Shown here in pieces: positions 1 to 43,531 of a DNA stretch of 43,531 nucleotides. The position numbers and the translations under genes are program-made. The notes below the pieces were generated by a model. The model did no database searches. It was not told where the DNA came from and saw only the letters and a program-made list of their open reading frames with translations. Numbering within the stretch: the stretch's first letter is position 1; each line of letters opens with the position of its first letter. The DNA is from Mycobacteriales bacterium (GTDB lineage: Bacteria > Actinomycetota > Actinomycetes > JAFAQI01 > DASSKL01): contig DASSKL010000090.1 of assembly GCA_035690485.1 (NCBI GenBank), positions 1 through 43,531 of the forward strand. The letters run 5' to 3'.

Positions 1-255
1 TCGGGTCAACACGATGACGCTGTCCAGGCCTGGGACCGGCAGCCTGATGACGACTGCGGGCCGCTTCTCCTTCGGGTCGTTCCCGCTCACAACGGCGGAG
101 TCGATCCGATACAGCCCGCCGAGGCGTGGGTGAGTCAAGGCATTCAGCCTGGGCCTCCCCTCGACGCCGGTCAGTCGCAGCAGACGCGGAACCACGGCGC
201 CACCGTTCAGGGCCGCCGCGGCCCACTCGACGACCGCGGGCTGTCGGGTGGTCAC
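1..255 (-). CDS. Partial protein with PemK/MazF-like segment (3' end outside window)
   Basis: An open frame on the minus strand runs off the left edge, leaving 85 N-terminal residues from a GTG start. A second GTG further upstream at 363 is possible, and neither has a convincing ribosome binding site. The visible C-terminal part contains GLYRIDSAVVSGNDPKEKRP followed by AVVIRLP and DSVIVLTR. The pattern of a basic KRP, a hydrophobic AVVI strand and then a VIVLTR strand resembles the SH3-like core of PemK/MazF endoribonuclease toxins. The first 45 residues are not recognised and no antitoxin gene is visible inside the window. The gene sits on the 3' side of the tRNA-fMet gene in DNA of lower GC than the core. 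The family call is inference from a short motif; it could equally be an unrelated small beta-barrel protein. Confidence 0.4.
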   Translation of the reverse strand, partial: MTTRQPAVVEWAAAALNGGAVVPRLLRLTGVEGRPRLNALTHPRLGGLYRIDSAVVSGNDPKEKRPAVVIRLPVPGLDSVIVLTR

Positions 256-424
256 TATCCAAAGCCACCGAGCCAGACTGCCAAGTGCCGGTGCGGCGCG
301 CCCTGGCTCTCCCGAATCGATCTCGTTGCCGCTCGATGCCCGCCAGCTCCACACGCGCTCCACGGCCCGCGCTCATGCGGCAGCAGTTTCTGGAACCAGT
401 CTGGAATGATCTTGAAAGCAGGAA

Positions 425-447
425 GGCCATGATCGGTGATCATGGCC
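425..447 (-). terminator. Perfect hairpin downstream of tRNA-fMet
   Basis: Arms GGCCATGATC and GATCATGGCC pair perfectly over 10 bp with a 3-nt loop. The hairpin lies about 20 nt beyond the tRNA 3' end. On the minus strand it is followed by a moderately T-rich run (TTCCTGCTTTC). A tRNA terminator is the simplest reading. The high symmetry would also fit a protein-binding or recombination site. Confidence 0.5.
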
Positions 448-467
448 CTGACCTGCGGTTTCACTAG

Positions 468-541
468 TAGCGGGGGCAGGATTTGAACCTGCGACCTCTG
501 GGTTATGAGCCCAGCGAGCTACCGAGCTGCTCCACCCCGCG
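468..541 (-). tRNA. tRNA-fMet (CAT), initiator
   Basis: The minus strand folds into a 74-nt cloverleaf with acceptor CGCGGGG/CCCCGCT, a D arm, anticodon stem CTGGG/CCCAG around loop CTCATAA, and T arm GCAGG-TTCAAAT-CCTGC. The anticodon is CAT. Two hallmarks mark it as the initiator: position 1 (C) faces T at 72, so the first acceptor pair is unpaired, and three consecutive G-C pairs close the anticodon loop. The discriminator base is A. The CCA end is not encoded, because CTA follows. Confidence 0.95.
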
Positions 542-552
542 TCGGTGTCACC

Positions 553-582
553 ACTATAGGTCAGCCCCGCCGCCCGCGCCAA
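553..582 (-). promoter_or_regulatory. Promoter of tRNA-fMet
   Basis: On the minus strand a TTGGCG -35-like hexamer is followed after 18 bp by TATAGT. The -10 lies about 11 bp before the tRNA 5' end, so the predicted transcript would have only a few nucleotides of leader, as is normal for a single tRNA gene. Confidence 0.6.
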
Positions 583-625
583 AAGCCGGTAGGAACCCGA
601 CCGTCGGGATGATAGATCGGCGAGC

Positions 626-1591
626 ATGAGGCTTCATCTCGACACCGACCTCGGATCCGACCCGGACGACGCGTGCGCCCTCGCGATGCTGCTGGGCACG
701 CCCGACGTCGAGCTGGTCGGCATCACGACCACGATCGACCCGGGCGGCATCCGCGCCGGCATGGTGCGCGAGGTGCTAGCCGTCGCGAAGGGCCACGAGG
801 CGCGAGCCGTCGCGAGGGACCGCGACGTGCCGATCGCAGCCGGCGCCGAGGTGACCCTGACCAGCCGTACGACGCCCGGCGACATCCCGACCGGCGACCG
901 CTGGTGGCCGCGCCCCATCACGCCGCGACCGAGCCCGCCCGGCGCGGCTCTCGACCTGCTCGCCGCATCCCTCGAGTCGGGAGCCACGGTCGTCGCCATC
1001 GGCCCCTACACCAACCTGGCGCTGCTCGAGACCCTGCGCCCGGGGTCGCTGAGCCAAGGCCCGATCGTCCTGATGGGCGGCTGGGTCGGCGGCCGGTTGC
1101 CCGAGGGCTTCCCCGCGTGGGAGGCCGACCGCGACTGGAACGTCCAGTGCGATCCCTACGCGGCGCGGGTGGTCTTCGACGCAGCCACCGACCTGACCCT
1201 GGTCACCATCGCCGCCACGATCCGGGTGCCGGTTTGCGCAAGCGACCTGCCGCGACTCGAAGCGGCCGGCGCGCTGGGCGAGCTGCTCGCCCGCCAGGCG
1301 CGAGCCCAGGGTGAGGCGCACTACGCGGGCGTGGGCCGGCGCTACTCGCGGCTGCCCGACGACCTGCTCAACTTCCACCACGACCCGCTCGCGTGCGCGG
1401 TCGCCGCCGGCTGGGACGGCGCCGACGCCGGCGTACGCCGTCTGGTCCCGGTCGAAGAACGCGGCGTCCTGCGGTTCGCGGAGGACCCGGCCGGGCGACC
1501 GGTCAAGGTCGTCGACGAGGTCGACGGCGACGCGTTCCGGGAGCACTGGTTTCGTTGCATCGAGCGAGCAGCAGCGCACCCGCAGCCCTAG
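626..1591 (+). CDS. Nucleoside hydrolase (inosine-uridine preferring family)
   Basis: The 321-residue length fits the family, which cleaves the N-glycosidic bond of ribonucleosides to release base and ribose for salvage in the cytoplasm. The N-terminal DTDLGSDPDDA (residues 6-16) is the aspartate cluster that binds Ca2+ and ribose. Further family signatures are IGPYTNLAL, VLMGGW, the WNVQCDPYAARVV segment and the C-terminal HHDPLACA, which supplies another metal and substrate contact. The family usually has EFN where this protein has WNV, so the substrate may differ from classical inosine/uridine hydrolases. The leader is short. A gene for an FmdB-like zinc ribbon follows 10 bp later, so the two may be co-transcribed. 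Family assignment is firm; the exact nucleoside is not predictable. Confidence 0.9.
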   Translation: MRLHLDTDLGSDPDDACALAMLLGTPDVELVGITTTIDPGGIRAGMVREVLAVAKGHEARAVARDRDVPIAAGAEVTLTSRTTPGDIPTGDRWWPRPITPRPSPPGAALDLLAASLESGATVVAIGPYTNLALLETLRPGSLSQGPIVLMGGWVGGRLPEGFPAWEADRDWNVQCDPYAARVVFDAATDLTLVTIAATIRVPVCASDLPRLEAAGALGELLARQARAQGEAHYAGVGRRYSRLPDDLLNFHHDPLACAVAAGWDGADAGVRRLVPVEERGVLRFAEDPAGRPVKVVDEVDGDAFREHWFRCIERAAAHPQP

Positions 1592-1601
1592 ACTGGACGG
1601 C

Positions 1602-1802
1602 GTGCCTGCGTACGACTACCGCTGCCGCGAGTGCGCCACGGTCTTCACCGTCGAGCGCTCCATGAGTGCCGTCGCGACGGCGGAGCGCTGCCCGCAGGGC
1701 CACGACGACGTCGCCCGCGTCTGGTCCGCCGTCTCGGTCGGTGGTCGGGCGAGCGCCCCGGCTCCGGCCGGTGGCTGCTGCGGCGGCGGCTGCTGCGGCT
1801 GA
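1602..1802 (+). CDS. FmdB family zinc-ribbon protein
   Basis: A 66-residue protein starting at GTG reads VPAYDYRCRECATVF at its N-terminus, the FmdB/CxxC_CXXC_SSSS signature in which a CxxC knuckle directly follows a Y-x-Y-R-C opening. The second half of the zinc site is looser, with C-P-Q-G-H in place of the usual CPxCG. The tail GGCCGGGCCG, with four cysteines, is typical of actinobacterial members. The function of the family is not established; the name comes from a putative regulator of formamidase and amidase genes. It follows the nucleoside hydrolase closely on the same strand. A longer in-frame reading starting within the hydrolase gene was rejected because the homologous region begins exactly at this GTG. 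Confidence 0.85.
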   Translation: MPAYDYRCRECATVFTVERSMSAVATAERCPQGHDDVARVWSAVSVGGRASAPAPAGGCCGGGCCG

Positions 1803-1838
1803 CCGGATCCAGCGCGAGGCGGGCAGCAACCGAGGCCG

Positions 1839-3101
1839 TCAGTCGACGCCGCTCGCGCGTGTGGCCGGGTCCAGGCCCACGGACAGCAGCGCGTCCTTCG
1901 GCGCCGCCCCGACCTGCCGCGGCAGCAGCAACGTCATCGCCACCGCGACCAGCGACACCGCCACCACCACGACGATGAAGATGTCGCTGGCACGTTGCAG
2001 CCCGATGTGCCCGGCCAACGTGCCCACGCCGATCACCGGCAGCGACAGCGCGATGTAGCCCACGATGTTGTAGGCGCTGACCACCTCGGCCCGCCGCCGC
2101 GGCGGCGCCACATCGTTGAGCAGCTGCAGGCTTCCCATGAACGCGATACCGCTTCCCGATCCGGCGAGCACCGTCCCGCCCACGAACAGCCCGATGCTCG
2201 ACGCCGACAGGCTCCACCCCACGAGCACCATGCCGACGCACAGGCCGAGCGCGCCGAGCACCATCGTCCGCCGGCTCGGCCACAACCGCAGCCAGATCTG
2301 CGCCAGCCCGCCGATGCCCGCGTTGACGAACAGCACGAGCCCGGCGACCGCGTGGTTGCTCACGTGCAGCAGGTCGCGGTCGATCGACGGGCTGAGCGAG
2401 CCGTAGAGCGCACCCACCGCCCACGCCACCGCCAGCATCAGCGCCGCCGCCGCAAACGGGTGCCGGATCGACCGCGGCACCGACGGCCGCTGCAACCGCC
2501 AGGCGAACGACTCCACCGCGACGACCGTCTCCGGCACCACCCGGCGCAGCAGCAGCCAGCCGGCTGCGATCAGCGCGAGCTCGAACAGGAACGGCAGCAC
2601 CCGCGGCAGCGGCGCGTACTCCGCCAGGATCCCGACGATCAGCGGCCCGCCGGCAGCCCCAGCGATGAACGACAGCGTGTTGAGGAACGACGCCCGCCGC
2701 CGGTCGCCGTTCGGCTCCAGCTCGACGAGAGCGGCGGTCGCCGCCGCCGTCAGCGTCCCGGTCGCCAGCCCCTGCACCGCGCGTGCCACCAGCAGCCAGC
2801 CGGTGTCCGCGGCCGACGCGAAGAGCACGGCGCTCACCGCGAGCATCACCAGCGACGGCAGCATGATCCGGCGTCGGCCCAGCTCGTCGGACAGCCGGCC
2901 GAACGCGACCAGCGCGACGATCACCCCGAGGGCGTACGCCGCGAAGATCCAGGTCAACGTCGCGGCGGAGTAGCCGAACCGCTGCTGCCAGATGACGTAG
3001 AGCGGGGACGGCGCGTTGCTGGCCAGCGTCGTCGTGAACATGACGAACGCGACGACGGCAACCGGCGACAACCTCGCGGCGCGCGCCGCCGAGCCCGTCA
3101 C
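1839..3101 (-). CDS. MFS transporter, drug-efflux type
   Basis: The roughly 420-residue protein has about twelve hydrophobic segments and the MFS loop 2-3 motif in the form GRLSDELGRRRIM. It probably exports a small molecule using the proton gradient. The N-terminal half contains LASNAPSPLYVIWQ, a sequence common in actinobacterial exporters of this kind. I chose the GTG preceded by AGGGG at 5 nt spacing. The frame stays open to a GTG at 3146, but that start would put a palindrome (ACTTGAC-N6-GTCAAGT) inside the coding region, whereas the chosen start leaves it as an upstream operator. The gene lies downstream of hyuB on the same strand, separated by about 130 bp with its own candidate regulatory sites. 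Substrate unknown. Confidence 0.88.
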   Translation of the reverse strand: MTGSAARAARLSPVAVVAFVMFTTTLASNAPSPLYVIWQQRFGYSAATLTWIFAAYALGVIVALVAFGRLSDELGRRRIMLPSLVMLAVSAVLFASAADTGWLLVARAVQGLATGTLTAAATAALVELEPNGDRRRASFLNTLSFIAGAAGGPLIVGILAEYAPLPRVLPFLFELALIAAGWLLLRRVVPETVVAVESFAWRLQRPSVPRSIRHPFAAAALMLAVAWAVGALYGSLSPSIDRDLLHVSNHAVAGLVLFVNAGIGGLAQIWLRLWPSRRTMVLGALGLCVGMVLVGWSLSASSIGLFVGGTVLAGSGSGIAFMGSLQLLNDVAPPRRRAEVVSAYNIVGYIALSLPVIGVGTLAGHIGLQRASDIFIVVVVAVSLVAVAMTLLLPRQVGAAPKDALLSVGLDPATRASGVD

Positions 3102-3119
3102 CGCATCCCCTGCCGTCGA

Positions 3120-3139
3120 ACTTGACACCCGCGTCAAGT
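3120..3139. promoter_or_regulatory. Palindromic operator candidate for the MFS gene
   Basis: ACTTGAC and GTCAAGT form perfect 7-bp arms around a 6-bp centre, 19 bp upstream of the preferred MFS start. The symmetry and size suit a dimeric regulator of the MerR, TetR or MarR type. No regulator gene is adjacent. Confidence 0.5.
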
Positions 3140-3189
3140 CTCGCACGGCCTCAGCCGCGCGGCGAATGGATCAGCGCCGCAGCCGGCGC

Positions 3190-3220
3190 CCGCACCTAGT
3201 AGGGCGGCCGCACCTAATAG
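3190..3220. repeat. Tandem direct repeat between hyuB and the MFS gene
   Basis: CCGCACCTAGTAG and CCGCACCTAATAG are 13-mers with one mismatch, repeated with an 18-bp period in the short gap between hyuB and the MFS transporter. Each contains a small CCTAnTAG core. They could bind a regulator, or supply a -10-like TATTAG on the minus strand. Confidence 0.45.
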
Positions 3221-3231
3221 AGAGGAAGGGA

Positions 3232-4740
3232 TCAGCCCGGCGAGCCCCAGCCGCCACCGCCCGGCGTGACAACGGTCACGATGTCGCCGGCCGCCAGCTG
3301 CCGGCGCACCTTCGGCGCCAGCTCCTCCTCGTTGAGCAGGTTGCGGCCCAACGCACCCGGCGCACCGCCGGCGGCTCCCGTCGGCGGGTGCCGACGCCGG
3401 TCGGTCAGCAGGCTGACCGAGGCCTCCTCGAGCACGCGCACCGCCCGCACCACGCCGTCGCCGCCGCGATGCGCCCCGGCGCCGCCGGAGCCGTCGACCA
3501 GCTCGTAGCGCTCGACCCGCACCGGGTACTCCAGCTCCAGCGCCTCCACCGGCGTGTTCAGCGTGTTGGTCATCCCGACGTGCACGCCCGACGGGCCGTC
3601 GCCGCGTGCCGACGCTCCCTGGCCACCGGCGATCGTCTCGTAGTAGGTCCAGCCCGCGCCGCCGATGACGAGGTTGTTCATCGTCCCCTGCCCGGCTGCG
3701 GGCACGTCGGCCACCGAGGACAGTGCGGCCAGCACCGCGTCGGCGATCCGCTGGCTGGTCTCGACGTTGCCCGCGACCACCGCGTGCGGCGGCCGGGCGT
3801 TGACGAGAGAACCTTCCGGCGCGGTGACGCGCAACGGCACATAGGTCCCGGCGTTGGCCGGCACGTCCTCGGGCAGCAGCACCCGCAACGCGAAGTAGCA
3901 GGCCGAGCGGGTCACCGCCAGCGGGCAGTTGACGTTGCCGGCCACCGCGGCCGCGGTGCCGGTGAAGTCGACGTGCATCTCGTCGCCATCGACGGTGACC
4001 GCGACGACGATCGGGATGTCGACGTCGACGACACCGTCGCCCTCGAGCTCGGTGCGCGCCTCGTAGCGGCCGTCGGGCAGCGCCCGCAGCGCCTCACGGC
4101 TGCGCCGCTCCGCGTAGGCCAGCACGTCGGAAAACCCTTGCAACACGACGGAAAGCCCGCGTCGCGCCGCCAGCTCCGCAACCCGCCGGGCACCCAGCAG
4201 GTTCGCCGCCGCCTGCGCGCGGAAGTCACCGCGCCGCAGCCGCGGCGTGCGCGAGTTGGCGCAGACCAGGTCGAGCACGTCGTCGGTCAGCCGCACGGCC
4301 GGGATGACCAGCCCCTCCTGCCAGAGGTCCTGCGAGTCGGCCGGCATCGACCCCGGCGCCATCCCGCCGACGTCGGAGTGGTGCGCCCGCGTCACGGCGT
4401 ATCCGACGATCTCGCCGTCGACCGCGACCGGCGAGACCATCGTGATGTCGGGCAGGTGGGTGCCCCCGGCGTACGGGTCGTTGAGCACCCACACGTCGTC
4501 GGGCCGCGGGCCACGCGCCATCACCGCGGCCACCGACTCCGGCATCGCGCCGAGGTGCACCGGGATGTGCTCGGCCTGTGCCACCAGCCGCCCGGCCACG
4601 TCGAACAGCGCCGCCGAGCAGTCGCGCCGCTCCTTGATGTTGGAGGAGTAGGCGCTGCGCACGAGCACCGTGCCCATCTCGTCGGCGATGCCGGCCAGCG
4701 CGCTGCGCAGCACCGACAAGGTGATCGGGTCGAGGCTCAC
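3232..4740 (-). CDS. hyuB: Hydantoinase B/oxoprolinase family protein
   Basis: This 502-residue protein is the B subunit type of ATP-dependent hydantoinases, 5-oxoprolinases and acetone/acetophenone carboxylases, which open a lactam or hydantoin ring (or activate a ketone) together with HyuA. Family landmarks include the N-terminal DPITLSVLRSALAGIADEMG, then SSNIKERRDCSAALFD, WVLNDPYAGGTHLPDITM, the GAVAGNVE-like region and the glycine-rich end. It is somewhat shorter than many members (550-600 residues) but both ends look intact. Its GTG start overlaps the hyuA stop as GTGA, so translation is coupled and a 1:1 complex is expected. The substrate (hydantoin, oxoproline or another lactam) cannot be told from sequence. 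Confidence 0.93.
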   Translation of the reverse strand: MSLDPITLSVLRSALAGIADEMGTVLVRSAYSSNIKERRDCSAALFDVAGRLVAQAEHIPVHLGAMPESVAAVMARGPRPDDVWVLNDPYAGGTHLPDITMVSPVAVDGEIVGYAVTRAHHSDVGGMAPGSMPADSQDLWQEGLVIPAVRLTDDVLDLVCANSRTPRLRRGDFRAQAAANLLGARRVAELAARRGLSVVLQGFSDVLAYAERRSREALRALPDGRYEARTELEGDGVVDVDIPIVVAVTVDGDEMHVDFTGTAAAVAGNVNCPLAVTRSACYFALRVLLPEDVPANAGTYVPLRVTAPEGSLVNARPPHAVVAGNVETSQRIADAVLAALSSVADVPAAGQGTMNNLVIGGAGWTYYETIAGGQGASARGDGPSGVHVGMTNTLNTPVEALELEYPVRVERYELVDGSGGAGAHRGGDGVVRAVRVLEEASVSLLTDRRRHPPTGAAGGAPGALGRNLLNEEELAPKVRRQLAAGDIVTVVTPGGGGWGSPG

Positions 4741-6713
4741 GGCTGCCGCTCCAGGACCAGCGTGCCGACCTCGTCGACCCGGCCGGCCCAGCCCGGCAGC
4801 ACCAGGCAGGTCGCCTCGGCCAGCTCGACGATCGCCGGACCGCGTACGACGGACCCGCGACCCATCCGCCCGCGGTCGAGCACCACCGCGTCGACCTCCC
4901 CGCCGGCGAGCAGGACCGTGCGCCGGCCGGTGACCGCATCGTCGACCGGCGCGCGCTCGGCGAGCGTCGGCACCGCGCCGGCTCGGGTGGCGACCAGCCG
5001 GACGTTGACGACCTGCACCGGCTCGTCGTCGATGCGGTGGCCGTAGCGCTGCTCGTGCAGCGCGTGAAACGCCTCGACCAGACCGGCCGGCTCGTCACCC
5101 GGCACGGTCAGCTCGAACGACTGCCCGGCGTAGCGCAGGTCCGCGAAGCGTTGCAGCGCCGGCGCTTCGAGGTCGGCGAGCGCCCGCTCCTCCAGCGCCG
5201 CGAAGGCGGCCGGCAGGCCGGCGTCGCCGACGACCGGCTGCACGTAGTCGCGGCGTACGTCGGAGATCGCCAGCCCCAGTGCCGAGAGCACCCCGGCCGC
5301 GCGCGGCAGCAGCACCGTGCGGCAGCCGAGCGCGTCGGCGAGCGCGCAGGCGTGCAGCCCGCCGGCGCCGCCGAACGCGGCCAGCGCGAACTCCCGCGGG
5401 TCGAGCCCGCGCTCGACGCTGATAACCCGCAGCGCCCGGACCATCTCCTCGTCCGCGACCTGCACGACCCCGAGAGCGGCCTGCCGCGCGTCGAGGCCGA
5501 GCCGCCGCCCGAGTCCCGCCATCGCTGCCTCGGCCAGGTCACGGCGCAGGGTCAGCCCACCACCGAGCCGCGCGCCGTCGGGCAGCGCGCCGAGCACCAG
5601 GTCGGCGTCGGTCACGGTGGGATCAGTGCCGCCGAGGCCGTACGCCGCAGGCCCGGGTTCCGCACCGGCGGAGCGCGGCCCGACCCGCAGGGCGCCGCCG
5701 TCGTCGACCCAGGCGATCGACCCGCCGCCGGCGCTGACCGTGTGCACGTCGACCATCGGCAGCCGCAGCGGCACGCCGGCCACCACCGCGTCGGTGGTGG
5801 TCTGCACCTGTCCGTCGACGACGGCGGCGACGTCGGTGCTGGTGCCGCCCATGTCGAAGGTCAGCACGTCGCGGAAGCCCGAGCGGGACGCGACGTGCGC
5901 CGCACCGACGACCCCGCCGGCAGGTCCCGACAGCACGAACCGCGCCGGGCCGGCCGCTGCCGTCCCCGCATCCACGACGCCGCCGGAGGACTGCATCACC
6001 AACGGCGCCGGCAGGCCGGCCTCGGCCGCCCGCGCGACGAGCCGTTGCAGGTAGGCGCCGAGCCGCGGCCGCAGGTAGGCGTCGGCCGTCGTCGTCGACG
6101 TCCGCTCGTACTCGCGGAACTCCGGCAGCACCTCGCACGACAGCGACACCGGCACGTCGGGCAGCCGCTGGCGCAACGCGGCCGCGACCGACCGCTCGTG
6201 CGCCGGGTGCAGGAAGCCGAACAGCAGGCAGACCGCCACCGCCTCGACCCCGGCGGCCGCGACCGCCTCCACCGCCGACGCGAGACCGGCCGGATCCAGC
6301 GGCTCGATCACGCCGGCCGCCCCCATCCGCTCGCGCACGGTGAAGCGCAGGTCACGCGGCACCAGCGGCGGCGGCCGGTGCCGCGTCAGGTCGTAGAGCG
6401 ACGCGCGGTTCTGCCGGCCGATCTCGATGACGTCACGGAAGCCCTCGGTCGTGACCAGCGCGGTGCGCCCGCCGCGCCGCTCGAGCAGCGCGTTGGTCGC
6501 GACGGTCGTCCCGTGCGCGAACACGGCGACGTCGTGAGCGGCGAGGCCGGTCGCCTGCCAGCCGGCGACCACGCCGGCCGACTGGTCGCGCGGCGTCGAC
6601 GGGACCTTCGCGGTGAGCACCGCGCCGTCGGGGCGGACGACGACCACGTCGGTGAACGTGCCGCCGACGTCGACACCGAGCCGCAGTCCCGACCGTCCTG
6701 GCGTCGAGATCAC
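4737..6713 (-). CDS. hyuA: Hydantoinase/oxoprolinase family protein, A subunit
   Basis: The 658-residue protein opens with GVDVGGTFTDVVVVRPDG, the phosphate-binding signature of the HyuA N-terminal domain, an actin-fold ATPase. AHGTTVATNALLERRGG and VTTEGFRDVIEIGRQNR follow, both diagnostic. The central domain carries MQSSGGVV, LSGPAGGVVGA and TFDMGGTSTDVA, and the C-terminal domain has FGGAGGLHACALA. The start GTG overlaps the stop of the upstream sensor kinase as GTGA, and its own stop overlaps hyuB. The frame remains open for almost 2 kb upstream, but that part is the antisense-frame shadow of the kinase gene; homology begins at this GTG. The pair probably catalyses ATP-dependent ring opening of a cyclic amide in the cytoplasm. 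Confidence 0.93.
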   Translation of the reverse strand: MISTPGRSGLRLGVDVGGTFTDVVVVRPDGAVLTAKVPSTPRDQSAGVVAGWQATGLAAHDVAVFAHGTTVATNALLERRGGRTALVTTEGFRDVIEIGRQNRASLYDLTRHRPPPLVPRDLRFTVRERMGAAGVIEPLDPAGLASAVEAVAAAGVEAVAVCLLFGFLHPAHERSVAAALRQRLPDVPVSLSCEVLPEFREYERTSTTTADAYLRPRLGAYLQRLVARAAEAGLPAPLVMQSSGGVVDAGTAAAGPARFVLSGPAGGVVGAAHVASRSGFRDVLTFDMGGTSTDVAAVVDGQVQTTTDAVVAGVPLRLPMVDVHTVSAGGGSIAWVDDGGALRVGPRSAGAEPGPAAYGLGGTDPTVTDADLVLGALPDGARLGGGLTLRRDLAEAAMAGLGRRLGLDARQAALGVVQVADEEMVRALRVISVERGLDPREFALAAFGGAGGLHACALADALGCRTVLLPRAAGVLSALGLAISDVRRDYVQPVVGDAGLPAAFAALEERALADLEAPALQRFADLRYAGQSFELTVPGDEPAGLVEAFHALHEQRYGHRIDDEPVQVVNVRLVATRAGAVPTLAERAPVDDAVTGRRTVLLAGGEVDAVVLDRGRMGRGSVVRGPAIVELAEATCLVLPGWAGRVDEVGTLVLERQP

Positions 6714-9475
6714 CGGCCGCGGCGGACGACCGGCCGGCCCGCCGTACGCCGGCGCGGCACGTCCGCCACCGCGGGCAGGTCGAGACCGAACTCCGCACCC
6801 CGGCCGGGCGAGGAGGAGGCGACGAACGGAAGCCGGAAGTCCTCGGCCAGCCGGCGGACGAACGACAGGCCGAGGCCCAGACCGCCGACCCGGCGGGTGG
6901 CCGAGCCGTCGGCCTGCGAGAAGTCTCCGACGAGCGTCGGCAGCAGCGACGGGTCGACACCGGGTCCGGCGTCGCGCACCGACAGCCGCACCCGGCCCGA
7001 CGGAGTCAGCCCGGCGGCCAGCGTGACCGGCCCGGTCGTGTACTTCACCGCGTTGTCGGCGAGCTCGGCCAGCGCCTTGCCCACCCACACCTCGTCGATG
7101 TCGACCTGCGGCAGCCGGGCGGCCACCCGGCGGCGGAACTCCCGCTCCGGCCAGCGCGCCCGCCAGTCGTCGAGCAGCGAGTCGACGTAGCCGCCGACGG
7201 CGACCGGGTGCCGCGACGGCTGGACCCGACCGGCCTCCAGCGCGGCGACGTCGACGAGCAGGTCGACCACGCGACCCATCCGGGTGCTCGAGTCGACGAT
7301 CGTGGCGGCGTACTCCTCGACCTTCGCGTCGGGCAGCTGCGGCCGCTTGCGCAGGATCTCCGCGTAGCCGCGGATCGGCGTCAGGGGCGTGCGCAGCTCG
7401 TGGCTGACGTTGGACAGGAACTCCGTCTTCATCCGCTCGACCTCGCGCTCGCGGGTCATGTCGCGCAGCAGCACGACCGCCCCGTGCCGCTCGCCGCGCG
7501 CGTCGACCAGCGGCGCGGTGGCCGCCCGCACCGGGACGGTCGACGCGTCGGATCGGCGCAGCAGCACGTCGCGCTCGCCGGGCTCCCCGCCGACCGCGAG
7601 CGGTCGCGCCCCGTCGGGCCCGACAACGCACGCGACCTCGGCGAGCGACTTCCCGACGGCACCCGCCGCGTCGGCGCCGAGCAGCTGGGCCGCCGCCGGG
7701 TTGACGCTCGTCACCGTGCCGTCGTCGGCCGTCGTGACGAGCCCGTCGTTCATCGAGCCGACCACGGTCTCCAGCCGGGCGCGCAGCGCGGCCTCCTGGT
7801 CGGCCACGTCGCGCAGCTCGTCGGTCATGACCCGCAGCGAGACCGTCATGTTGTCGAACGCCCGGGCCAGCGACCCGACCTCGTCGCGCCCGCTCACCCC
7901 GCTCTGCGCAGACAGGTCGCCCCGGCGCACCCGTCGGGCCGCGTCGGTGAGGCGCAGGACCGGGTCGACCGTACGCCGCGCCAGCACGAGCCCCAACAGG
8001 CCCGTGACCACCAGGACACCCAGCGCAGTAAGGAAGAGCTGGCTCAACGCGCTGCGCTGAGGGGCGAGCGCCTTCGTCGCCGGTTCGGAGATGGCGAGCG
8101 TCGCGACCTGCAGGTCGTCGTTGTCGGCGGCGGTCAGCGGCACGAACCGCACGGCCGGCGCGTGCCCCTCCGCACCGATGCCGACACCCGCGTCGGGCAG
8201 CTGCCCGTGCAGCACGCCGGCGGACTCGGCGGCCTTCAGCACCCGGCCGCGCTCGCCGCTCGAGAGGCTGGAGGCCAGCACGTCGCCGTCGGCGATCAGT
8301 GTGACGCCGGCGGCGGCGAGCTGTGCCTGCGTGCGCAGGAACGTGTCGTCGAGCACCGTGCCGTAGACGGCGACGAAGTCGGGCGGCCCCGAGGCGACCG
8401 CGCCGGCCGAGCGGAAGCCGCCGGCCACGCCGACGACCGCGGCGACAGGACGCTGGCCGGGCAGGATCGTGAGCGCGCCACCCTCCGGCGTCTGGCCCTT
8501 GGCCGCCGCCTGCACGAGCGGTTCGGCGGCGAGCTGCTGCAGCGCCGCGTCGGACAGGTCCCCCGCCAGCCGCGACGGCCCGACCGTCCGATCGACCACC
8601 GCGGCGAAGTACCGGGGATAGAAGGCATAGGTGCGCAGCAGGTTGTCGCACTGCGCCGACTGCACCGCCGACTGGCTCACGCAGGCGGCGGCGACCCGGG
8701 CGACCAGCGACACCTGGCGCGCGATCGCCTGCTGGATCTGGTCGGCCTCGCCCGCGGCGACGTTGCGCAGCTGGTCGTCCTGCTGGGCACTGGCCTTGTT
8801 GGCTACGCCGTTGCCGACGACGCCGACCGACGCGACCGCCATGACCACGACGCCGGCGAGGATCGCCCCGACGACCCGGGCCAGCATCGACATGCGGGCC
8901 AGGGCCAGCACGGCGGCACAGGCCGCGAGCCCGGACAGCGCGCGGATGGCCAGCACCGCCAGTGCGGCCGGGTCGTCGTGCGACGCCCAGATCGCCGGCA
9001 CGGCCGCGATGCCCGCCGTCGCGGCGGCGATCGCGACCAGCAGGCCCAACAACCCGTCGCGCCGGCGCGCGGCGAAGGCGGCCGCGGCCGCGGCGGCGAG
9101 CCCGGCCACGCCCGCGGCCACCGAGGGCGCGACCGGCGCCCCGAGCGGCACGACGACGCCCGCGACGGAACCTGCCGACAGCGCGACCGCATGCGCGGGC
9201 ATCCGCGGGGCCTGCATGGCGCCCCCGAACAGCCCGCCCGCGACGAGGATCAGGCCGCCGGCGCGCAGCAGCGCCAGGATCGCCGACGACGCCTCACCGA
9301 ACAGCAGCGCGGTCGCCGCGTCGGCGGCCGCCAGGGCCAGGCAGCCGGCGACGAACGCGGGCGTCCCGGGCCGGCGCAGCCGCGGGAAGGTGCTCGCCCC
9401 CGCGACCCCCAGCCAGCCGGCGACCGAGAGCAGCTGGACCACGCCCAGCAGCGCGAACGGGACGGCCGGCTCCAC
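6710..9475 (-). CDS. Multidomain sensor histidine kinase, orphan, coupled to hyuAB
   Basis: The 921-residue membrane kinase begins with six or seven hydrophobic segments (residues 1-225). An extracytoplasmic sensor of about 240 residues with Cache-like character follows, then a membrane segment (about 477-499), HAMP (500-550), PAS (568-670), HisKA with SHELRTPLTPIRGY (phospho-acceptor His692) and a HATPase domain with N-box DNAVKYT, DAGPGVDP and GGLGLGLSFVRRL. It should sense an external signal and phosphorylate a response regulator, but none is encoded nearby. Its stop overlaps the hyuA start, so the kinase and the HyuAB enzyme are probably made from one message. That coupling suggests the signal or output concerns the HyuAB substrate; this is inference from context. 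Start GTG chosen as the beginning of the first hydrophobic stretch. Confidence 0.92.
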   Translation of the reverse strand: MEPAVPFALLGVVQLLSVAGWLGVAGASTFPRLRRPGTPAFVAGCLALAAADAATALLFGEASSAILALLRAGGLILVAGGLFGGAMQAPRMPAHAVALSAGSVAGVVVPLGAPVAPSVAAGVAGLAAAAAAAFAARRRDGLLGLLVAIAAATAGIAAVPAIWASHDDPAALAVLAIRALSGLAACAAVLALARMSMLARVVGAILAGVVVMAVASVGVVGNGVANKASAQQDDQLRNVAAGEADQIQQAIARQVSLVARVAAACVSQSAVQSAQCDNLLRTYAFYPRYFAAVVDRTVGPSRLAGDLSDAALQQLAAEPLVQAAAKGQTPEGGALTILPGQRPVAAVVGVAGGFRSAGAVASGPPDFVAVYGTVLDDTFLRTQAQLAAAGVTLIADGDVLASSLSSGERGRVLKAAESAGVLHGQLPDAGVGIGAEGHAPAVRFVPLTAADNDDLQVATLAISEPATKALAPQRSALSQLFLTALGVLVVTGLLGLVLARRTVDPVLRLTDAARRVRRGDLSAQSGVSGRDEVGSLARAFDNMTVSLRVMTDELRDVADQEAALRARLETVVGSMNDGLVTTADDGTVTSVNPAAAQLLGADAAGAVGKSLAEVACVVGPDGARPLAVGGEPGERDVLLRRSDASTVPVRAATAPLVDARGERHGAVVLLRDMTREREVERMKTEFLSNVSHELRTPLTPIRGYAEILRKRPQLPDAKVEEYAATIVDSSTRMGRVVDLLVDVAALEAGRVQPSRHPVAVGGYVDSLLDDWRARWPEREFRRRVAARLPQVDIDEVWVGKALAELADNAVKYTTGPVTLAAGLTPSGRVRLSVRDAGPGVDPSLLPTLVGDFSQADGSATRRVGGLGLGLSFVRRLAEDFRLPFVASSSPGRGAEFGLDLPAVADVPRRRTAGRPVVRRGR

Positions 9476-9538
9476 GTTGTGGAGCGTAAGGGTGAAGGCC
9501 GCGGATCAGGGCAGACCGCGCGCGAGCCGACATCGCCG

Positions 9539-10591
9539 TCAGCAGTGCGGCACGCGGTCCGGATGCGTCCCGAGGTCCTCCAAGGCCTGCACCGCGCCGG
9601 CCAGCGTCGTGATCCTCACCAGCCGCACCCCGTCGGGTGCCGTGCTGCGCGCCCCGGCGCAGTCGCCGGCCGGGACCAGGAACACCTTGGCCCCGGCGCG
9701 CGCCGCCGCGACGACCTTCTGCTGCACGCCGCCGATCGGCCCGACGTTGCCGTCGGTGTCGATCGTGCCGGTGCCGGCCACGAACCGGCCTCCGGTGAGC
9801 GACCCCGGTGTCAGCTTGTCGATCAGCCCGAGGGCGAACATCGTGCCCGCGCTCGGCCCGCCGACGTCCTGCAGGCGGATGTCGACGCTGAAGGGGAAGT
9901 CGTGCTTCACGACCGGCGCGAAGCCGACGACCGTACGCCGCTGCGCCCCGGTCCCCGCGACCGTCGTCGTCACCGCCTGCTGCAGCGTCTTGCCGTCACG
10001 CTTGATCGTGAGCTTCAGGACGTCACCGGGCTGGTGACCCGTGATGATCGTCCGCAGCTGCTTCTCCGAGGTGATCGGCTGCCCGTCGATGCTCTCGATG
10101 ACGTCGCCGGTCTTGAGCACCTCGGCGGCCGGGGCGCTCTTCGTGATCTCACCGACCGCGACGACGGTCTTGACCGGGATGTGCAGGTAGGTGAGCGCCG
10201 CGGTCACGGCGTTCTCCTGCGACTGCTGCATCTCCTGGGCGTTCTCCTGCTGCACCTGGTCGACGTTCTCCCCCGGCGGGAAGATCAGCTGCTCGGGCAC
10301 GACGGCGGTGTCGCGGTCGAACCAGTCGGCCAGGGCGGAGAACAGCGTCGGCTGGTGCCTGGGGTCGCCGACGACCGACACCGTGGTCAGCGCGAGCGTC
10401 CCCTCGGTGGGGTAGGTCGGATGGCCCTTGACCACGATCAGCGGCTGGTCGGTGCCGGGCTCGTTGCCGAGAGTGTTGGTGATCGGTCCGGGTTGCAGGG
10501 CGACATAGGGCACCGGCAGCACGCTGCCGACGACGCCGAGGATCACCAGCGCCGTCGCCGCCACGATCAAGGTCAGCGCGCGCCGGGACAC
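9539..10591 (-). CDS. YlbL-like PDZ-Lon serine protease
   Basis: The 350-residue protein has one N-terminal membrane anchor (residues 6-30), the YlbL-family segment VPYVALQPGPITNTLG, a PDZ domain (about 135-205, with GDVIESIDGQPI) and a C-terminal Lon-type protease domain. The catalytic dyad is visible: Ser247 in GGPSAGT and Lys292 in VQQKVVAA. Orthologues are found throughout Actinomycetota and Firmicutes and are thought to degrade membrane-associated or exported proteins on the outer face of the membrane. The gene is followed on the same strand, 63 bp later, by the sensor kinase. From memory the mycobacterial counterpart is Rv3194c, which has the same kind of neighbours (DUF2342, ThiF-like, ABC1 kinase). 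Confidence 0.92.
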   Translation of the reverse strand: MSRRALTLIVAATALVILGVVGSVLPVPYVALQPGPITNTLGNEPGTDQPLIVVKGHPTYPTEGTLALTTVSVVGDPRHQPTLFSALADWFDRDTAVVPEQLIFPPGENVDQVQQENAQEMQQSQENAVTAALTYLHIPVKTVVAVGEITKSAPAAEVLKTGDVIESIDGQPITSEKQLRTIITGHQPGDVLKLTIKRDGKTLQQAVTTTVAGTGAQRRTVVGFAPVVKHDFPFSVDIRLQDVGGPSAGTMFALGLIDKLTPGSLTGGRFVAGTGTIDTDGNVGPIGGVQQKVVAAARAGAKVFLVPAGDCAGARSTAPDGVRLVRITTLAGAVQALEDLGTHPDRVPHC

Positions 10592-10653
10592 GCCACGAGG
10601 CTAATGCCCGGAGTGCGGACCTCGACGACCTCGCCGCGCCGAGGCGGCAGAGG

Positions 10654-11043
10654 TCAGGACGCGAAGAACGCCAGGCCGCGCCGGCCGTTGCTCGAGTGCT
10701 CCTCGCGAGCGGCCGGCACCATCTCCTCGACCGGCTCGTCGGCAGCGACCTCGGCGACGGGCTCCTCCGCCGCATCCGCGACCGGCCCGGCCGGCTCGTC
10801 GGCCACCGGCACGGCGACCGGCACGGCGGCCTCCGCGGGGGCCGCGCCGACCTCGACGCGGTAGTAGGGCCGGAACGCCAGCGGGACCTCCGCCAGCGCG
10901 TAGGCCGAGACCTCGCTGACGCCCTCGACGTTGCGCAGGTGCTCGACGAAGCGGACCGCCTCGTCGAGTGACGGCAGCCGCCGGAAGGCCGGCCCGCCGT
11001 CCGCACCCGGGAAGAACACGACGTGCTCGCTGCGGTTGTCCAT
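10654..11043 (-). CDS. Uncharacterised 129-residue actinobacterial protein
   Basis: The start ATG is fixed by a GGAGGG ribosome binding site 8 nt upstream. Residues 1-62 form a compact globular part with VVFFPGADGGPAFRR, a helical SLDEAVRFVEHLRN and LAFRPYYRVEV. The rest is an Ala/Pro/Glu-rich low-complexity tail ending in GRRGLAFFAS. I recognise similar small proteins next to YlbL genes in actinobacteria but know no function. No membrane segment or signal peptide is present, so it should be cytoplasmic. It lies upstream of the YlbL gene on the same strand, with a weak hairpin between them, and is divergent from the tethered sigma factor gene. Confidence 0.75.
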   Translation of the reverse strand: MDNRSEHVVFFPGADGGPAFRRLPSLDEAVRFVEHLRNVEGVSEVSAYALAEVPLAFRPYYRVEVGAAPAEAAVPVAVPVADEPAGPVADAAEEPVAEVAADEPVEEMVPAAREEHSSNGRRGLAFFAS

Positions 11044-11261
11044 GACGAGACCCTCCAGTGCGCGTGCGGTGCCTGTGCGTGCTCCCCTGGTAGTCGGCAT
11101 CGCGAAATCCCCGATTGAGCGAGGGGCGCTACGACCGTGATGCGCCCGAATGAACTTCGGACACCCGAGGGCAAAACGCGCAACCTCCCGTGACCTCTGG
11201 AGCGGCGGGTCGTTTGATGAGGCGCTGAACTCCACCCCGCGCAATCGGAGAGCCCACCCCG

Positions 11262-12482
11262 ATGACACCTGCCGCCACGGCGACCGAGGCTGCGGTCCTC
11301 CTCGACGAGCCGGCCGTCGACGAGCGCGCTCTCGTCGATGACGTCACCGTCGATGCACCGCCGCGGCTGGTCCTGGTCCCCGACACCGAGGACGAGCCGG
11401 CCGGGTTCGACTTCGAGCTGGCCCTGCAGGACGCATCGGTGCGCATGCGCCGCTACGCCGTACGCCGCCTCTACCACGACGCCGACGCCGACGAGATCGT
11501 CCAGGAGGCGATGCTCCGCGCGCTGCAGCACCGCTCGCGGTTCGCGTCCGCCGACGACCTGCACGCCTGGCTGACCGTCGTCACCGGGCACCTGGTCATC
11601 GACCGGATCCGCCTGCGGGGCAAGGCGACCCCGGTCGCCGAGCTGCCGAGCGGCAGCCGCGTGGCCCGCGACACTGCCGACGTCGTCGTCGCCCGGCAGG
11701 AGGCGCGGGTCGCGCTCGACGCGCTCGAGGCCATGCCGACCCGCCAGGCGGCGGTGCTGTGGGCCCGCGAAGTGGAGGGCCTCGACTACGCCGCCATCGG
11801 CACCCGCTACGCGCTGTCCGAGGCCTCGGTCCGCTCGCTGCTGCACCGGGCCCGCAAGACGTTGCGCCGGGAGTACGCCGCCCGCGGCGGCACCCTGCCC
11901 GCCGGTGGTCTGGTCGTCCTGGCGCCGTGGCTGCACCCGCTGCGCGCGCTGACCAGACTGCGCAACTCGGCTCGCCGGTTGGCCGGGCCGGCCGCATCGG
12001 TCGCGGTGATCGCCGCCGCGGGGCTGGTCCCGGCGCTGTCGCAGCACGCGCGGGCGCCCCAGCCGGTTCCCGCCGTACGCCTGCCGCTCGCCGCGGCCGA
12101 GGCGCCGGCGGCGCAGCCGGCCACCACTGCGGCGACGTCGCCCGCCGCGACCCCGGCCGCAGCGACCCCCACGCAGCCGTCGGCGGCCGGTCCGATGATC
12201 GGCCTGCCCGTGAAGCTGGAGTCGGTGCACGCCTGCTCGTCGGTCTCCGCGACCGTCGTCGGCGTCAACTGCCTGTCGACGCAGGACCAGCCCCGCATCT
12301 ACGTCGGCCCCTCGCTACCCGGCAACCCGACCGGCGTCCAAGGGCTCGCCATCGAACACAGCTCGCTCAACTGTCAGCTAGTCCCCGCCACACTGCTCAC
12401 GAAGTGCACCCAGGACGGCAGCGCCCCAGCCAGCCAGCAGGGCATCCTCCCGGTGCTCTCGACCCGCGGAGAGTCCCGATGA
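11262..12482 (+). CDS. ECF-like sigma factor with C-terminal membrane segment and cysteine-bearing tail
   Basis: The first half is a sigma-70 family protein. Region 2 spans about residues 55-120 (DADEIVQEAMLRALQH, then LHAWLTVVTGHLVIDRIR), and region 4 about 150-205 with the helix-turn-helix DYAAIGTRYALSEASVRSLL. Instead of ending there, the protein continues through a linker to a hydrophobic stretch (about 242-261) and a roughly 145-residue Ala/Pro/Thr-rich tail. The tail contains four cysteines (near 325, 337, 371 and 382), which would sit outside the cell. ECF factors are normally about 200 residues and held by a separate anti-sigma factor, none of which is encoded here. The stop overlaps the start of a tiny secreted protein gene (ATGA). 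Release from the membrane by proteolysis is a plausible but unproved control. Confidence 0.85.
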   Translation: MTPAATATEAAVLLDEPAVDERALVDDVTVDAPPRLVLVPDTEDEPAGFDFELALQDASVRMRRYAVRRLYHDADADEIVQEAMLRALQHRSRFASADDLHAWLTVVTGHLVIDRIRLRGKATPVAELPSGSRVARDTADVVVARQEARVALDALEAMPTRQAAVLWAREVEGLDYAAIGTRYALSEASVRSLLHRARKTLRREYAARGGTLPAGGLVVLAPWLHPLRALTRLRNSARRLAGPAASVAVIAAAGLVPALSQHARAPQPVPAVRLPLAAAEAPAAQPATTAATSPAATPAAATPTQPSAAGPMIGLPVKLESVHACSSVSATVVGVNCLSTQDQPRIYVGPSLPGNPTGVQGLAIEHSSLNCQLVPATLLTKCTQDGSAPASQQGILPVLSTRGESR

Positions 12483-12679
12483 ACCGTCGCATCAGCCGTC
12501 GCGCGGCCTTGCTGCTCACGACCGGCGCCATCCTCGCCGGCGGTGCCGCAACCGCCGCCGCCGCCAACGCCGTCACCGTGCCCGGCGTGCCGGGCCTGCC
12601 CGGTGGTCAGCAGCAGACCTGCGTCGTGCTGCTCGGCAGCGGCAACTCGGTCGTCGACCGGGTCTGCGTCGCCTACTGA
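12479..12679 (+). CDS. Tiny secreted protein coupled to the tethered sigma factor
   Basis: The 66-residue product has a clear signal peptide: MNRRISRRAALLLTTGAI carries a twin-arginine-like n-region, then a hydrophobic core, and Ala-rich cleavage sites near AAAANA. The mature part is about 38 residues, begins with a short GVPGLPGG turn-rich stretch and contains two cysteines (QQTCVVLL and DRVCVAY) that may form one disulfide. The ATG overlaps the stop codon of the upstream sigma factor, so the two are translationally coupled. No homologous family is recognised. Because both the sigma tail and this peptide carry cysteines and face the outside, this peptide could be a partner or signal for the tethered sigma factor; that is inference. 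Confidence 0.7.
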   Translation: MNRRISRRAALLLTTGAILAGGAATAAAANAVTVPGVPGLPGGQQQTCVVLLGSGNSVVDRVCVAY

Positions 12680-12684
12680 GCTTC

Positions 12685-12700
12685 GGCCGGCGAGCCGGCC
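12685..12700. terminator. Hairpin between convergent genes
   Basis: GGCCGG and CCGGCC pair around a CGAG tetraloop in the 39-bp gap between the small secreted protein gene and the convergent membrane protein gene. It could terminate transcription from both sides. There is no T-run, which is common for high-GC actinobacterial terminators. Confidence 0.45.
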
Positions 12701-12718
12701 CCGCGGTGTGACGGTCGC

Positions 12719-12931
12719 CTAGTGGTGCGCCGACTCCTCCATGCCGGCGCGTCGCTGCGCCGGTGGCCGGGGGGCGGCGCCCATCGCGAGGCGGAACTTC
12801 TCGTAGGCCGCGACGCTCTCGCTCGCGTCCTGCGGGCCACGGGGTCGCGCCGACCAGTGCGCCCACGCCGTCGCCAGCAGGACCGCGAGCAGCGGGATCC
12901 CGAGCCAGGCGACGTTCGACACGCTGTGCAC
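12719..12931 (-). CDS. Small single-pass membrane protein
   Basis: The 70-residue protein starts at GTG. It has one N-terminal hydrophobic helix (NVAWLGIPLLAVLLATAWAH, residues about 6-25) followed by a polar cytoplasmic part with ESVAAYEKFRLAMGAA and a His-His end. Proteins of this size and layout occur near moaE in other actinobacteria, but no function is known to me. It lies 46 bp downstream of moaE on the same strand and probably shares its transcript. The hydrophobic N-terminus and the helical charged tail argue that it is a real gene despite its length. Confidence 0.7.
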   Translation of the reverse strand: MHSVSNVAWLGIPLLAVLLATAWAHWSARPRGPQDASESVAAYEKFRLAMGAAPRPPAQRRAGMEESAHH

Positions 12932-12977
12932 TCTAGTCCCGCTGAGCCCCCCGGCGCGACGTCCGAGGGAGTGGCGT

Positions 12978-13400
12978 TCAGGGGGTGCCGACCCACTCCT
13001 GCGTGCCGTCCGCGAACAGCTGGTGCTTCCAGATCGGCACGCCCGACTTGAGGTCGTCGATCAGCCGCCGCGCGGCCTCGAACGCCTCCCCACGGTGCGG
13101 GCACGACGCCCCGACGATGACCGCGATGTCGCCGACGACGAGGTCGCCGGTGCGGTGCACGGCGGCCAGGCGTACGACGGGGAAATCGGCCGCCACCTTC
13201 TCCGCGATCGCCCGCAGCTCCGCCGTCGCGGTGGGGTGCGCGCTGTAGCCGAGCTGCTCGACGCCCTTGCCCTCGTCGACGTCGCGGACCGTCCCGATGA
13301 AGATGACGGCACCGCCGGCGGCCGGGTGCGCGACCGCCTGCCAGACCTCGTCGAGCGATAGCGGCTCGTCGCGGATGTCGAGCAGCGTGATCGCCTCCAC
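12978..13400 (-). CDS. moaE: Molybdopterin synthase catalytic subunit MoaE
   Basis: The 140-residue protein is the large subunit of molybdopterin synthase, which transfers sulfur from thiocarboxylated MoaD to precursor Z (cPMP) to form the dithiolene of molybdopterin. Family motifs are GGAVIFIGTVRD (29-40), VHRTGDLVVGDIAVIVG (81-97), SCPHRGEAFEA (99-109) and the active-site LKSGVPIWKHQ, in which Lys118 and Lys125 match the essential lysines of the family. It ends in the usual DGTQEWVG. The start GTG corresponds to the family start (EAITLLDIRDEPL). No other moa/mob gene lies in the window. The gene is divergent from the DUF2342 protease with only 33 bp between the starts. Confidence 0.95.
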   Translation of the reverse strand: MEAITLLDIRDEPLSLDEVWQAVAHPAAGGAVIFIGTVRDVDEGKGVEQLGYSAHPTATAELRAIAEKVAADFPVVRLAAVHRTGDLVVGDIAVIVGASCPHRGEAFEAARRLIDDLKSGVPIWKHQLFADGTQEWVGTP

Positions 13401-13433
13401 CTGGGCGACCCTACGACGGCTACCGTGGTCGAG

Positions 13434-14741
13434 GTGAGCAACCTGCCGTTCGGCTTCCAGCCCGGTCGCGGCGACGACGAGGGCGACGACAAGCCGGCCC
13501 AGCCGGCCGACCCGTTCGCCGCGATGTTCGGACCGGGCGGGGCACCCGACTTCGGCGAGGCCCTGCGCCGGCTCGGTGACCTGATGTCCGGGCAGAGCGG
13601 CCCGGTCAACTGGAAGGTCGCCCGCGACACCGCGTTGCAGGCGGCCGGTGCGGCCGATCCCGGGACGACCGCGGCCGACACCGCGGCGGTGACCGAGGCG
13701 ATCCGGCTGGCCGACATGTGGCTCGACCCGCACACCTCGCTGCCCAGCGGGGTGAGCGCGACCGAGGCGTGGAGCCGACGGCGCTGGGTGGAGGCGACGC
13801 TCGACGCATGGGCGCAGCTGTGCGACCCGGTTGCCGCCCGGGTCGTCAGCGCGATGGGCGCCGCGCTGCCGGCGCAGATGCCGGAGGCCATGCAGGGCAT
13901 GGCCGCCCCGCTGCTCGGGATGATGCAGCAGGTCGGCGGGCTGATGTTCGGCGCGCAGGTCGGGCAGGCCATCGGCTCGCTCGCCGCCGAGGTGGTGTCG
14001 TCGACCGACATCGGGCTGCCGCTCGGCCCGGCCGGGCGGGCGGCCCTGCTGCCGGCCAACGTGGCGGCGTTCGGCGAGGGGCTCGAGGTGCCGGCCGACC
14101 AGGTGCGGCTGTTCCTCGCCCTGCGCGAAGCGGCCCACCACCGGCTCTTCGGGCACGTGCCCTGGCTGCGCGGGCACCTCTTCGACTCCGTCGCGGCCTA
14201 CGGCCGCGGCATCCAGGTCGACACCTCGGCCATGGAGAGCGCGCTGCGCGAGATCGACCCGCAGGACCCCGAGTCGTTGCAGCGGGCGCTGTCCGGCGGC
14301 ATGTTCGAGCCGGAGAACACCCCCGAGCAGCAGGCCGCGCTCACCCGGCTCGAGACCGCGCTCGCGCTGGTCGAGGGCTGGGTCGACGAGGTGGTCGCCG
14401 ACGCGGCCGGGCAGCTGCCCAGCGCGGCGGCACTGCGCGAGACCGTACGCCGCCGCCGGGCCACCGGCGGCCCGGCGGAGCAGACGTTCGCGACCCTCGT
14501 CGGGCTCGAGCTGCGGCCGCGCCGCCTGCGCGACGCGGCCGCCCTCTGGCGGGCCGTCACCGAGGCGCGCGGGGTCGAAGGCCGTGACGCGGTGTGGAGC
14601 CACCCCGACCTGTTGCCCGGCGCCGATGACCTGGACGACCCGACCGGCTTCGCGGCCCGGGCCGGCGCCGGGGCCGACATCGACATCTCCAGCCTCACCG
14701 ACGGCACGCCACCTGCGGACACGGAGCAGAACGAGGGCTGA
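13434..14741 (+). CDS. DUF2342 zinc-dependent protease-like protein (zincin)
   Basis: The 435-residue protein belongs to the actinobacterial DUF2342/TIGR03624-type family of predicted zincin hydrolases. The start is the second GTG, giving SNLPFGFQPG, the usual family opening; a GTG three codons earlier is also possible. Characteristic parts are the glycine- and methionine-rich MMQQVGGLMFGAQVGQAIG (about 163-181), DIGLPLGP and the metal-binding helix LREAAHHRLF (about 230-239), followed by WLRGHLFDSVAAYGRGI. The family is conserved across Actinomycetota, but its biochemical role is not settled; a link to F420 biosynthesis was suggested only by co-occurrence. The neighbours (YlbL, ThiF-like, ABC1 kinase) match the mycobacterial arrangement. 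Confidence 0.9.
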   Translation: MSNLPFGFQPGRGDDEGDDKPAQPADPFAAMFGPGGAPDFGEALRRLGDLMSGQSGPVNWKVARDTALQAAGAADPGTTAADTAAVTEAIRLADMWLDPHTSLPSGVSATEAWSRRRWVEATLDAWAQLCDPVAARVVSAMGAALPAQMPEAMQGMAAPLLGMMQQVGGLMFGAQVGQAIGSLAAEVVSSTDIGLPLGPAGRAALLPANVAAFGEGLEVPADQVRLFLALREAAHHRLFGHVPWLRGHLFDSVAAYGRGIQVDTSAMESALREIDPQDPESLQRALSGGMFEPENTPEQQAALTRLETALALVEGWVDEVVADAAGQLPSAAALRETVRRRRATGGPAEQTFATLVGLELRPRRLRDAAALWRAVTEARGVEGRDAVWSHPDLLPGADDLDDPTGFAARAGAGADIDISSLTDGTPPADTEQNEG

Positions 14742-14742
14742 C

Positions 14743-14759
14743 GTCGCCCGCCGGGCGAC
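14743..14759. terminator. Hairpin between convergent genes
   Basis: GTCGCCC and GGGCGAC form a perfect 7-bp stem with a 3-nt loop. It fills the 19-bp gap between the DUF2342 gene and the convergent gene on the minus strand, and probably acts as a shared terminator. Confidence 0.55.
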
Positions 14760-14760
14760 C

Positions 14761-15387
14761 TCAGCGACCGGACAGCAGGGCACGGGTGGCCTCCCAGCCC
14801 TCGAGGCCTGGATCCAGACGAGCGATGTCCTCCGGAGCGCGCAGCCTGCGCCAGCCCGGCCCGACGACGAGGGCGCCGGCCGCCGGCGCCGATGAGCGCA
14901 GCCGGTCGAGCGCGTCGGCGTCGTCCAGACCCACCCGGCTGTCGGCGAACCAGCCGGGCACCGGCAGCCGGCAGGCCATCGCGACCAGCCCGCCACCCTC
15001 GGCCGGGCACACCGCGACCCCGGCCGACGACAGGCCACTGAAGAGCTTGGCGACCAGCAGGCCCGGCAGGTCGGGCGCGTCGGCGGCGACCACCGCGGCC
15101 TCGTCGGCTCCCAGCCGGCCCAGGTCGGCGAGGACGCCGATCTCGACGGGCACACCGGCGGCTGTCCTCGGCACGGCCACCACAGGGGTCGAAGGCCACC
15201 CGGCCTTGGCCGACGACTCCACCAGCGACGGCGGCGCCGCGATCGCGGCCTCGACCTGCGCCAGCCGGTCGAGCAGCTCGAAGACGTCCTCGAGCATCGC
15301 CTCGGTGTAGCGCGCCGGATCCACGCCGGGCGGAGTGATCGACGGGTCGTCGGGTCGGGCCAGCACTGCCGCCATCCGCACGGTCAT
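14761..15387 (-). CDS. Uncharacterised protein, possibly GT-A-fold nucleotidyl/glycosyltransferase-like
   Basis: The 208-residue protein starts at an ATG overlapping the stop of the metallopeptidase gene (ATGA). It has the opening VRMAAVLARPDDPSITPPGV, then VVAADAPDLPGLLVAKLFSG, VCPAEGGGLVAMACRLP and VGLDDADALDRLRS. The AxxDAPDLP element followed by a later CPAxGGG strand resembles the DUF2064/TIGR04282 group of GT-A-fold proteins, in which a D-x-P-D-L motif lies at the nucleotide or metal site. I recognise close relatives in other actinobacteria but know no experimental function. No membrane segment is visible. The coupling to the M48-like gene suggests co-expression, not a known shared pathway. 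The fold assignment is tentative. Confidence 0.65.
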   Translation of the reverse strand: MTVRMAAVLARPDDPSITPPGVDPARYTEAMLEDVFELLDRLAQVEAAIAAPPSLVESSAKAGWPSTPVVAVPRTAAGVPVEIGVLADLGRLGADEAAVVAADAPDLPGLLVAKLFSGLSSAGVAVCPAEGGGLVAMACRLPVPGWFADSRVGLDDADALDRLRSSAPAAGALVVGPGWRRLRAPEDIARLDPGLEGWEATRALLSGR

Positions 15388-15962
15388 GCGTCGGACAGGT
15401 CGAGCCCCGCGGCCGCCGCGACGCCCTCCAGGTAGCCGCGCGCCCGCTCCAGCTGCGGGTAGCCGCGCAGCAGCGCCCAGAAGGCGGGTCCGTGTCCCGG
15501 CTCGAGCAGGTGCGCGAGCTCGTGCAGCAGGACATAGTCGACGACCCAGGCGGGCATGTCCTGCAATCGCTGCGAGAGCCGGATCGTGCGGTCGCCCGGG
15601 GTGCAGGATCCCCAGCGCGACTGCTGGTTGCCGACCCAGCGCACGCTCGCCGGCTCCGCCCTCCCACCGAGATAGGCCCGCGACAGCCGCCCCGCTCGGG
15701 CGAGCAGCTCGGCGTCGCCGGGTCGCCGGCGGGTCTCGCGCTGCGCGAGCCGCTCGACCATCAGCGCGACCCACCGGTCCTCCTCGGCGCGCGACATCCG
15801 CGCCGGCAGCAGGACCACGACACGCTCACCTCTGCGGTAGGCCGACACGGTCTTTCGGCGTCGCGCGCTGCGGACGATCTCGACCTCCGGCACACCGGCG
15901 CGGTCGGCCGTCGGAGGGGTGGGAGCAAGGGGCACGATCGGCACGCTAGGTCGGCGCCGCAC
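15384..15962 (-). CDS. M48/YgjP-type metallopeptidase domain protein
   Basis: The protein (up to 192 residues) has the YgjP/DUF45 metallopeptidase layout. A strand-rich N-terminal part with RRRKTVSAYRRGERVVVLLP is followed by QSRWGSCTPGDRTIRLS (RWGSC at 116-120), then VVDYVLLHELAHLLEPGHG containing the zinc-binding H147-E-L-A-H151 with a third His at 157, and finally FWALLRGYP. The family is cytoplasmic with poorly defined substrates. The start is uncertain: the longest frame begins at GTG 15962, but GTG at 15944, 15935 or 15893 would give an N-terminus closer to the family (beginning near EVEIVRSARRR). It overlaps the next gene by 4 bp. Confidence 0.87.
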   Translation of the reverse strand: MRRRPSVPIVPLAPTPPTADRAGVPEVEIVRSARRRKTVSAYRRGERVVVLLPARMSRAEEDRWVALMVERLAQRETRRRPGDAELLARAGRLSRAYLGGRAEPASVRWVGNQQSRWGSCTPGDRTIRLSQRLQDMPAWVVDYVLLHELAHLLEPGHGPAFWALLRGYPQLERARGYLEGVAAAAGLDLSDA

Positions 15963-16111
15963 GGGCGTCCAGCGTCGCCACGCAGCTTGGGGAAAGCCGC
16001 CGAGCGGCCGGGCGGGCGCGCGGTGCGGGAGCGAGCGAATCCGCAGGCCGACTAGTTTTCTTCCCCAGCCGGTGCACGACGTTCGCGCAGGTCAGAGCCC
16101 TAGGCAACCCG

Positions 16112-16200
16112 TTGTTCACAGGGTTGCCCACAGCGTTCTCCCGAGGCTGTCCACAGCGACATCCCGTCCCCTCCACACCCCGTCCCCAGGCCTGTCCACA
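16112..16200 (+). repeat. Cluster of four DnaA-box-like nonamers
   Basis: TTGTTCACA (16112-16120), TTGCCCACA (16124-16132), CTGTCCACA (16147-16155) and CTGTCCACA (16192-16200) each differ from the high-GC DnaA box TTGTCCACA by one base, all in one orientation. The last two also form small palindromes (GCTGT-CC-ACAGC and CCTGT-CC-ACAGG). No dnaA or dnaN is present, so this is not a classical oriC. Confidence 0.5.
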
Positions 16201-16218
16201 GGGGCTCGAGGTCCGACG

Positions 16219-16247
16219 TTGACGGTCCCCGGACGGGCTCCTAGCGT
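16219..16247 (+). promoter_or_regulatory. Sigma-70-type promoter
   Basis: TTGACG and TAGCGT are separated by exactly 17 bp, a good match to a housekeeping promoter. It points toward DUF5679, with the start site about 195 nt upstream of that gene. It lies 18 bp after the last DnaA-box-like nonamer, so a protein bound there could affect it. Confidence 0.6.
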
Positions 16248-16448
16248 CGTCGTCGACGGAGCCCCCGGAGTCCGGAAGTCCGCTCGCAAGGGGAAGGCGA
16301 GCGGCCGACCGGGTTTCGGGGGCTTCGTGATGCGCGGCCCGCTCAGGCGCGGCATGCGGCATCACACGCGTATTCACGGGTAGGGTGGCGCCCGGACCTG
16401 GCCAGTACCGGTGCCAGGCACCGGCGTAACCCACGAGGAGGGCACGCG

Positions 16449-16601
16449 ATGGCTGACACCTATGAGGGCTACTGCGTGAAGTGCAAGGAGAAGCGGCAGT
16501 TCGAGGGGGAGGTCCGCGTCAGCGACTCAGGTCGTCGGATGGCGCAGGGCACCTGCCCGGTCTGCGGCACCAAGATGAACCGCATTCTCGGCAAGGCCTG
16601 A
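16449..16601 (+). CDS. DUF5679 family zinc-ribbon protein
   Basis: A 50-residue protein with a strong GAGGAGG ribosome binding site. It reads TYEGYCVKCKEKRQFEG, then RMAQGTCPVCGTKMNRILGK. The two CxxC pairs (CVKC and CPVC) form a single zinc ribbon, the defining feature of the family, which is widespread in Actinomycetota. The function is unknown; nucleic-acid or ribosome association is often guessed for such ribbons but not shown. A strong hairpin terminator follows, so it is probably monocistronic from the promoter upstream. Confidence 0.9.
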   Translation: MADTYEGYCVKCKEKRQFEGEVRVSDSGRRMAQGTCPVCGTKMNRILGKA

Positions 16602-16624
16602 CACAGCACTCCACTCGTTCGCGA

Positions 16625-16653
16625 CGGGGCGGCACCTTCGGGGTGTCGCCCCG
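16625..16653 (+). terminator. Strong hairpin terminator after DUF5679
   Basis: CGGGGCGGCACC and GGTGTCGCCCCG form a 12-bp stem (one G-T pair) with a 5-nt TTCGG loop, 24 nt after the DUF5679 stop codon. No T-run follows, as is usual for high-GC actinobacterial terminators. Confidence 0.7.
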
Positions 16654-16780
16654 CGCTGCGTCTCCGGGCGGTGAGACACCTCCGGGGCTGTGGACGGCGG
16701 CAGCGGCCCACGCCGGAAGGCTGGCAGTCTCGCAAGCGCGGCACCTACGGCCGCCCTTGCCGCCAGCCTCCGGAGGTCCG

Positions 16781-17917
16781 ATGCGACCGGTGCTCAAGCC
16801 TGCCCTGCGACGACTGTGGCGTGATGCCACCACCGTGCAGCTCGGGCTCGATCCCGACCGCGCGGTCGTCCTGGGTGGCTGCGACCGCTCGGTAGCCGCA
16901 CTGCTCGAGGCGCTCGACGGCACTCGCGACCGCGTCCAGCTGCTGCTCGAAGCGGCCCGGCGGGGCATCGACCCGGCGCTGGTCGACGAGCTGCTGCTCG
17001 CGCTCTCCCGGGCCGGAGCCCTCGACGACGCGGCGCGCCCGCTGGGCGAGCTCGCCCTCCTCCAGCCGGTCGAGCGCGACCGGCTGGAGCCCGACCGTGT
17101 CGGGCTGTCACTGCGCTCGGGGCAGCCGGGCGCAGCGGTCGATGTCCTGACCCGGCGCCGCCGCAGCCACCTCGCCGTCATCGGCACCGGGCGCGTGGGT
17201 GCGCCGCTTGCCGCGCACCTCGCCACCGCGGGCGTCGGTGCCCTCACGCTGGTCGACCCGCGACCCACTCGGCCCGCCGACCTGGCGGCAGGGGGGCTCC
17301 CACCGACCGCCATCGGGCGGCCGCGCGCGATCGCCGCAGGCGACGCGATCCGCGAGTCCAGCCCCGCCACGCGGGTCGGCGACAGCGCGACGGTGCCGGC
17401 CTCCTGCGACCTCGTCGTGGTCACGGTCCCCGACCGGGAGCTCACCGACCTGCTGGTGCGCGACCGGCTGCCACACCTGTTCGTCGGGGTCCGCGGCGCG
17501 ACGGCGGTCGTCGGGCCGCTCGTCCTGCCGGCCGTGACGTCCTGTGCGCGCTGCCACGACCTGATCCGGGCCGACCGCGACCCGGCCTGGCCGCGGCTCG
17601 CCGCACAGCTGCAGGCCCAGCCGGCCGACGGCGGCGAGGCCGCGGTGGCCGGGATCGCGGCGGCGATCGGGGCCGCCGCCGCCCTCGAGGCGCTCGCCAC
17701 GCTCCAAGCACCCGACGCACCCGACGCTGCGGGCCGGCTCACCGACGCCACGCTCGAGCTCTCGCCGCCCGACTGGCGGCTGCGCAGGCGATCCTGGCGG
17801 CCCCATCCGGACTGCCCATGCGGCGCCGGAGGCGCGGCCGACGAGGAGCTCGCGGGCGCCGCGTCGTACGCCATTTTCCGTAGCCGGGCGGATATCGGCG
17901 ACCCCGGCAGGCCATGA
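16781..17917 (+). CDS. ThiF-like / cyclodehydratase-type protein
   Basis: The 378-residue protein has CGGAGG 4 nt before its ATG. Residues 1-125 form a helical N-terminal region similar to the leader-binding part of TOMM cyclodehydratase C-proteins. A Rossmann segment follows with the glycine motif VIGTGRVG (133-140) and LTLVDPRPT, the nucleotide-binding hallmark of the E1/ThiF/MoeB superfamily. Two cysteine pairs, CARC (255-258) and CPC (345-347), should bind zinc. The catalytic adenylation residues of true E1 enzymes are not obvious, so activity is uncertain. The family is broadly conserved beside the ABC1 kinase in actinobacteria (Rv3196-Rv3197 type order, from memory). No precursor peptide or YcaO gene is nearby, so a RiPP role is not supported here. 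Confidence 0.75.
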   Translation: MRPVLKPALRRLWRDATTVQLGLDPDRAVVLGGCDRSVAALLEALDGTRDRVQLLLEAARRGIDPALVDELLLALSRAGALDDAARPLGELALLQPVERDRLEPDRVGLSLRSGQPGAAVDVLTRRRRSHLAVIGTGRVGAPLAAHLATAGVGALTLVDPRPTRPADLAAGGLPPTAIGRPRAIAAGDAIRESSPATRVGDSATVPASCDLVVVTVPDRELTDLLVRDRLPHLFVGVRGATAVVGPLVLPAVTSCARCHDLIRADRDPAWPRLAAQLQAQPADGGEAAVAGIAAAIGAAAALEALATLQAPDAPDAAGRLTDATLELSPPDWRLRRRSWRPHPDCPCGAGGAADEELAGAASYAIFRSRADIGDPGRP

Positions 17918-17924
17918 TGAAGAC

Positions 17925-19364
17925 GTGAGCGAACTCCCGCGCAAGGCCATCACCCGCAGCGCCAAGCTCGCCAGCCTGCCGCTCGGGGTGGCTGGGCGCG
18001 CGACCGTCGGGCTCGGCAAGCGCATCGGCGGCCGGCCCGCGGAGGTGGTCGCGAGCGAGCTGCAGGCCCGCACCGCCGAGCAGATCTTCCGGGTGCTCGG
18101 CGAGCTCAAGGGCGGCGCCATGAAGTTCGGGCAGGCGATGTCCGTGCTCGAGGCCGCGCTGCCGGAGGAGGTCGCCGGGCCCTACCGCGCCGCGCTCACC
18201 AAGCTCCAGGAGGCCGCCCCGCCGCTGCCGCCCGCCGCCGTGCACCGCGTGCTGGTCCAGCAGCTCGGCGAGGACTGGCGCGAGCTGTTCATGGAGTTCG
18301 ACGACACCCCGGCCGCGGCCGCGTCGATCGGTCAGGTGCATCAGGCGGTCTGGCACGACGGGCGCGACGTCGCCGTCAAGGTGCAGTACCCCGGCGCCGG
18401 CAAGGCGCTGATGAGCGACCTCGACCAGCTCGCGCGGATGGCCCGGCTGTTCTCCATGATCTCCCCCGGGCTCGACATCAAGCCGCTGATCCGCGAGGTC
18501 AAGGCCCGTGTCGCCGAGGAGCTCGACTACGACCTGGAGGCCAGCGCGCAGTCGGCCTACGCCGCGGCCTACGACGGCGACCCCGACATCTTCGTGCCCG
18601 CCGTCGTCCACCACGCCGACCAGGTGCTGGTCACCGAGTGGATCAACGGCACGCCGCTTTCCAAGATCATCGCCAACGGCACGCAGGAGGAGCGCGACCG
18701 GGCCGGCCTGCTCTACGTGCGGTTCCTGTTCTCCGGGCCGGAGCGGTGCGGGCTCCTGCACGCCGACCCGCACCCCGGCAACTTCCGGATGCTGCACGAC
18801 GGCCGGTTCGGCGTCATGGACTTCGGCGCCGTCAACCGGCTGCCCGACGGCATCCCCGAGCCGATCGGCCGGCTGATCCGGCTGGCGCTGTCCGGTGACG
18901 CGCAGGCGGTCTACGACGGGTTCGTCGAGGAGGGCTTCGTGCGGCCCGGCGTCGACATCGACCCGCAGGGCGTCTACGACTACCTGGAGCCGATGCTCGA
19001 GCCGGTCCGCGCCGCCAACTTCCAGTTCAGCCGGGCCTGGCTGCGCAAGGAGGGCGCACGCATCGCCGACCCGCGCTCGCCGGCGGCACAGCTCGGCCGC
19101 AAGCTCAACCTGCCGCCGACCTACATGCTCATCCACCGCGTGACGATCGGCGGCATCGGCATCCTCTGCCAGCTGGGCGCGCAGGGACCGTTCCGCGCCG
19201 AGATGGAGCGCTGGCTGCCTGGCTTCACCGACAAGCCGACCCGCAAGCGCAAGCCGAAGGTCCAGCCACCCGCGAACCTGCCGACCCCCGACGAGACCGC
19301 CGTCGTCGAGCCCGACGTCGCGCCACCGAAGCCCAAGCGCACCCGGCGCACACCGAAGGCCTGA
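17925..19364 (+). CDS. ABC1/UbiB-family atypical kinase (AarF-like)
   Basis: The 479-residue protein carries all family motifs: the KxGQ loop in LKGGAMKFGQAMS (61-73), the alanine-rich loop AAASIGQVHQAV (131-142) that replaces the usual glycine-rich loop, the ATP-binding lysine in VKVQYPG (151-157), HADPHPGNF (279-287) and the metal-binding VMDFGAVN (297-304). These ATPases/kinases act on or beside the membrane, classically in quinone biosynthesis; the mycobacterial neighbourhood counterpart has been linked to drug tolerance. The C-terminal 45 residues are Lys/Pro-rich and disordered. It starts 7 bp after the ThiF-like stop, so the two form an operon. Confidence 0.92.
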   Translation: MSELPRKAITRSAKLASLPLGVAGRATVGLGKRIGGRPAEVVASELQARTAEQIFRVLGELKGGAMKFGQAMSVLEAALPEEVAGPYRAALTKLQEAAPPLPPAAVHRVLVQQLGEDWRELFMEFDDTPAAAASIGQVHQAVWHDGRDVAVKVQYPGAGKALMSDLDQLARMARLFSMISPGLDIKPLIREVKARVAEELDYDLEASAQSAYAAAYDGDPDIFVPAVVHHADQVLVTEWINGTPLSKIIANGTQEERDRAGLLYVRFLFSGPERCGLLHADPHPGNFRMLHDGRFGVMDFGAVNRLPDGIPEPIGRLIRLALSGDAQAVYDGFVEEGFVRPGVDIDPQGVYDYLEPMLEPVRAANFQFSRAWLRKEGARIADPRSPAAQLGRKLNLPPTYMLIHRVTIGGIGILCQLGAQGPFRAEMERWLPGFTDKPTRKRKPKVQPPANLPTPDETAVVEPDVAPPKPKRTRRTPKA

Positions 19365-19374
19365 CCCGGCGCGC

Positions 19375-19536
19375 CTACCACCACTCGCTGTCGAGGCGCG
19401 CCTCGATGCTGCGCAGGTGCTCGCGGGTGCACGTGTCGCAGATCCACTGGCGACGGCCGCGCTCGGTCTGCACGGTCCAGGTCGGCGGCGGCTCGTCCTC
19501 GCGGCGGCCGCAGATCGCGCAGACGGCGTCGCTCAC
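19375..19536 (-). CDS. Small double-CxxC zinc-binding protein
   Basis: A 53-residue protein opens with SDAVCAICGRREDEPPPTW and continues to RRQWICDTCTREHLRSIEAR, so two CxxC pairs (CAIC and CDTC) form one zinc site. The gap between them contains a strand-like TWTVQTERG. It is not WhiB, which has a different four-cysteine spacing and a G-[VI]-W-G-G motif. The GTG start overlaps the stop of the MFS gene (GTGA), so translation is coupled, and the gene ends head-on 10 bp from the ABC1 kinase gene. Function unknown; the high conservation of such a compact ribbon suggests a real protein. Confidence 0.75.
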   Translation of the reverse strand: MSDAVCAICGRREDEPPPTWTVQTERGRRQWICDTCTREHLRSIEARLDSEWW

Positions 19537-20753
19537 GACGTGACCACCGCCGGTCGCGTGCGCAGCGGCAGCAGCAGCAGGTACGCCGCGATGGCGACGG
19601 CGAGCGTCGCGACGAGCGCGGTCCGGTAGCCGCCCAGGTGGTCGATCAGGTAACCGGCGGCCGGCGGGCCGACCAGGGCGCCGATGCCGGCGCTGGTGTA
19701 GAGCGCGCCGAGGGTGCCGCCGAGTCCACGGGTGCCGAAGAGCGTCGCGGCCACCGACGGCGACAGCGCGATGAAGCCGCCGTAGCCGACACCCAGGACG
19801 ATCGCGAAGACGACCAGCAGGCCGTAGCTGGTGACCACCAGCCAGATCGCGTAGCTGCACGCCATCGCCGCGACGCAGCCCCGGTAGGTGCGCACGTGCC
19901 CCCACCGGTCGGCCAGCGCCCCGAGTCCGAGGCGGCCCACCACGCTGGCCGCGCCGATGAACCCGACCAGCGCGGCCGCGGCCACCTTGCCGGCGCCGTG
20001 GTCGCGGGCGAACGGCGGCAGGTAGACGAACGGCACGAACAGCGCCAGCGAACCGAAGAACCCGGAGATGTAGAGCCAGCGGAAGTTCGCCGACCGGATC
20101 GTCTCGCGCAGCGGCACCGACTCGACCTCCGTCGCGTGCAGCGGCGGGCGGCTCGTCAGCAGGGCGCACACGACGAGGACGGCCGCACCGGCCAGGCCGA
20201 GCGCGACCTCCGTCGTACGCCATCCGAAGGAATCGATGAGCGCCGCGGCCAGGGGCGCGCCGACCAGCGTGCCGACGCCGATGCCGGCGACCGCGATGCC
20301 GACGGCGGTGCTGCGGCGGCGGTCGAACCAGTTGCCGACGACCGCGACCATCGGCACGTAGCCGCAGGCCACCCCGACGCCGACGCCGACGCCGTAGGTG
20401 ATGTAGACGAGCCACAGGTGGTGGACGGCCGCCGTCACCACCATGCCGGCGCCCATTGCGACCGCGCCGACGAGCAGCACCGGCCGTGGTCCGAACCGGT
20501 CGACCGCGGCACCCGAGAGCGCGCCGAACTCGAAGTATAGGAATGCCGTGATGCCGAACACCGCCGACGTCGCGCTGTGCCCGCTGCCGAAGTCCTGCTG
20601 CATCGGGGTCAGGAACGCCCCGAAGCTGTAAGCCACGCCGAAGACCGTGAACATCGAGGCGAACGCCGTGGCGACCGCGGTCCAGGCCCGCGGGCCCTCC
20701 AGCCGCACCTCCCACCTCTCCGCCCCGACCATGGGTTGCACCGTAGCCGTCAC
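19533..20753 (-). CDS. MFS transporter, monocarboxylate/OFA-like
   Basis: The 406-residue protein has twelve predicted membrane segments. The N-terminal half contains YSFGAFLTPMQQDFGSGHS and the loop 2-3 signature GAAVDRFGPRPVL, both typical of the monocarboxylate-like/oxalate-formate branch of the major facilitator superfamily. The second half has GLGALADRWGHVRTY in the repeat position. It probably moves an organic acid or similar small anion across the cytoplasmic membrane. The N-terminal 30 residues are cytoplasmic and include the start at MTATVQPMVGAE. It is co-translated with the small zinc protein and is followed upstream, on the same strand, by the MBL hydrolase gene. Confidence 0.88.
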   Translation of the reverse strand: MTATVQPMVGAERWEVRLEGPRAWTAVATAFASMFTVFGVAYSFGAFLTPMQQDFGSGHSATSAVFGITAFLYFEFGALSGAAVDRFGPRPVLLVGAVAMGAGMVVTAAVHHLWLVYITYGVGVGVGVACGYVPMVAVVGNWFDRRRSTAVGIAVAGIGVGTLVGAPLAAALIDSFGWRTTEVALGLAGAAVLVVCALLTSRPPLHATEVESVPLRETIRSANFRWLYISGFFGSLALFVPFVYLPPFARDHGAGKVAAAALVGFIGAASVVGRLGLGALADRWGHVRTYRGCVAAMACSYAIWLVVTSYGLLVVFAIVLGVGYGGFIALSPSVAATLFGTRGLGGTLGALYTSAGIGALVGPPAAGYLIDHLGGYRTALVATLAVAIAAYLLLLPLRTRPAVVTS

Positions 20754-20787
20754 GCGGCCGCGAGCGAGCCGGCGTGGGATGACCGGC

Positions 20788-21714
20788 TCAGGCGAGGCAG
20801 CGCAGCGGCCGGCCGCCGTTGTAGGTGATCATGTCGCCGAACGCCGCCGCGATGTCGATCGGTGAGCCGAGCGGCTCGCCCTCCAGCTCGGCGTAGGCGC
20901 GGTGCAGGTTGCCGACGATGCGCTCGCGGTCGTGCAGCTCGGCGTAGGGCCCGAGGTCGACCTCGCGGGCGGCGTCGAGCGGCGACAGGCCCGCGGCGTG
21001 CGCCTCCCCGGCCAGGTCGAGGACGAACTGCACGTAGGCCTCGACCAGGTCGATCGTCGAGGCGCCGCACACGGGGCCATGGCCCGGGACGATGGCGGCG
21101 GTGTCGTAGTCGCGCAGCCGCTGCAGAGCCACCAGCGCCCCGCGGACCGATCCCATGAGCAGGAACGGCGTGCCGCCGTCGAACAGCAGGTCACCGGCGA
21201 ACAGCACCCGCTCCGCCGGCAGCCACGCGACCACGTCGCCGGTGGTGTGCGCGGGCGTGCCGATGTAGTGCAGCTGGATCTCCCGGTCGCCGGCGAACAC
21301 GGTCAGCCGGTCGTCGAAGACGACCGACGGCGCGGTGATGCGCAGGTCGCCCCAGTCGACCGGCCCGAAGACCGGCTCCAGCCCGCCGATGTGCTGGGCG
21401 AGCACGCCGGTGCGGCAGTTGCGGTGGCCGACGATCGTCGCGTCGGCGAACAGGCAGTTGCCGTTGGTGTGGTCGCCGTGGTGGTGGGTGTTGACCAGCG
21501 TCGTGACCGGTTGCGACGTCACCCCGGCGATGGCGCCGAGCAGGGCGCGGGTGCGCCTCTCGGTCGACGTCGCGTCGATCGACGTCACCGCGTCGGTCCC
21601 GACGACGAAACCCGCGTTGTTGATCCACCAGCTGCCGTCGGGCTGCAGGTAGGCGTAGACGCCGTCGGCGACCTCGACGGTCTCCGGCGGCGGCAACGCG
21701 TCTCCCTCCGTCAC
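20788..21714 (-). CDS. MBL-fold metallo-hydrolase
   Basis: The roughly 308-residue protein belongs to the metallo-beta-lactamase superfamily. The metal motif HxHxDH appears as THHHGDHTNG (H77, H79, D81, H82), with GTPAHTTGDVV and LFAGDLLFDGGTPF as the later His and Asp ligands and VPGHGPVCG as the last. The domain order and length resemble small hydrolases of the glyoxalase II/quinoprotein-relay type. The substrate is unknown. The start is ambiguous among closely spaced GTG codons (21714 and 21723); neither has a clear ribosome binding site. It is divergent from the amidohydrolase gene, about 80 bp away, so the two may share control. Confidence 0.87.
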   Translation of the reverse strand: MTEGDALPPPETVEVADGVYAYLQPDGSWWINNAGFVVGTDAVTSIDATSTERRTRALLGAIAGVTSQPVTTLVNTHHHGDHTNGNCLFADATIVGHRNCRTGVLAQHIGGLEPVFGPVDWGDLRITAPSVVFDDRLTVFAGDREIQLHYIGTPAHTTGDVVAWLPAERVLFAGDLLFDGGTPFLLMGSVRGALVALQRLRDYDTAAIVPGHGPVCGASTIDLVEAYVQFVLDLAGEAHAAGLSPLDAAREVDLGPYAELHDRERIVGNLHRAYAELEGEPLGSPIDIAAAFGDMITYNGGRPLRCLA

Positions 21715-21796
21715 CGGCCACACGCTAGCCACCAGGGCCCTATGGAGAAACGTCCGCGCATGGTGTGATCGGGCCAGCCGCATCGAGGAGGACGTC

Positions 21797-22966
21797 ATGG
21801 CGTACGTCGAAGACCGGACAGTGCACGACGCCGACTCGCACATCTTCGAGCCGCAGGGCTACGCCGAGCACTACGCCGACCCGGGCATCCGCGACCGGCT
21901 GCGCGAGGCGCTGCACTCCGACCGCGGCGACCCGCTGACCGAGAAGGCGCTGGTGAAGCAGCGCGACCCGGAGTGGCGGCAGCACGACGCCGAGGAGATC
22001 CTGCTGCGCAAGAACCACGTCGCGCTCGGCGCGATCCTGCGCGAGGACCGGCCGGCGGCGCTGGACCACCTCGGGTTCGCCAGCCAGCTGGTGTTCACGA
22101 CGACCTACCTGGGGCCGCTGCGGTCGTTCGCGGTCGGCGAGGATGCCGACCTGGCCTACGGTCTGGCCACCGGCCACAACCGCGGGATCGTCGACTTCTG
22201 CACGGTCGACCCGCGGCTGCTGCCCGTCTGCTTCGTGCCGTTCACCGACATCGAGCGGGCGGCCGACTGCGCCGCCGACGCGATCGCGATGGGCGCGGCC
22301 GCGCTGATGATCGCCTCCGACCCGCCCCGGCACCACTCCCCCAGCCACATCGGCTTCGACCGGGTGTGGGCGCAGGCCGAGGAGGCCGGCGTACCGATCC
22401 TGTTCCACGTCGGCGGCGAGAAGCCGATGAGCCCGGTCTACAAGGCCAACGGCCTGCCGCCGGTGCCCGACTTCCACGGCGGCGACACGAACTTCACGTC
22501 GGTGTCCTACCTGGCGATCCCCTACGCACCGATGCAGACGCTCGGCACGCTGATCTTCGACGGCGTCCTCGACCGGTTCCCGCGGCTGAAGTGGGGCCTG
22601 ATCGAGCTCGGGGCGAGCTGGGTGCCGGGCTGGATGCACTCCATGGACTCGGCGGCCGAGGCGTTCCGGCGCAACGAGGAGCGCCTGCAGAACCTCAGCC
22701 TGAAGCCATCGGAGTTCGTGCAACGACAGGTGCGCGCGACGCCTTACCCGCACGAGCCGGCCGGGTGGATCGTCGAGCAGTGCGGTCCGCAGGTCGCGAT
22801 GTTCTCCTCCGACTACCCGCACGTCGAGGGTGGGCGCAACCCGATGAAGCGGTTCGAGGCGAGCCTCGCCGGCCGCAGCGCCGAGGAGAAGCAGGCGTTC
22901 TTCTGCGACAACTTCGCCGACCTCATGGGGCCTGCGCTCGACCGGGTGCCACAGCCGGTCGGCTGA
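21797..22966 (+). CDS. Amidohydrolase-2 family (TIM-barrel metal-dependent hydrolase/decarboxylase)
   Basis: The 389-residue protein has GAGGAGG upstream and begins with VHDADSHIFEPQGYAEHY, the first metal-binding motif of the amidohydrolase-2 group. LFHVGGEKPM supplies a barrel histidine and VAMFSSDYPHVEGG the conserved aspartate near the C-terminus. Members act as decarboxylases (gamma-resorcylate and aminocarboxymuconate types) or hydrolases on aromatic or lactone substrates. Many uncharacterised actinobacterial members of this length exist and the substrate is not predictable. It is divergent from the MBL hydrolase gene and convergent with the L,D-transpeptidase gene. Confidence 0.9.
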   Translation: MAYVEDRTVHDADSHIFEPQGYAEHYADPGIRDRLREALHSDRGDPLTEKALVKQRDPEWRQHDAEEILLRKNHVALGAILREDRPAALDHLGFASQLVFTTTYLGPLRSFAVGEDADLAYGLATGHNRGIVDFCTVDPRLLPVCFVPFTDIERAADCAADAIAMGAAALMIASDPPRHHSPSHIGFDRVWAQAEEAGVPILFHVGGEKPMSPVYKANGLPPVPDFHGGDTNFTSVSYLAIPYAPMQTLGTLIFDGVLDRFPRLKWGLIELGASWVPGWMHSMDSAAEAFRRNEERLQNLSLKPSEFVQRQVRATPYPHEPAGWIVEQCGPQVAMFSSDYPHVEGGRNPMKRFEASLAGRSAEEKQAFFCDNFADLMGPALDRVPQPVG

Positions 22967-22982
22967 TCCCCGGCGCGCCGAC

Positions 22983-23702
22983 TCAGGCGTGCACGGTGAC
23001 CGGCGTGCCCAGCGGCAGCGCAGACGCCAACTCGGTCGCCACCTGGTTGGAAACTCGCACGCAGCCGTGCGACACCGACTGACCGAGCAGCTGCGGCTGG
23101 TCGGTGCCGTGGATGCCGATCTCGGCGTCACCGCCGTCGAACGACGTCAGCGTCGGTGAGTAGCCGGACAGCCCGAGCGCGAACGGCCCGTAGGGCCCGT
23201 CGGGGTGAGCGGTACGCACAACGTCGGTGACGTAGAGCAGGCCGGTCGGTGTCGGGTCGGCGGACGTGCCGGTCGCGGTGATGGCGGTGAGCACGGCCTG
23301 CGCCCCCCGGTAGACCGTGAGCTGGTGCTGCGACAGGGCGACGTCGACACGAAAGTCGGTGCGGGTCAGCGACACCTGCGACATCGGCACCCATCCGTTG
23401 CTGCCCAGCGGCCGGATCGGCAGCAGCACGTGCAGCCAGCCGTGCTGCGCGCCGAGCACCAGCACGACCCGCTCGGAGCCGTAGGCCGTGCGCGGGCTCA
23501 ACGTGATCGCGGGCCGCGCGGCTCCCGGCGCCCCGTAGATCGGCATCCCGCCGCTGCGGGGCGTCGCGATGTACGACGTGGTCGTGGCCGGGGCCACCGG
23601 GCCGGCGGCGACCGTCGTGATCGTCGACGTGGCACACCCACCAGTGGCGGCGGCGCACGCCGCCGCCACCAGCACGGCCAGCACCCGGCGAGGTAGCCGC
23701 AC
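22983..23702 (-). CDS. L,D-transpeptidase (YkuD), exported
   Basis: The 239-residue protein has a signal peptide with a lipobox-like TGGC (cysteine 23), so it may be a lipoprotein. The middle part is an SH3-like extracellular region. The YkuD domain spans about residues 115-239, with the catalytic motif HGT (198-200) and SHGCVRVSN (211-219); Cys214 is the nucleophile. Such enzymes make 3-3 cross-links in peptidoglycan or attach proteins to it, outside the membrane. At 239 residues it is shorter than the multi-domain mycobacterial Ldt enzymes, but the active site is complete. The gene is followed upstream on the same strand by the secreted low-complexity protein gene, only 11 bp away, so the two may be co-transcribed. 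Confidence 0.93.
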   Translation of the reverse strand: MRLPRRVLAVLVAAACAAATGGCATSTITTVAAGPVAPATTTSYIATPRSGGMPIYGAPGAARPAITLSPRTAYGSERVVLVLGAQHGWLHVLLPIRPLGSNGWVPMSQVSLTRTDFRVDVALSQHQLTVYRGAQAVLTAITATGTSADPTPTGLLYVTDVVRTAHPDGPYGPFALGLSGYSPTLTSFDGGDAEIGIHGTDQPQLLGQSVSHGCVRVSNQVATELASALPLGTPVTVHA

Positions 23703-23713
23703 GCCGCCTACGC

Positions 23714-24271
23714 CTAGCCGGCGAAGTTCGGGTCCCCCGACACCGGGGTCGCGGGGGTTGCCGCAGGTGCGCTGTCGACCGACGTCTGGTCCGCCGTCGT
23801 CGTGGTCGCATCGCTGCTCGACGACGAGCCCCCGGTGGAGCTGTCGTCGGCCGACGGCGTGGACGAGGTGCAGCCGAGCTGGCTGCCCAACGTGCCGGCG
23901 ACGTCGGCGGGCGGCGCCTGACCGGCGGTGCTGCTCGCGGTGCTCTGGACCGTGGTCACCGTGTCGACGGCGGTCCCGGCGACGGGTGCGGGCAGACCGC
24001 TGTCGGTGGTGCAGGTGCTCGCCGCGACGGCGTTCGGCGCCGCCGCACCTGCCGGCGCGGCAGGGGTCTGCGCGGCAGGAGCGCCGTCAGCAGGTGCGGC
24101 GGCCGCCGCGTCGTCGGCCGGCTGCTGCCGGTCGTGCCACGACTGGTGCCACGACGAGTCGCCGTGACCGCCCCAGGACAGCGCGGGTGCGGCGCCCAGC
24201 CCCGCGGTGACCGCGACGACTGCTGCGGCCGCACTCACGGCTCGGCGTAGGCCACGGGAGCCGGTGCTCAT
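23714..24271 (-). CDS. Secreted low-complexity protein with two cysteines
   Basis: The 185-residue protein starts at an ATG with a GAGGAGG ribosome binding site. It has an N-terminal signal peptide (RRAVSAAAAVVAVTAGLGA, cleavage likely after APA). Next comes a short His/Trp-rich segment (SWGGHGDSSWHQSWHDRQQ), and the remainder is rich in Ala, Pro, Thr and Ser, including a run of Ser-Ser-Ser. Cysteines occur at about 87 and 134. It looks like a cell-wall or surface protein, possibly glycosylated. No family is recognised. It lies just upstream of the L,D-transpeptidase and is divergent from the second tethered sigma factor, with about 120 bp between the starts, so it could be a target or partner of that factor; this is inference. 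Confidence 0.7.
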   Translation of the reverse strand: MSTGSRGLRRAVSAAAAVVAVTAGLGAAPALSWGGHGDSSWHQSWHDRQQPADDAAAAAPADGAPAAQTPAAPAGAAAPNAVAASTCTTDSGLPAPVAGTAVDTVTTVQSTASSTAGQAPPADVAGTLGSQLGCTSSTPSADDSSTGGSSSSSDATTTTADQTSVDSAPAATPATPVSGDPNFAG

Positions 24272-24391
24272 GCTGCCTCCTCGGAGCGGCGCCGCCCACG
24301 GACACCGACTCACCTCCTCTACGGACGAGCACCTCCCAACCCCCCGAGACTGATCCGCCGCAAAGGCCCACAATGCGGGCGGGAGGCGACC

Positions 24392-25387
24392 GTGACCGCT
24401 GTCGACGAGCGCAACAGCGACCGCACCTGGGCGGCGTTGCTGGCCGAGCGCGACGCCGCCGTGCGGGTCGCCGCGGCGCGCTGCAGGCAGCCCGACGACG
24501 CCGAGGACTGCGCGCACGACGCGCTGGTCCGCGCCGCGACGTTCCCGACGCTCGACCTCGACCGTGCGGGCCGGCTGCTGATGACGACGACGGCCCGCGT
24601 CACCGTCGACCTGCACCGGCGCGAGCAGGCCCGACTGCGGGCCGAGCTCGCAGCGGCCGCCCGGATGTTCGCGCAGGCCGGCTCGCCGGAGGACGACGTG
24701 TGCGACCGCGCGGAGGCCGGCTGGCTCGCGCGGCAGGTCGACGACCTCCCGTCGACCGAGCGCAGCGTGCTGCTCGCACGAGCAGCCGGGGAGACCACCC
24801 GGCAGACCGCCCAACGTCTCGGCCTGGCGGAAAAGACGGTGGAGAACGCGCTCGGCCGGGCGCGCTCGAAACTGACCCGACGCTGGCGGGAAACCCTGTC
24901 CGGCGTGCTGCTGCCGGTCGCCCTGGCGCGCAAGGCGTTCGGCGCGCACGCCGCAGTCAGCAGCACCGCGATGGCGCTGGCAGCCGCGACCGGGATGACC
25001 GTCGTCATCGTCGGTCAGGCGGCCGCGCCGACTTCCGCGGCACCGGTGCAGTCCCGACCGCTTACCACCGCGTCAATGCCTGCCGCGTCGAACCCGGGGT
25101 CTACCGCCGCCGCGGCAGTCCCGAGCCCGCCGGCCAAAGGCCCCGCCGCGCCACTCGTCGCGCCGACCGACGTCCCGACCGACGCGACCGCTACGAGCAT
25201 GAACGGGTCCAACTGGTGGTGGCGTCCGTCCGACCGCGAAGACCACCAGCCCCAGCCCCCCGCGAGCAACGGCGACCTTAGGAACGTGCTGCCGACCCCG
25301 CCCACGCAACGGCATCACGGGCAGACGGACTGCCGCGGCTGGCTGCTCTGCCCGGGTGGCGACGCGGGCGGTTCGGCGTACCGCTGA
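24392..25387 (+). CDS. Second ECF-like sigma factor with C-terminal membrane segment
   Basis: The start is GTG with GGGAGG 5 nt before it. Region 2 covers about residues 12-80 (DAEDCAHDALVRAATF, then LLMTTTARVTVDLHRRE), and region 4 about 115-165 with the helix-turn-helix TTRQTAQRLGLAEKTVENAL. Beyond the DNA-binding domain is a short helical link, a hydrophobic segment (about 190-210) and a roughly 120-residue Ala/Pro-rich tail. The tail has an aromatic NWWW motif and two cysteines near 314 and 320. Its layout matches the other tethered sigma factor in this window, with a shorter tail. No separate anti-sigma gene is adjacent. It lies upstream of the adaptor/MacB operon on the same strand, separated by about 50 bp holding a direct repeat. 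Confidence 0.82.
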   Translation: MTAVDERNSDRTWAALLAERDAAVRVAAARCRQPDDAEDCAHDALVRAATFPTLDLDRAGRLLMTTTARVTVDLHRREQARLRAELAAAARMFAQAGSPEDDVCDRAEAGWLARQVDDLPSTERSVLLARAAGETTRQTAQRLGLAEKTVENALGRARSKLTRRWRETLSGVLLPVALARKAFGAHAAVSSTAMALAAATGMTVVIVGQAAAPTSAAPVQSRPLTTASMPAASNPGSTAAAAVPSPPAKGPAAPLVAPTDVPTDATATSMNGSNWWWRPSDREDHQPQPPASNGDLRNVLPTPPTQRHHGQTDCRGWLLCPGGDAGGSAYR

Positions 25388-25398
25388 CGCGCGACACG

Positions 25399-25417
25399 TT
25401 CAGGAACACTTCAGGAA
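25399..25417 (+). promoter_or_regulatory. TTCAGGAA direct repeat, 11-bp phase
   Basis: Two identical TTCAGGAA octamers start exactly 11 bp apart, one helical turn, about 20 bp upstream of the first adaptor gene. This geometry is typical of half-sites for OmpR/PhoB-family response regulators. No such regulator is encoded in the window. The first copy is part of the small palindrome GTTCAGGAAC. Confidence 0.55.
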
Positions 25418-25436
25418 GCCGCGACACTGTCGTCGC

Positions 25437-26663
25437 GTGCGCAGGTGGCTCATCACGGGCGCGCTCGCGATCCTGCTCATCGCCGGGGGTGTCGTCTGGT
25501 CGGTGCAGGGGGGCAGCGCCTCGACGACGAAGTACCTCACCGCCATGGTTGCTCGCGGCACCGTCGCGCAGACCGTGGCGGCGGTCGGCACCGTGCAGCC
25601 GGCGACGACGCTGTCGCTGGACTTCTCCGGCGCGAGCCTGTCCTCGGGATCGGGGAGCGGCGGTAGCGGCAGCGGCGCGTCGGGGCGAAACGTCAGCAGC
25701 GGCGCCACCACGGTCACCTCGGTGACGGCTACCGCCGGTGAGCAGGTCTCCGCCGGCGTGACGCTGGCACGGCTCGACGACAGCGCGGCGCAGGCGCAGC
25801 TGGCCAGCGCCCAGGCACAGCTGGCAGCCGCGCAGGCCCGTGTCGCAGCCGAGCCGGCCGGCACGAGCGGCGCGACCGCGGACGCCGACGCCGCCTCGGT
25901 CGCGCAGGCCGAGCAGCAGGTGCAGTCCGCCCGGTCCGCCGTCGACGCGACCGTGCTCAAGGCCCCGGTCGACGGCACGATCACCGCCGTCAACCTGACC
26001 GCCGGGCTGCCGCCGACGTCGCCGGCCATCACGATGAGCTCGGGCGCTCTCGGCGTGGTCGCGGCCGTCTCCGAGGACGACATCGTCGACCTGCAGCCCG
26101 GGCAGAAGGCGACGGTCACGTTCCCCGCGCTGGCGACGTCGACGACCGGGACCGTGGGCGCACTGCCGAGCGCGGCGACCACGTCGACGACCGGGTCCGG
26201 GTCGGGCGCGGTGACGTTCCCGGTCACGGTGAACCTGCCGCAGCCGCCGGCACACCTGCTCCCCGGCATGAGCGCGCAGATCAGCATCGTCATCAGCGAG
26301 CGCGACAACGTGCTCGAGGTGCCGACGTCGGCGATCCAGGGCAGCACCGACGCGCCGACCGTGCAGGTCATGGCCGACGGGCGGCCCGACAGCCGGCCGG
26401 TCGAGATCGGGTTGTCGACCAACGGGATGACCGAGGTGATCTCGGGTCTGGCCGCCGGGGACGTGGTCGTCACCGGCGTGGTCAACCCGACGAGCACGAC
26501 GACGGTCACGCCGGGCAGCGGCATCGGCGGCGGTCTCGGCGGAACGGGCGGCGGCTTCCGCGCGCGGCTGGGCGGGACGGGCGGTGGGGGCTTCGGAGGC
26601 TTCCGCGGCGGGGGCGGCGGGGGCACCGGCGGCGCGGGTGGTGCCGGCGGCACCGGTGGCTGA
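25437..26663 (+). CDS. HlyD/MacA-type membrane-fusion adaptor with Gly-rich tail
   Basis: The 408-residue protein begins at GTG with RRWLITGALAILLIAGG, an N-terminal membrane anchor. The barrel-sandwich (lipoyl-like) halves are VARGTVAQTVAAVGTVQP with ATAGEQVSAGVTLARLDD, and VLKAPVDGTITAVNL. Between them lies an alanine/glutamine helical hairpin (QLASAQAQLAAAQARV). A beta-barrel and a membrane-proximal domain follow (ERDNVLEVPTSAIQG). The last 50 residues are almost pure Gly with Thr and Phe, an odd extension. Adaptors of this kind link a MacB-type ABC transporter to extracytoplasmic partners. The stop overlaps the start of the ATPase gene. An in-frame start 27 codons upstream was rejected because it would run through the direct-repeat operator. 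Confidence 0.9.
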   Translation: MRRWLITGALAILLIAGGVVWSVQGGSASTTKYLTAMVARGTVAQTVAAVGTVQPATTLSLDFSGASLSSGSGSGGSGSGASGRNVSSGATTVTSVTATAGEQVSAGVTLARLDDSAAQAQLASAQAQLAAAQARVAAEPAGTSGATADADAASVAQAEQQVQSARSAVDATVLKAPVDGTITAVNLTAGLPPTSPAITMSSGALGVVAAVSEDDIVDLQPGQKATVTFPALATSTTGTVGALPSAATTSTTGSGSGAVTFPVTVNLPQPPAHLLPGMSAQISIVISERDNVLEVPTSAIQGSTDAPTVQVMADGRPDSRPVEIGLSTNGMTEVISGLAAGDVVVTGVVNPTSTTTVTPGSGIGGGLGGTGGGFRARLGGTGGGGFGGFRGGGGGGTGGAGGAGGTGG

Positions 26664-27393
26664 CCCGGTGGCTGACCGGGTGACCGGTCCGGAGCAGGCC
26701 CGCGTGCTGCTCGACATCCGCGACGTGACCCGGGTCTACCGGCTGGGCGCCAACGAGGTCTGGGCACTGCGCGGGGTGACTTTCGCCGTGGGCGTCGGGG
26801 AGAACGTCGCAATCATGGGCCCTTCCGGCTCCGGCAAGTCGACGCTGCTGCACATCCTCGGCCTGCTCGACCGACCGTCGGGGGGCTCCTACTCATTCCT
26901 CGGCGTACCGACGTCGACGCTGTCCGACGACAACCAGGCACGGCTGCGCAACCGGGCGATCGGGTTCGTCTTCCAGAGCTTCAACCTGGTGGCGGGTGAG
27001 TCGGCGCTCGACAACGTCGCCGCTCCTCTGGTCTACGCCGGCGTCAAGCGGCGGGAGCGACTCGAGCGCGCGGCGGCGGCGCTGCAGCGCGTCGGCCTCG
27101 GCGACCGAATGCGGCACGACCCGTCGCAGCTTTCGGGCGGCCAGCGCCAGCGGGTGGCGATCGCGCGCGCACTCGTCACCGATCCCCCGCTGCTGCTCGC
27201 GGACGAGCCCACCGGCAACCTCGACTCGTCGGCCAGCCGCGAGATCCTCCACGTGCTGCACGAGCTGCACGCCCGCGGGCTGACCGTCATCACGATCACG
27301 CACGACGCCGACATCGCCGCGCAGGCGCAGCGGGTGCTGCACATCGCGGACGGGCGAGTCGTCGCCGAGGACCTCGCCGGGGCACTGCGGTGA
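26656..27393 (+). CDS. MacB/LolD-type ABC transporter ATPase
   Basis: The protein (about 245 residues) has a full ABC ATPase set: Walker A GPSGSGKST (55-63), Q-loop FVFQSFNLV, signature LSGGQRQRVAIARAL (159-173), Walker B LLLADEPTGNLD and the switch histidine in ITHD. The DEPTGNLD sequence and size put it in the MacB/LolD/FtsE group, which work with FtsX-like permeases and often move lipids, peptides or antibiotics by mechanotransmission. Three GTG codons within 24 bp (26656, 26668 and 26680) could be the start; the first overlaps the adaptor stop by 8 bp. The permease gene overlaps its end by 4 bp. Confidence 0.93.
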   Translation: MADPVADRVTGPEQARVLLDIRDVTRVYRLGANEVWALRGVTFAVGVGENVAIMGPSGSGKSTLLHILGLLDRPSGGSYSFLGVPTSTLSDDNQARLRNRAIGFVFQSFNLVAGESALDNVAAPLVYAGVKRRERLERAAAALQRVGLGDRMRHDPSQLSGGQRQRVAIARALVTDPPLLLADEPTGNLDSSASREILHVLHELHARGLTVITITHDADIAAQAQRVLHIADGRVVAEDLAGALR

Positions 27394-28610
27394 GCTATCT
27401 GGAGGCGTTGCGGCTGGCGCTGCGCCGGCTGCGCAGCAACCGGCTCCGCACGGCACTCACCGCCCTCGGCGTCATCATCGGCGTCGGGGCGCTGGTCGCC
27501 CTGCTCGCCGTCGGGCAGGGCACGAAGCAGCAGCTGACGAGCCGCATCGCGAGCCTCGGCACGAACCTGCTGAACGTCTCGGCCGGTGCGTCGTTCAGCG
27601 GAGGGGTTCGCGGCGCCGCCGGCTCGGCATCGACATTGACGGTGGACGACGCCGATGCGCTCGCCAGGCTGCCCGGGGTCGCCGCGGTCGCGCCCGAGAT
27701 GCAGGTGGGCGACGTGCTGGTCGTCGACGGTCGCAGCAACACGACGACCTCGATGACCGGCACCACGGCGGCCGAGGCGAAGGTGCGCAACTACGCCGTG
27801 CAGGCCGGCACGTTCCTGACCGCCATCGACGTCACGAAGGGACTGCGCGTCGCGGTCCTCGGGCCGTCGACCGTCACCACGCTCGGCAGCACACCTGACG
27901 AGATCGTCGGCTCGACGATCGACATCGACGGCATCCCGTTCCGCGTCATCGGCGTGACCCAGCCCAAGGGCGGTGGCAACGGCTTCACCGACCCGGACGA
28001 CTTCATCTTCACGCCGGTGACCGCGGTGCAGTCGCGGTTCACCGGTGCCGCCTCGTTGCGCGCGATCGGCGTCTCCGTCACCGACCCGAGCCGGCTGAGC
28101 TACGTCTCCAGCGCCATCACGGCAGCGCTGCGCACGCGGCACCAGCTCGCCCCCAGCGCGAGCGACGACTTCACGCTGGCCAGCCAGGACCAGCTGCTCG
28201 CAGTCGCCGACGCGCAGTCGTCGACGCTGCAGCACTTCCTCATCGGCATAGCGGTCATCGCCATGGTCATCGGCGGCATCGGCATCGCCAACACGATGCT
28301 GGTGTCCGTCCGCGAACGGGTCCGCGAGATCGGTACCCGCAAGGCCATCGGGGCCAGGCGCCGCGACATCGGCCGGCAGTTCCTCGCCGAGGCCGTCATC
28401 GTCAGCCTCGGCGGCGCCCTGGTCGGTGTCGTCGTCGGCGTCGTCGCGACCGGGCCGGTCGGCCACGCCGTCAACGTCACCGCCACGCCGTCGCTCGACG
28501 GCATCGGGTTGGCATTCGTCTCCGCGCTGGTCGTCGGCGTCGTCGCGGGCTACTGGCCCGCCCGGCAGGCGGCCCGGCTGGATCCCGTCGAAGCCCTTCG
28601 TTACGAGTAG
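27390..28610 (+). CDS. MacB/FtsX-type ABC transporter permease
   Basis: The 406-residue permease has the four-helix MacB layout. One helix lies near the N-terminus (ALTALGVIIGVGALVALLAV), followed by a large extracytoplasmic domain of about 220 residues, then three C-terminal helices including VIAMVIGGIGIANTMLVSV. The FtsX signature VRERVREIGTRKAIGARRRD sits between membrane helices. The N-terminal RLRSNRLRTALTALGV is typical of the family. It starts with GTG overlapping the ATPase stop (GTGA). With the ATPase and the two adaptors it should form an export or mechanotransmission complex. Its substrate is not known; antibiotic, lipid and peptide export are the usual possibilities. Confidence 0.93.
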   Translation: MSYLEALRLALRRLRSNRLRTALTALGVIIGVGALVALLAVGQGTKQQLTSRIASLGTNLLNVSAGASFSGGVRGAAGSASTLTVDDADALARLPGVAAVAPEMQVGDVLVVDGRSNTTTSMTGTTAAEAKVRNYAVQAGTFLTAIDVTKGLRVAVLGPSTVTTLGSTPDEIVGSTIDIDGIPFRVIGVTQPKGGGNGFTDPDDFIFTPVTAVQSRFTGAASLRAIGVSVTDPSRLSYVSSAITAALRTRHQLAPSASDDFTLASQDQLLAVADAQSSTLQHFLIGIAVIAMVIGGIGIANTMLVSVRERVREIGTRKAIGARRRDIGRQFLAEAVIVSLGGALVGVVVGVVATGPVGHAVNVTATPSLDGIGLAFVSALVVGVVAGYWPARQAARLDPVEALRYE

Positions 28611-28624
28611 CCAGGAGTTCCGCC

Positions 28625-29353
28625 ATGACCATGCCACCCGACTCCGGCGCGCCGGCCGCAGCCGCAGGTCCGCAGCTGCCCGACCTGTCCGACCTCATCG
28701 CCAATCCCGGCAAGCCACCGCGCGACCCCGCCGGTTCCGCGCGCTCGAAGCTGTACGCCGGAGGCGCGGTCGCCGGACTCGTGCTCCTGGGCGCCGGCTT
28801 CGCGCTCGGTCACGTGACCGCGAGCGGCGGCCCGGCCACGCTGGCCGCCGCGGTGCAGGACGCCCAGGCCGGCAAGCTGCCGTGCGGGACGCCGAGCACG
28901 ACGTCGACCCAGGCCACGACGGCCGCGGGCCCCGGCGGCTTGCGCGGAGGCGGCGCGTCGTTCATCGTCGCCCGCCTCTGCCAGGCGGGCCAGAACGGCG
29001 GCGGCTTCGGCTCCGGCTCCGGCGCCGCAGGGGGCACCGGCGGCACTGCGGTGGGCGGGGGCGGCGGCTTCGCCGGTCGGGCCGGCGGGCTCGGCCGACT
29101 GTTCGGACCGGGCGCGGTCAACGGCACGATCACGTCGCTGACGTCGACGAGCATGACGCTGCAGACCCGGGGTGGCAGCGTCACCGTGGCCCTGCCGGCA
29201 TCGGCCACGGTCACCAAGACGACCGCCGGCTCGCTCAAGGACCTGGGCTCCGGCATGGACGTCATCGTCAGCACCAGCCAGGACAGCAGCGGCAACCGCA
29301 CCGCCACGTCGATCTTCCTGCTGCCGCCGGCAGCAGGCGGCCAGAACGGCTGA
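28625..29353 (+). CDS. Membrane-anchored protein with DUF5666-like C-terminal domain
   Basis: The 242-residue protein follows the permease by 14 bp, with AGGAGT before its ATG. Residues 1-45 are cytoplasmic, then comes one membrane helix (AGGAVAGLVLLGAGFALGHV). A 100-residue Gly-rich, Thr-rich region follows, and the C-terminal 75 residues form a beta-rich domain (VNGTITSLTSTSMTLQTRGG, VALPASATVTKT, LKDLGSGMDVIV, ATSIFLLP). This last part matches the general DUF5666 pattern of a small OB-like barrel. The domain would face outside. It sits between the permease and the second adaptor and is probably an accessory part of the exporter. Two other proteins of the operon also carry Gly-rich regions. 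Confidence 0.75.
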   Translation: MTMPPDSGAPAAAAGPQLPDLSDLIANPGKPPRDPAGSARSKLYAGGAVAGLVLLGAGFALGHVTASGGPATLAAAVQDAQAGKLPCGTPSTTSTQATTAAGPGGLRGGGASFIVARLCQAGQNGGGFGSGSGAAGGTGGTAVGGGGGFAGRAGGLGRLFGPGAVNGTITSLTSTSMTLQTRGGSVTVALPASATVTKTTAGSLKDLGSGMDVIVSTSQDSSGNRTATSIFLLPPAAGGQNG

Positions 29354-29356
29354 CCA

Positions 29357-30787
29357 ATGACGGCGGCGGCGAGCAGGCGTGTCACGGCGGCTCAGGCCGG
29401 GGTGCTGCTCGTCGCCGCACTGGTCGCGGCGCTGATCGCGAGCGCCCGCGGCAGCAGTGCCGCCACCCCGGTGCGTTACGAGACCGTCGCCGTAACGACC
29501 GGCGCAGTGACCGATCGGATCTCGGCGACCGGAAGCGTCGCGGCGCAGGCGACCGTCGACCTGGCCTTCGGCACGACGGGCCAGCGGGTGACCGCGGTCG
29601 ACGTGCATCCCGGTCAGACCGTCGCGAAGGGCCAGCTGCTGGCCACCGTCGACGACACGGCCGCGACGCTGCAGGTCGCCACCGCGCAGGCAGAGCTGAC
29701 CCTGGCGACCGCTCAGGCGTCGACGACGTCGGCCGCTGGCACGGGCACCGCGCCGGCCGACGCCACCGCCGGCGGATCAGCAGGCGGTTCCGCACCGTCC
29801 GGATCGCCGCCCGCCGGGTCCGCGCCGAGGACGTCCTGTACGACGACCACCACGAACGTCGAGCCGGCACCGGCGACCGGCCGCACCGGCACGTCGGCAG
29901 GCAGCACCAGCGGGCAGCCGGTCGCGAGCCACTCGCCGCGACCGACGCCCGGCCCCACGGAGTCGACGACGCCTACGCCGACGACCGCGCCGACGGGGCC
30001 GACGGCCACGAGCGGGCCGTCGACCGGTTCAAGTCCGTCCGCGCCATCGCGGCACCCGACGGACGGCGTCACCACGACCAAGACCTGCACAACCACGAGC
30101 GGCGGCCGGTCCACCCAGACGTCCGGCAGCTCGACCTCCGCCGCCCGTAGCACCGGGTCGAGCGGCGGAACGGGGGGCGGTGGCGGCGGCGCGACCTCGA
30201 TCAACGACGCGCAGGAGCAGCTGACAGCGGCGCAAGCGACACTGGCCGGCACCAAGCTGCTCGCGCCGCAACCGGGCGTCATCACCGCGGTCGACCTCGT
30301 CGTCGGCGCGCTCCCGGGCACGCCGGCCGTGGAGCTGCGCACCACGGGGCTCGCCGTGCAGGTGCTCGTGCAGGAGCAGGACGCGCCGTACGTGCAAGCC
30401 GGGCAGAACGTGCAGCTGACGTTCAGCGCTCTCGGCCTGTCGGGCAGCGGGACCGTCGTCGCCCCTCCGCTGGAGCCGCAGACCGGCTCCGGGCTCGCCA
30501 GTTCAGTAGTGAGCTACCCGGTGACGGTGTCGATCGTCGACCCGCCCCCGGCGCTGCTGCCGGGCATGTCGGTCTCGGCCACGTGGACGGCTGCGACCCG
30601 CGACCAGGTGCTCACCGTCCCGACGAGCGCGATCCAGAGCGGTGACGCGGGCTACGTCGTACGCGTGCTCGACAACGGCAGTCCCGTCACCCGTCCCGTC
30701 ACGGTCGGGCTGTCGGACTCCTCGCTGACGGAGGTGACCGGTGGGCTGTCTCCGGGGGACCAAGTGGTGACCGGCGTACGCGCGTGA
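29357..30787 (+). CDS. Second HlyD-type adaptor with a large low-complexity insert
   Basis: The 476-residue protein has an N-terminal membrane helix (AQAGVLLVAALVAALIASAR), the first lipoyl half (VTDRISATGSVAAQATVDLA and VDVHPGQTVAKGQLLATVDD), then half of a helical hairpin (LQVATAQAELTLATAQAS). The hairpin is interrupted by roughly 150 residues of Ser/Thr/Pro/Gly low-complexity sequence. The return helix (INDAQEQLTAAQATLAGT), the second lipoyl half (LLAPQPGVITAVDL) and the barrel domains follow. Such an insert at the tip of the hairpin is unusual. The reading frame is continuous across it, with no sign of frameshift. The gene is tightly linked to the anchored DUF5666-like gene and is the second adaptor in the operon. 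Confidence 0.85.
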   Translation: MTAAASRRVTAAQAGVLLVAALVAALIASARGSSAATPVRYETVAVTTGAVTDRISATGSVAAQATVDLAFGTTGQRVTAVDVHPGQTVAKGQLLATVDDTAATLQVATAQAELTLATAQASTTSAAGTGTAPADATAGGSAGGSAPSGSPPAGSAPRTSCTTTTTNVEPAPATGRTGTSAGSTSGQPVASHSPRPTPGPTESTTPTPTTAPTGPTATSGPSTGSSPSAPSRHPTDGVTTTKTCTTTSGGRSTQTSGSSTSAARSTGSSGGTGGGGGGATSINDAQEQLTAAQATLAGTKLLAPQPGVITAVDLVVGALPGTPAVELRTTGLAVQVLVQEQDAPYVQAGQNVQLTFSALGLSGSGTVVAPPLEPQTGSGLASSVVSYPVTVSIVDPPPALLPGMSVSATWTAATRDQVLTVPTSAIQSGDAGYVVRVLDNGSPVTRPVTVGLSDSSLTEVTGGLSPGDQVVTGVRA

Positions 30788-30817
30788 ATCCACGGTTTTC
30801 GCGCGCATCCTCGGTTT
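30788..30817. repeat. Short tandem repeat before the DUF1345-like gene
   Basis: ATCCACGGTTT and ATCCTCGGTTT differ by one base and are repeated with a 19-bp period between the second adaptor and the following gene, ending 10 bp before its start. They may be a regulator site or part of a promoter. Confidence 0.35.
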
Positions 30818-30827
30818 ACTGAAGGGC

Positions 30828-31523
30828 GTGCGGGGCGGGGACGAAGCGACGACATCGGTCGAGAGCAGGCCGTCGTGGCGCCGGATCAGCCGGGGTGAGA
30901 ACCGGCTGCCGGTCATGCTCGCAGTGCTGGCCGCGGTCGCCCTGCAGATCCTGCTGCCGGACAAGCTCGCGCTGAAGCCGCACTACCTGCTGCCCGCGCT
31001 CGAGCTCGCCCTGCTGGCGTTGCTCACCTCGCTGAACCCGGTCTACCTCGACCGGCGCCACCCCCTCGCCCGGCACGCGAGCATCGGCCTCACGGCGCTC
31101 GTCACGCTGGCGAACATGATCTCGGCAGCGCTGCTGATCGAGCAGATCCTCAACGGCCGGGTGGGTGGGGACGCGAAGGGGCTGCTCGGCAGCGGCGCCG
31201 CGATCTACCTCACCAACGTCATCGCTTTTGCCTTGTGGTATTGGGAAATAGACCAGGGCGGCCCGTTCGAGCGCGCGGCCGGCGGCCACGACGCACCGGA
31301 CTTCCTGTTCCCGCAGATGGCCACCGCGGAGCTCGCCGAGGCCGACTGGAAGCCGATGTTCACCGACTACCTCTACGTGAGCTACACGAACGTCGTGGCC
31401 TTCAGCCCGACCGACACGATGCCGCTGACCCGCACCGCGAAGCTGCTGATGCTCGCCCAGTCGGCCGTGGCGGTCTGCGTCGTCGCGCTGGTCGTCGCGC
31501 GCGCGGTCAACGTCCTGCACTGA
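30828..31523 (+). CDS. DUF1345-like integral membrane protein
   Basis: The 231-residue protein has about five hydrophobic helices. The C-terminal part reads FTDYLYVSYTNVVAFSPTDT followed by MPLTRTAKLLMLAQS, which is close to the conserved end of the DUF1345/ion-channel-like family in actinobacteria. The middle has IYLTNVIAFALWYWEIDQGG, a segment also conserved there. Its function is unknown; a channel or pore role has been suggested from the TxxAFSPTDT loop but not shown. It starts at GTG 40 bp after the adaptor operon, on the same strand, behind the tandem repeat. Confidence 0.8.
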   Translation: MRGGDEATTSVESRPSWRRISRGENRLPVMLAVLAAVALQILLPDKLALKPHYLLPALELALLALLTSLNPVYLDRRHPLARHASIGLTALVTLANMISAALLIEQILNGRVGGDAKGLLGSGAAIYLTNVIAFALWYWEIDQGGPFERAAGGHDAPDFLFPQMATAELAEADWKPMFTDYLYVSYTNVVAFSPTDTMPLTRTAKLLMLAQSAVAVCVVALVVARAVNVLH

Positions 31524-31654
31524 GGCTGGTGCTTCACCCTCGACGCGATCGGGGGTCTTCGGCGTGTCCGCCGGCGTCGCCAGCCGAAGCCCGTGAGGTG
31601 TCGCCTGGACCGGCGTGGGCGCCCGCCCCGGCTCGCCGTCTGCCGCGAACCCGG

Positions 31655-32464
31655 TTAGGAAGCGCGCTGGAGGAAGTCGCCGACGACGGCATTCCAGCGC
31701 TCGGGTTGCTCGAAGTACGGCGAATGGCCCGCGTCGGCGATGACCTCCACCCGCGCGCCGGGCACCTTTGCCGACGTCCGTTCGATCCAGTCCGGGGGGA
31801 AGATGTCGTCGTCCGCGCCGACGACGAACAGCACCGGGCAGCCGATCGCCGCGACCTGCTCGTCGGTGAAGAGCACCTCGCTCAGTCCCAGCGTCGCGCT
31901 GGCCGGCGGCTGCTCGTCCGCGGCCAGGCCGGACCGGCCGATCTGCTGGTAGAGAAACGCGCGGTCCGGATGCTGCTCGGCGAACCGATCACTCAGCGCC
32001 GGGTGGTATCCGACGACCGGCTGCGGCCGGCGCGGCAGCCCGACGCGCTCGAGCCACTCGCGCACGGAGATGCCGGCCAGGCTGTCCGCGATGACCAGAC
32101 TGCGCACTCTTTCCGGGGCAGCCAGTGTGGCCCCCATGGCGGCCCAGCCACCCATCGACTGGCCGACCACATGCGCCCGTGGCGCCCCGACCGCGTCGAG
32201 GATGCGGACGAGGTCGCGTGCCGCCGACCGGGGGTTCGCATCGTCGTTCCTGTTCGTGGACGCGCCGAACCCGCGCTGGTCCCACGTCACGACGCGGTAG
32301 GTGCGGGCGAAGTGCGGCACCTGCTGGAACCACACCGTGCGGTTGCCGCCCGCTCCGTGGCCCAGCACCAGGACATCGGCGTCAGGCGGTCCGGAAACCT
32401 CGTAGTAGATGGACTCGCCGTCGCTGTCGCAGCTACCGATCGACCAGGGAATGTCGCTGGGCAT
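31655..32464 (-). CDS. Alpha/beta hydrolase
   Basis: The 269-residue protein has the canonical alpha/beta hydrolase features: the oxyanion HGAGGNRTVW segment, WDQRGFGAS, the nucleophile elbow VGQSMGGWAAMG (Ser in GxSxG), the acid in VVGADDDIFPP and the terminal histidine in DAGHSPYFEQP. It is cytoplasmic with no signal peptide. The family includes esterases, epoxide hydrolases and haloperoxidase-like enzymes, and the substrate is not predictable. The start ATG lies at the end of a divergent intergenic region shared with the response regulator gene, about 160 bp away. Confidence 0.9.
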   Translation of the reverse strand: MPSDIPWSIGSCDSDGESIYYEVSGPPDADVLVLGHGAGGNRTVWFQQVPHFARTYRVVTWDQRGFGASTNRNDDANPRSAARDLVRILDAVGAPRAHVVGQSMGGWAAMGATLAAPERVRSLVIADSLAGISVREWLERVGLPRRPQPVVGYHPALSDRFAEQHPDRAFLYQQIGRSGLAADEQPPASATLGLSEVLFTDEQVAAIGCPVLFVVGADDDIFPPDWIERTSAKVPGARVEVIADAGHSPYFEQPERWNAVVGDFLQRAS

Positions 32465-32626
32465 GAGGGCTTCCTATCGCAAAGCACCGTGGTCCGGGAC
32501 GCGACGAGTGGATCGCCCAGCGGCGCGGTCCGCGTTCGGGAGGCTGACGGGTACGCCGACGGCATGACAGCCATCCCCGCCACGCAGCGAGCACGCCTTC
32601 CGCCCGTCTGCGCCAGGATTCCTGGC

Positions 32627-33316
32627 ATGGACAGCGCAGCAGCGCCACTACGGGTCCTGATCGCCGAGGACGCCTACATCGCCCGCGAGGGCACCCGGCG
32701 CCTCCTCGAGGAGCAGGCCGGGGTGGAGGTCGTCGGTGTGGCCGGGAACTACGAGGAGGTGCTCGCGGCAGCACGGCAGCTGCACCCAGACGCCGTGCTG
32801 ATGGACGTGAAGATGCCGCCGACGTACTCGATGGAGGGCATCGAGGCCGCTCACGTGATCAAGCGTGAGCGACCGGAGACCGGGATTGTGGTGCTGTCCC
32901 AGCACGACGACGAGGAATACGTGTGGGCACTGCTGAAGAACGGCGTCGACGGTTACGGCTACCTGCACAAGGTGCGAGTCGGCGACGCCGACCAGCTGCT
33001 CCGCGCGCTCCGCGAGGTCGCGGCCGGCGGTTCAGCGCTGGACCCGAGGATCGTAGAGACGCTCCTGCAGCGACGGGCACGCAAACCCGGGTCCCGGCTC
33101 GCGACGCTCACGCCGAGCGAGCTGCAGGTCCTCGAGCTGATGGCGGCGGGGCGGTCCAACCAGGCGATCGCCGACGAGCTCTACCTGTCGGTCGGCGCGG
33201 TGGAGAAGCGCATCGCGACGGTGTTCGGGAAGCTGGGCGTCGGCCCCGAGCCGGAGCTGAACCGGCGGGTCGCCGCGGTGCTGATCTACCTGCGGGAGTC
33301 GGCCGGCACCGGCTGA
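32627..33316 (+). CDS. NarL/LuxR-family response regulator
   Basis: The 229-residue regulator has a receiver domain (residues 8-125) with acidic pocket E14-D15, phospho-acceptor Asp60 in DAVLMDVKMPP, Ser91 and Lys115. It ends with a LuxR-type helix-turn-helix (about 155-215: LTPSELQVLELMAAGRSNQA, then DELYLSVGAVEKRI). Its natural partner is probably the convergent NarX-like kinase downstream: the two genes are tail-to-tail and overlap by 31 bp, an unusual arrangement for a two-component pair. The ATG with AGGA upstream was chosen; an ATG 21 codons earlier is possible. Confidence 0.93.
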   Translation: MDSAAAPLRVLIAEDAYIAREGTRRLLEEQAGVEVVGVAGNYEEVLAAARQLHPDAVLMDVKMPPTYSMEGIEAAHVIKRERPETGIVVLSQHDDEEYVWALLKNGVDGYGYLHKVRVGDADQLLRALREVAAGGSALDPRIVETLLQRRARKPGSRLATLTPSELQVLELMAAGRSNQAIADELYLSVGAVEKRIATVFGKLGVGPEPELNRRVAAVLIYLRESAGTG

Positions 33317-35526
33317 GCCGGCCGCCGCGGATCCGACCCGAGCGGGATCGCCGCGCTCACCCGCGTGCCCTGCCCCACCGTGCTGTGCACGGCGAGCGTG
33401 CCGCCGACGGCCGCCATCCGGTCGCGCATGTTCTGCAGGCCGCTGCCGCCGCCGCCACGTGCGGCGAAGCCCGGGCCCGCGTCGACGACCTCCAGCGACA
33501 CGGTCTCGCCCTCGGCGTGCAGCCACACCGCGATCGACGCGCCGTCGGCGTGCTTGTAGGCGTTCGTGAGTCCCTCGAGCGCGACAAAGTACAGCGCGGC
33601 CTCGGCCTCCCGGTCCAGCCGCCGGCCGAGCAGCGCGTCGTCGACCTCGATGCAGACAGTGACCGGCATTCGCGCGGCCTGCGTCCGCAGCGCCGCCGCC
33701 AGCCCCTGATCGCTCAACACGCTCGGGTAGATGCCGCGGCCTAGCTCCTGCAGGGCGAACACCGCGTCCTCGGCCTCCGCCGCCAGAGCCGCGAGCTGCG
33801 GCGCGCCTTCACCGGCCGCCCGGTGCAGCCGGGCCACCAGCGCGACCAGTTGCTGCTGGACACCGTCGTGCAGGTTGCGCTCGATGCGACGGCGTTCCTC
33901 GTCTTGCGCGCTGACCAGCCGCTGCCGGGAGCGCGCCAGCTCCACCGCCTGCTCCTCGATCTGGGCGAGCCGCTCGCGCAGCTGCGCCTCCAGGCGCAGG
34001 TTGCGCAGCCGCATCGCGCACTCCCGACCGAGCATCTCCAGCAACTCGAAGTCCCCGGCGCGCAGCCGGTCACCACGACGCCCGCCACAGGCCAGCAGCC
34101 CCACGAGATCCTCACCCGCAACGAGCGGAACGACCGCCTCCGGTGGGGCCGGCCACAGCGGGTCGAGCTCACGCATCGGCGGCCCATCGAGGACGGCGGT
34201 GTGCGCGTCGTGCAGCGTCGCAACCGTCGGGTCGGAGAGGGCGACTGCCTCCGTCGGTGTGGCGCCGCTGAGGCCGAGAGGACGCAACGTCGTAGCCACC
34301 GGTGAGGTCGCGAGCAGCCACAACCCGGCCCACTCCACCTGCAGGCCGCGGCGAATTCCCTCGCAGACAAGAGGGCCGAGCCGGTCGAGGTCGGCGGCGC
34401 GCAGCGTCTCCCACACGCCGGACAGCAGCACGTAGGGCCGCGTCCGGTGCCGATAGACCAGCCGCTCGGCGGTCGCCTCCAGTCGCCGGCGAGCGGGGTG
34501 GAACACGACCGTCACGAGCAGCGCGATCGCGACCGCAGTCGCGGCGTCACGGCCACCCACGAGCAGCCCCGCCGCCAGCGCCGGGACCAGCAGCAGCGCG
34601 GACAAGGCGGCCCACAGCACGGCGTACACGAGCGTGCGCGAAACGACGAGGTCGATGTCCCACAGCCGGTAGCGCAGCATCGCGACGGTCGCGCCGATCA
34701 TCGGCAGCGGCTGGGTAGCGATGCTGAACGCGAGGCCGAGATTGCCGAACGCGCTGCCCCGGGTCACCAGCGTGGCGCCGACGATCTGCATGACGATCGT
34801 GGTCGCTGACGCGTAGAGCAGCCACCGGACCTGCTCGCGCAGCACGGCGTCCCCGCGCCGGAAGCGCTGCACCAGGTCGCCGAGCGCGACCAGTGGCAGC
34901 AGCAGCACCAGATCGGAGGCGCTGGCAGCCCCCGGCCACGCACCCGCGAACGGGCCGCCCGCCCCAGGCGGCACCGCCGTCCCCTTGTAGAAGTCGAACA
35001 CCCGGTCCGCCGGCCCGACCAGCCACACGACGGCGCTGACCGCGACGCAGAACGCGAGCGACGCGACGAAGACCGCGCGCCACCGCCGGCTGCCGATGCG
35101 CCCCTCCGGGAACCACAGGATGAACAGCACCCACGCCGCGACGAGCACGCGGGAGAACGCCACGACCGCGAACGCAGCCTGCGCCGCGAGGTGCGGGATC
35201 GGGTGCGCGGCGCCGTAGTCGAGTGCGCTCGCGGCCAGACTGCCCAGGCCGAAACCGAGGCCGGTGACCGTCAGCAGCGGGCCGATGCGCTGCGCCGGCC
35301 GGTGCAGCCGGATCAGGCCGCCGAGTGCACCGACCGACATCGCCAGCACGACCGGCCCGAGGCTGCGCGCGCGGATCCCGCCGGCCAGCAGCTGCAGGGC
35401 GAGCGCCGCCGCCAGCAACGTGGCGACGGCCAGCACGGGTGCAGCAAGGCGCGCACGCCGCCCGACCCGCAACATCGGCTGATCGTCAGCGGCGCCCGCT
35501 CGCTGGTCAATGCGGATGGCCCCCAC
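33286..35526 (-). CDS. NarX-like sensor histidine kinase with multi-helix membrane domain and GAF-like domain
   Basis: The protein (up to 746 residues) has about eight to ten membrane helices in the first 350 residues and a GAF-like sensor region (about 370-505). A coiled-coil linker leads to the HisKA_3 dimerisation box DEERRRIERNLHDGVQQQLV with phospho-acceptor His553. The ATPase domain has EGLTNAYKHAD, DAGPGF and GSGLQNMRDRMAAVGG. This is the NarX/DesK-type subfamily, which pairs with NarL-type regulators, and such a regulator is encoded convergently just beyond its stop codon. An internal ATG at residue 18 (MLRVGRR) is a plausible alternative start. The signal is unknown; the membrane domain suggests a membrane or small-molecule cue. 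Confidence 0.93.
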   Translation of the reverse strand: MGAIRIDQRAGAADDQPMLRVGRRARLAAPVLAVATLLAAALALQLLAGGIRARSLGPVVLAMSVGALGGLIRLHRPAQRIGPLLTVTGLGFGLGSLAASALDYGAAHPIPHLAAQAAFAVVAFSRVLVAAWVLFILWFPEGRIGSRRWRAVFVASLAFCVAVSAVVWLVGPADRVFDFYKGTAVPPGAGGPFAGAWPGAASASDLVLLLPLVALGDLVQRFRRGDAVLREQVRWLLYASATTIVMQIVGATLVTRGSAFGNLGLAFSIATQPLPMIGATVAMLRYRLWDIDLVVSRTLVYAVLWAALSALLLVPALAAGLLVGGRDAATAVAIALLVTVVFHPARRRLEATAERLVYRHRTRPYVLLSGVWETLRAADLDRLGPLVCEGIRRGLQVEWAGLWLLATSPVATTLRPLGLSGATPTEAVALSDPTVATLHDAHTAVLDGPPMRELDPLWPAPPEAVVPLVAGEDLVGLLACGGRRGDRLRAGDFELLEMLGRECAMRLRNLRLEAQLRERLAQIEEQAVELARSRQRLVSAQDEERRRIERNLHDGVQQQLVALVARLHRAAGEGAPQLAALAAEAEDAVFALQELGRGIYPSVLSDQGLAAALRTQAARMPVTVCIEVDDALLGRRLDREAEAALYFVALEGLTNAYKHADGASIAVWLHAEGETVSLEVVDAGPGFAARGGGGSGLQNMRDRMAAVGGTLAVHSTVGQGTRVSAAIPLGSDPRRPAQPVPADSRR

Positions 35527-35531
35527 TGCTG

Positions 35532-35562
35532 CGGAGGCTAACCCGAACCGAGCCGGAGGCTA
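35532..35562. repeat. CGGAGGCTA direct repeat, 22-bp period
   Basis: CGGAGGCTA occurs twice with starts 22 bp apart, two helical turns, just upstream of the kinase gene start and on the promoter side of the divergent membrane protein gene. It is a possible binding site for the NarL-type regulator or another factor. Confidence 0.35.
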
Positions 35563-35642
35563 CCCGGCTTGGCCGGATTGCCTCGCGCCACGACCCTGGC
35601 ACCGGCTCTCACCGCAACCGCACTGACCGACAAGGAGACCTC

Positions 35643-36290
35643 ATGTCCAAACCCGCCCGCGCCGGGGCCGTCGCTCTCGTGGCCGGACCTGTCCTCGGCC
35701 TCGTCTCGATGCTCGTGCTGCCCACCCTGTCCGACGGCGGCAGCGACCTGGTCAAGGCACTGACGGCGCAGCACGGCGCGATGGTCACCGGCCTCACCCT
35801 GCAAACGCTGTCGATCCCGATCATGATCGCCGGACTGGTCTGGCTGGCGATCACCCTTGTTCCGCACTCCCCCCGGCTGGCCGTGGCCGGCGGCATCGCC
35901 GGCGTAGCCGGCGGGCTGGTGATCCTGTTCGAGGACGGCGTGGCCGACAGCGCCCCCTCCATCGTGAGCTCGCTCGACCCGAACCACGCGACGACGGCGC
36001 TCGACCGGATCAGTTCCAGCGCCGCCGCTTCCGTGGACCCGCTCGCCCTGCTCTTCGACCTCGGCGTCGCGCTGCTCGCGTTCGCTGCCGTCCGCGGTGG
36101 CGCGCCCCGCTGGATCGCGCCGACCCTCACGGTGTGCGCGTTCGCGCAAGGCGTCGGCTTCGGGTCGGGCGCGCGGCCGCTCGTCGCCGTCGCCTTCGCC
36201 GCCATGGCCGTGCTGCTCGGGCTGGTCGTGCGGTCGCTGCGCTCGTCCGACGTCTGGCACGCCTCGCCGCAGTCGGTCGCCGTCGCCTGA
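35643..36290 (+). CDS. Small integral membrane protein upstream of the MMPL transporter
   Basis: The 215-residue protein has AAGGAGA before its ATG. It contains about five to six hydrophobic helices (for example AGAVALVAGPVLGLVSMLVL near the N-terminus and LVAVAFAAMAVLLGLVVRSL near the C-terminus) with short loops, including DGGSDLVKALTAQHGAM. No catalytic motif is visible. Similar proteins in actinobacteria are annotated only as membrane proteins. It is followed 1 bp later by the MMPL transporter gene, so the two form an operon. It could be an accessory or signalling part of that transporter; this is inference. Confidence 0.75.
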   Translation: MSKPARAGAVALVAGPVLGLVSMLVLPTLSDGGSDLVKALTAQHGAMVTGLTLQTLSIPIMIAGLVWLAITLVPHSPRLAVAGGIAGVAGGLVILFEDGVADSAPSIVSSLDPNHATTALDRISSSAAASVDPLALLFDLGVALLAFAAVRGGAPRWIAPTLTVCAFAQGVGFGSGARPLVAVAFAAMAVLLGLVVRSLRSSDVWHASPQSVAVA

Positions 36291-36291
36291 C

Positions 36292-38442
36292 ATGCACCGA
36301 CTCGCCAGCGCCGTCCTGCGGCACCCGAGGCTCGTCGTCCTCGGCTGGCTGCTGCTGGCACTCGGCGGCGCGGCCACCGCCTCGCACACGATCGGCCGGT
36401 TCACCGACACCTACGCCATGCCGGCTCAGCCCAGCTACGAGGCCGACCAGCACGTCTTACGGCTCTTCGGCAACGGTGGCCAGCAGGAGCCGATCGTCCC
36501 GGTCGTGACCGCGCCGGCGGGGAAGACCCTCGCCGACCCCCAGCAGCTGGCGCTCGCGGCGGGCATTCTGGCCGCCGCGAGCCGCCATGCCGACGTACGC
36601 GTCGTCGACTACGCGAACACCCACGACCGCACGTTCCTCACCCGTGACCGGCGCAGCACCTTCGCGCTCGTCTTCACCCCCCGCAACAGCAAGCAGAACG
36701 GCCAGTCCAAGCTCGACCACACGCTGGCCGCCGCGGTCCGCCGGGCCGCGCCCGAGGGGTGGACGGTGCACGTCACCGGCATGCGCGAGCTCACCAACGC
36801 CGCGCCACCGAAGAAGAGCGCCGGCGTGGCCGCCGAGAGCATGATCGGTGGCCTCGGCGCGCTCGTCGTGCTCGTGGTCGTCTTCGCCAGCCTCCTCGTC
36901 GCGCTGCCGCTGCTCGTCGCCGCGATCTCGATCCTCACGACGTTCCTGCTGCTCGGCGGACTCACCGCCCTGACCGATGTCAGCTTCATCGTCGAGTACC
37001 TCGTCGCCCTGATCGGCCTCGGCGTCGCGATCGACTACTCGCTGCTCGTACTCACCCGCTGGCGCGAGGAACGGGCGGCCGGGCTCGACGCCCGCGCTGC
37101 CGCCCTCGCCGCGACGGTCGCCGCCGGCCGCGCCGTTGTGTTTTCCGGACTGACCGTGGCCGCGGGGCTGCTCTCCCTCGTCGCGCTGAACGTGCCGTTC
37201 CTGCGCTCCATCGGTTACGCCGGCATGCTCATCCCGCTCGTCTCCGTTGCGGTGGCGGTGACCCTCCTCCCCGTGCTCCTCGCGCGCGTCGGCGACCGGC
37301 TCGAGTGGCCACACGAACGGCGGGAAGACGCGGTCAGCACCACCTGGTCCCGGTGGGCAGCCGCCGTCTACCGGCACAAGATCGTCGCCGCCCTGCTCGG
37401 GCTCGCCGTCCTCGCAGCACTCGCGACGCCGCTGCTGGCGATCCGGCTCGGTGAGCCGCGCACCGCGACCCTGAGCAAGCAGGGCCCGGCGCGGACCGCA
37501 CTCGACACGCTCACCCACGGTGGCGTCCCGAGCGGGGTCCTCACGCCCCTAGAGGTGCTCGTGCACGGTGACCCCGCGCCGGTCGAGACCCGGCTGCGCA
37601 GCGTGAGCGGCGTACACGCCGTGGTCGCGCCCGCGACGGCCCGCCGCGCGGGGACGGCCCTCGTCGACGTGCTGCCGGCCGCGGAGGCCGGCCAGCACGC
37701 CGGCAAGGCCACGGTCACCGCCGTCCGCGACGCGGTACGCGACGACCCGGCCGTCATCGGCGTCGCGGGGGTCGGCCCATCGACGGTCGACGCCGTGCAT
37801 GCGATCTACGGCAACTTCCCGCTCATGCTCGCGACGATCGCCGTGCTGACGTTCCTGCTGCTCACCCGCGCGCTGCGGTCGGTCGCCCTTGCCGTGAAGG
37901 CGGTGTTGCTCAACCTGCTGTCGGTGGCCGGCGCGTACGGCGTGCTGGTGATGGTCTGGCAGTGGGGCTGGGGAAGCAGCGCGGTGTGGGGCGTCGACGC
38001 GACAGGAGCGGTGACGTTCTGGGTCCCCGTCTTCGTCTTCGCGTTCCTGTTCGGTCTGTCGATGGACTACGAGGTGTTCATCCTCGCGCGCATCCGTGAG
38101 GAGTACGACCGCACCGGCTCCACCGAGCGTGCGGTGGTGGAGGGGCTCGCCCGCACCGGACGCATCGTCACCAGCGCCGCAGCGATCCTCGCCCTCGCGT
38201 TCCTCGCGATGTCAACCGGCCCGCAGACCGACATCAAGATCCTCGCCACCGGCCTCGGCGCCGGCATCCTGCTGGACGCCCTCGTCGTCCGCAGCCTCGT
38301 CGTGCCGGCGCTGGTCGCGCTGTTCGGCCACTGGAACTGGTGGCTTCCCGAACGCGTCGCGCGCCGGTTACGACTGCATGACGATTCAGCGCCCAGCGGC
38401 CGCGGCGTGAGGGGTACGTCGAGGCAGGTGCTTGATCGTTAA
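36292..38442 (+). CDS. MMPL-family RND transporter
   Basis: The 716-residue protein has the MmpL/RND layout: an N-terminal helix (LVVLGWLLLALGGAATASH), a roughly 160-residue extracytoplasmic domain, five membrane helices, a second loop domain and six more helices. Conserved MMPL features are VALIGLGVAIDYSLLVLTRW and FLFGLSMDYEVFILARIREE, the paired Asp-Tyr motifs of the proton-relay helices. The family exports lipids, siderophores or drugs using the proton gradient. It is shorter than mycobacterial MmpL3-type proteins and has no large C-terminal domain. It lies immediately after the small membrane protein gene in a region with a two-component system on its left. Confidence 0.92.
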   Translation: MHRLASAVLRHPRLVVLGWLLLALGGAATASHTIGRFTDTYAMPAQPSYEADQHVLRLFGNGGQQEPIVPVVTAPAGKTLADPQQLALAAGILAAASRHADVRVVDYANTHDRTFLTRDRRSTFALVFTPRNSKQNGQSKLDHTLAAAVRRAAPEGWTVHVTGMRELTNAAPPKKSAGVAAESMIGGLGALVVLVVVFASLLVALPLLVAAISILTTFLLLGGLTALTDVSFIVEYLVALIGLGVAIDYSLLVLTRWREERAAGLDARAAALAATVAAGRAVVFSGLTVAAGLLSLVALNVPFLRSIGYAGMLIPLVSVAVAVTLLPVLLARVGDRLEWPHERREDAVSTTWSRWAAAVYRHKIVAALLGLAVLAALATPLLAIRLGEPRTATLSKQGPARTALDTLTHGGVPSGVLTPLEVLVHGDPAPVETRLRSVSGVHAVVAPATARRAGTALVDVLPAAEAGQHAGKATVTAVRDAVRDDPAVIGVAGVGPSTVDAVHAIYGNFPLMLATIAVLTFLLLTRALRSVALAVKAVLLNLLSVAGAYGVLVMVWQWGWGSSAVWGVDATGAVTFWVPVFVFAFLFGLSMDYEVFILARIREEYDRTGSTERAVVEGLARTGRIVTSAAAILALAFLAMSTGPQTDIKILATGLGAGILLDALVVRSLVVPALVALFGHWNWWLPERVARRLRLHDDSAPSGRGVRGTSRQVLDR

Positions 38443-38592
38443 CGAGCCACTGTGTTCTGGCGCCGCTGGACAACTCGCCGCTCGCAGCCGGCGTTTTCGG
38501 GCGCGCCGTCACCGGAAACTCCTCCCGGCTGGACCCGCGTCAAGGGGCGGCGCAACTGGGTGGCCGACGCGGCCGTCCGGTGCCAGCCTGGC

Positions 38593-39237
38593 GTGGTGCC
38601 GACAGTTCCTCAGGACTACGACGCGGATCCCGCGCGGCGACGGGCTTGGATCGCGCCGCGCGACGTGCACGACATAGTGGCGCCAGAGCTGCTTGGGCCG
38701 GTGCTCGATGCCGGCTGCGGGGAAGGGCGGCTGGCAGCGCGCTTGGCACCAACGGTGCGATGGGTGGGTCTCGATCTGTCGCCGGCGCAGCTCGCTCAAT
38801 GCCCACATCGGCCGGTCGTACGAGCGGACCTACTCCGGCTGCCCTTTGCGGACGAGACGTTCGCCGAGGTGACACACCTGTGGTGCCTGTACCACCTGGA
38901 GGACCCGGTTGAGGCGGTTCGCGAAGCAGCTCGAGTGCTGCGTCCGGGGGGTCGCTACTACGCCTGCACAGCAGCCCGCAACAGCGATCCCGAGCTCGTG
39001 CCGGAGGGGTATCCGCCGTCTCCGTTCGACGCCGAAGAAGCAGCCGCAATCATCGGCGGGGTCTTCGATGACTTGGACGCTGAGCGGTGGGACGGGCCGT
39101 TCTTCCCACTCGTAACCCGCGAAGAGGTGCGCGCCTACTGCAGGCACAACTACATCCCGCTCGAACGCGCGGAACATACGGCACTGCCTCTTTGGCTAAC
39201 CAAACGGGGAGTACTGGTGCGGGCGACCAAGCGCTGA
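38593..39237 (+). CDS. Class I SAM-dependent methyltransferase
   Basis: The protein (about 214 residues) has the methyltransferase-11 type core: motif I VLDAGCGEGRLAARLA, motif II GLDLSPAQLAQC, VVRADLLRLPFADETFAEVT and ARVLRPGGRYYACTA. The start is uncertain: adjacent GTG codons at 38593/38596 lack a clear ribosome binding site, and the frame is open upstream to 38452. The N-terminus chosen (VPTVPQDYDADPARRRAW) matches the usual family start. The substrate is unknown. It is the first gene of a lower-GC accessory stretch and has no obvious operon partner. Confidence 0.85.
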   Translation: MVPTVPQDYDADPARRRAWIAPRDVHDIVAPELLGPVLDAGCGEGRLAARLAPTVRWVGLDLSPAQLAQCPHRPVVRADLLRLPFADETFAEVTHLWCLYHLEDPVEAVREAARVLRPGGRYYACTAARNSDPELVPEGYPPSPFDAEEAAAIIGGVFDDLDAERWDGPFFPLVTREEVRAYCRHNYIPLERAEHTALPLWLTKRGVLVRATKR

Positions 39238-39471
39238 CGACAGCGTGAAGGTGCCGAGTGCGTCGCCTTCGCCCGCGACGAGATCCTTCGAACGGCGCCT
39301 GTGCCGATCGCTCGGAGCGCATCAGATCAACTTCGAGGCGTTCGCTGACTCGAAGGCTGGCGGAAGGGTCCCTCGGGACAGCAAGTAGGGAACCGCTACC
39401 CGCTTGAAGTGGTGACGTTCGGCACTGGCCGATGGGCGGCCAAGAGGTGAGGCTCGAGTGAGGAGGAAGGG

Positions 39472-39645
39472 ATGCGTCCGATGAAGACACCACTGCTCGC
39501 TCTCGCGGTCGTCCTCATGCTGTTCGGAGCGGCCATGCTCATCGCCGACGTTGTCGGCGTTTCAGCGCTTTGGATCGCCATCATCGCCATCGGCATCGCC
39601 GTTGTAGTCCTGCAGCAAGTCGGCGGCAGACCGAGTCACCGGTAG
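39472..39645 (+). CDS. Small two-helix membrane protein
   Basis: A 57-residue protein with a strong AGGAGG ribosome binding site 5 nt before the first of two ATGs (an internal ATG lies three codons later). It consists of two hydrophobic helices (LLALAVVLMLFGAAMLIA and ALWIAIIAIGIAVVVL) with a short hinge and a basic tail, GGRPSHR. No family is recognised. Its stop codon lies inside an 18-nt repeat and the end overlaps the 3' end of the convergent dienelactone-hydrolase-like gene by 10 bp. The good start site makes it more likely to be real than most short frames here. Confidence 0.65.
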   Translation: MRPMKTPLLALAVVLMLFGAAMLIADVVGVSALWIAIIAIGIAVVVLQQVGGRPSHR

Positions 39646-40451
39646 GTGCCGTTGTCAGCGGATGGCATCAGTTGCGCAGCTAGGAATGTGAGGACGCGGT
39701 CCAGTGCCGCACGGGTGGGGTGCTCGGGCTCATCGACGAGGTCGACGGTGAGCACAGAGTGCGCGCTCTGCGCGATGCCATATCTGTTGCCCGGCGATGA
39801 GTCGATCTCGATGCCCTCGAAGGCATCACCGAAGGCCGCGCGCAGGGCCTCGAATCGCTCTGCCGGGCACCCCTTGTCGTTCGTGAACCGAAGTCCCAGT
39901 ACGCAGAGTCCTTCCCGCGTCCGCTGCTGAACGCGATGTAGGTCGTCTTCATCCAGACCAATCGCGGCCCGGCGGCGGTGGCCGATTGGCGCGGGCAGCG
40001 CGGGTTGGCTCATCACTGCCGCCTGCACGGACGGGTCGACTGCGGTGGCCAGAGCGAAGCCGCCGGTGAAGCACATACCGACGACTCCGACACCCACGCC
40101 GCCGCACTCCATGAACGCGCGGGCAGCAAGCCCGCGCAGCCAGCTCGCCACCCGGCTCGTCCGGTCCGCGAGCACGGTGAACTCTCGGGAGACGCACACG
40201 CGCGCCACCGACCGTCGAATCGCGCTACCAGAGAACGGCTCGCCCGGCTGACCAAACAGCGACGGCAGATAGGTCGTGTAACCAGCACCGATCAGTCGCC
40301 GAGCGAACTCCACCACCCCTGGATGGAGGCCCGGCATCTCGTGGATGACGACGACAGCCGGACCTGAGCCCTGCCGGTACACCGGGTGCGTCCGCCCGTC
40401 GTGTACGAACGTGAACAGGTCGAAGTCGTCCAGTGCGTTGGGCTCCTCCAT
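39636..40451 (-). CDS. Dienelactone hydrolase-like protein
   Basis: The 271-residue protein has the dienelactone hydrolase form of the alpha/beta fold: VVVIHEMPGLHPGVVEFARR with a glutamate near residue 38, the cysteine nucleophile in VGMCFTGGFALA (Cys127 in place of serine), a later Asp in the LRFTNDKGCP region and a C-terminal His (AHSVLTVD). The classical enzyme hydrolyses 4-carboxymethylenebut-2-en-4-olide in aromatic degradation, but many relatives act on other lactones or are uncharacterised. It is in lower-GC DNA than the core genes. The start ATG lies only 20 bp from a divergent toxin-antitoxin scar. Confidence 0.85.
   Translation of the reverse strand: MEEPNALDDFDLFTFVHDGRTHPVYRQGSGPAVVVIHEMPGLHPGVVEFARRLIGAGYTTYLPSLFGQPGEPFSGSAIRRSVARVCVSREFTVLADRTSRVASWLRGLAARAFMECGGVGVGVVGMCFTGGFALATAVDPSVQAAVMSQPALPAPIGHRRRAAIGLDEDDLHRVQQRTREGLCVLGLRFTNDKGCPAERFEALRAAFGDAFEGIEIDSSPGNRYGIAQSAHSVLTVDLVDEPEHPTRAALDRVLTFLAAQLMPSADNGTYR
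39639..39656 (+). repeat. 18-nt repeat, copy 1
   Basis: CCGGTAGGTGCCGTTGTC matches CCAGTAGGTGCCGTTCTC at 40952-40969 in 16 of 18 positions and in the same orientation, 1313 bp apart. It spans the overlapping 3' ends of the small membrane protein gene and the convergent dienelactone-hydrolase-like gene. On the minus strand both copies could encode NGTY. Confidence 0.5.
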
Positions 40452-40471
40452 ACCGACCTCCCGGGGCCATC

Positions 40472-40590
40472 ATGGCGCTAGTGCTGCTTTCGCGGGAGGA
40501 GTACGACGCCCTGCAGGAAACAGCGCCTCGTCTACCTCGTAGACGGCGGCGAAGTAGTGAGCCTCGGGCGCGCTACCAGTACTGATGTGC
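40472..40590 (+). pseudogene. Scar of a Phd/RelE-type toxin-antitoxin module
   Basis: From an ATG the frame reads MALVLLSREEYDALQETA, which closely matches the Phd/YefM antitoxin segment that follows the DNA-binding part, and then degrades into RLPRRRRRS and a stop. In the next frame, starting 52 bases into the fragment, the sequence RLVYLVDGGEVVSLG matches the C-terminal beta strands of RelE/YoeB toxins (the RLVY-hydrophobic-D element). The antitoxin N-terminus, its C-terminus and most of the toxin are missing. I infer an old toxin-antitoxin pair fused by an internal deletion. The frame of the toxin remnant continues without stop into the lipoprotein gene downstream. Confidence 0.5.
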
Positions 40591-40646
40591 CGCTCTCACT
40601 CATCGCGCAGGGCCAGCGGCTTGAGTTCGGCGCTACGGTTCTGGCC

Positions 40647-40958
40647 GTGCATGGGATCGTGCGCGGGGCACCGCTTCTCCTGGCCCTGGCCATAACGCCT
40701 ACGGCGTGCTCCGCCTCGCCGAAGTCCACGGAGTGCCTCTCGTCCATGCGCACGGTCGAGAAGAAGGTCCACGCGACTCATCTCACAGACCATCAGTTGA
40801 TCGCGCTCGGCAAGACGATATGCCGCACCCTGTCCGTCGGAGAGCCCCACAAACAGCAAGTCGTTCTCGCCGACGCGCGTCTGGGCAGCGCCGTGACGGG
40901 CACCGCCGCCTACTTCCTGGCGATCCAGGAGTTCTGCCCCAACCAGGCCAGCCAGTAG
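40647..40958 (+). CDS. DUF732-like secreted lipoprotein
   Basis: The protein is about 103 residues from a GTG start. It has a signal peptide with GAPLLLALAITPTAC, giving a lipobox cysteine. The mature part resembles the DUF732 pattern of small actinobacterial exported proteins: HLTDHQLIALGKTICRTLSV, a helical middle with VVLADARLG and a final FCPNQ. The two mature cysteines (TICRT and EFCPN) should form the family disulfide. The frame is open upstream through the toxin remnant, but homology and the signal peptide begin here. Function unknown; members are exported and sometimes linked to virulence in mycobacteria. It lies in the accessory patchwork. Confidence 0.7.
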   Translation: MHGIVRGAPLLLALAITPTACSASPKSTECLSSMRTVEKKVHATHLTDHQLIALGKTICRTLSVGEPHKQQVVLADARLGSAVTGTAAYFLAIQEFCPNQASQ

Positions 40959-40969
40959 GTGCCGTTCTC
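40952..40969 (+). repeat. 18-nt repeat, copy 2
   Basis: CCAGTAGGTGCCGTTCTC is the partner of the repeat at 39639-39656. It includes the stop codon of the DUF732-like gene and forms the left arm of a larger inverted repeat with 40999-41011. Confidence 0.5.
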
Positions 40970-41011
40970 GCGCGGTCTCGGCCGGCGGCGAAATCGATCG
41001 AGAGCGGCACC
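40958..41011. repeat. Inverted repeat, 13-bp arms
   Basis: GGTGCCGTTCTCG (40958-40970) pairs with CGAGAGCGGCACC (40999-41011) with one G-T pair, around a 28-nt loop. It lies between the lipoprotein gene and the convergent truncated phosphotransferase, so it may be a terminator. The arm also belongs to the 18-nt repeat. Confidence 0.55.
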
Positions 41012-41040
41012 CTCACGTCGCCGTTTTGACCTAGACGATC

Positions 41041-41538
41041 CTAGAAATCTGCGAGCTCGGCACGGGCGGTGAGCACGTCACGGACGGCGCCGTTGTCGAC
41101 CAGCTTCTGAAACATCGGATCGCCGCCGCGGGCGAGTTGAAGAACGTTCTCGCAATGCGCTTCAAGTCGTCGATCGAGGACAGCTAGCAGGTCGGCGACC
41201 TGGCCCTCCCAGCCGTACTTCCCAAGCAGCAGCGCTAGCCGGCGGCGGCGATCACCGAAGGCACTGAATCCCTCGGCTGCTGCGACATGTCGGGCGTGAA
41301 GTGGCACCCACGCGCAGGCCGTAAAGGCCAGGTCCCATTCCGGAGCCCCTGGGCCGGCGAAGTCCCAGTCGAAGAACCCCGCCAGCCGGCCGCCGTTCCA
41401 GGCTGCGTTATACGGCGTCGCGTCGTTGTGACAGATGATCTGTCCCGGCGCGCACTGCCCTCCCATGCGCCAAGTGGCATCGGACGGAGGAACGAAGTCA
41501 GCCACCGCACGGTGGTAGTCGCGCAGCCATTCCGCCAC
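41041..41538 (-). pseudogene. N-terminally truncated APH-family phosphotransferase
   Basis: The 165-residue product keeps only the C-terminal lobe of an aminoglycoside/choline-kinase-like phosphotransferase. The Brenner motif IICHNDATPYN (His37, Asp39, Asn44) and the metal-binding FFDWDFAGPG are intact, followed by the helical end. The ATP-binding N-lobe, about 100 residues, is absent. Family-like sequence (ALTDETLPQV) extends a few codons upstream of the GTG, then runs out at the stop codon of the VOC gene without further match. There is no ribosome binding site. I read it as a decayed gene remnant, since a lobe without the nucleotide site should not be active. Full-length relatives are about 250-300 residues. 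Confidence 0.65.
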
Positions 41539-41558
41539 CTGGGGCAGCGTCTCATCTG

Positions 41559-41999
41559 TCAGAGCTGGAGTGGCCGCATGGTCGCGACGGCGTGAGGGTC
41601 GGTGCGCCAGATGTCGGAGACGTCGGCGTAGAGCTCGATACTGTTGCCGTCTGGGTCGCTGGTGTAGATGCTATGGGCCACAGTGTGGTCGGCGATGCCG
41701 AGAATCGGTGCCCCGGCTCGGTCGAGGCTTTCCTTCGCATCGCGCAGGTCTGCGGTTGAGTCGCCGATGCGGAAGGCGACGTGGAACAGGCCGGGCGAGT
41801 CGGCTGAGGGGGGTGGTCCATCGCCGACTTCGACGATCGCGAAGTCGTGGTGGTTACCGAGGGTGAAGAACGTCATCGGCGGGGTTTCGAGGCGGGCCAC
41901 GACCGGCAGCCCGAGAACGTCGCAGTAAAAGCGTTCGGCGGTCTCCCGGTCGCGCACCTTGAGCACGACGTGCCCGAGCTGCTGTACCTGCAGCGTCAC
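41559..41999 (-). CDS. VOC-family (glyoxalase/extradiol dioxygenase fold) protein, copy 1
   Basis: The 146-residue protein has two beta-alpha-beta-beta-beta units. The metal-ligand pattern is visible as LGHVVLKVRDRETAERFYCD (His10), FHVAFRIGD (His in the second unit) and GNSIELYAD (Glu near the end). This composition is typical of small catechol-2,3-dioxygenase-like or glyoxalase-like enzymes of the vicinal oxygen chelate fold, usually active as dimers. The substrate is unknown. It lies 1 bp after a second VOC gene on the same strand and is probably the last intact gene of an SnoaL-VOC-VOC operon controlled by the divergent TetR regulator. Confidence 0.88.
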   Translation of the reverse strand: MTLQVQQLGHVVLKVRDRETAERFYCDVLGLPVVARLETPPMTFFTLGNHHDFAIVEVGDGPPPSADSPGLFHVAFRIGDSTADLRDAKESLDRAGAPILGIADHTVAHSIYTSDPDGNSIELYADVSDIWRTDPHAVATMRPLQL

Positions 42000-42000
42000 G

Positions 42001-42411
42001 TCAGGCCGCCGGCAGACTGATCAGCTCGAGCTGAATGTTGTCGGGGTCACGGAAGGCCAACAGCGCCGAGCCGTGGACCGCTCCCGGCTGGATCCCGGAG
42101 TGCTCGACACCGAGCCGATCGAAGTGCCGCGCCCAGCCCTCGAGGTTGGCGCGGTCGGTGACGTGCAGCGCGAGGTGGTCGAGGCCAGGCCGGCGCTCGT
42201 CGAACTCCTCGTCGGCCTCGACAGCCCTGTGCCGGCTGAGGCCGAGCATCGCCCCGCTGTCGTGGCGAAGGATGACGCGTTCGAACCGATCGGTGGCGTA
42301 GCTGGTCAGCCTGGTGAATCCCAGCACGCCGACGTACCACTGCTCGGATTTCGCGACGTCGTGCACGTTGATGCTGAGGTGATGGAATCCGGTCCAGTCG
42401 AGTGCGTTCAT
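42001..42411 (-). CDS. VOC-family protein, copy 2
   Basis: The 136-residue protein starts at an ATG with AGGAGG 7 nt upstream; the frame is open 13 codons further to another ATG. It has FHHLSINVHDVAKSEQWYVG with the first metal histidine, LDHLALHVTD with the second and DNIQLELISL with the glutamate. It is only distantly similar to the neighbouring VOC protein, so it is probably not a recent duplication. As with its neighbour the substrate is unknown. Two VOC proteins plus an SnoaL-like protein suggest a small catabolic or detoxification pathway under one regulator. Confidence 0.88.
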   Translation of the reverse strand: MNALDWTGFHHLSINVHDVAKSEQWYVGVLGFTRLTSYATDRFERVILRHDSGAMLGLSRHRAVEADEEFDERRPGLDHLALHVTDRANLEGWARHFDRLGVEHSGIQPGAVHGSALLAFRDPDNIQLELISLPAA

Positions 42412-42451
42412 CGGTTGGCCTCCTTGGTCGGGGCTCACTGGCTGGGTCATG

Positions 42452-42865
42452 TCAGGGCGCGGTGAGCTGGGCGACGATGGAGCCGCTGTCGAGCCAGACC
42501 TGCTCCCGGCTGATCAGCCCGTCGCGGAAGTCGAAGACGTGCAGGATGCCGAAGCTGACGCGCCGGCCGTTGCCGGGGATGCCGAGCATCTCGCCGATCA
42601 CCGTTCCGGTCATGCGCTGCTCGAGGATCATCGTGTCGCCGTCGAAGTACCGGTGCCGTGCTTCCTCGCCTTCGGTGCGGAAGTTCGCCGTGAGGTGCTG
42701 GTAGAACTCTCGCGCCGCGGCCTTGCCCGTCACGGGCCCACCCGGCATCCCGATGTCGTCGTGCTCGATGTCCTCGGTGTACACGGCGACAGCGCCGTCG
42801 ACGTCACCGGCACCTTCGGCCTTGAGGTGCCGCTCCACCAGGGCGATCATTTCGGCCCGCTCCAT
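42452..42865 (-). CDS. SnoaL/NTF2-like protein
   Basis: The 137-residue protein has the alpha+beta cone fold of the NTF2/SnoaL group: MIALVERHLKAEGAGDVDGA, then VYTEDIEHDDIGMPGGPVTG, FYQHLTANFRT, and the strand-rich end with VSFGILHVFDFRDGLISREQ. Members act as polyketide cyclases, ketosteroid isomerases or binding proteins. The preferred ATG has AAGGGA 6 nt upstream; a GTG five codons earlier is possible. It is the first gene of the SnoaL-VOC-VOC operon and faces the TetR gene across 58 bp that contain a perfect palindrome. Confidence 0.85.
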   Translation of the reverse strand: MERAEMIALVERHLKAEGAGDVDGAVAVYTEDIEHDDIGMPGGPVTGKAAAREFYQHLTANFRTEGEEARHRYFDGDTMILEQRMTGTVIGEMLGIPGNGRRVSFGILHVFDFRDGLISREQVWLDSGSIVAQLTAP

Positions 42866-42903
42866 CGCATGTCCCTTCACCGATGCGAGCGTTCACTGCC
42901 CGC

Positions 42904-42915
42904 GATAGCGCTATC
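42904..42915. promoter_or_regulatory. Perfect 12-bp palindrome, probable TetR operator
   Basis: GATAGCGCTATC is perfectly self-complementary and lies between the divergent SnoaL and TetR genes, 9 bp before the TetR start. Position and symmetry suit an autoregulatory operator that controls both transcripts. Confidence 0.65.
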
Positions 42916-42923
42916 ATCATGAG

Positions 42924-43531
42924 ATGGCTGTCTCACGTCAAGGCCGGAGTCTCACTGAGTCGGGCCGGCTGAACCAGAAGACGCGCACCCGCACGGCCCT
43001 GCTGCAAGCTGCCGTGGAGCTGGTCCGCGAAGGCACTCCACCATCGATACCGGCAGCCGCCGAACGAGCGCTGGTCTCCGTCGCCACCGCCTACCGCTAC
43101 TTCTCCTCCGCCGAAGACCTGTGGTGGGAGGCATCGACCTCCACCTACGAGCAGACGGTGGAACAGTCAGCACGGCAGGTGGAAACCGCCGGCACCGACC
43201 CGCAAGCACGGCTGGAAGCGCTCATCCGCAGCACCGGCTTTCTGATGCTCGACGATCAGCTGCCCTACCGCAGAATCGCCAAGAACGCGCTCGACCAGTG
43301 GTTTCGCCAACAGGCCGCACCCGACGAGGAGCGGGTACCGGTCCGCCAAGGACGGCGCAAAGACCAGATCCGGCAGGCCATCGCGCCACTCGCGGACCAG
43401 CTTCCCGACACTGCCATGGACCGCCTCGCCCACGCGCTCGGGCTGCTCGTCGGCGCCGAACCCATGATCTCCCTGATCGACGCGATCGGGCTCGACGTCC
43501 CCGAAGCCAAGCAGACGCTGCTCGACGCGGC
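42924..43531 (+). CDS. TetR-family regulator (3' end outside window)
   Basis: At least 202 residues are present and the frame is open at the right edge. The N-terminal DNA-binding domain is clear: RTRTALLQAAVELVREGTPP, then the helix-turn-helix ALVSVATAYRYFSSAEDLWW with the TetR-typical AYRYF element. The rest is a helical ligand-binding domain (LEALIRSTGFLMLDDQ and RLAHALGLLVGAEPM). The regulator is divergent from the SnoaL-VOC-VOC genes and probably represses them and itself through the palindrome in the shared intergenic region. The ligand is presumably a substrate of that operon; this is inference from gene order. Confidence 0.9.
   Translation, partial: MAVSRQGRSLTESGRLNQKTRTRTALLQAAVELVREGTPPSIPAAAERALVSVATAYRYFSSAEDLWWEASTSTYEQTVEQSARQVETAGTDPQARLEALIRSTGFLMLDDQLPYRRIAKNALDQWFRQQAAPDEERVPVRQGRRKDQIRQAIAPLADQLPDTAMDRLAHALGLLVGAEPMISLIDAIGLDVPEAKQTLLDA

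Follow-up and report, generated by a model that had tools for sequence, protein, structure and literature searches.

A putative self-tethered ECF sigma factor encoded with an exported two-cysteine peptide in uncultured actinobacteria

Known tethered sigma factors and comparison with the present locus

The usual explanation for membrane-tethered ECF sigma factors involves a fused anti-sigma (zinc-finger) domain. In the RseA-RseB system, cleavage of the membrane regulator is controlled by a separate extracytoplasmic protein that binds the regulator's exterior part. The MucA-MucB complex (PMC7400510) is the counterpart of this pair. ECF52 (SCO4117 of Streptomyces coelicolor), together with ECF48 and ECF53, combines a C-terminal membrane helix with an exterior extension and positive autoregulation, and proteolytic release has been proposed; in ECF52 a zinc-finger domain (pfam13490) lies between the sigma domain and the helix, and a carbohydrate-binding module lies outside (PMC5826349, PMC8999054). 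In IutY (ECF243) of Pseudomonas putida, sigma factor and membrane part also form a single protein, whose release by Prc and RseP has been shown (PMC8999054). Finally, the Streptomyces ECF factor BldN drives the production of chaplins, amphipathic proteins that are secreted to the surface and whose long forms are sortase-anchored (PMC4255298).

The window analysed here, a stretch of DNA of 43,531 nucleotides, contains a gene for a 406 aa protein (11262..12482, forward strand; ORF call, Pfam and orthologue alignment) that is an ECF sigma factor by the features tested and is predicted to be self-tethered. Like ECF52, ECF48 and ECF53, it is an actinobacterial ECF sigma factor with a predicted C-terminal membrane helix (placed after the sigma domain by hydropathy and charge) and an exterior extension. 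Unlike ECF52, it has a small unit with four cysteines as its exterior part, and its operon also encodes an exported peptide (pep1). The ECF52 zinc finger gave no match in the 23 members of the present family at E-values up to 0.1, and no Pfam match to an ECF52-type carbohydrate-binding module was obtained in their tails; as these are two defining parts of ECF52, the protein was not filed under that group.

The remaining systems differ in other respects. IutY contains a known anti-sigma protein as its fusion partner and receives its signal from an outer-membrane receptor, neither of which was seen in the window system, and an IutY-type FecR-like anti-sigma domain gave no Pfam match in the 23 members. 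In RseA-RseB (and MucA-MucB) the role of membrane protein falls to the anti-sigma factor; in the present system the sigma factor itself would take that role, with a mini-peptide as its partner. BldN resembles the window protein as an ECF sigma factor driving small secreted proteins, which in the present case is suggested by promoter sites; however, the anti-sigma factor of BldN is a protein of its own, RsbN, and the window sigma factor has none that is recognisable. A chaplin domain was not matched in Pfam at E-values up to 1 in 23 pep1 sequences and five sequences of pep2, the unlinked second peptide described below. The pairing of sigma factor and peptide, and their regulon, were absent from the literature searched, which excluded the main ECF classification (NAR 2021), where the sigma domain may already have a group number.

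Architecture and conservation of the sigma factor and pep1

Whole-genome and GTDB searches yielded 23 distinct species-level sigma-plus-tail proteins, comprising the window protein and its orthologues, the aligned orthologues being 39-50% identical overall to the window protein. Sigma region 2 (residues 62-119; 11445..11618, forward strand; PF04542, Sigma70_r2) and sigma region 4 (residues 152-201; 11715..11864, forward strand; PF08281, Sigma70_r4_2) score above cut-off in the window protein and are matched in all 23, while regions 1 and 3 gave no Pfam match in any of them, an arrangement that places the family among the ECF (group 4 sigma-70) factors. The nearest solved structures are SigE (the best, at E 5.8e-18) and other ECF sigma factors; the NCBIfam equivalog models among the matches listed all fell below cut-off for the sigma protein. 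The sigma core is strongly constrained, with dN/dS values of 0.06-0.21 in close pairs. No anti-sigma or zinc-finger domain was matched by Pfam in any of the 23 members. Weaker sigma matches were also observed in several genomes (G012:C142, G022:C75, G045:C29 and others), with alignments extending past residue 290, so that these genomes may encode additional ECF sigma factors carrying a C-terminal membrane extension.

Region 4 is followed by a basic stretch and then by the sole candidate membrane segment of the protein (residues 241-259; 11982..12038, forward strand), which has a mean Kyte-Doolittle value of 1.81 and is flanked by five K/R residues on its N-terminal side and two on its C-terminal side. 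Hydropathy and charge across 24 proteins predict a single segment with the N-terminus inside, values at the matching position of the other proteins ranging from 1.59 to 2.11; the segment is Ala/Gly-rich and of moderate hydrophobicity only, near the usual threshold. Next comes a Pro/Ala/Thr-rich linker that is predicted to be disordered (residues 260-324; 12039..12233, forward strand; alignment, and AlphaFold2 pLDDT below 50 at residues 255-339). A compact end with a four-cysteine domain follows (residues 325-382; 12234..12407, forward strand), in which AlphaFold2 predicts three strands (345-348, 362-365 and 380-383) at middling confidence (block pLDDT 69-84). The tail contains exactly four cysteines (325, 337, 371 and 382), all of which have counterparts in each of the 23 aligned proteins, with a slight displacement of the third in L006. 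Pfam and NCBIfam recognise nothing in this tail, which evolves fast (dN/dS 0.37-1.27 in close pairs). We infer with good support that the protein is anchored in the membrane, with the sigma domain in the cytoplasm and the tail outside.

Directly downstream in all 23 cases lies pep1 (12479..12679, forward strand), a 66 aa exported peptide composed of a signal peptide and a predicted beta-hairpin, with strands at 46-52 and 58-65 that each carry one cysteine. These cysteines, 48 and 63, are invariant in the 23 sequences, and the four-nucleotide ATGA overlap between the two genes is kept in 20 of them. Most close pairs give pep1 dN/dS values below 1, mostly 0.3-0.7, with a few pairs above 1. Neither pep1 nor pep2 has a match among Pfam/NCBIfam families. 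The full layout of sigma factor, membrane segment, four-cysteine tail and downstream two-cysteine peptide is thus common to 23 of 23, and this domain order and its conservation are established at the level of the alignment.

The preliminary description of this DNA had proposed a self-tethered sigma factor with a hydrophobic stretch, a four-cysteine tail and an ATGA-overlapping gene for a 66-residue exported two-cysteine peptide, and it held up well in these respects. Sigma regions 2 and 4 are recognised by Pfam, a helix candidate is present at 241-259, close to the 242-261 first suggested, the tail and the small gene are retained in every homologue of the set, and the small gene co-occurs with the sigma gene in other genomes and is missing where the latter is missing. 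Self-tethering gains support from the single segment with its positive-inside charge and from the finding that none of the 23 proteins has a recognisable anti-sigma domain. The same description had suggested the peptide as partner or sensor. A partner role gains indirect support: cassette behaviour (see below) favours it, and once the sigma core is accounted for, the divergence of the tail still correlates with that of mature pep1 (partial r 0.34, permutation p 0.001), the neighbouring 129 aa gene serving as a control at 0.11 and 0.09. However, the pep1 signal peptide correlates with the tail almost as much (0.29, p 0.01), so that the co-divergence is weak and no specific proof of contact, and part of it may be a lineage effect.

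The named source records of the orthologues are Frankiales/Frankiaceae-type MAGs, except for one labelled Mycobacterium sp. (L012/L050, genome G033), and the carriers are mostly uncultured soil actinobacteria. The gene order is widely kept, namely an S16-PDZ protease, a 129 aa gene, the sigma gene with pep1, a 70 aa membrane protein, MoaE and a Zincin_2 metallopeptidase. In sigma-less genomes from the same taxonomic order (G002, G003, G006 and G007), the 129 aa and 70 aa genes adjoin and sigma and pep1 are both absent; hence, sigma and pep1 behave as one cassette. The divergent 129 aa gene (10654..11043, reverse strand; no Pfam match) and the gene for the 70 aa small membrane protein (12719..12931, reverse strand) belong to the older locus and are not sigma-specific. 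As both occur in sigma-less relatives, they were ruled out as dedicated anti-sigma genes, and no anti-sigma gene was found at the window locus, in agreement with the preliminary description. The neighbouring PDZ and Lon-type (S16) membrane protease (9539..10591, reverse strand; PF13180, PF05362) was considered as a putative site-1 protease and rejected as a dedicated one: its position is shared with sigma-less genomes, so that its adjacency to the sigma gene is no evidence. M50 (site-2) protease genes are present in the genome, as candidates only for the proteolytic release that the preliminary description had proposed. In the Mycobacterium sp. record the sigma factor has a diverged four-cysteine tail without the LP core, and pep1, the 70 aa gene, pep2 and a clear promoter were not detected, indicating that the sigma factor can exist without pep1.

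Promoter, second peptide and putative regulon

ECF promoters typically present an AAC-type -35 and a CGT-type -10 element. Alignment of the orthologue upstream regions revealed an ECF-type promoter of the sigma-pep1 operon, which in the window reads CGTGACCTC-N12-GTCGTTT (11189..11215, forward strand) and lies 73 nt before the start codon. Its consensus, CGnRAS-N16-CGTT, is located 67-80 nt 5' of the orthologue start codons, and its spacing does not vary in 21 of 22 upstream regions, 19 of which also match the strict pattern. In the window itself, the promoter is among the weaker copies (leave-one-out p ~0.012). A control search with a spacer one base longer returned four matches, equal to the reversed control (4). 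The placement of an ECF-type promoter before the sigma gene implies that the sigma factor autoregulates.

The promoter motif search also led to pep2, an unlinked gene for an exported peptide of 44-61 residues, with a mature part of about 25 residues, two cysteines and a typical core of CVxxxxxxNGTxxxVxQC. In the window's own genome it is located at G000:C60:11141-11302 (L179), with the promoter CGCGACGTTCGGTGGGGACGGCCGTTA. Neither this second mini-peptide nor the autoregulatory promoter that it shares was part of the preliminary description. A profile search detected pep2 in 12 of 118 genomes, all 12 with the sigma system (G009, where the sigma tail is visible but cut by the contig end, was counted as sigma-bearing), and six further copies were present in GTDB genomes chosen only for holding the sigma gene. 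A sigma-type promoter precedes pep2 in all 18 copies considered (L179, L169-L178, L180-L185 and L187), at 66-85 nt. Co-occurrence of sigma and pep2 among the 60 relatives screened for both gives a hypergeometric p of 3.5e-11 (1.6e-9 if G009 is taken as sigma-less), and the pep2 promoters give p-values of 2.5e-5 to 0.014 each against a masked null, with a combined p of 4.7e-11 for the six later copies; kinship between genomes makes all of these values too small, although the direction is clear. Some genomes with sigma and pep1 (G023, G298, G299 and G306) yielded no pep2. The dN/dS of pep2 is mostly 0.15-0.6. Homology between pep1 and pep2 was considered and rejected, their profiles matching only in and just after the signal peptide; profile comparison gave no significant match among the tail and the mature parts of pep1 and pep2, and the two peptides are consequently regarded as similar in build and are not called related.

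A refined version of the motif matched 39 times in 62.8 Mb from 19 sigma-bearing genomes versus twice in 50.9 Mb from 14 sigma-less genomes (p 1.6e-8), a roughly 16-fold higher density, and 23 versus two matches (p 8e-5) remained without the sigma and pep2 sites, the significance of both p-values being inflated by genome relatedness. The reversed control produced six and two matches, respectively. These rates are taken from the refined pattern only, as the loose pattern also matched sigma-less genomes and coding sequence. Several remaining sites lie approximately 50-75 nt 5' of genes with clear signal peptides. These genes encode a PKD-subtilase (L205), a secreted protein of the 300 aa class present in three genomes (L203, L204 and L209), a large one present in two (L207 and L210) and a third two-cysteine mini-peptide (L197, G012:C99; 61 aa). 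The motif also precedes the gene for a small secreted cysteine-containing protein (L206, G303:C127; 95 aa), which, like L197, has no Pfam match. Other sites, situated inside coding sequence, are probably due to chance. A regulon of secreted mini-peptides and proteins under the tethered sigma factor appears well supported by these promoter matches.

Two further observations concern related promoters. A CGTAAC/CGCAAC variant precedes a sortase gene (L160, G000:C5:56830, Pfam Sortase), a gene for a similar protein (L164, G004:C169) and, in several genomes, genes for large (~480 aa) secreted proteins (variant set L160, L161, L163, L164, L166 and L168); these sites may belong to the same regulon or to that of another ECF sigma factor. 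In addition, a gene for a TetR-type-looking regulator carries a near-identical promoter copy in one genus (L149, G011:C78; L150, G005:C61).

Possible roles of the exported peptides

With no recognisable anti-sigma or zinc-finger part, either tethering alone suffices or an exterior partner matters, and pep1 is the natural candidate for such a partner given its coupled translation, its presence and absence with the sigma gene, and the tail-peptide co-divergence. The explanation that we prefer, drawn entirely from sequence analysis and to which we assign a probability of roughly 0.55 as a whole, is that of a self-anchored sigma factor held by pep1 from the exterior, released by proteolysis and serving a regulon of secreted products. 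A single membrane helix, followed by a flexible linker, would connect the cytoplasmic sigma domain with a small exterior domain of disulfide type, and the protein would be made with pep1 as one translationally coupled unit. Exported pep1 would dock on the exterior domain and keep the sigma protein uncut and inactive, filling outside the cell the role that an operon's anti-sigma gene usually has. An envelope or secretion condition would then alter the contact between pep1 and the domain, and stepwise proteolysis would free the sigma domain to transcribe its own operon, the unlinked pep2 and, depending on the lineage, other secreted proteins. By analogy with RseB acting on RseA, we favour pep1 as a holding partner; its role as a surface product is the main rival, and that of an activating ligand the boldest reading.

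As a surface product, pep1 would, together with pep2, be an output of the system: small surface or structural proteins of chaplin-like size and cysteine count, switched on by the tethered sigma factor, the place of pep1 in the operon reflecting co-regulation and nothing more. This is a tentative but serious alternative, as pep2 is unlinked and best seen as a target, further likely targets include secreted proteins and, under the variant -35, a sortase, and the Streptomyces ECF factor BldN activates chaplins (PMC4255298). Yet pep1 is coupled to the sigma gene in 20 of 23 cases and was not found alone, a pattern more expected of a stoichiometric partner than of a coat protein made in abundance; furthermore, the tail and pep1 co-diverge, and the peptides have no chaplin match in Pfam at E-values up to 1. 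That the peptides are instead activating ligands seems improbable. Such an autocrine or quorum-like circuit, in which a bound mini-peptide triggers release and expression of pep1 and pep2 provides positive feedback, would agree with the one promoter common to sigma, pep1 and pep2 and with the fast evolution of the exterior part (dN/dS ~0.4-1.3 versus ~0.1 for the sigma core), as often seen in ligand-binding parts, but a density signal would not usually be made in equal amounts with its receptor from a single operon, and mature pep1 and pep2 have no detectable homology.

The tether itself could also be doubted, since the segment is rich in Ala and Gly and its Kyte-Doolittle means (1.6-2.1) are close to the customary threshold; the protein would then be soluble, an ECF sigma factor whose cysteine-rich regulatory tail lies in the cytoplasm as in the metal-sensing CorE type, and the hydrophobic stretch would be no membrane helix. 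We consider this the least probable of the readings, because the segment occupies one conserved place in every protein examined and has positive-inside charge, the length and Pro/Thr/Ala content of the linker and the wide spacing of the cysteines are in keeping with an exported domain, and the partner peptide is exported. A more far-reaching and rather unlikely conception is that of a one-protein transmembrane switch, in which the four-cysteine domain is the receptor for the two-cysteine beta-hairpin peptides of its own operon and regulon. Without any anti-sigma factor, this would give an autocrine circuit or one by which the cell monitors its own secretion and disulfide formation.

Returning to pep1 as a holding partner, the silencing of a tethered sigma factor without a recognisable anti-sigma domain needs another account, for which the exported peptide is the obvious candidate. 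The sigma factor, the peptide, the promoter and the second peptide make up a compact module, defined enough for transfer to a laboratory actinobacterium. The system also brings to light families of very small secreted peptides of disulfide type, which have no Pfam match and are near or below the usual gene-finder length. Finally, it suggests that these actinobacteria may sense conditions outside the cell by means of a single protein.
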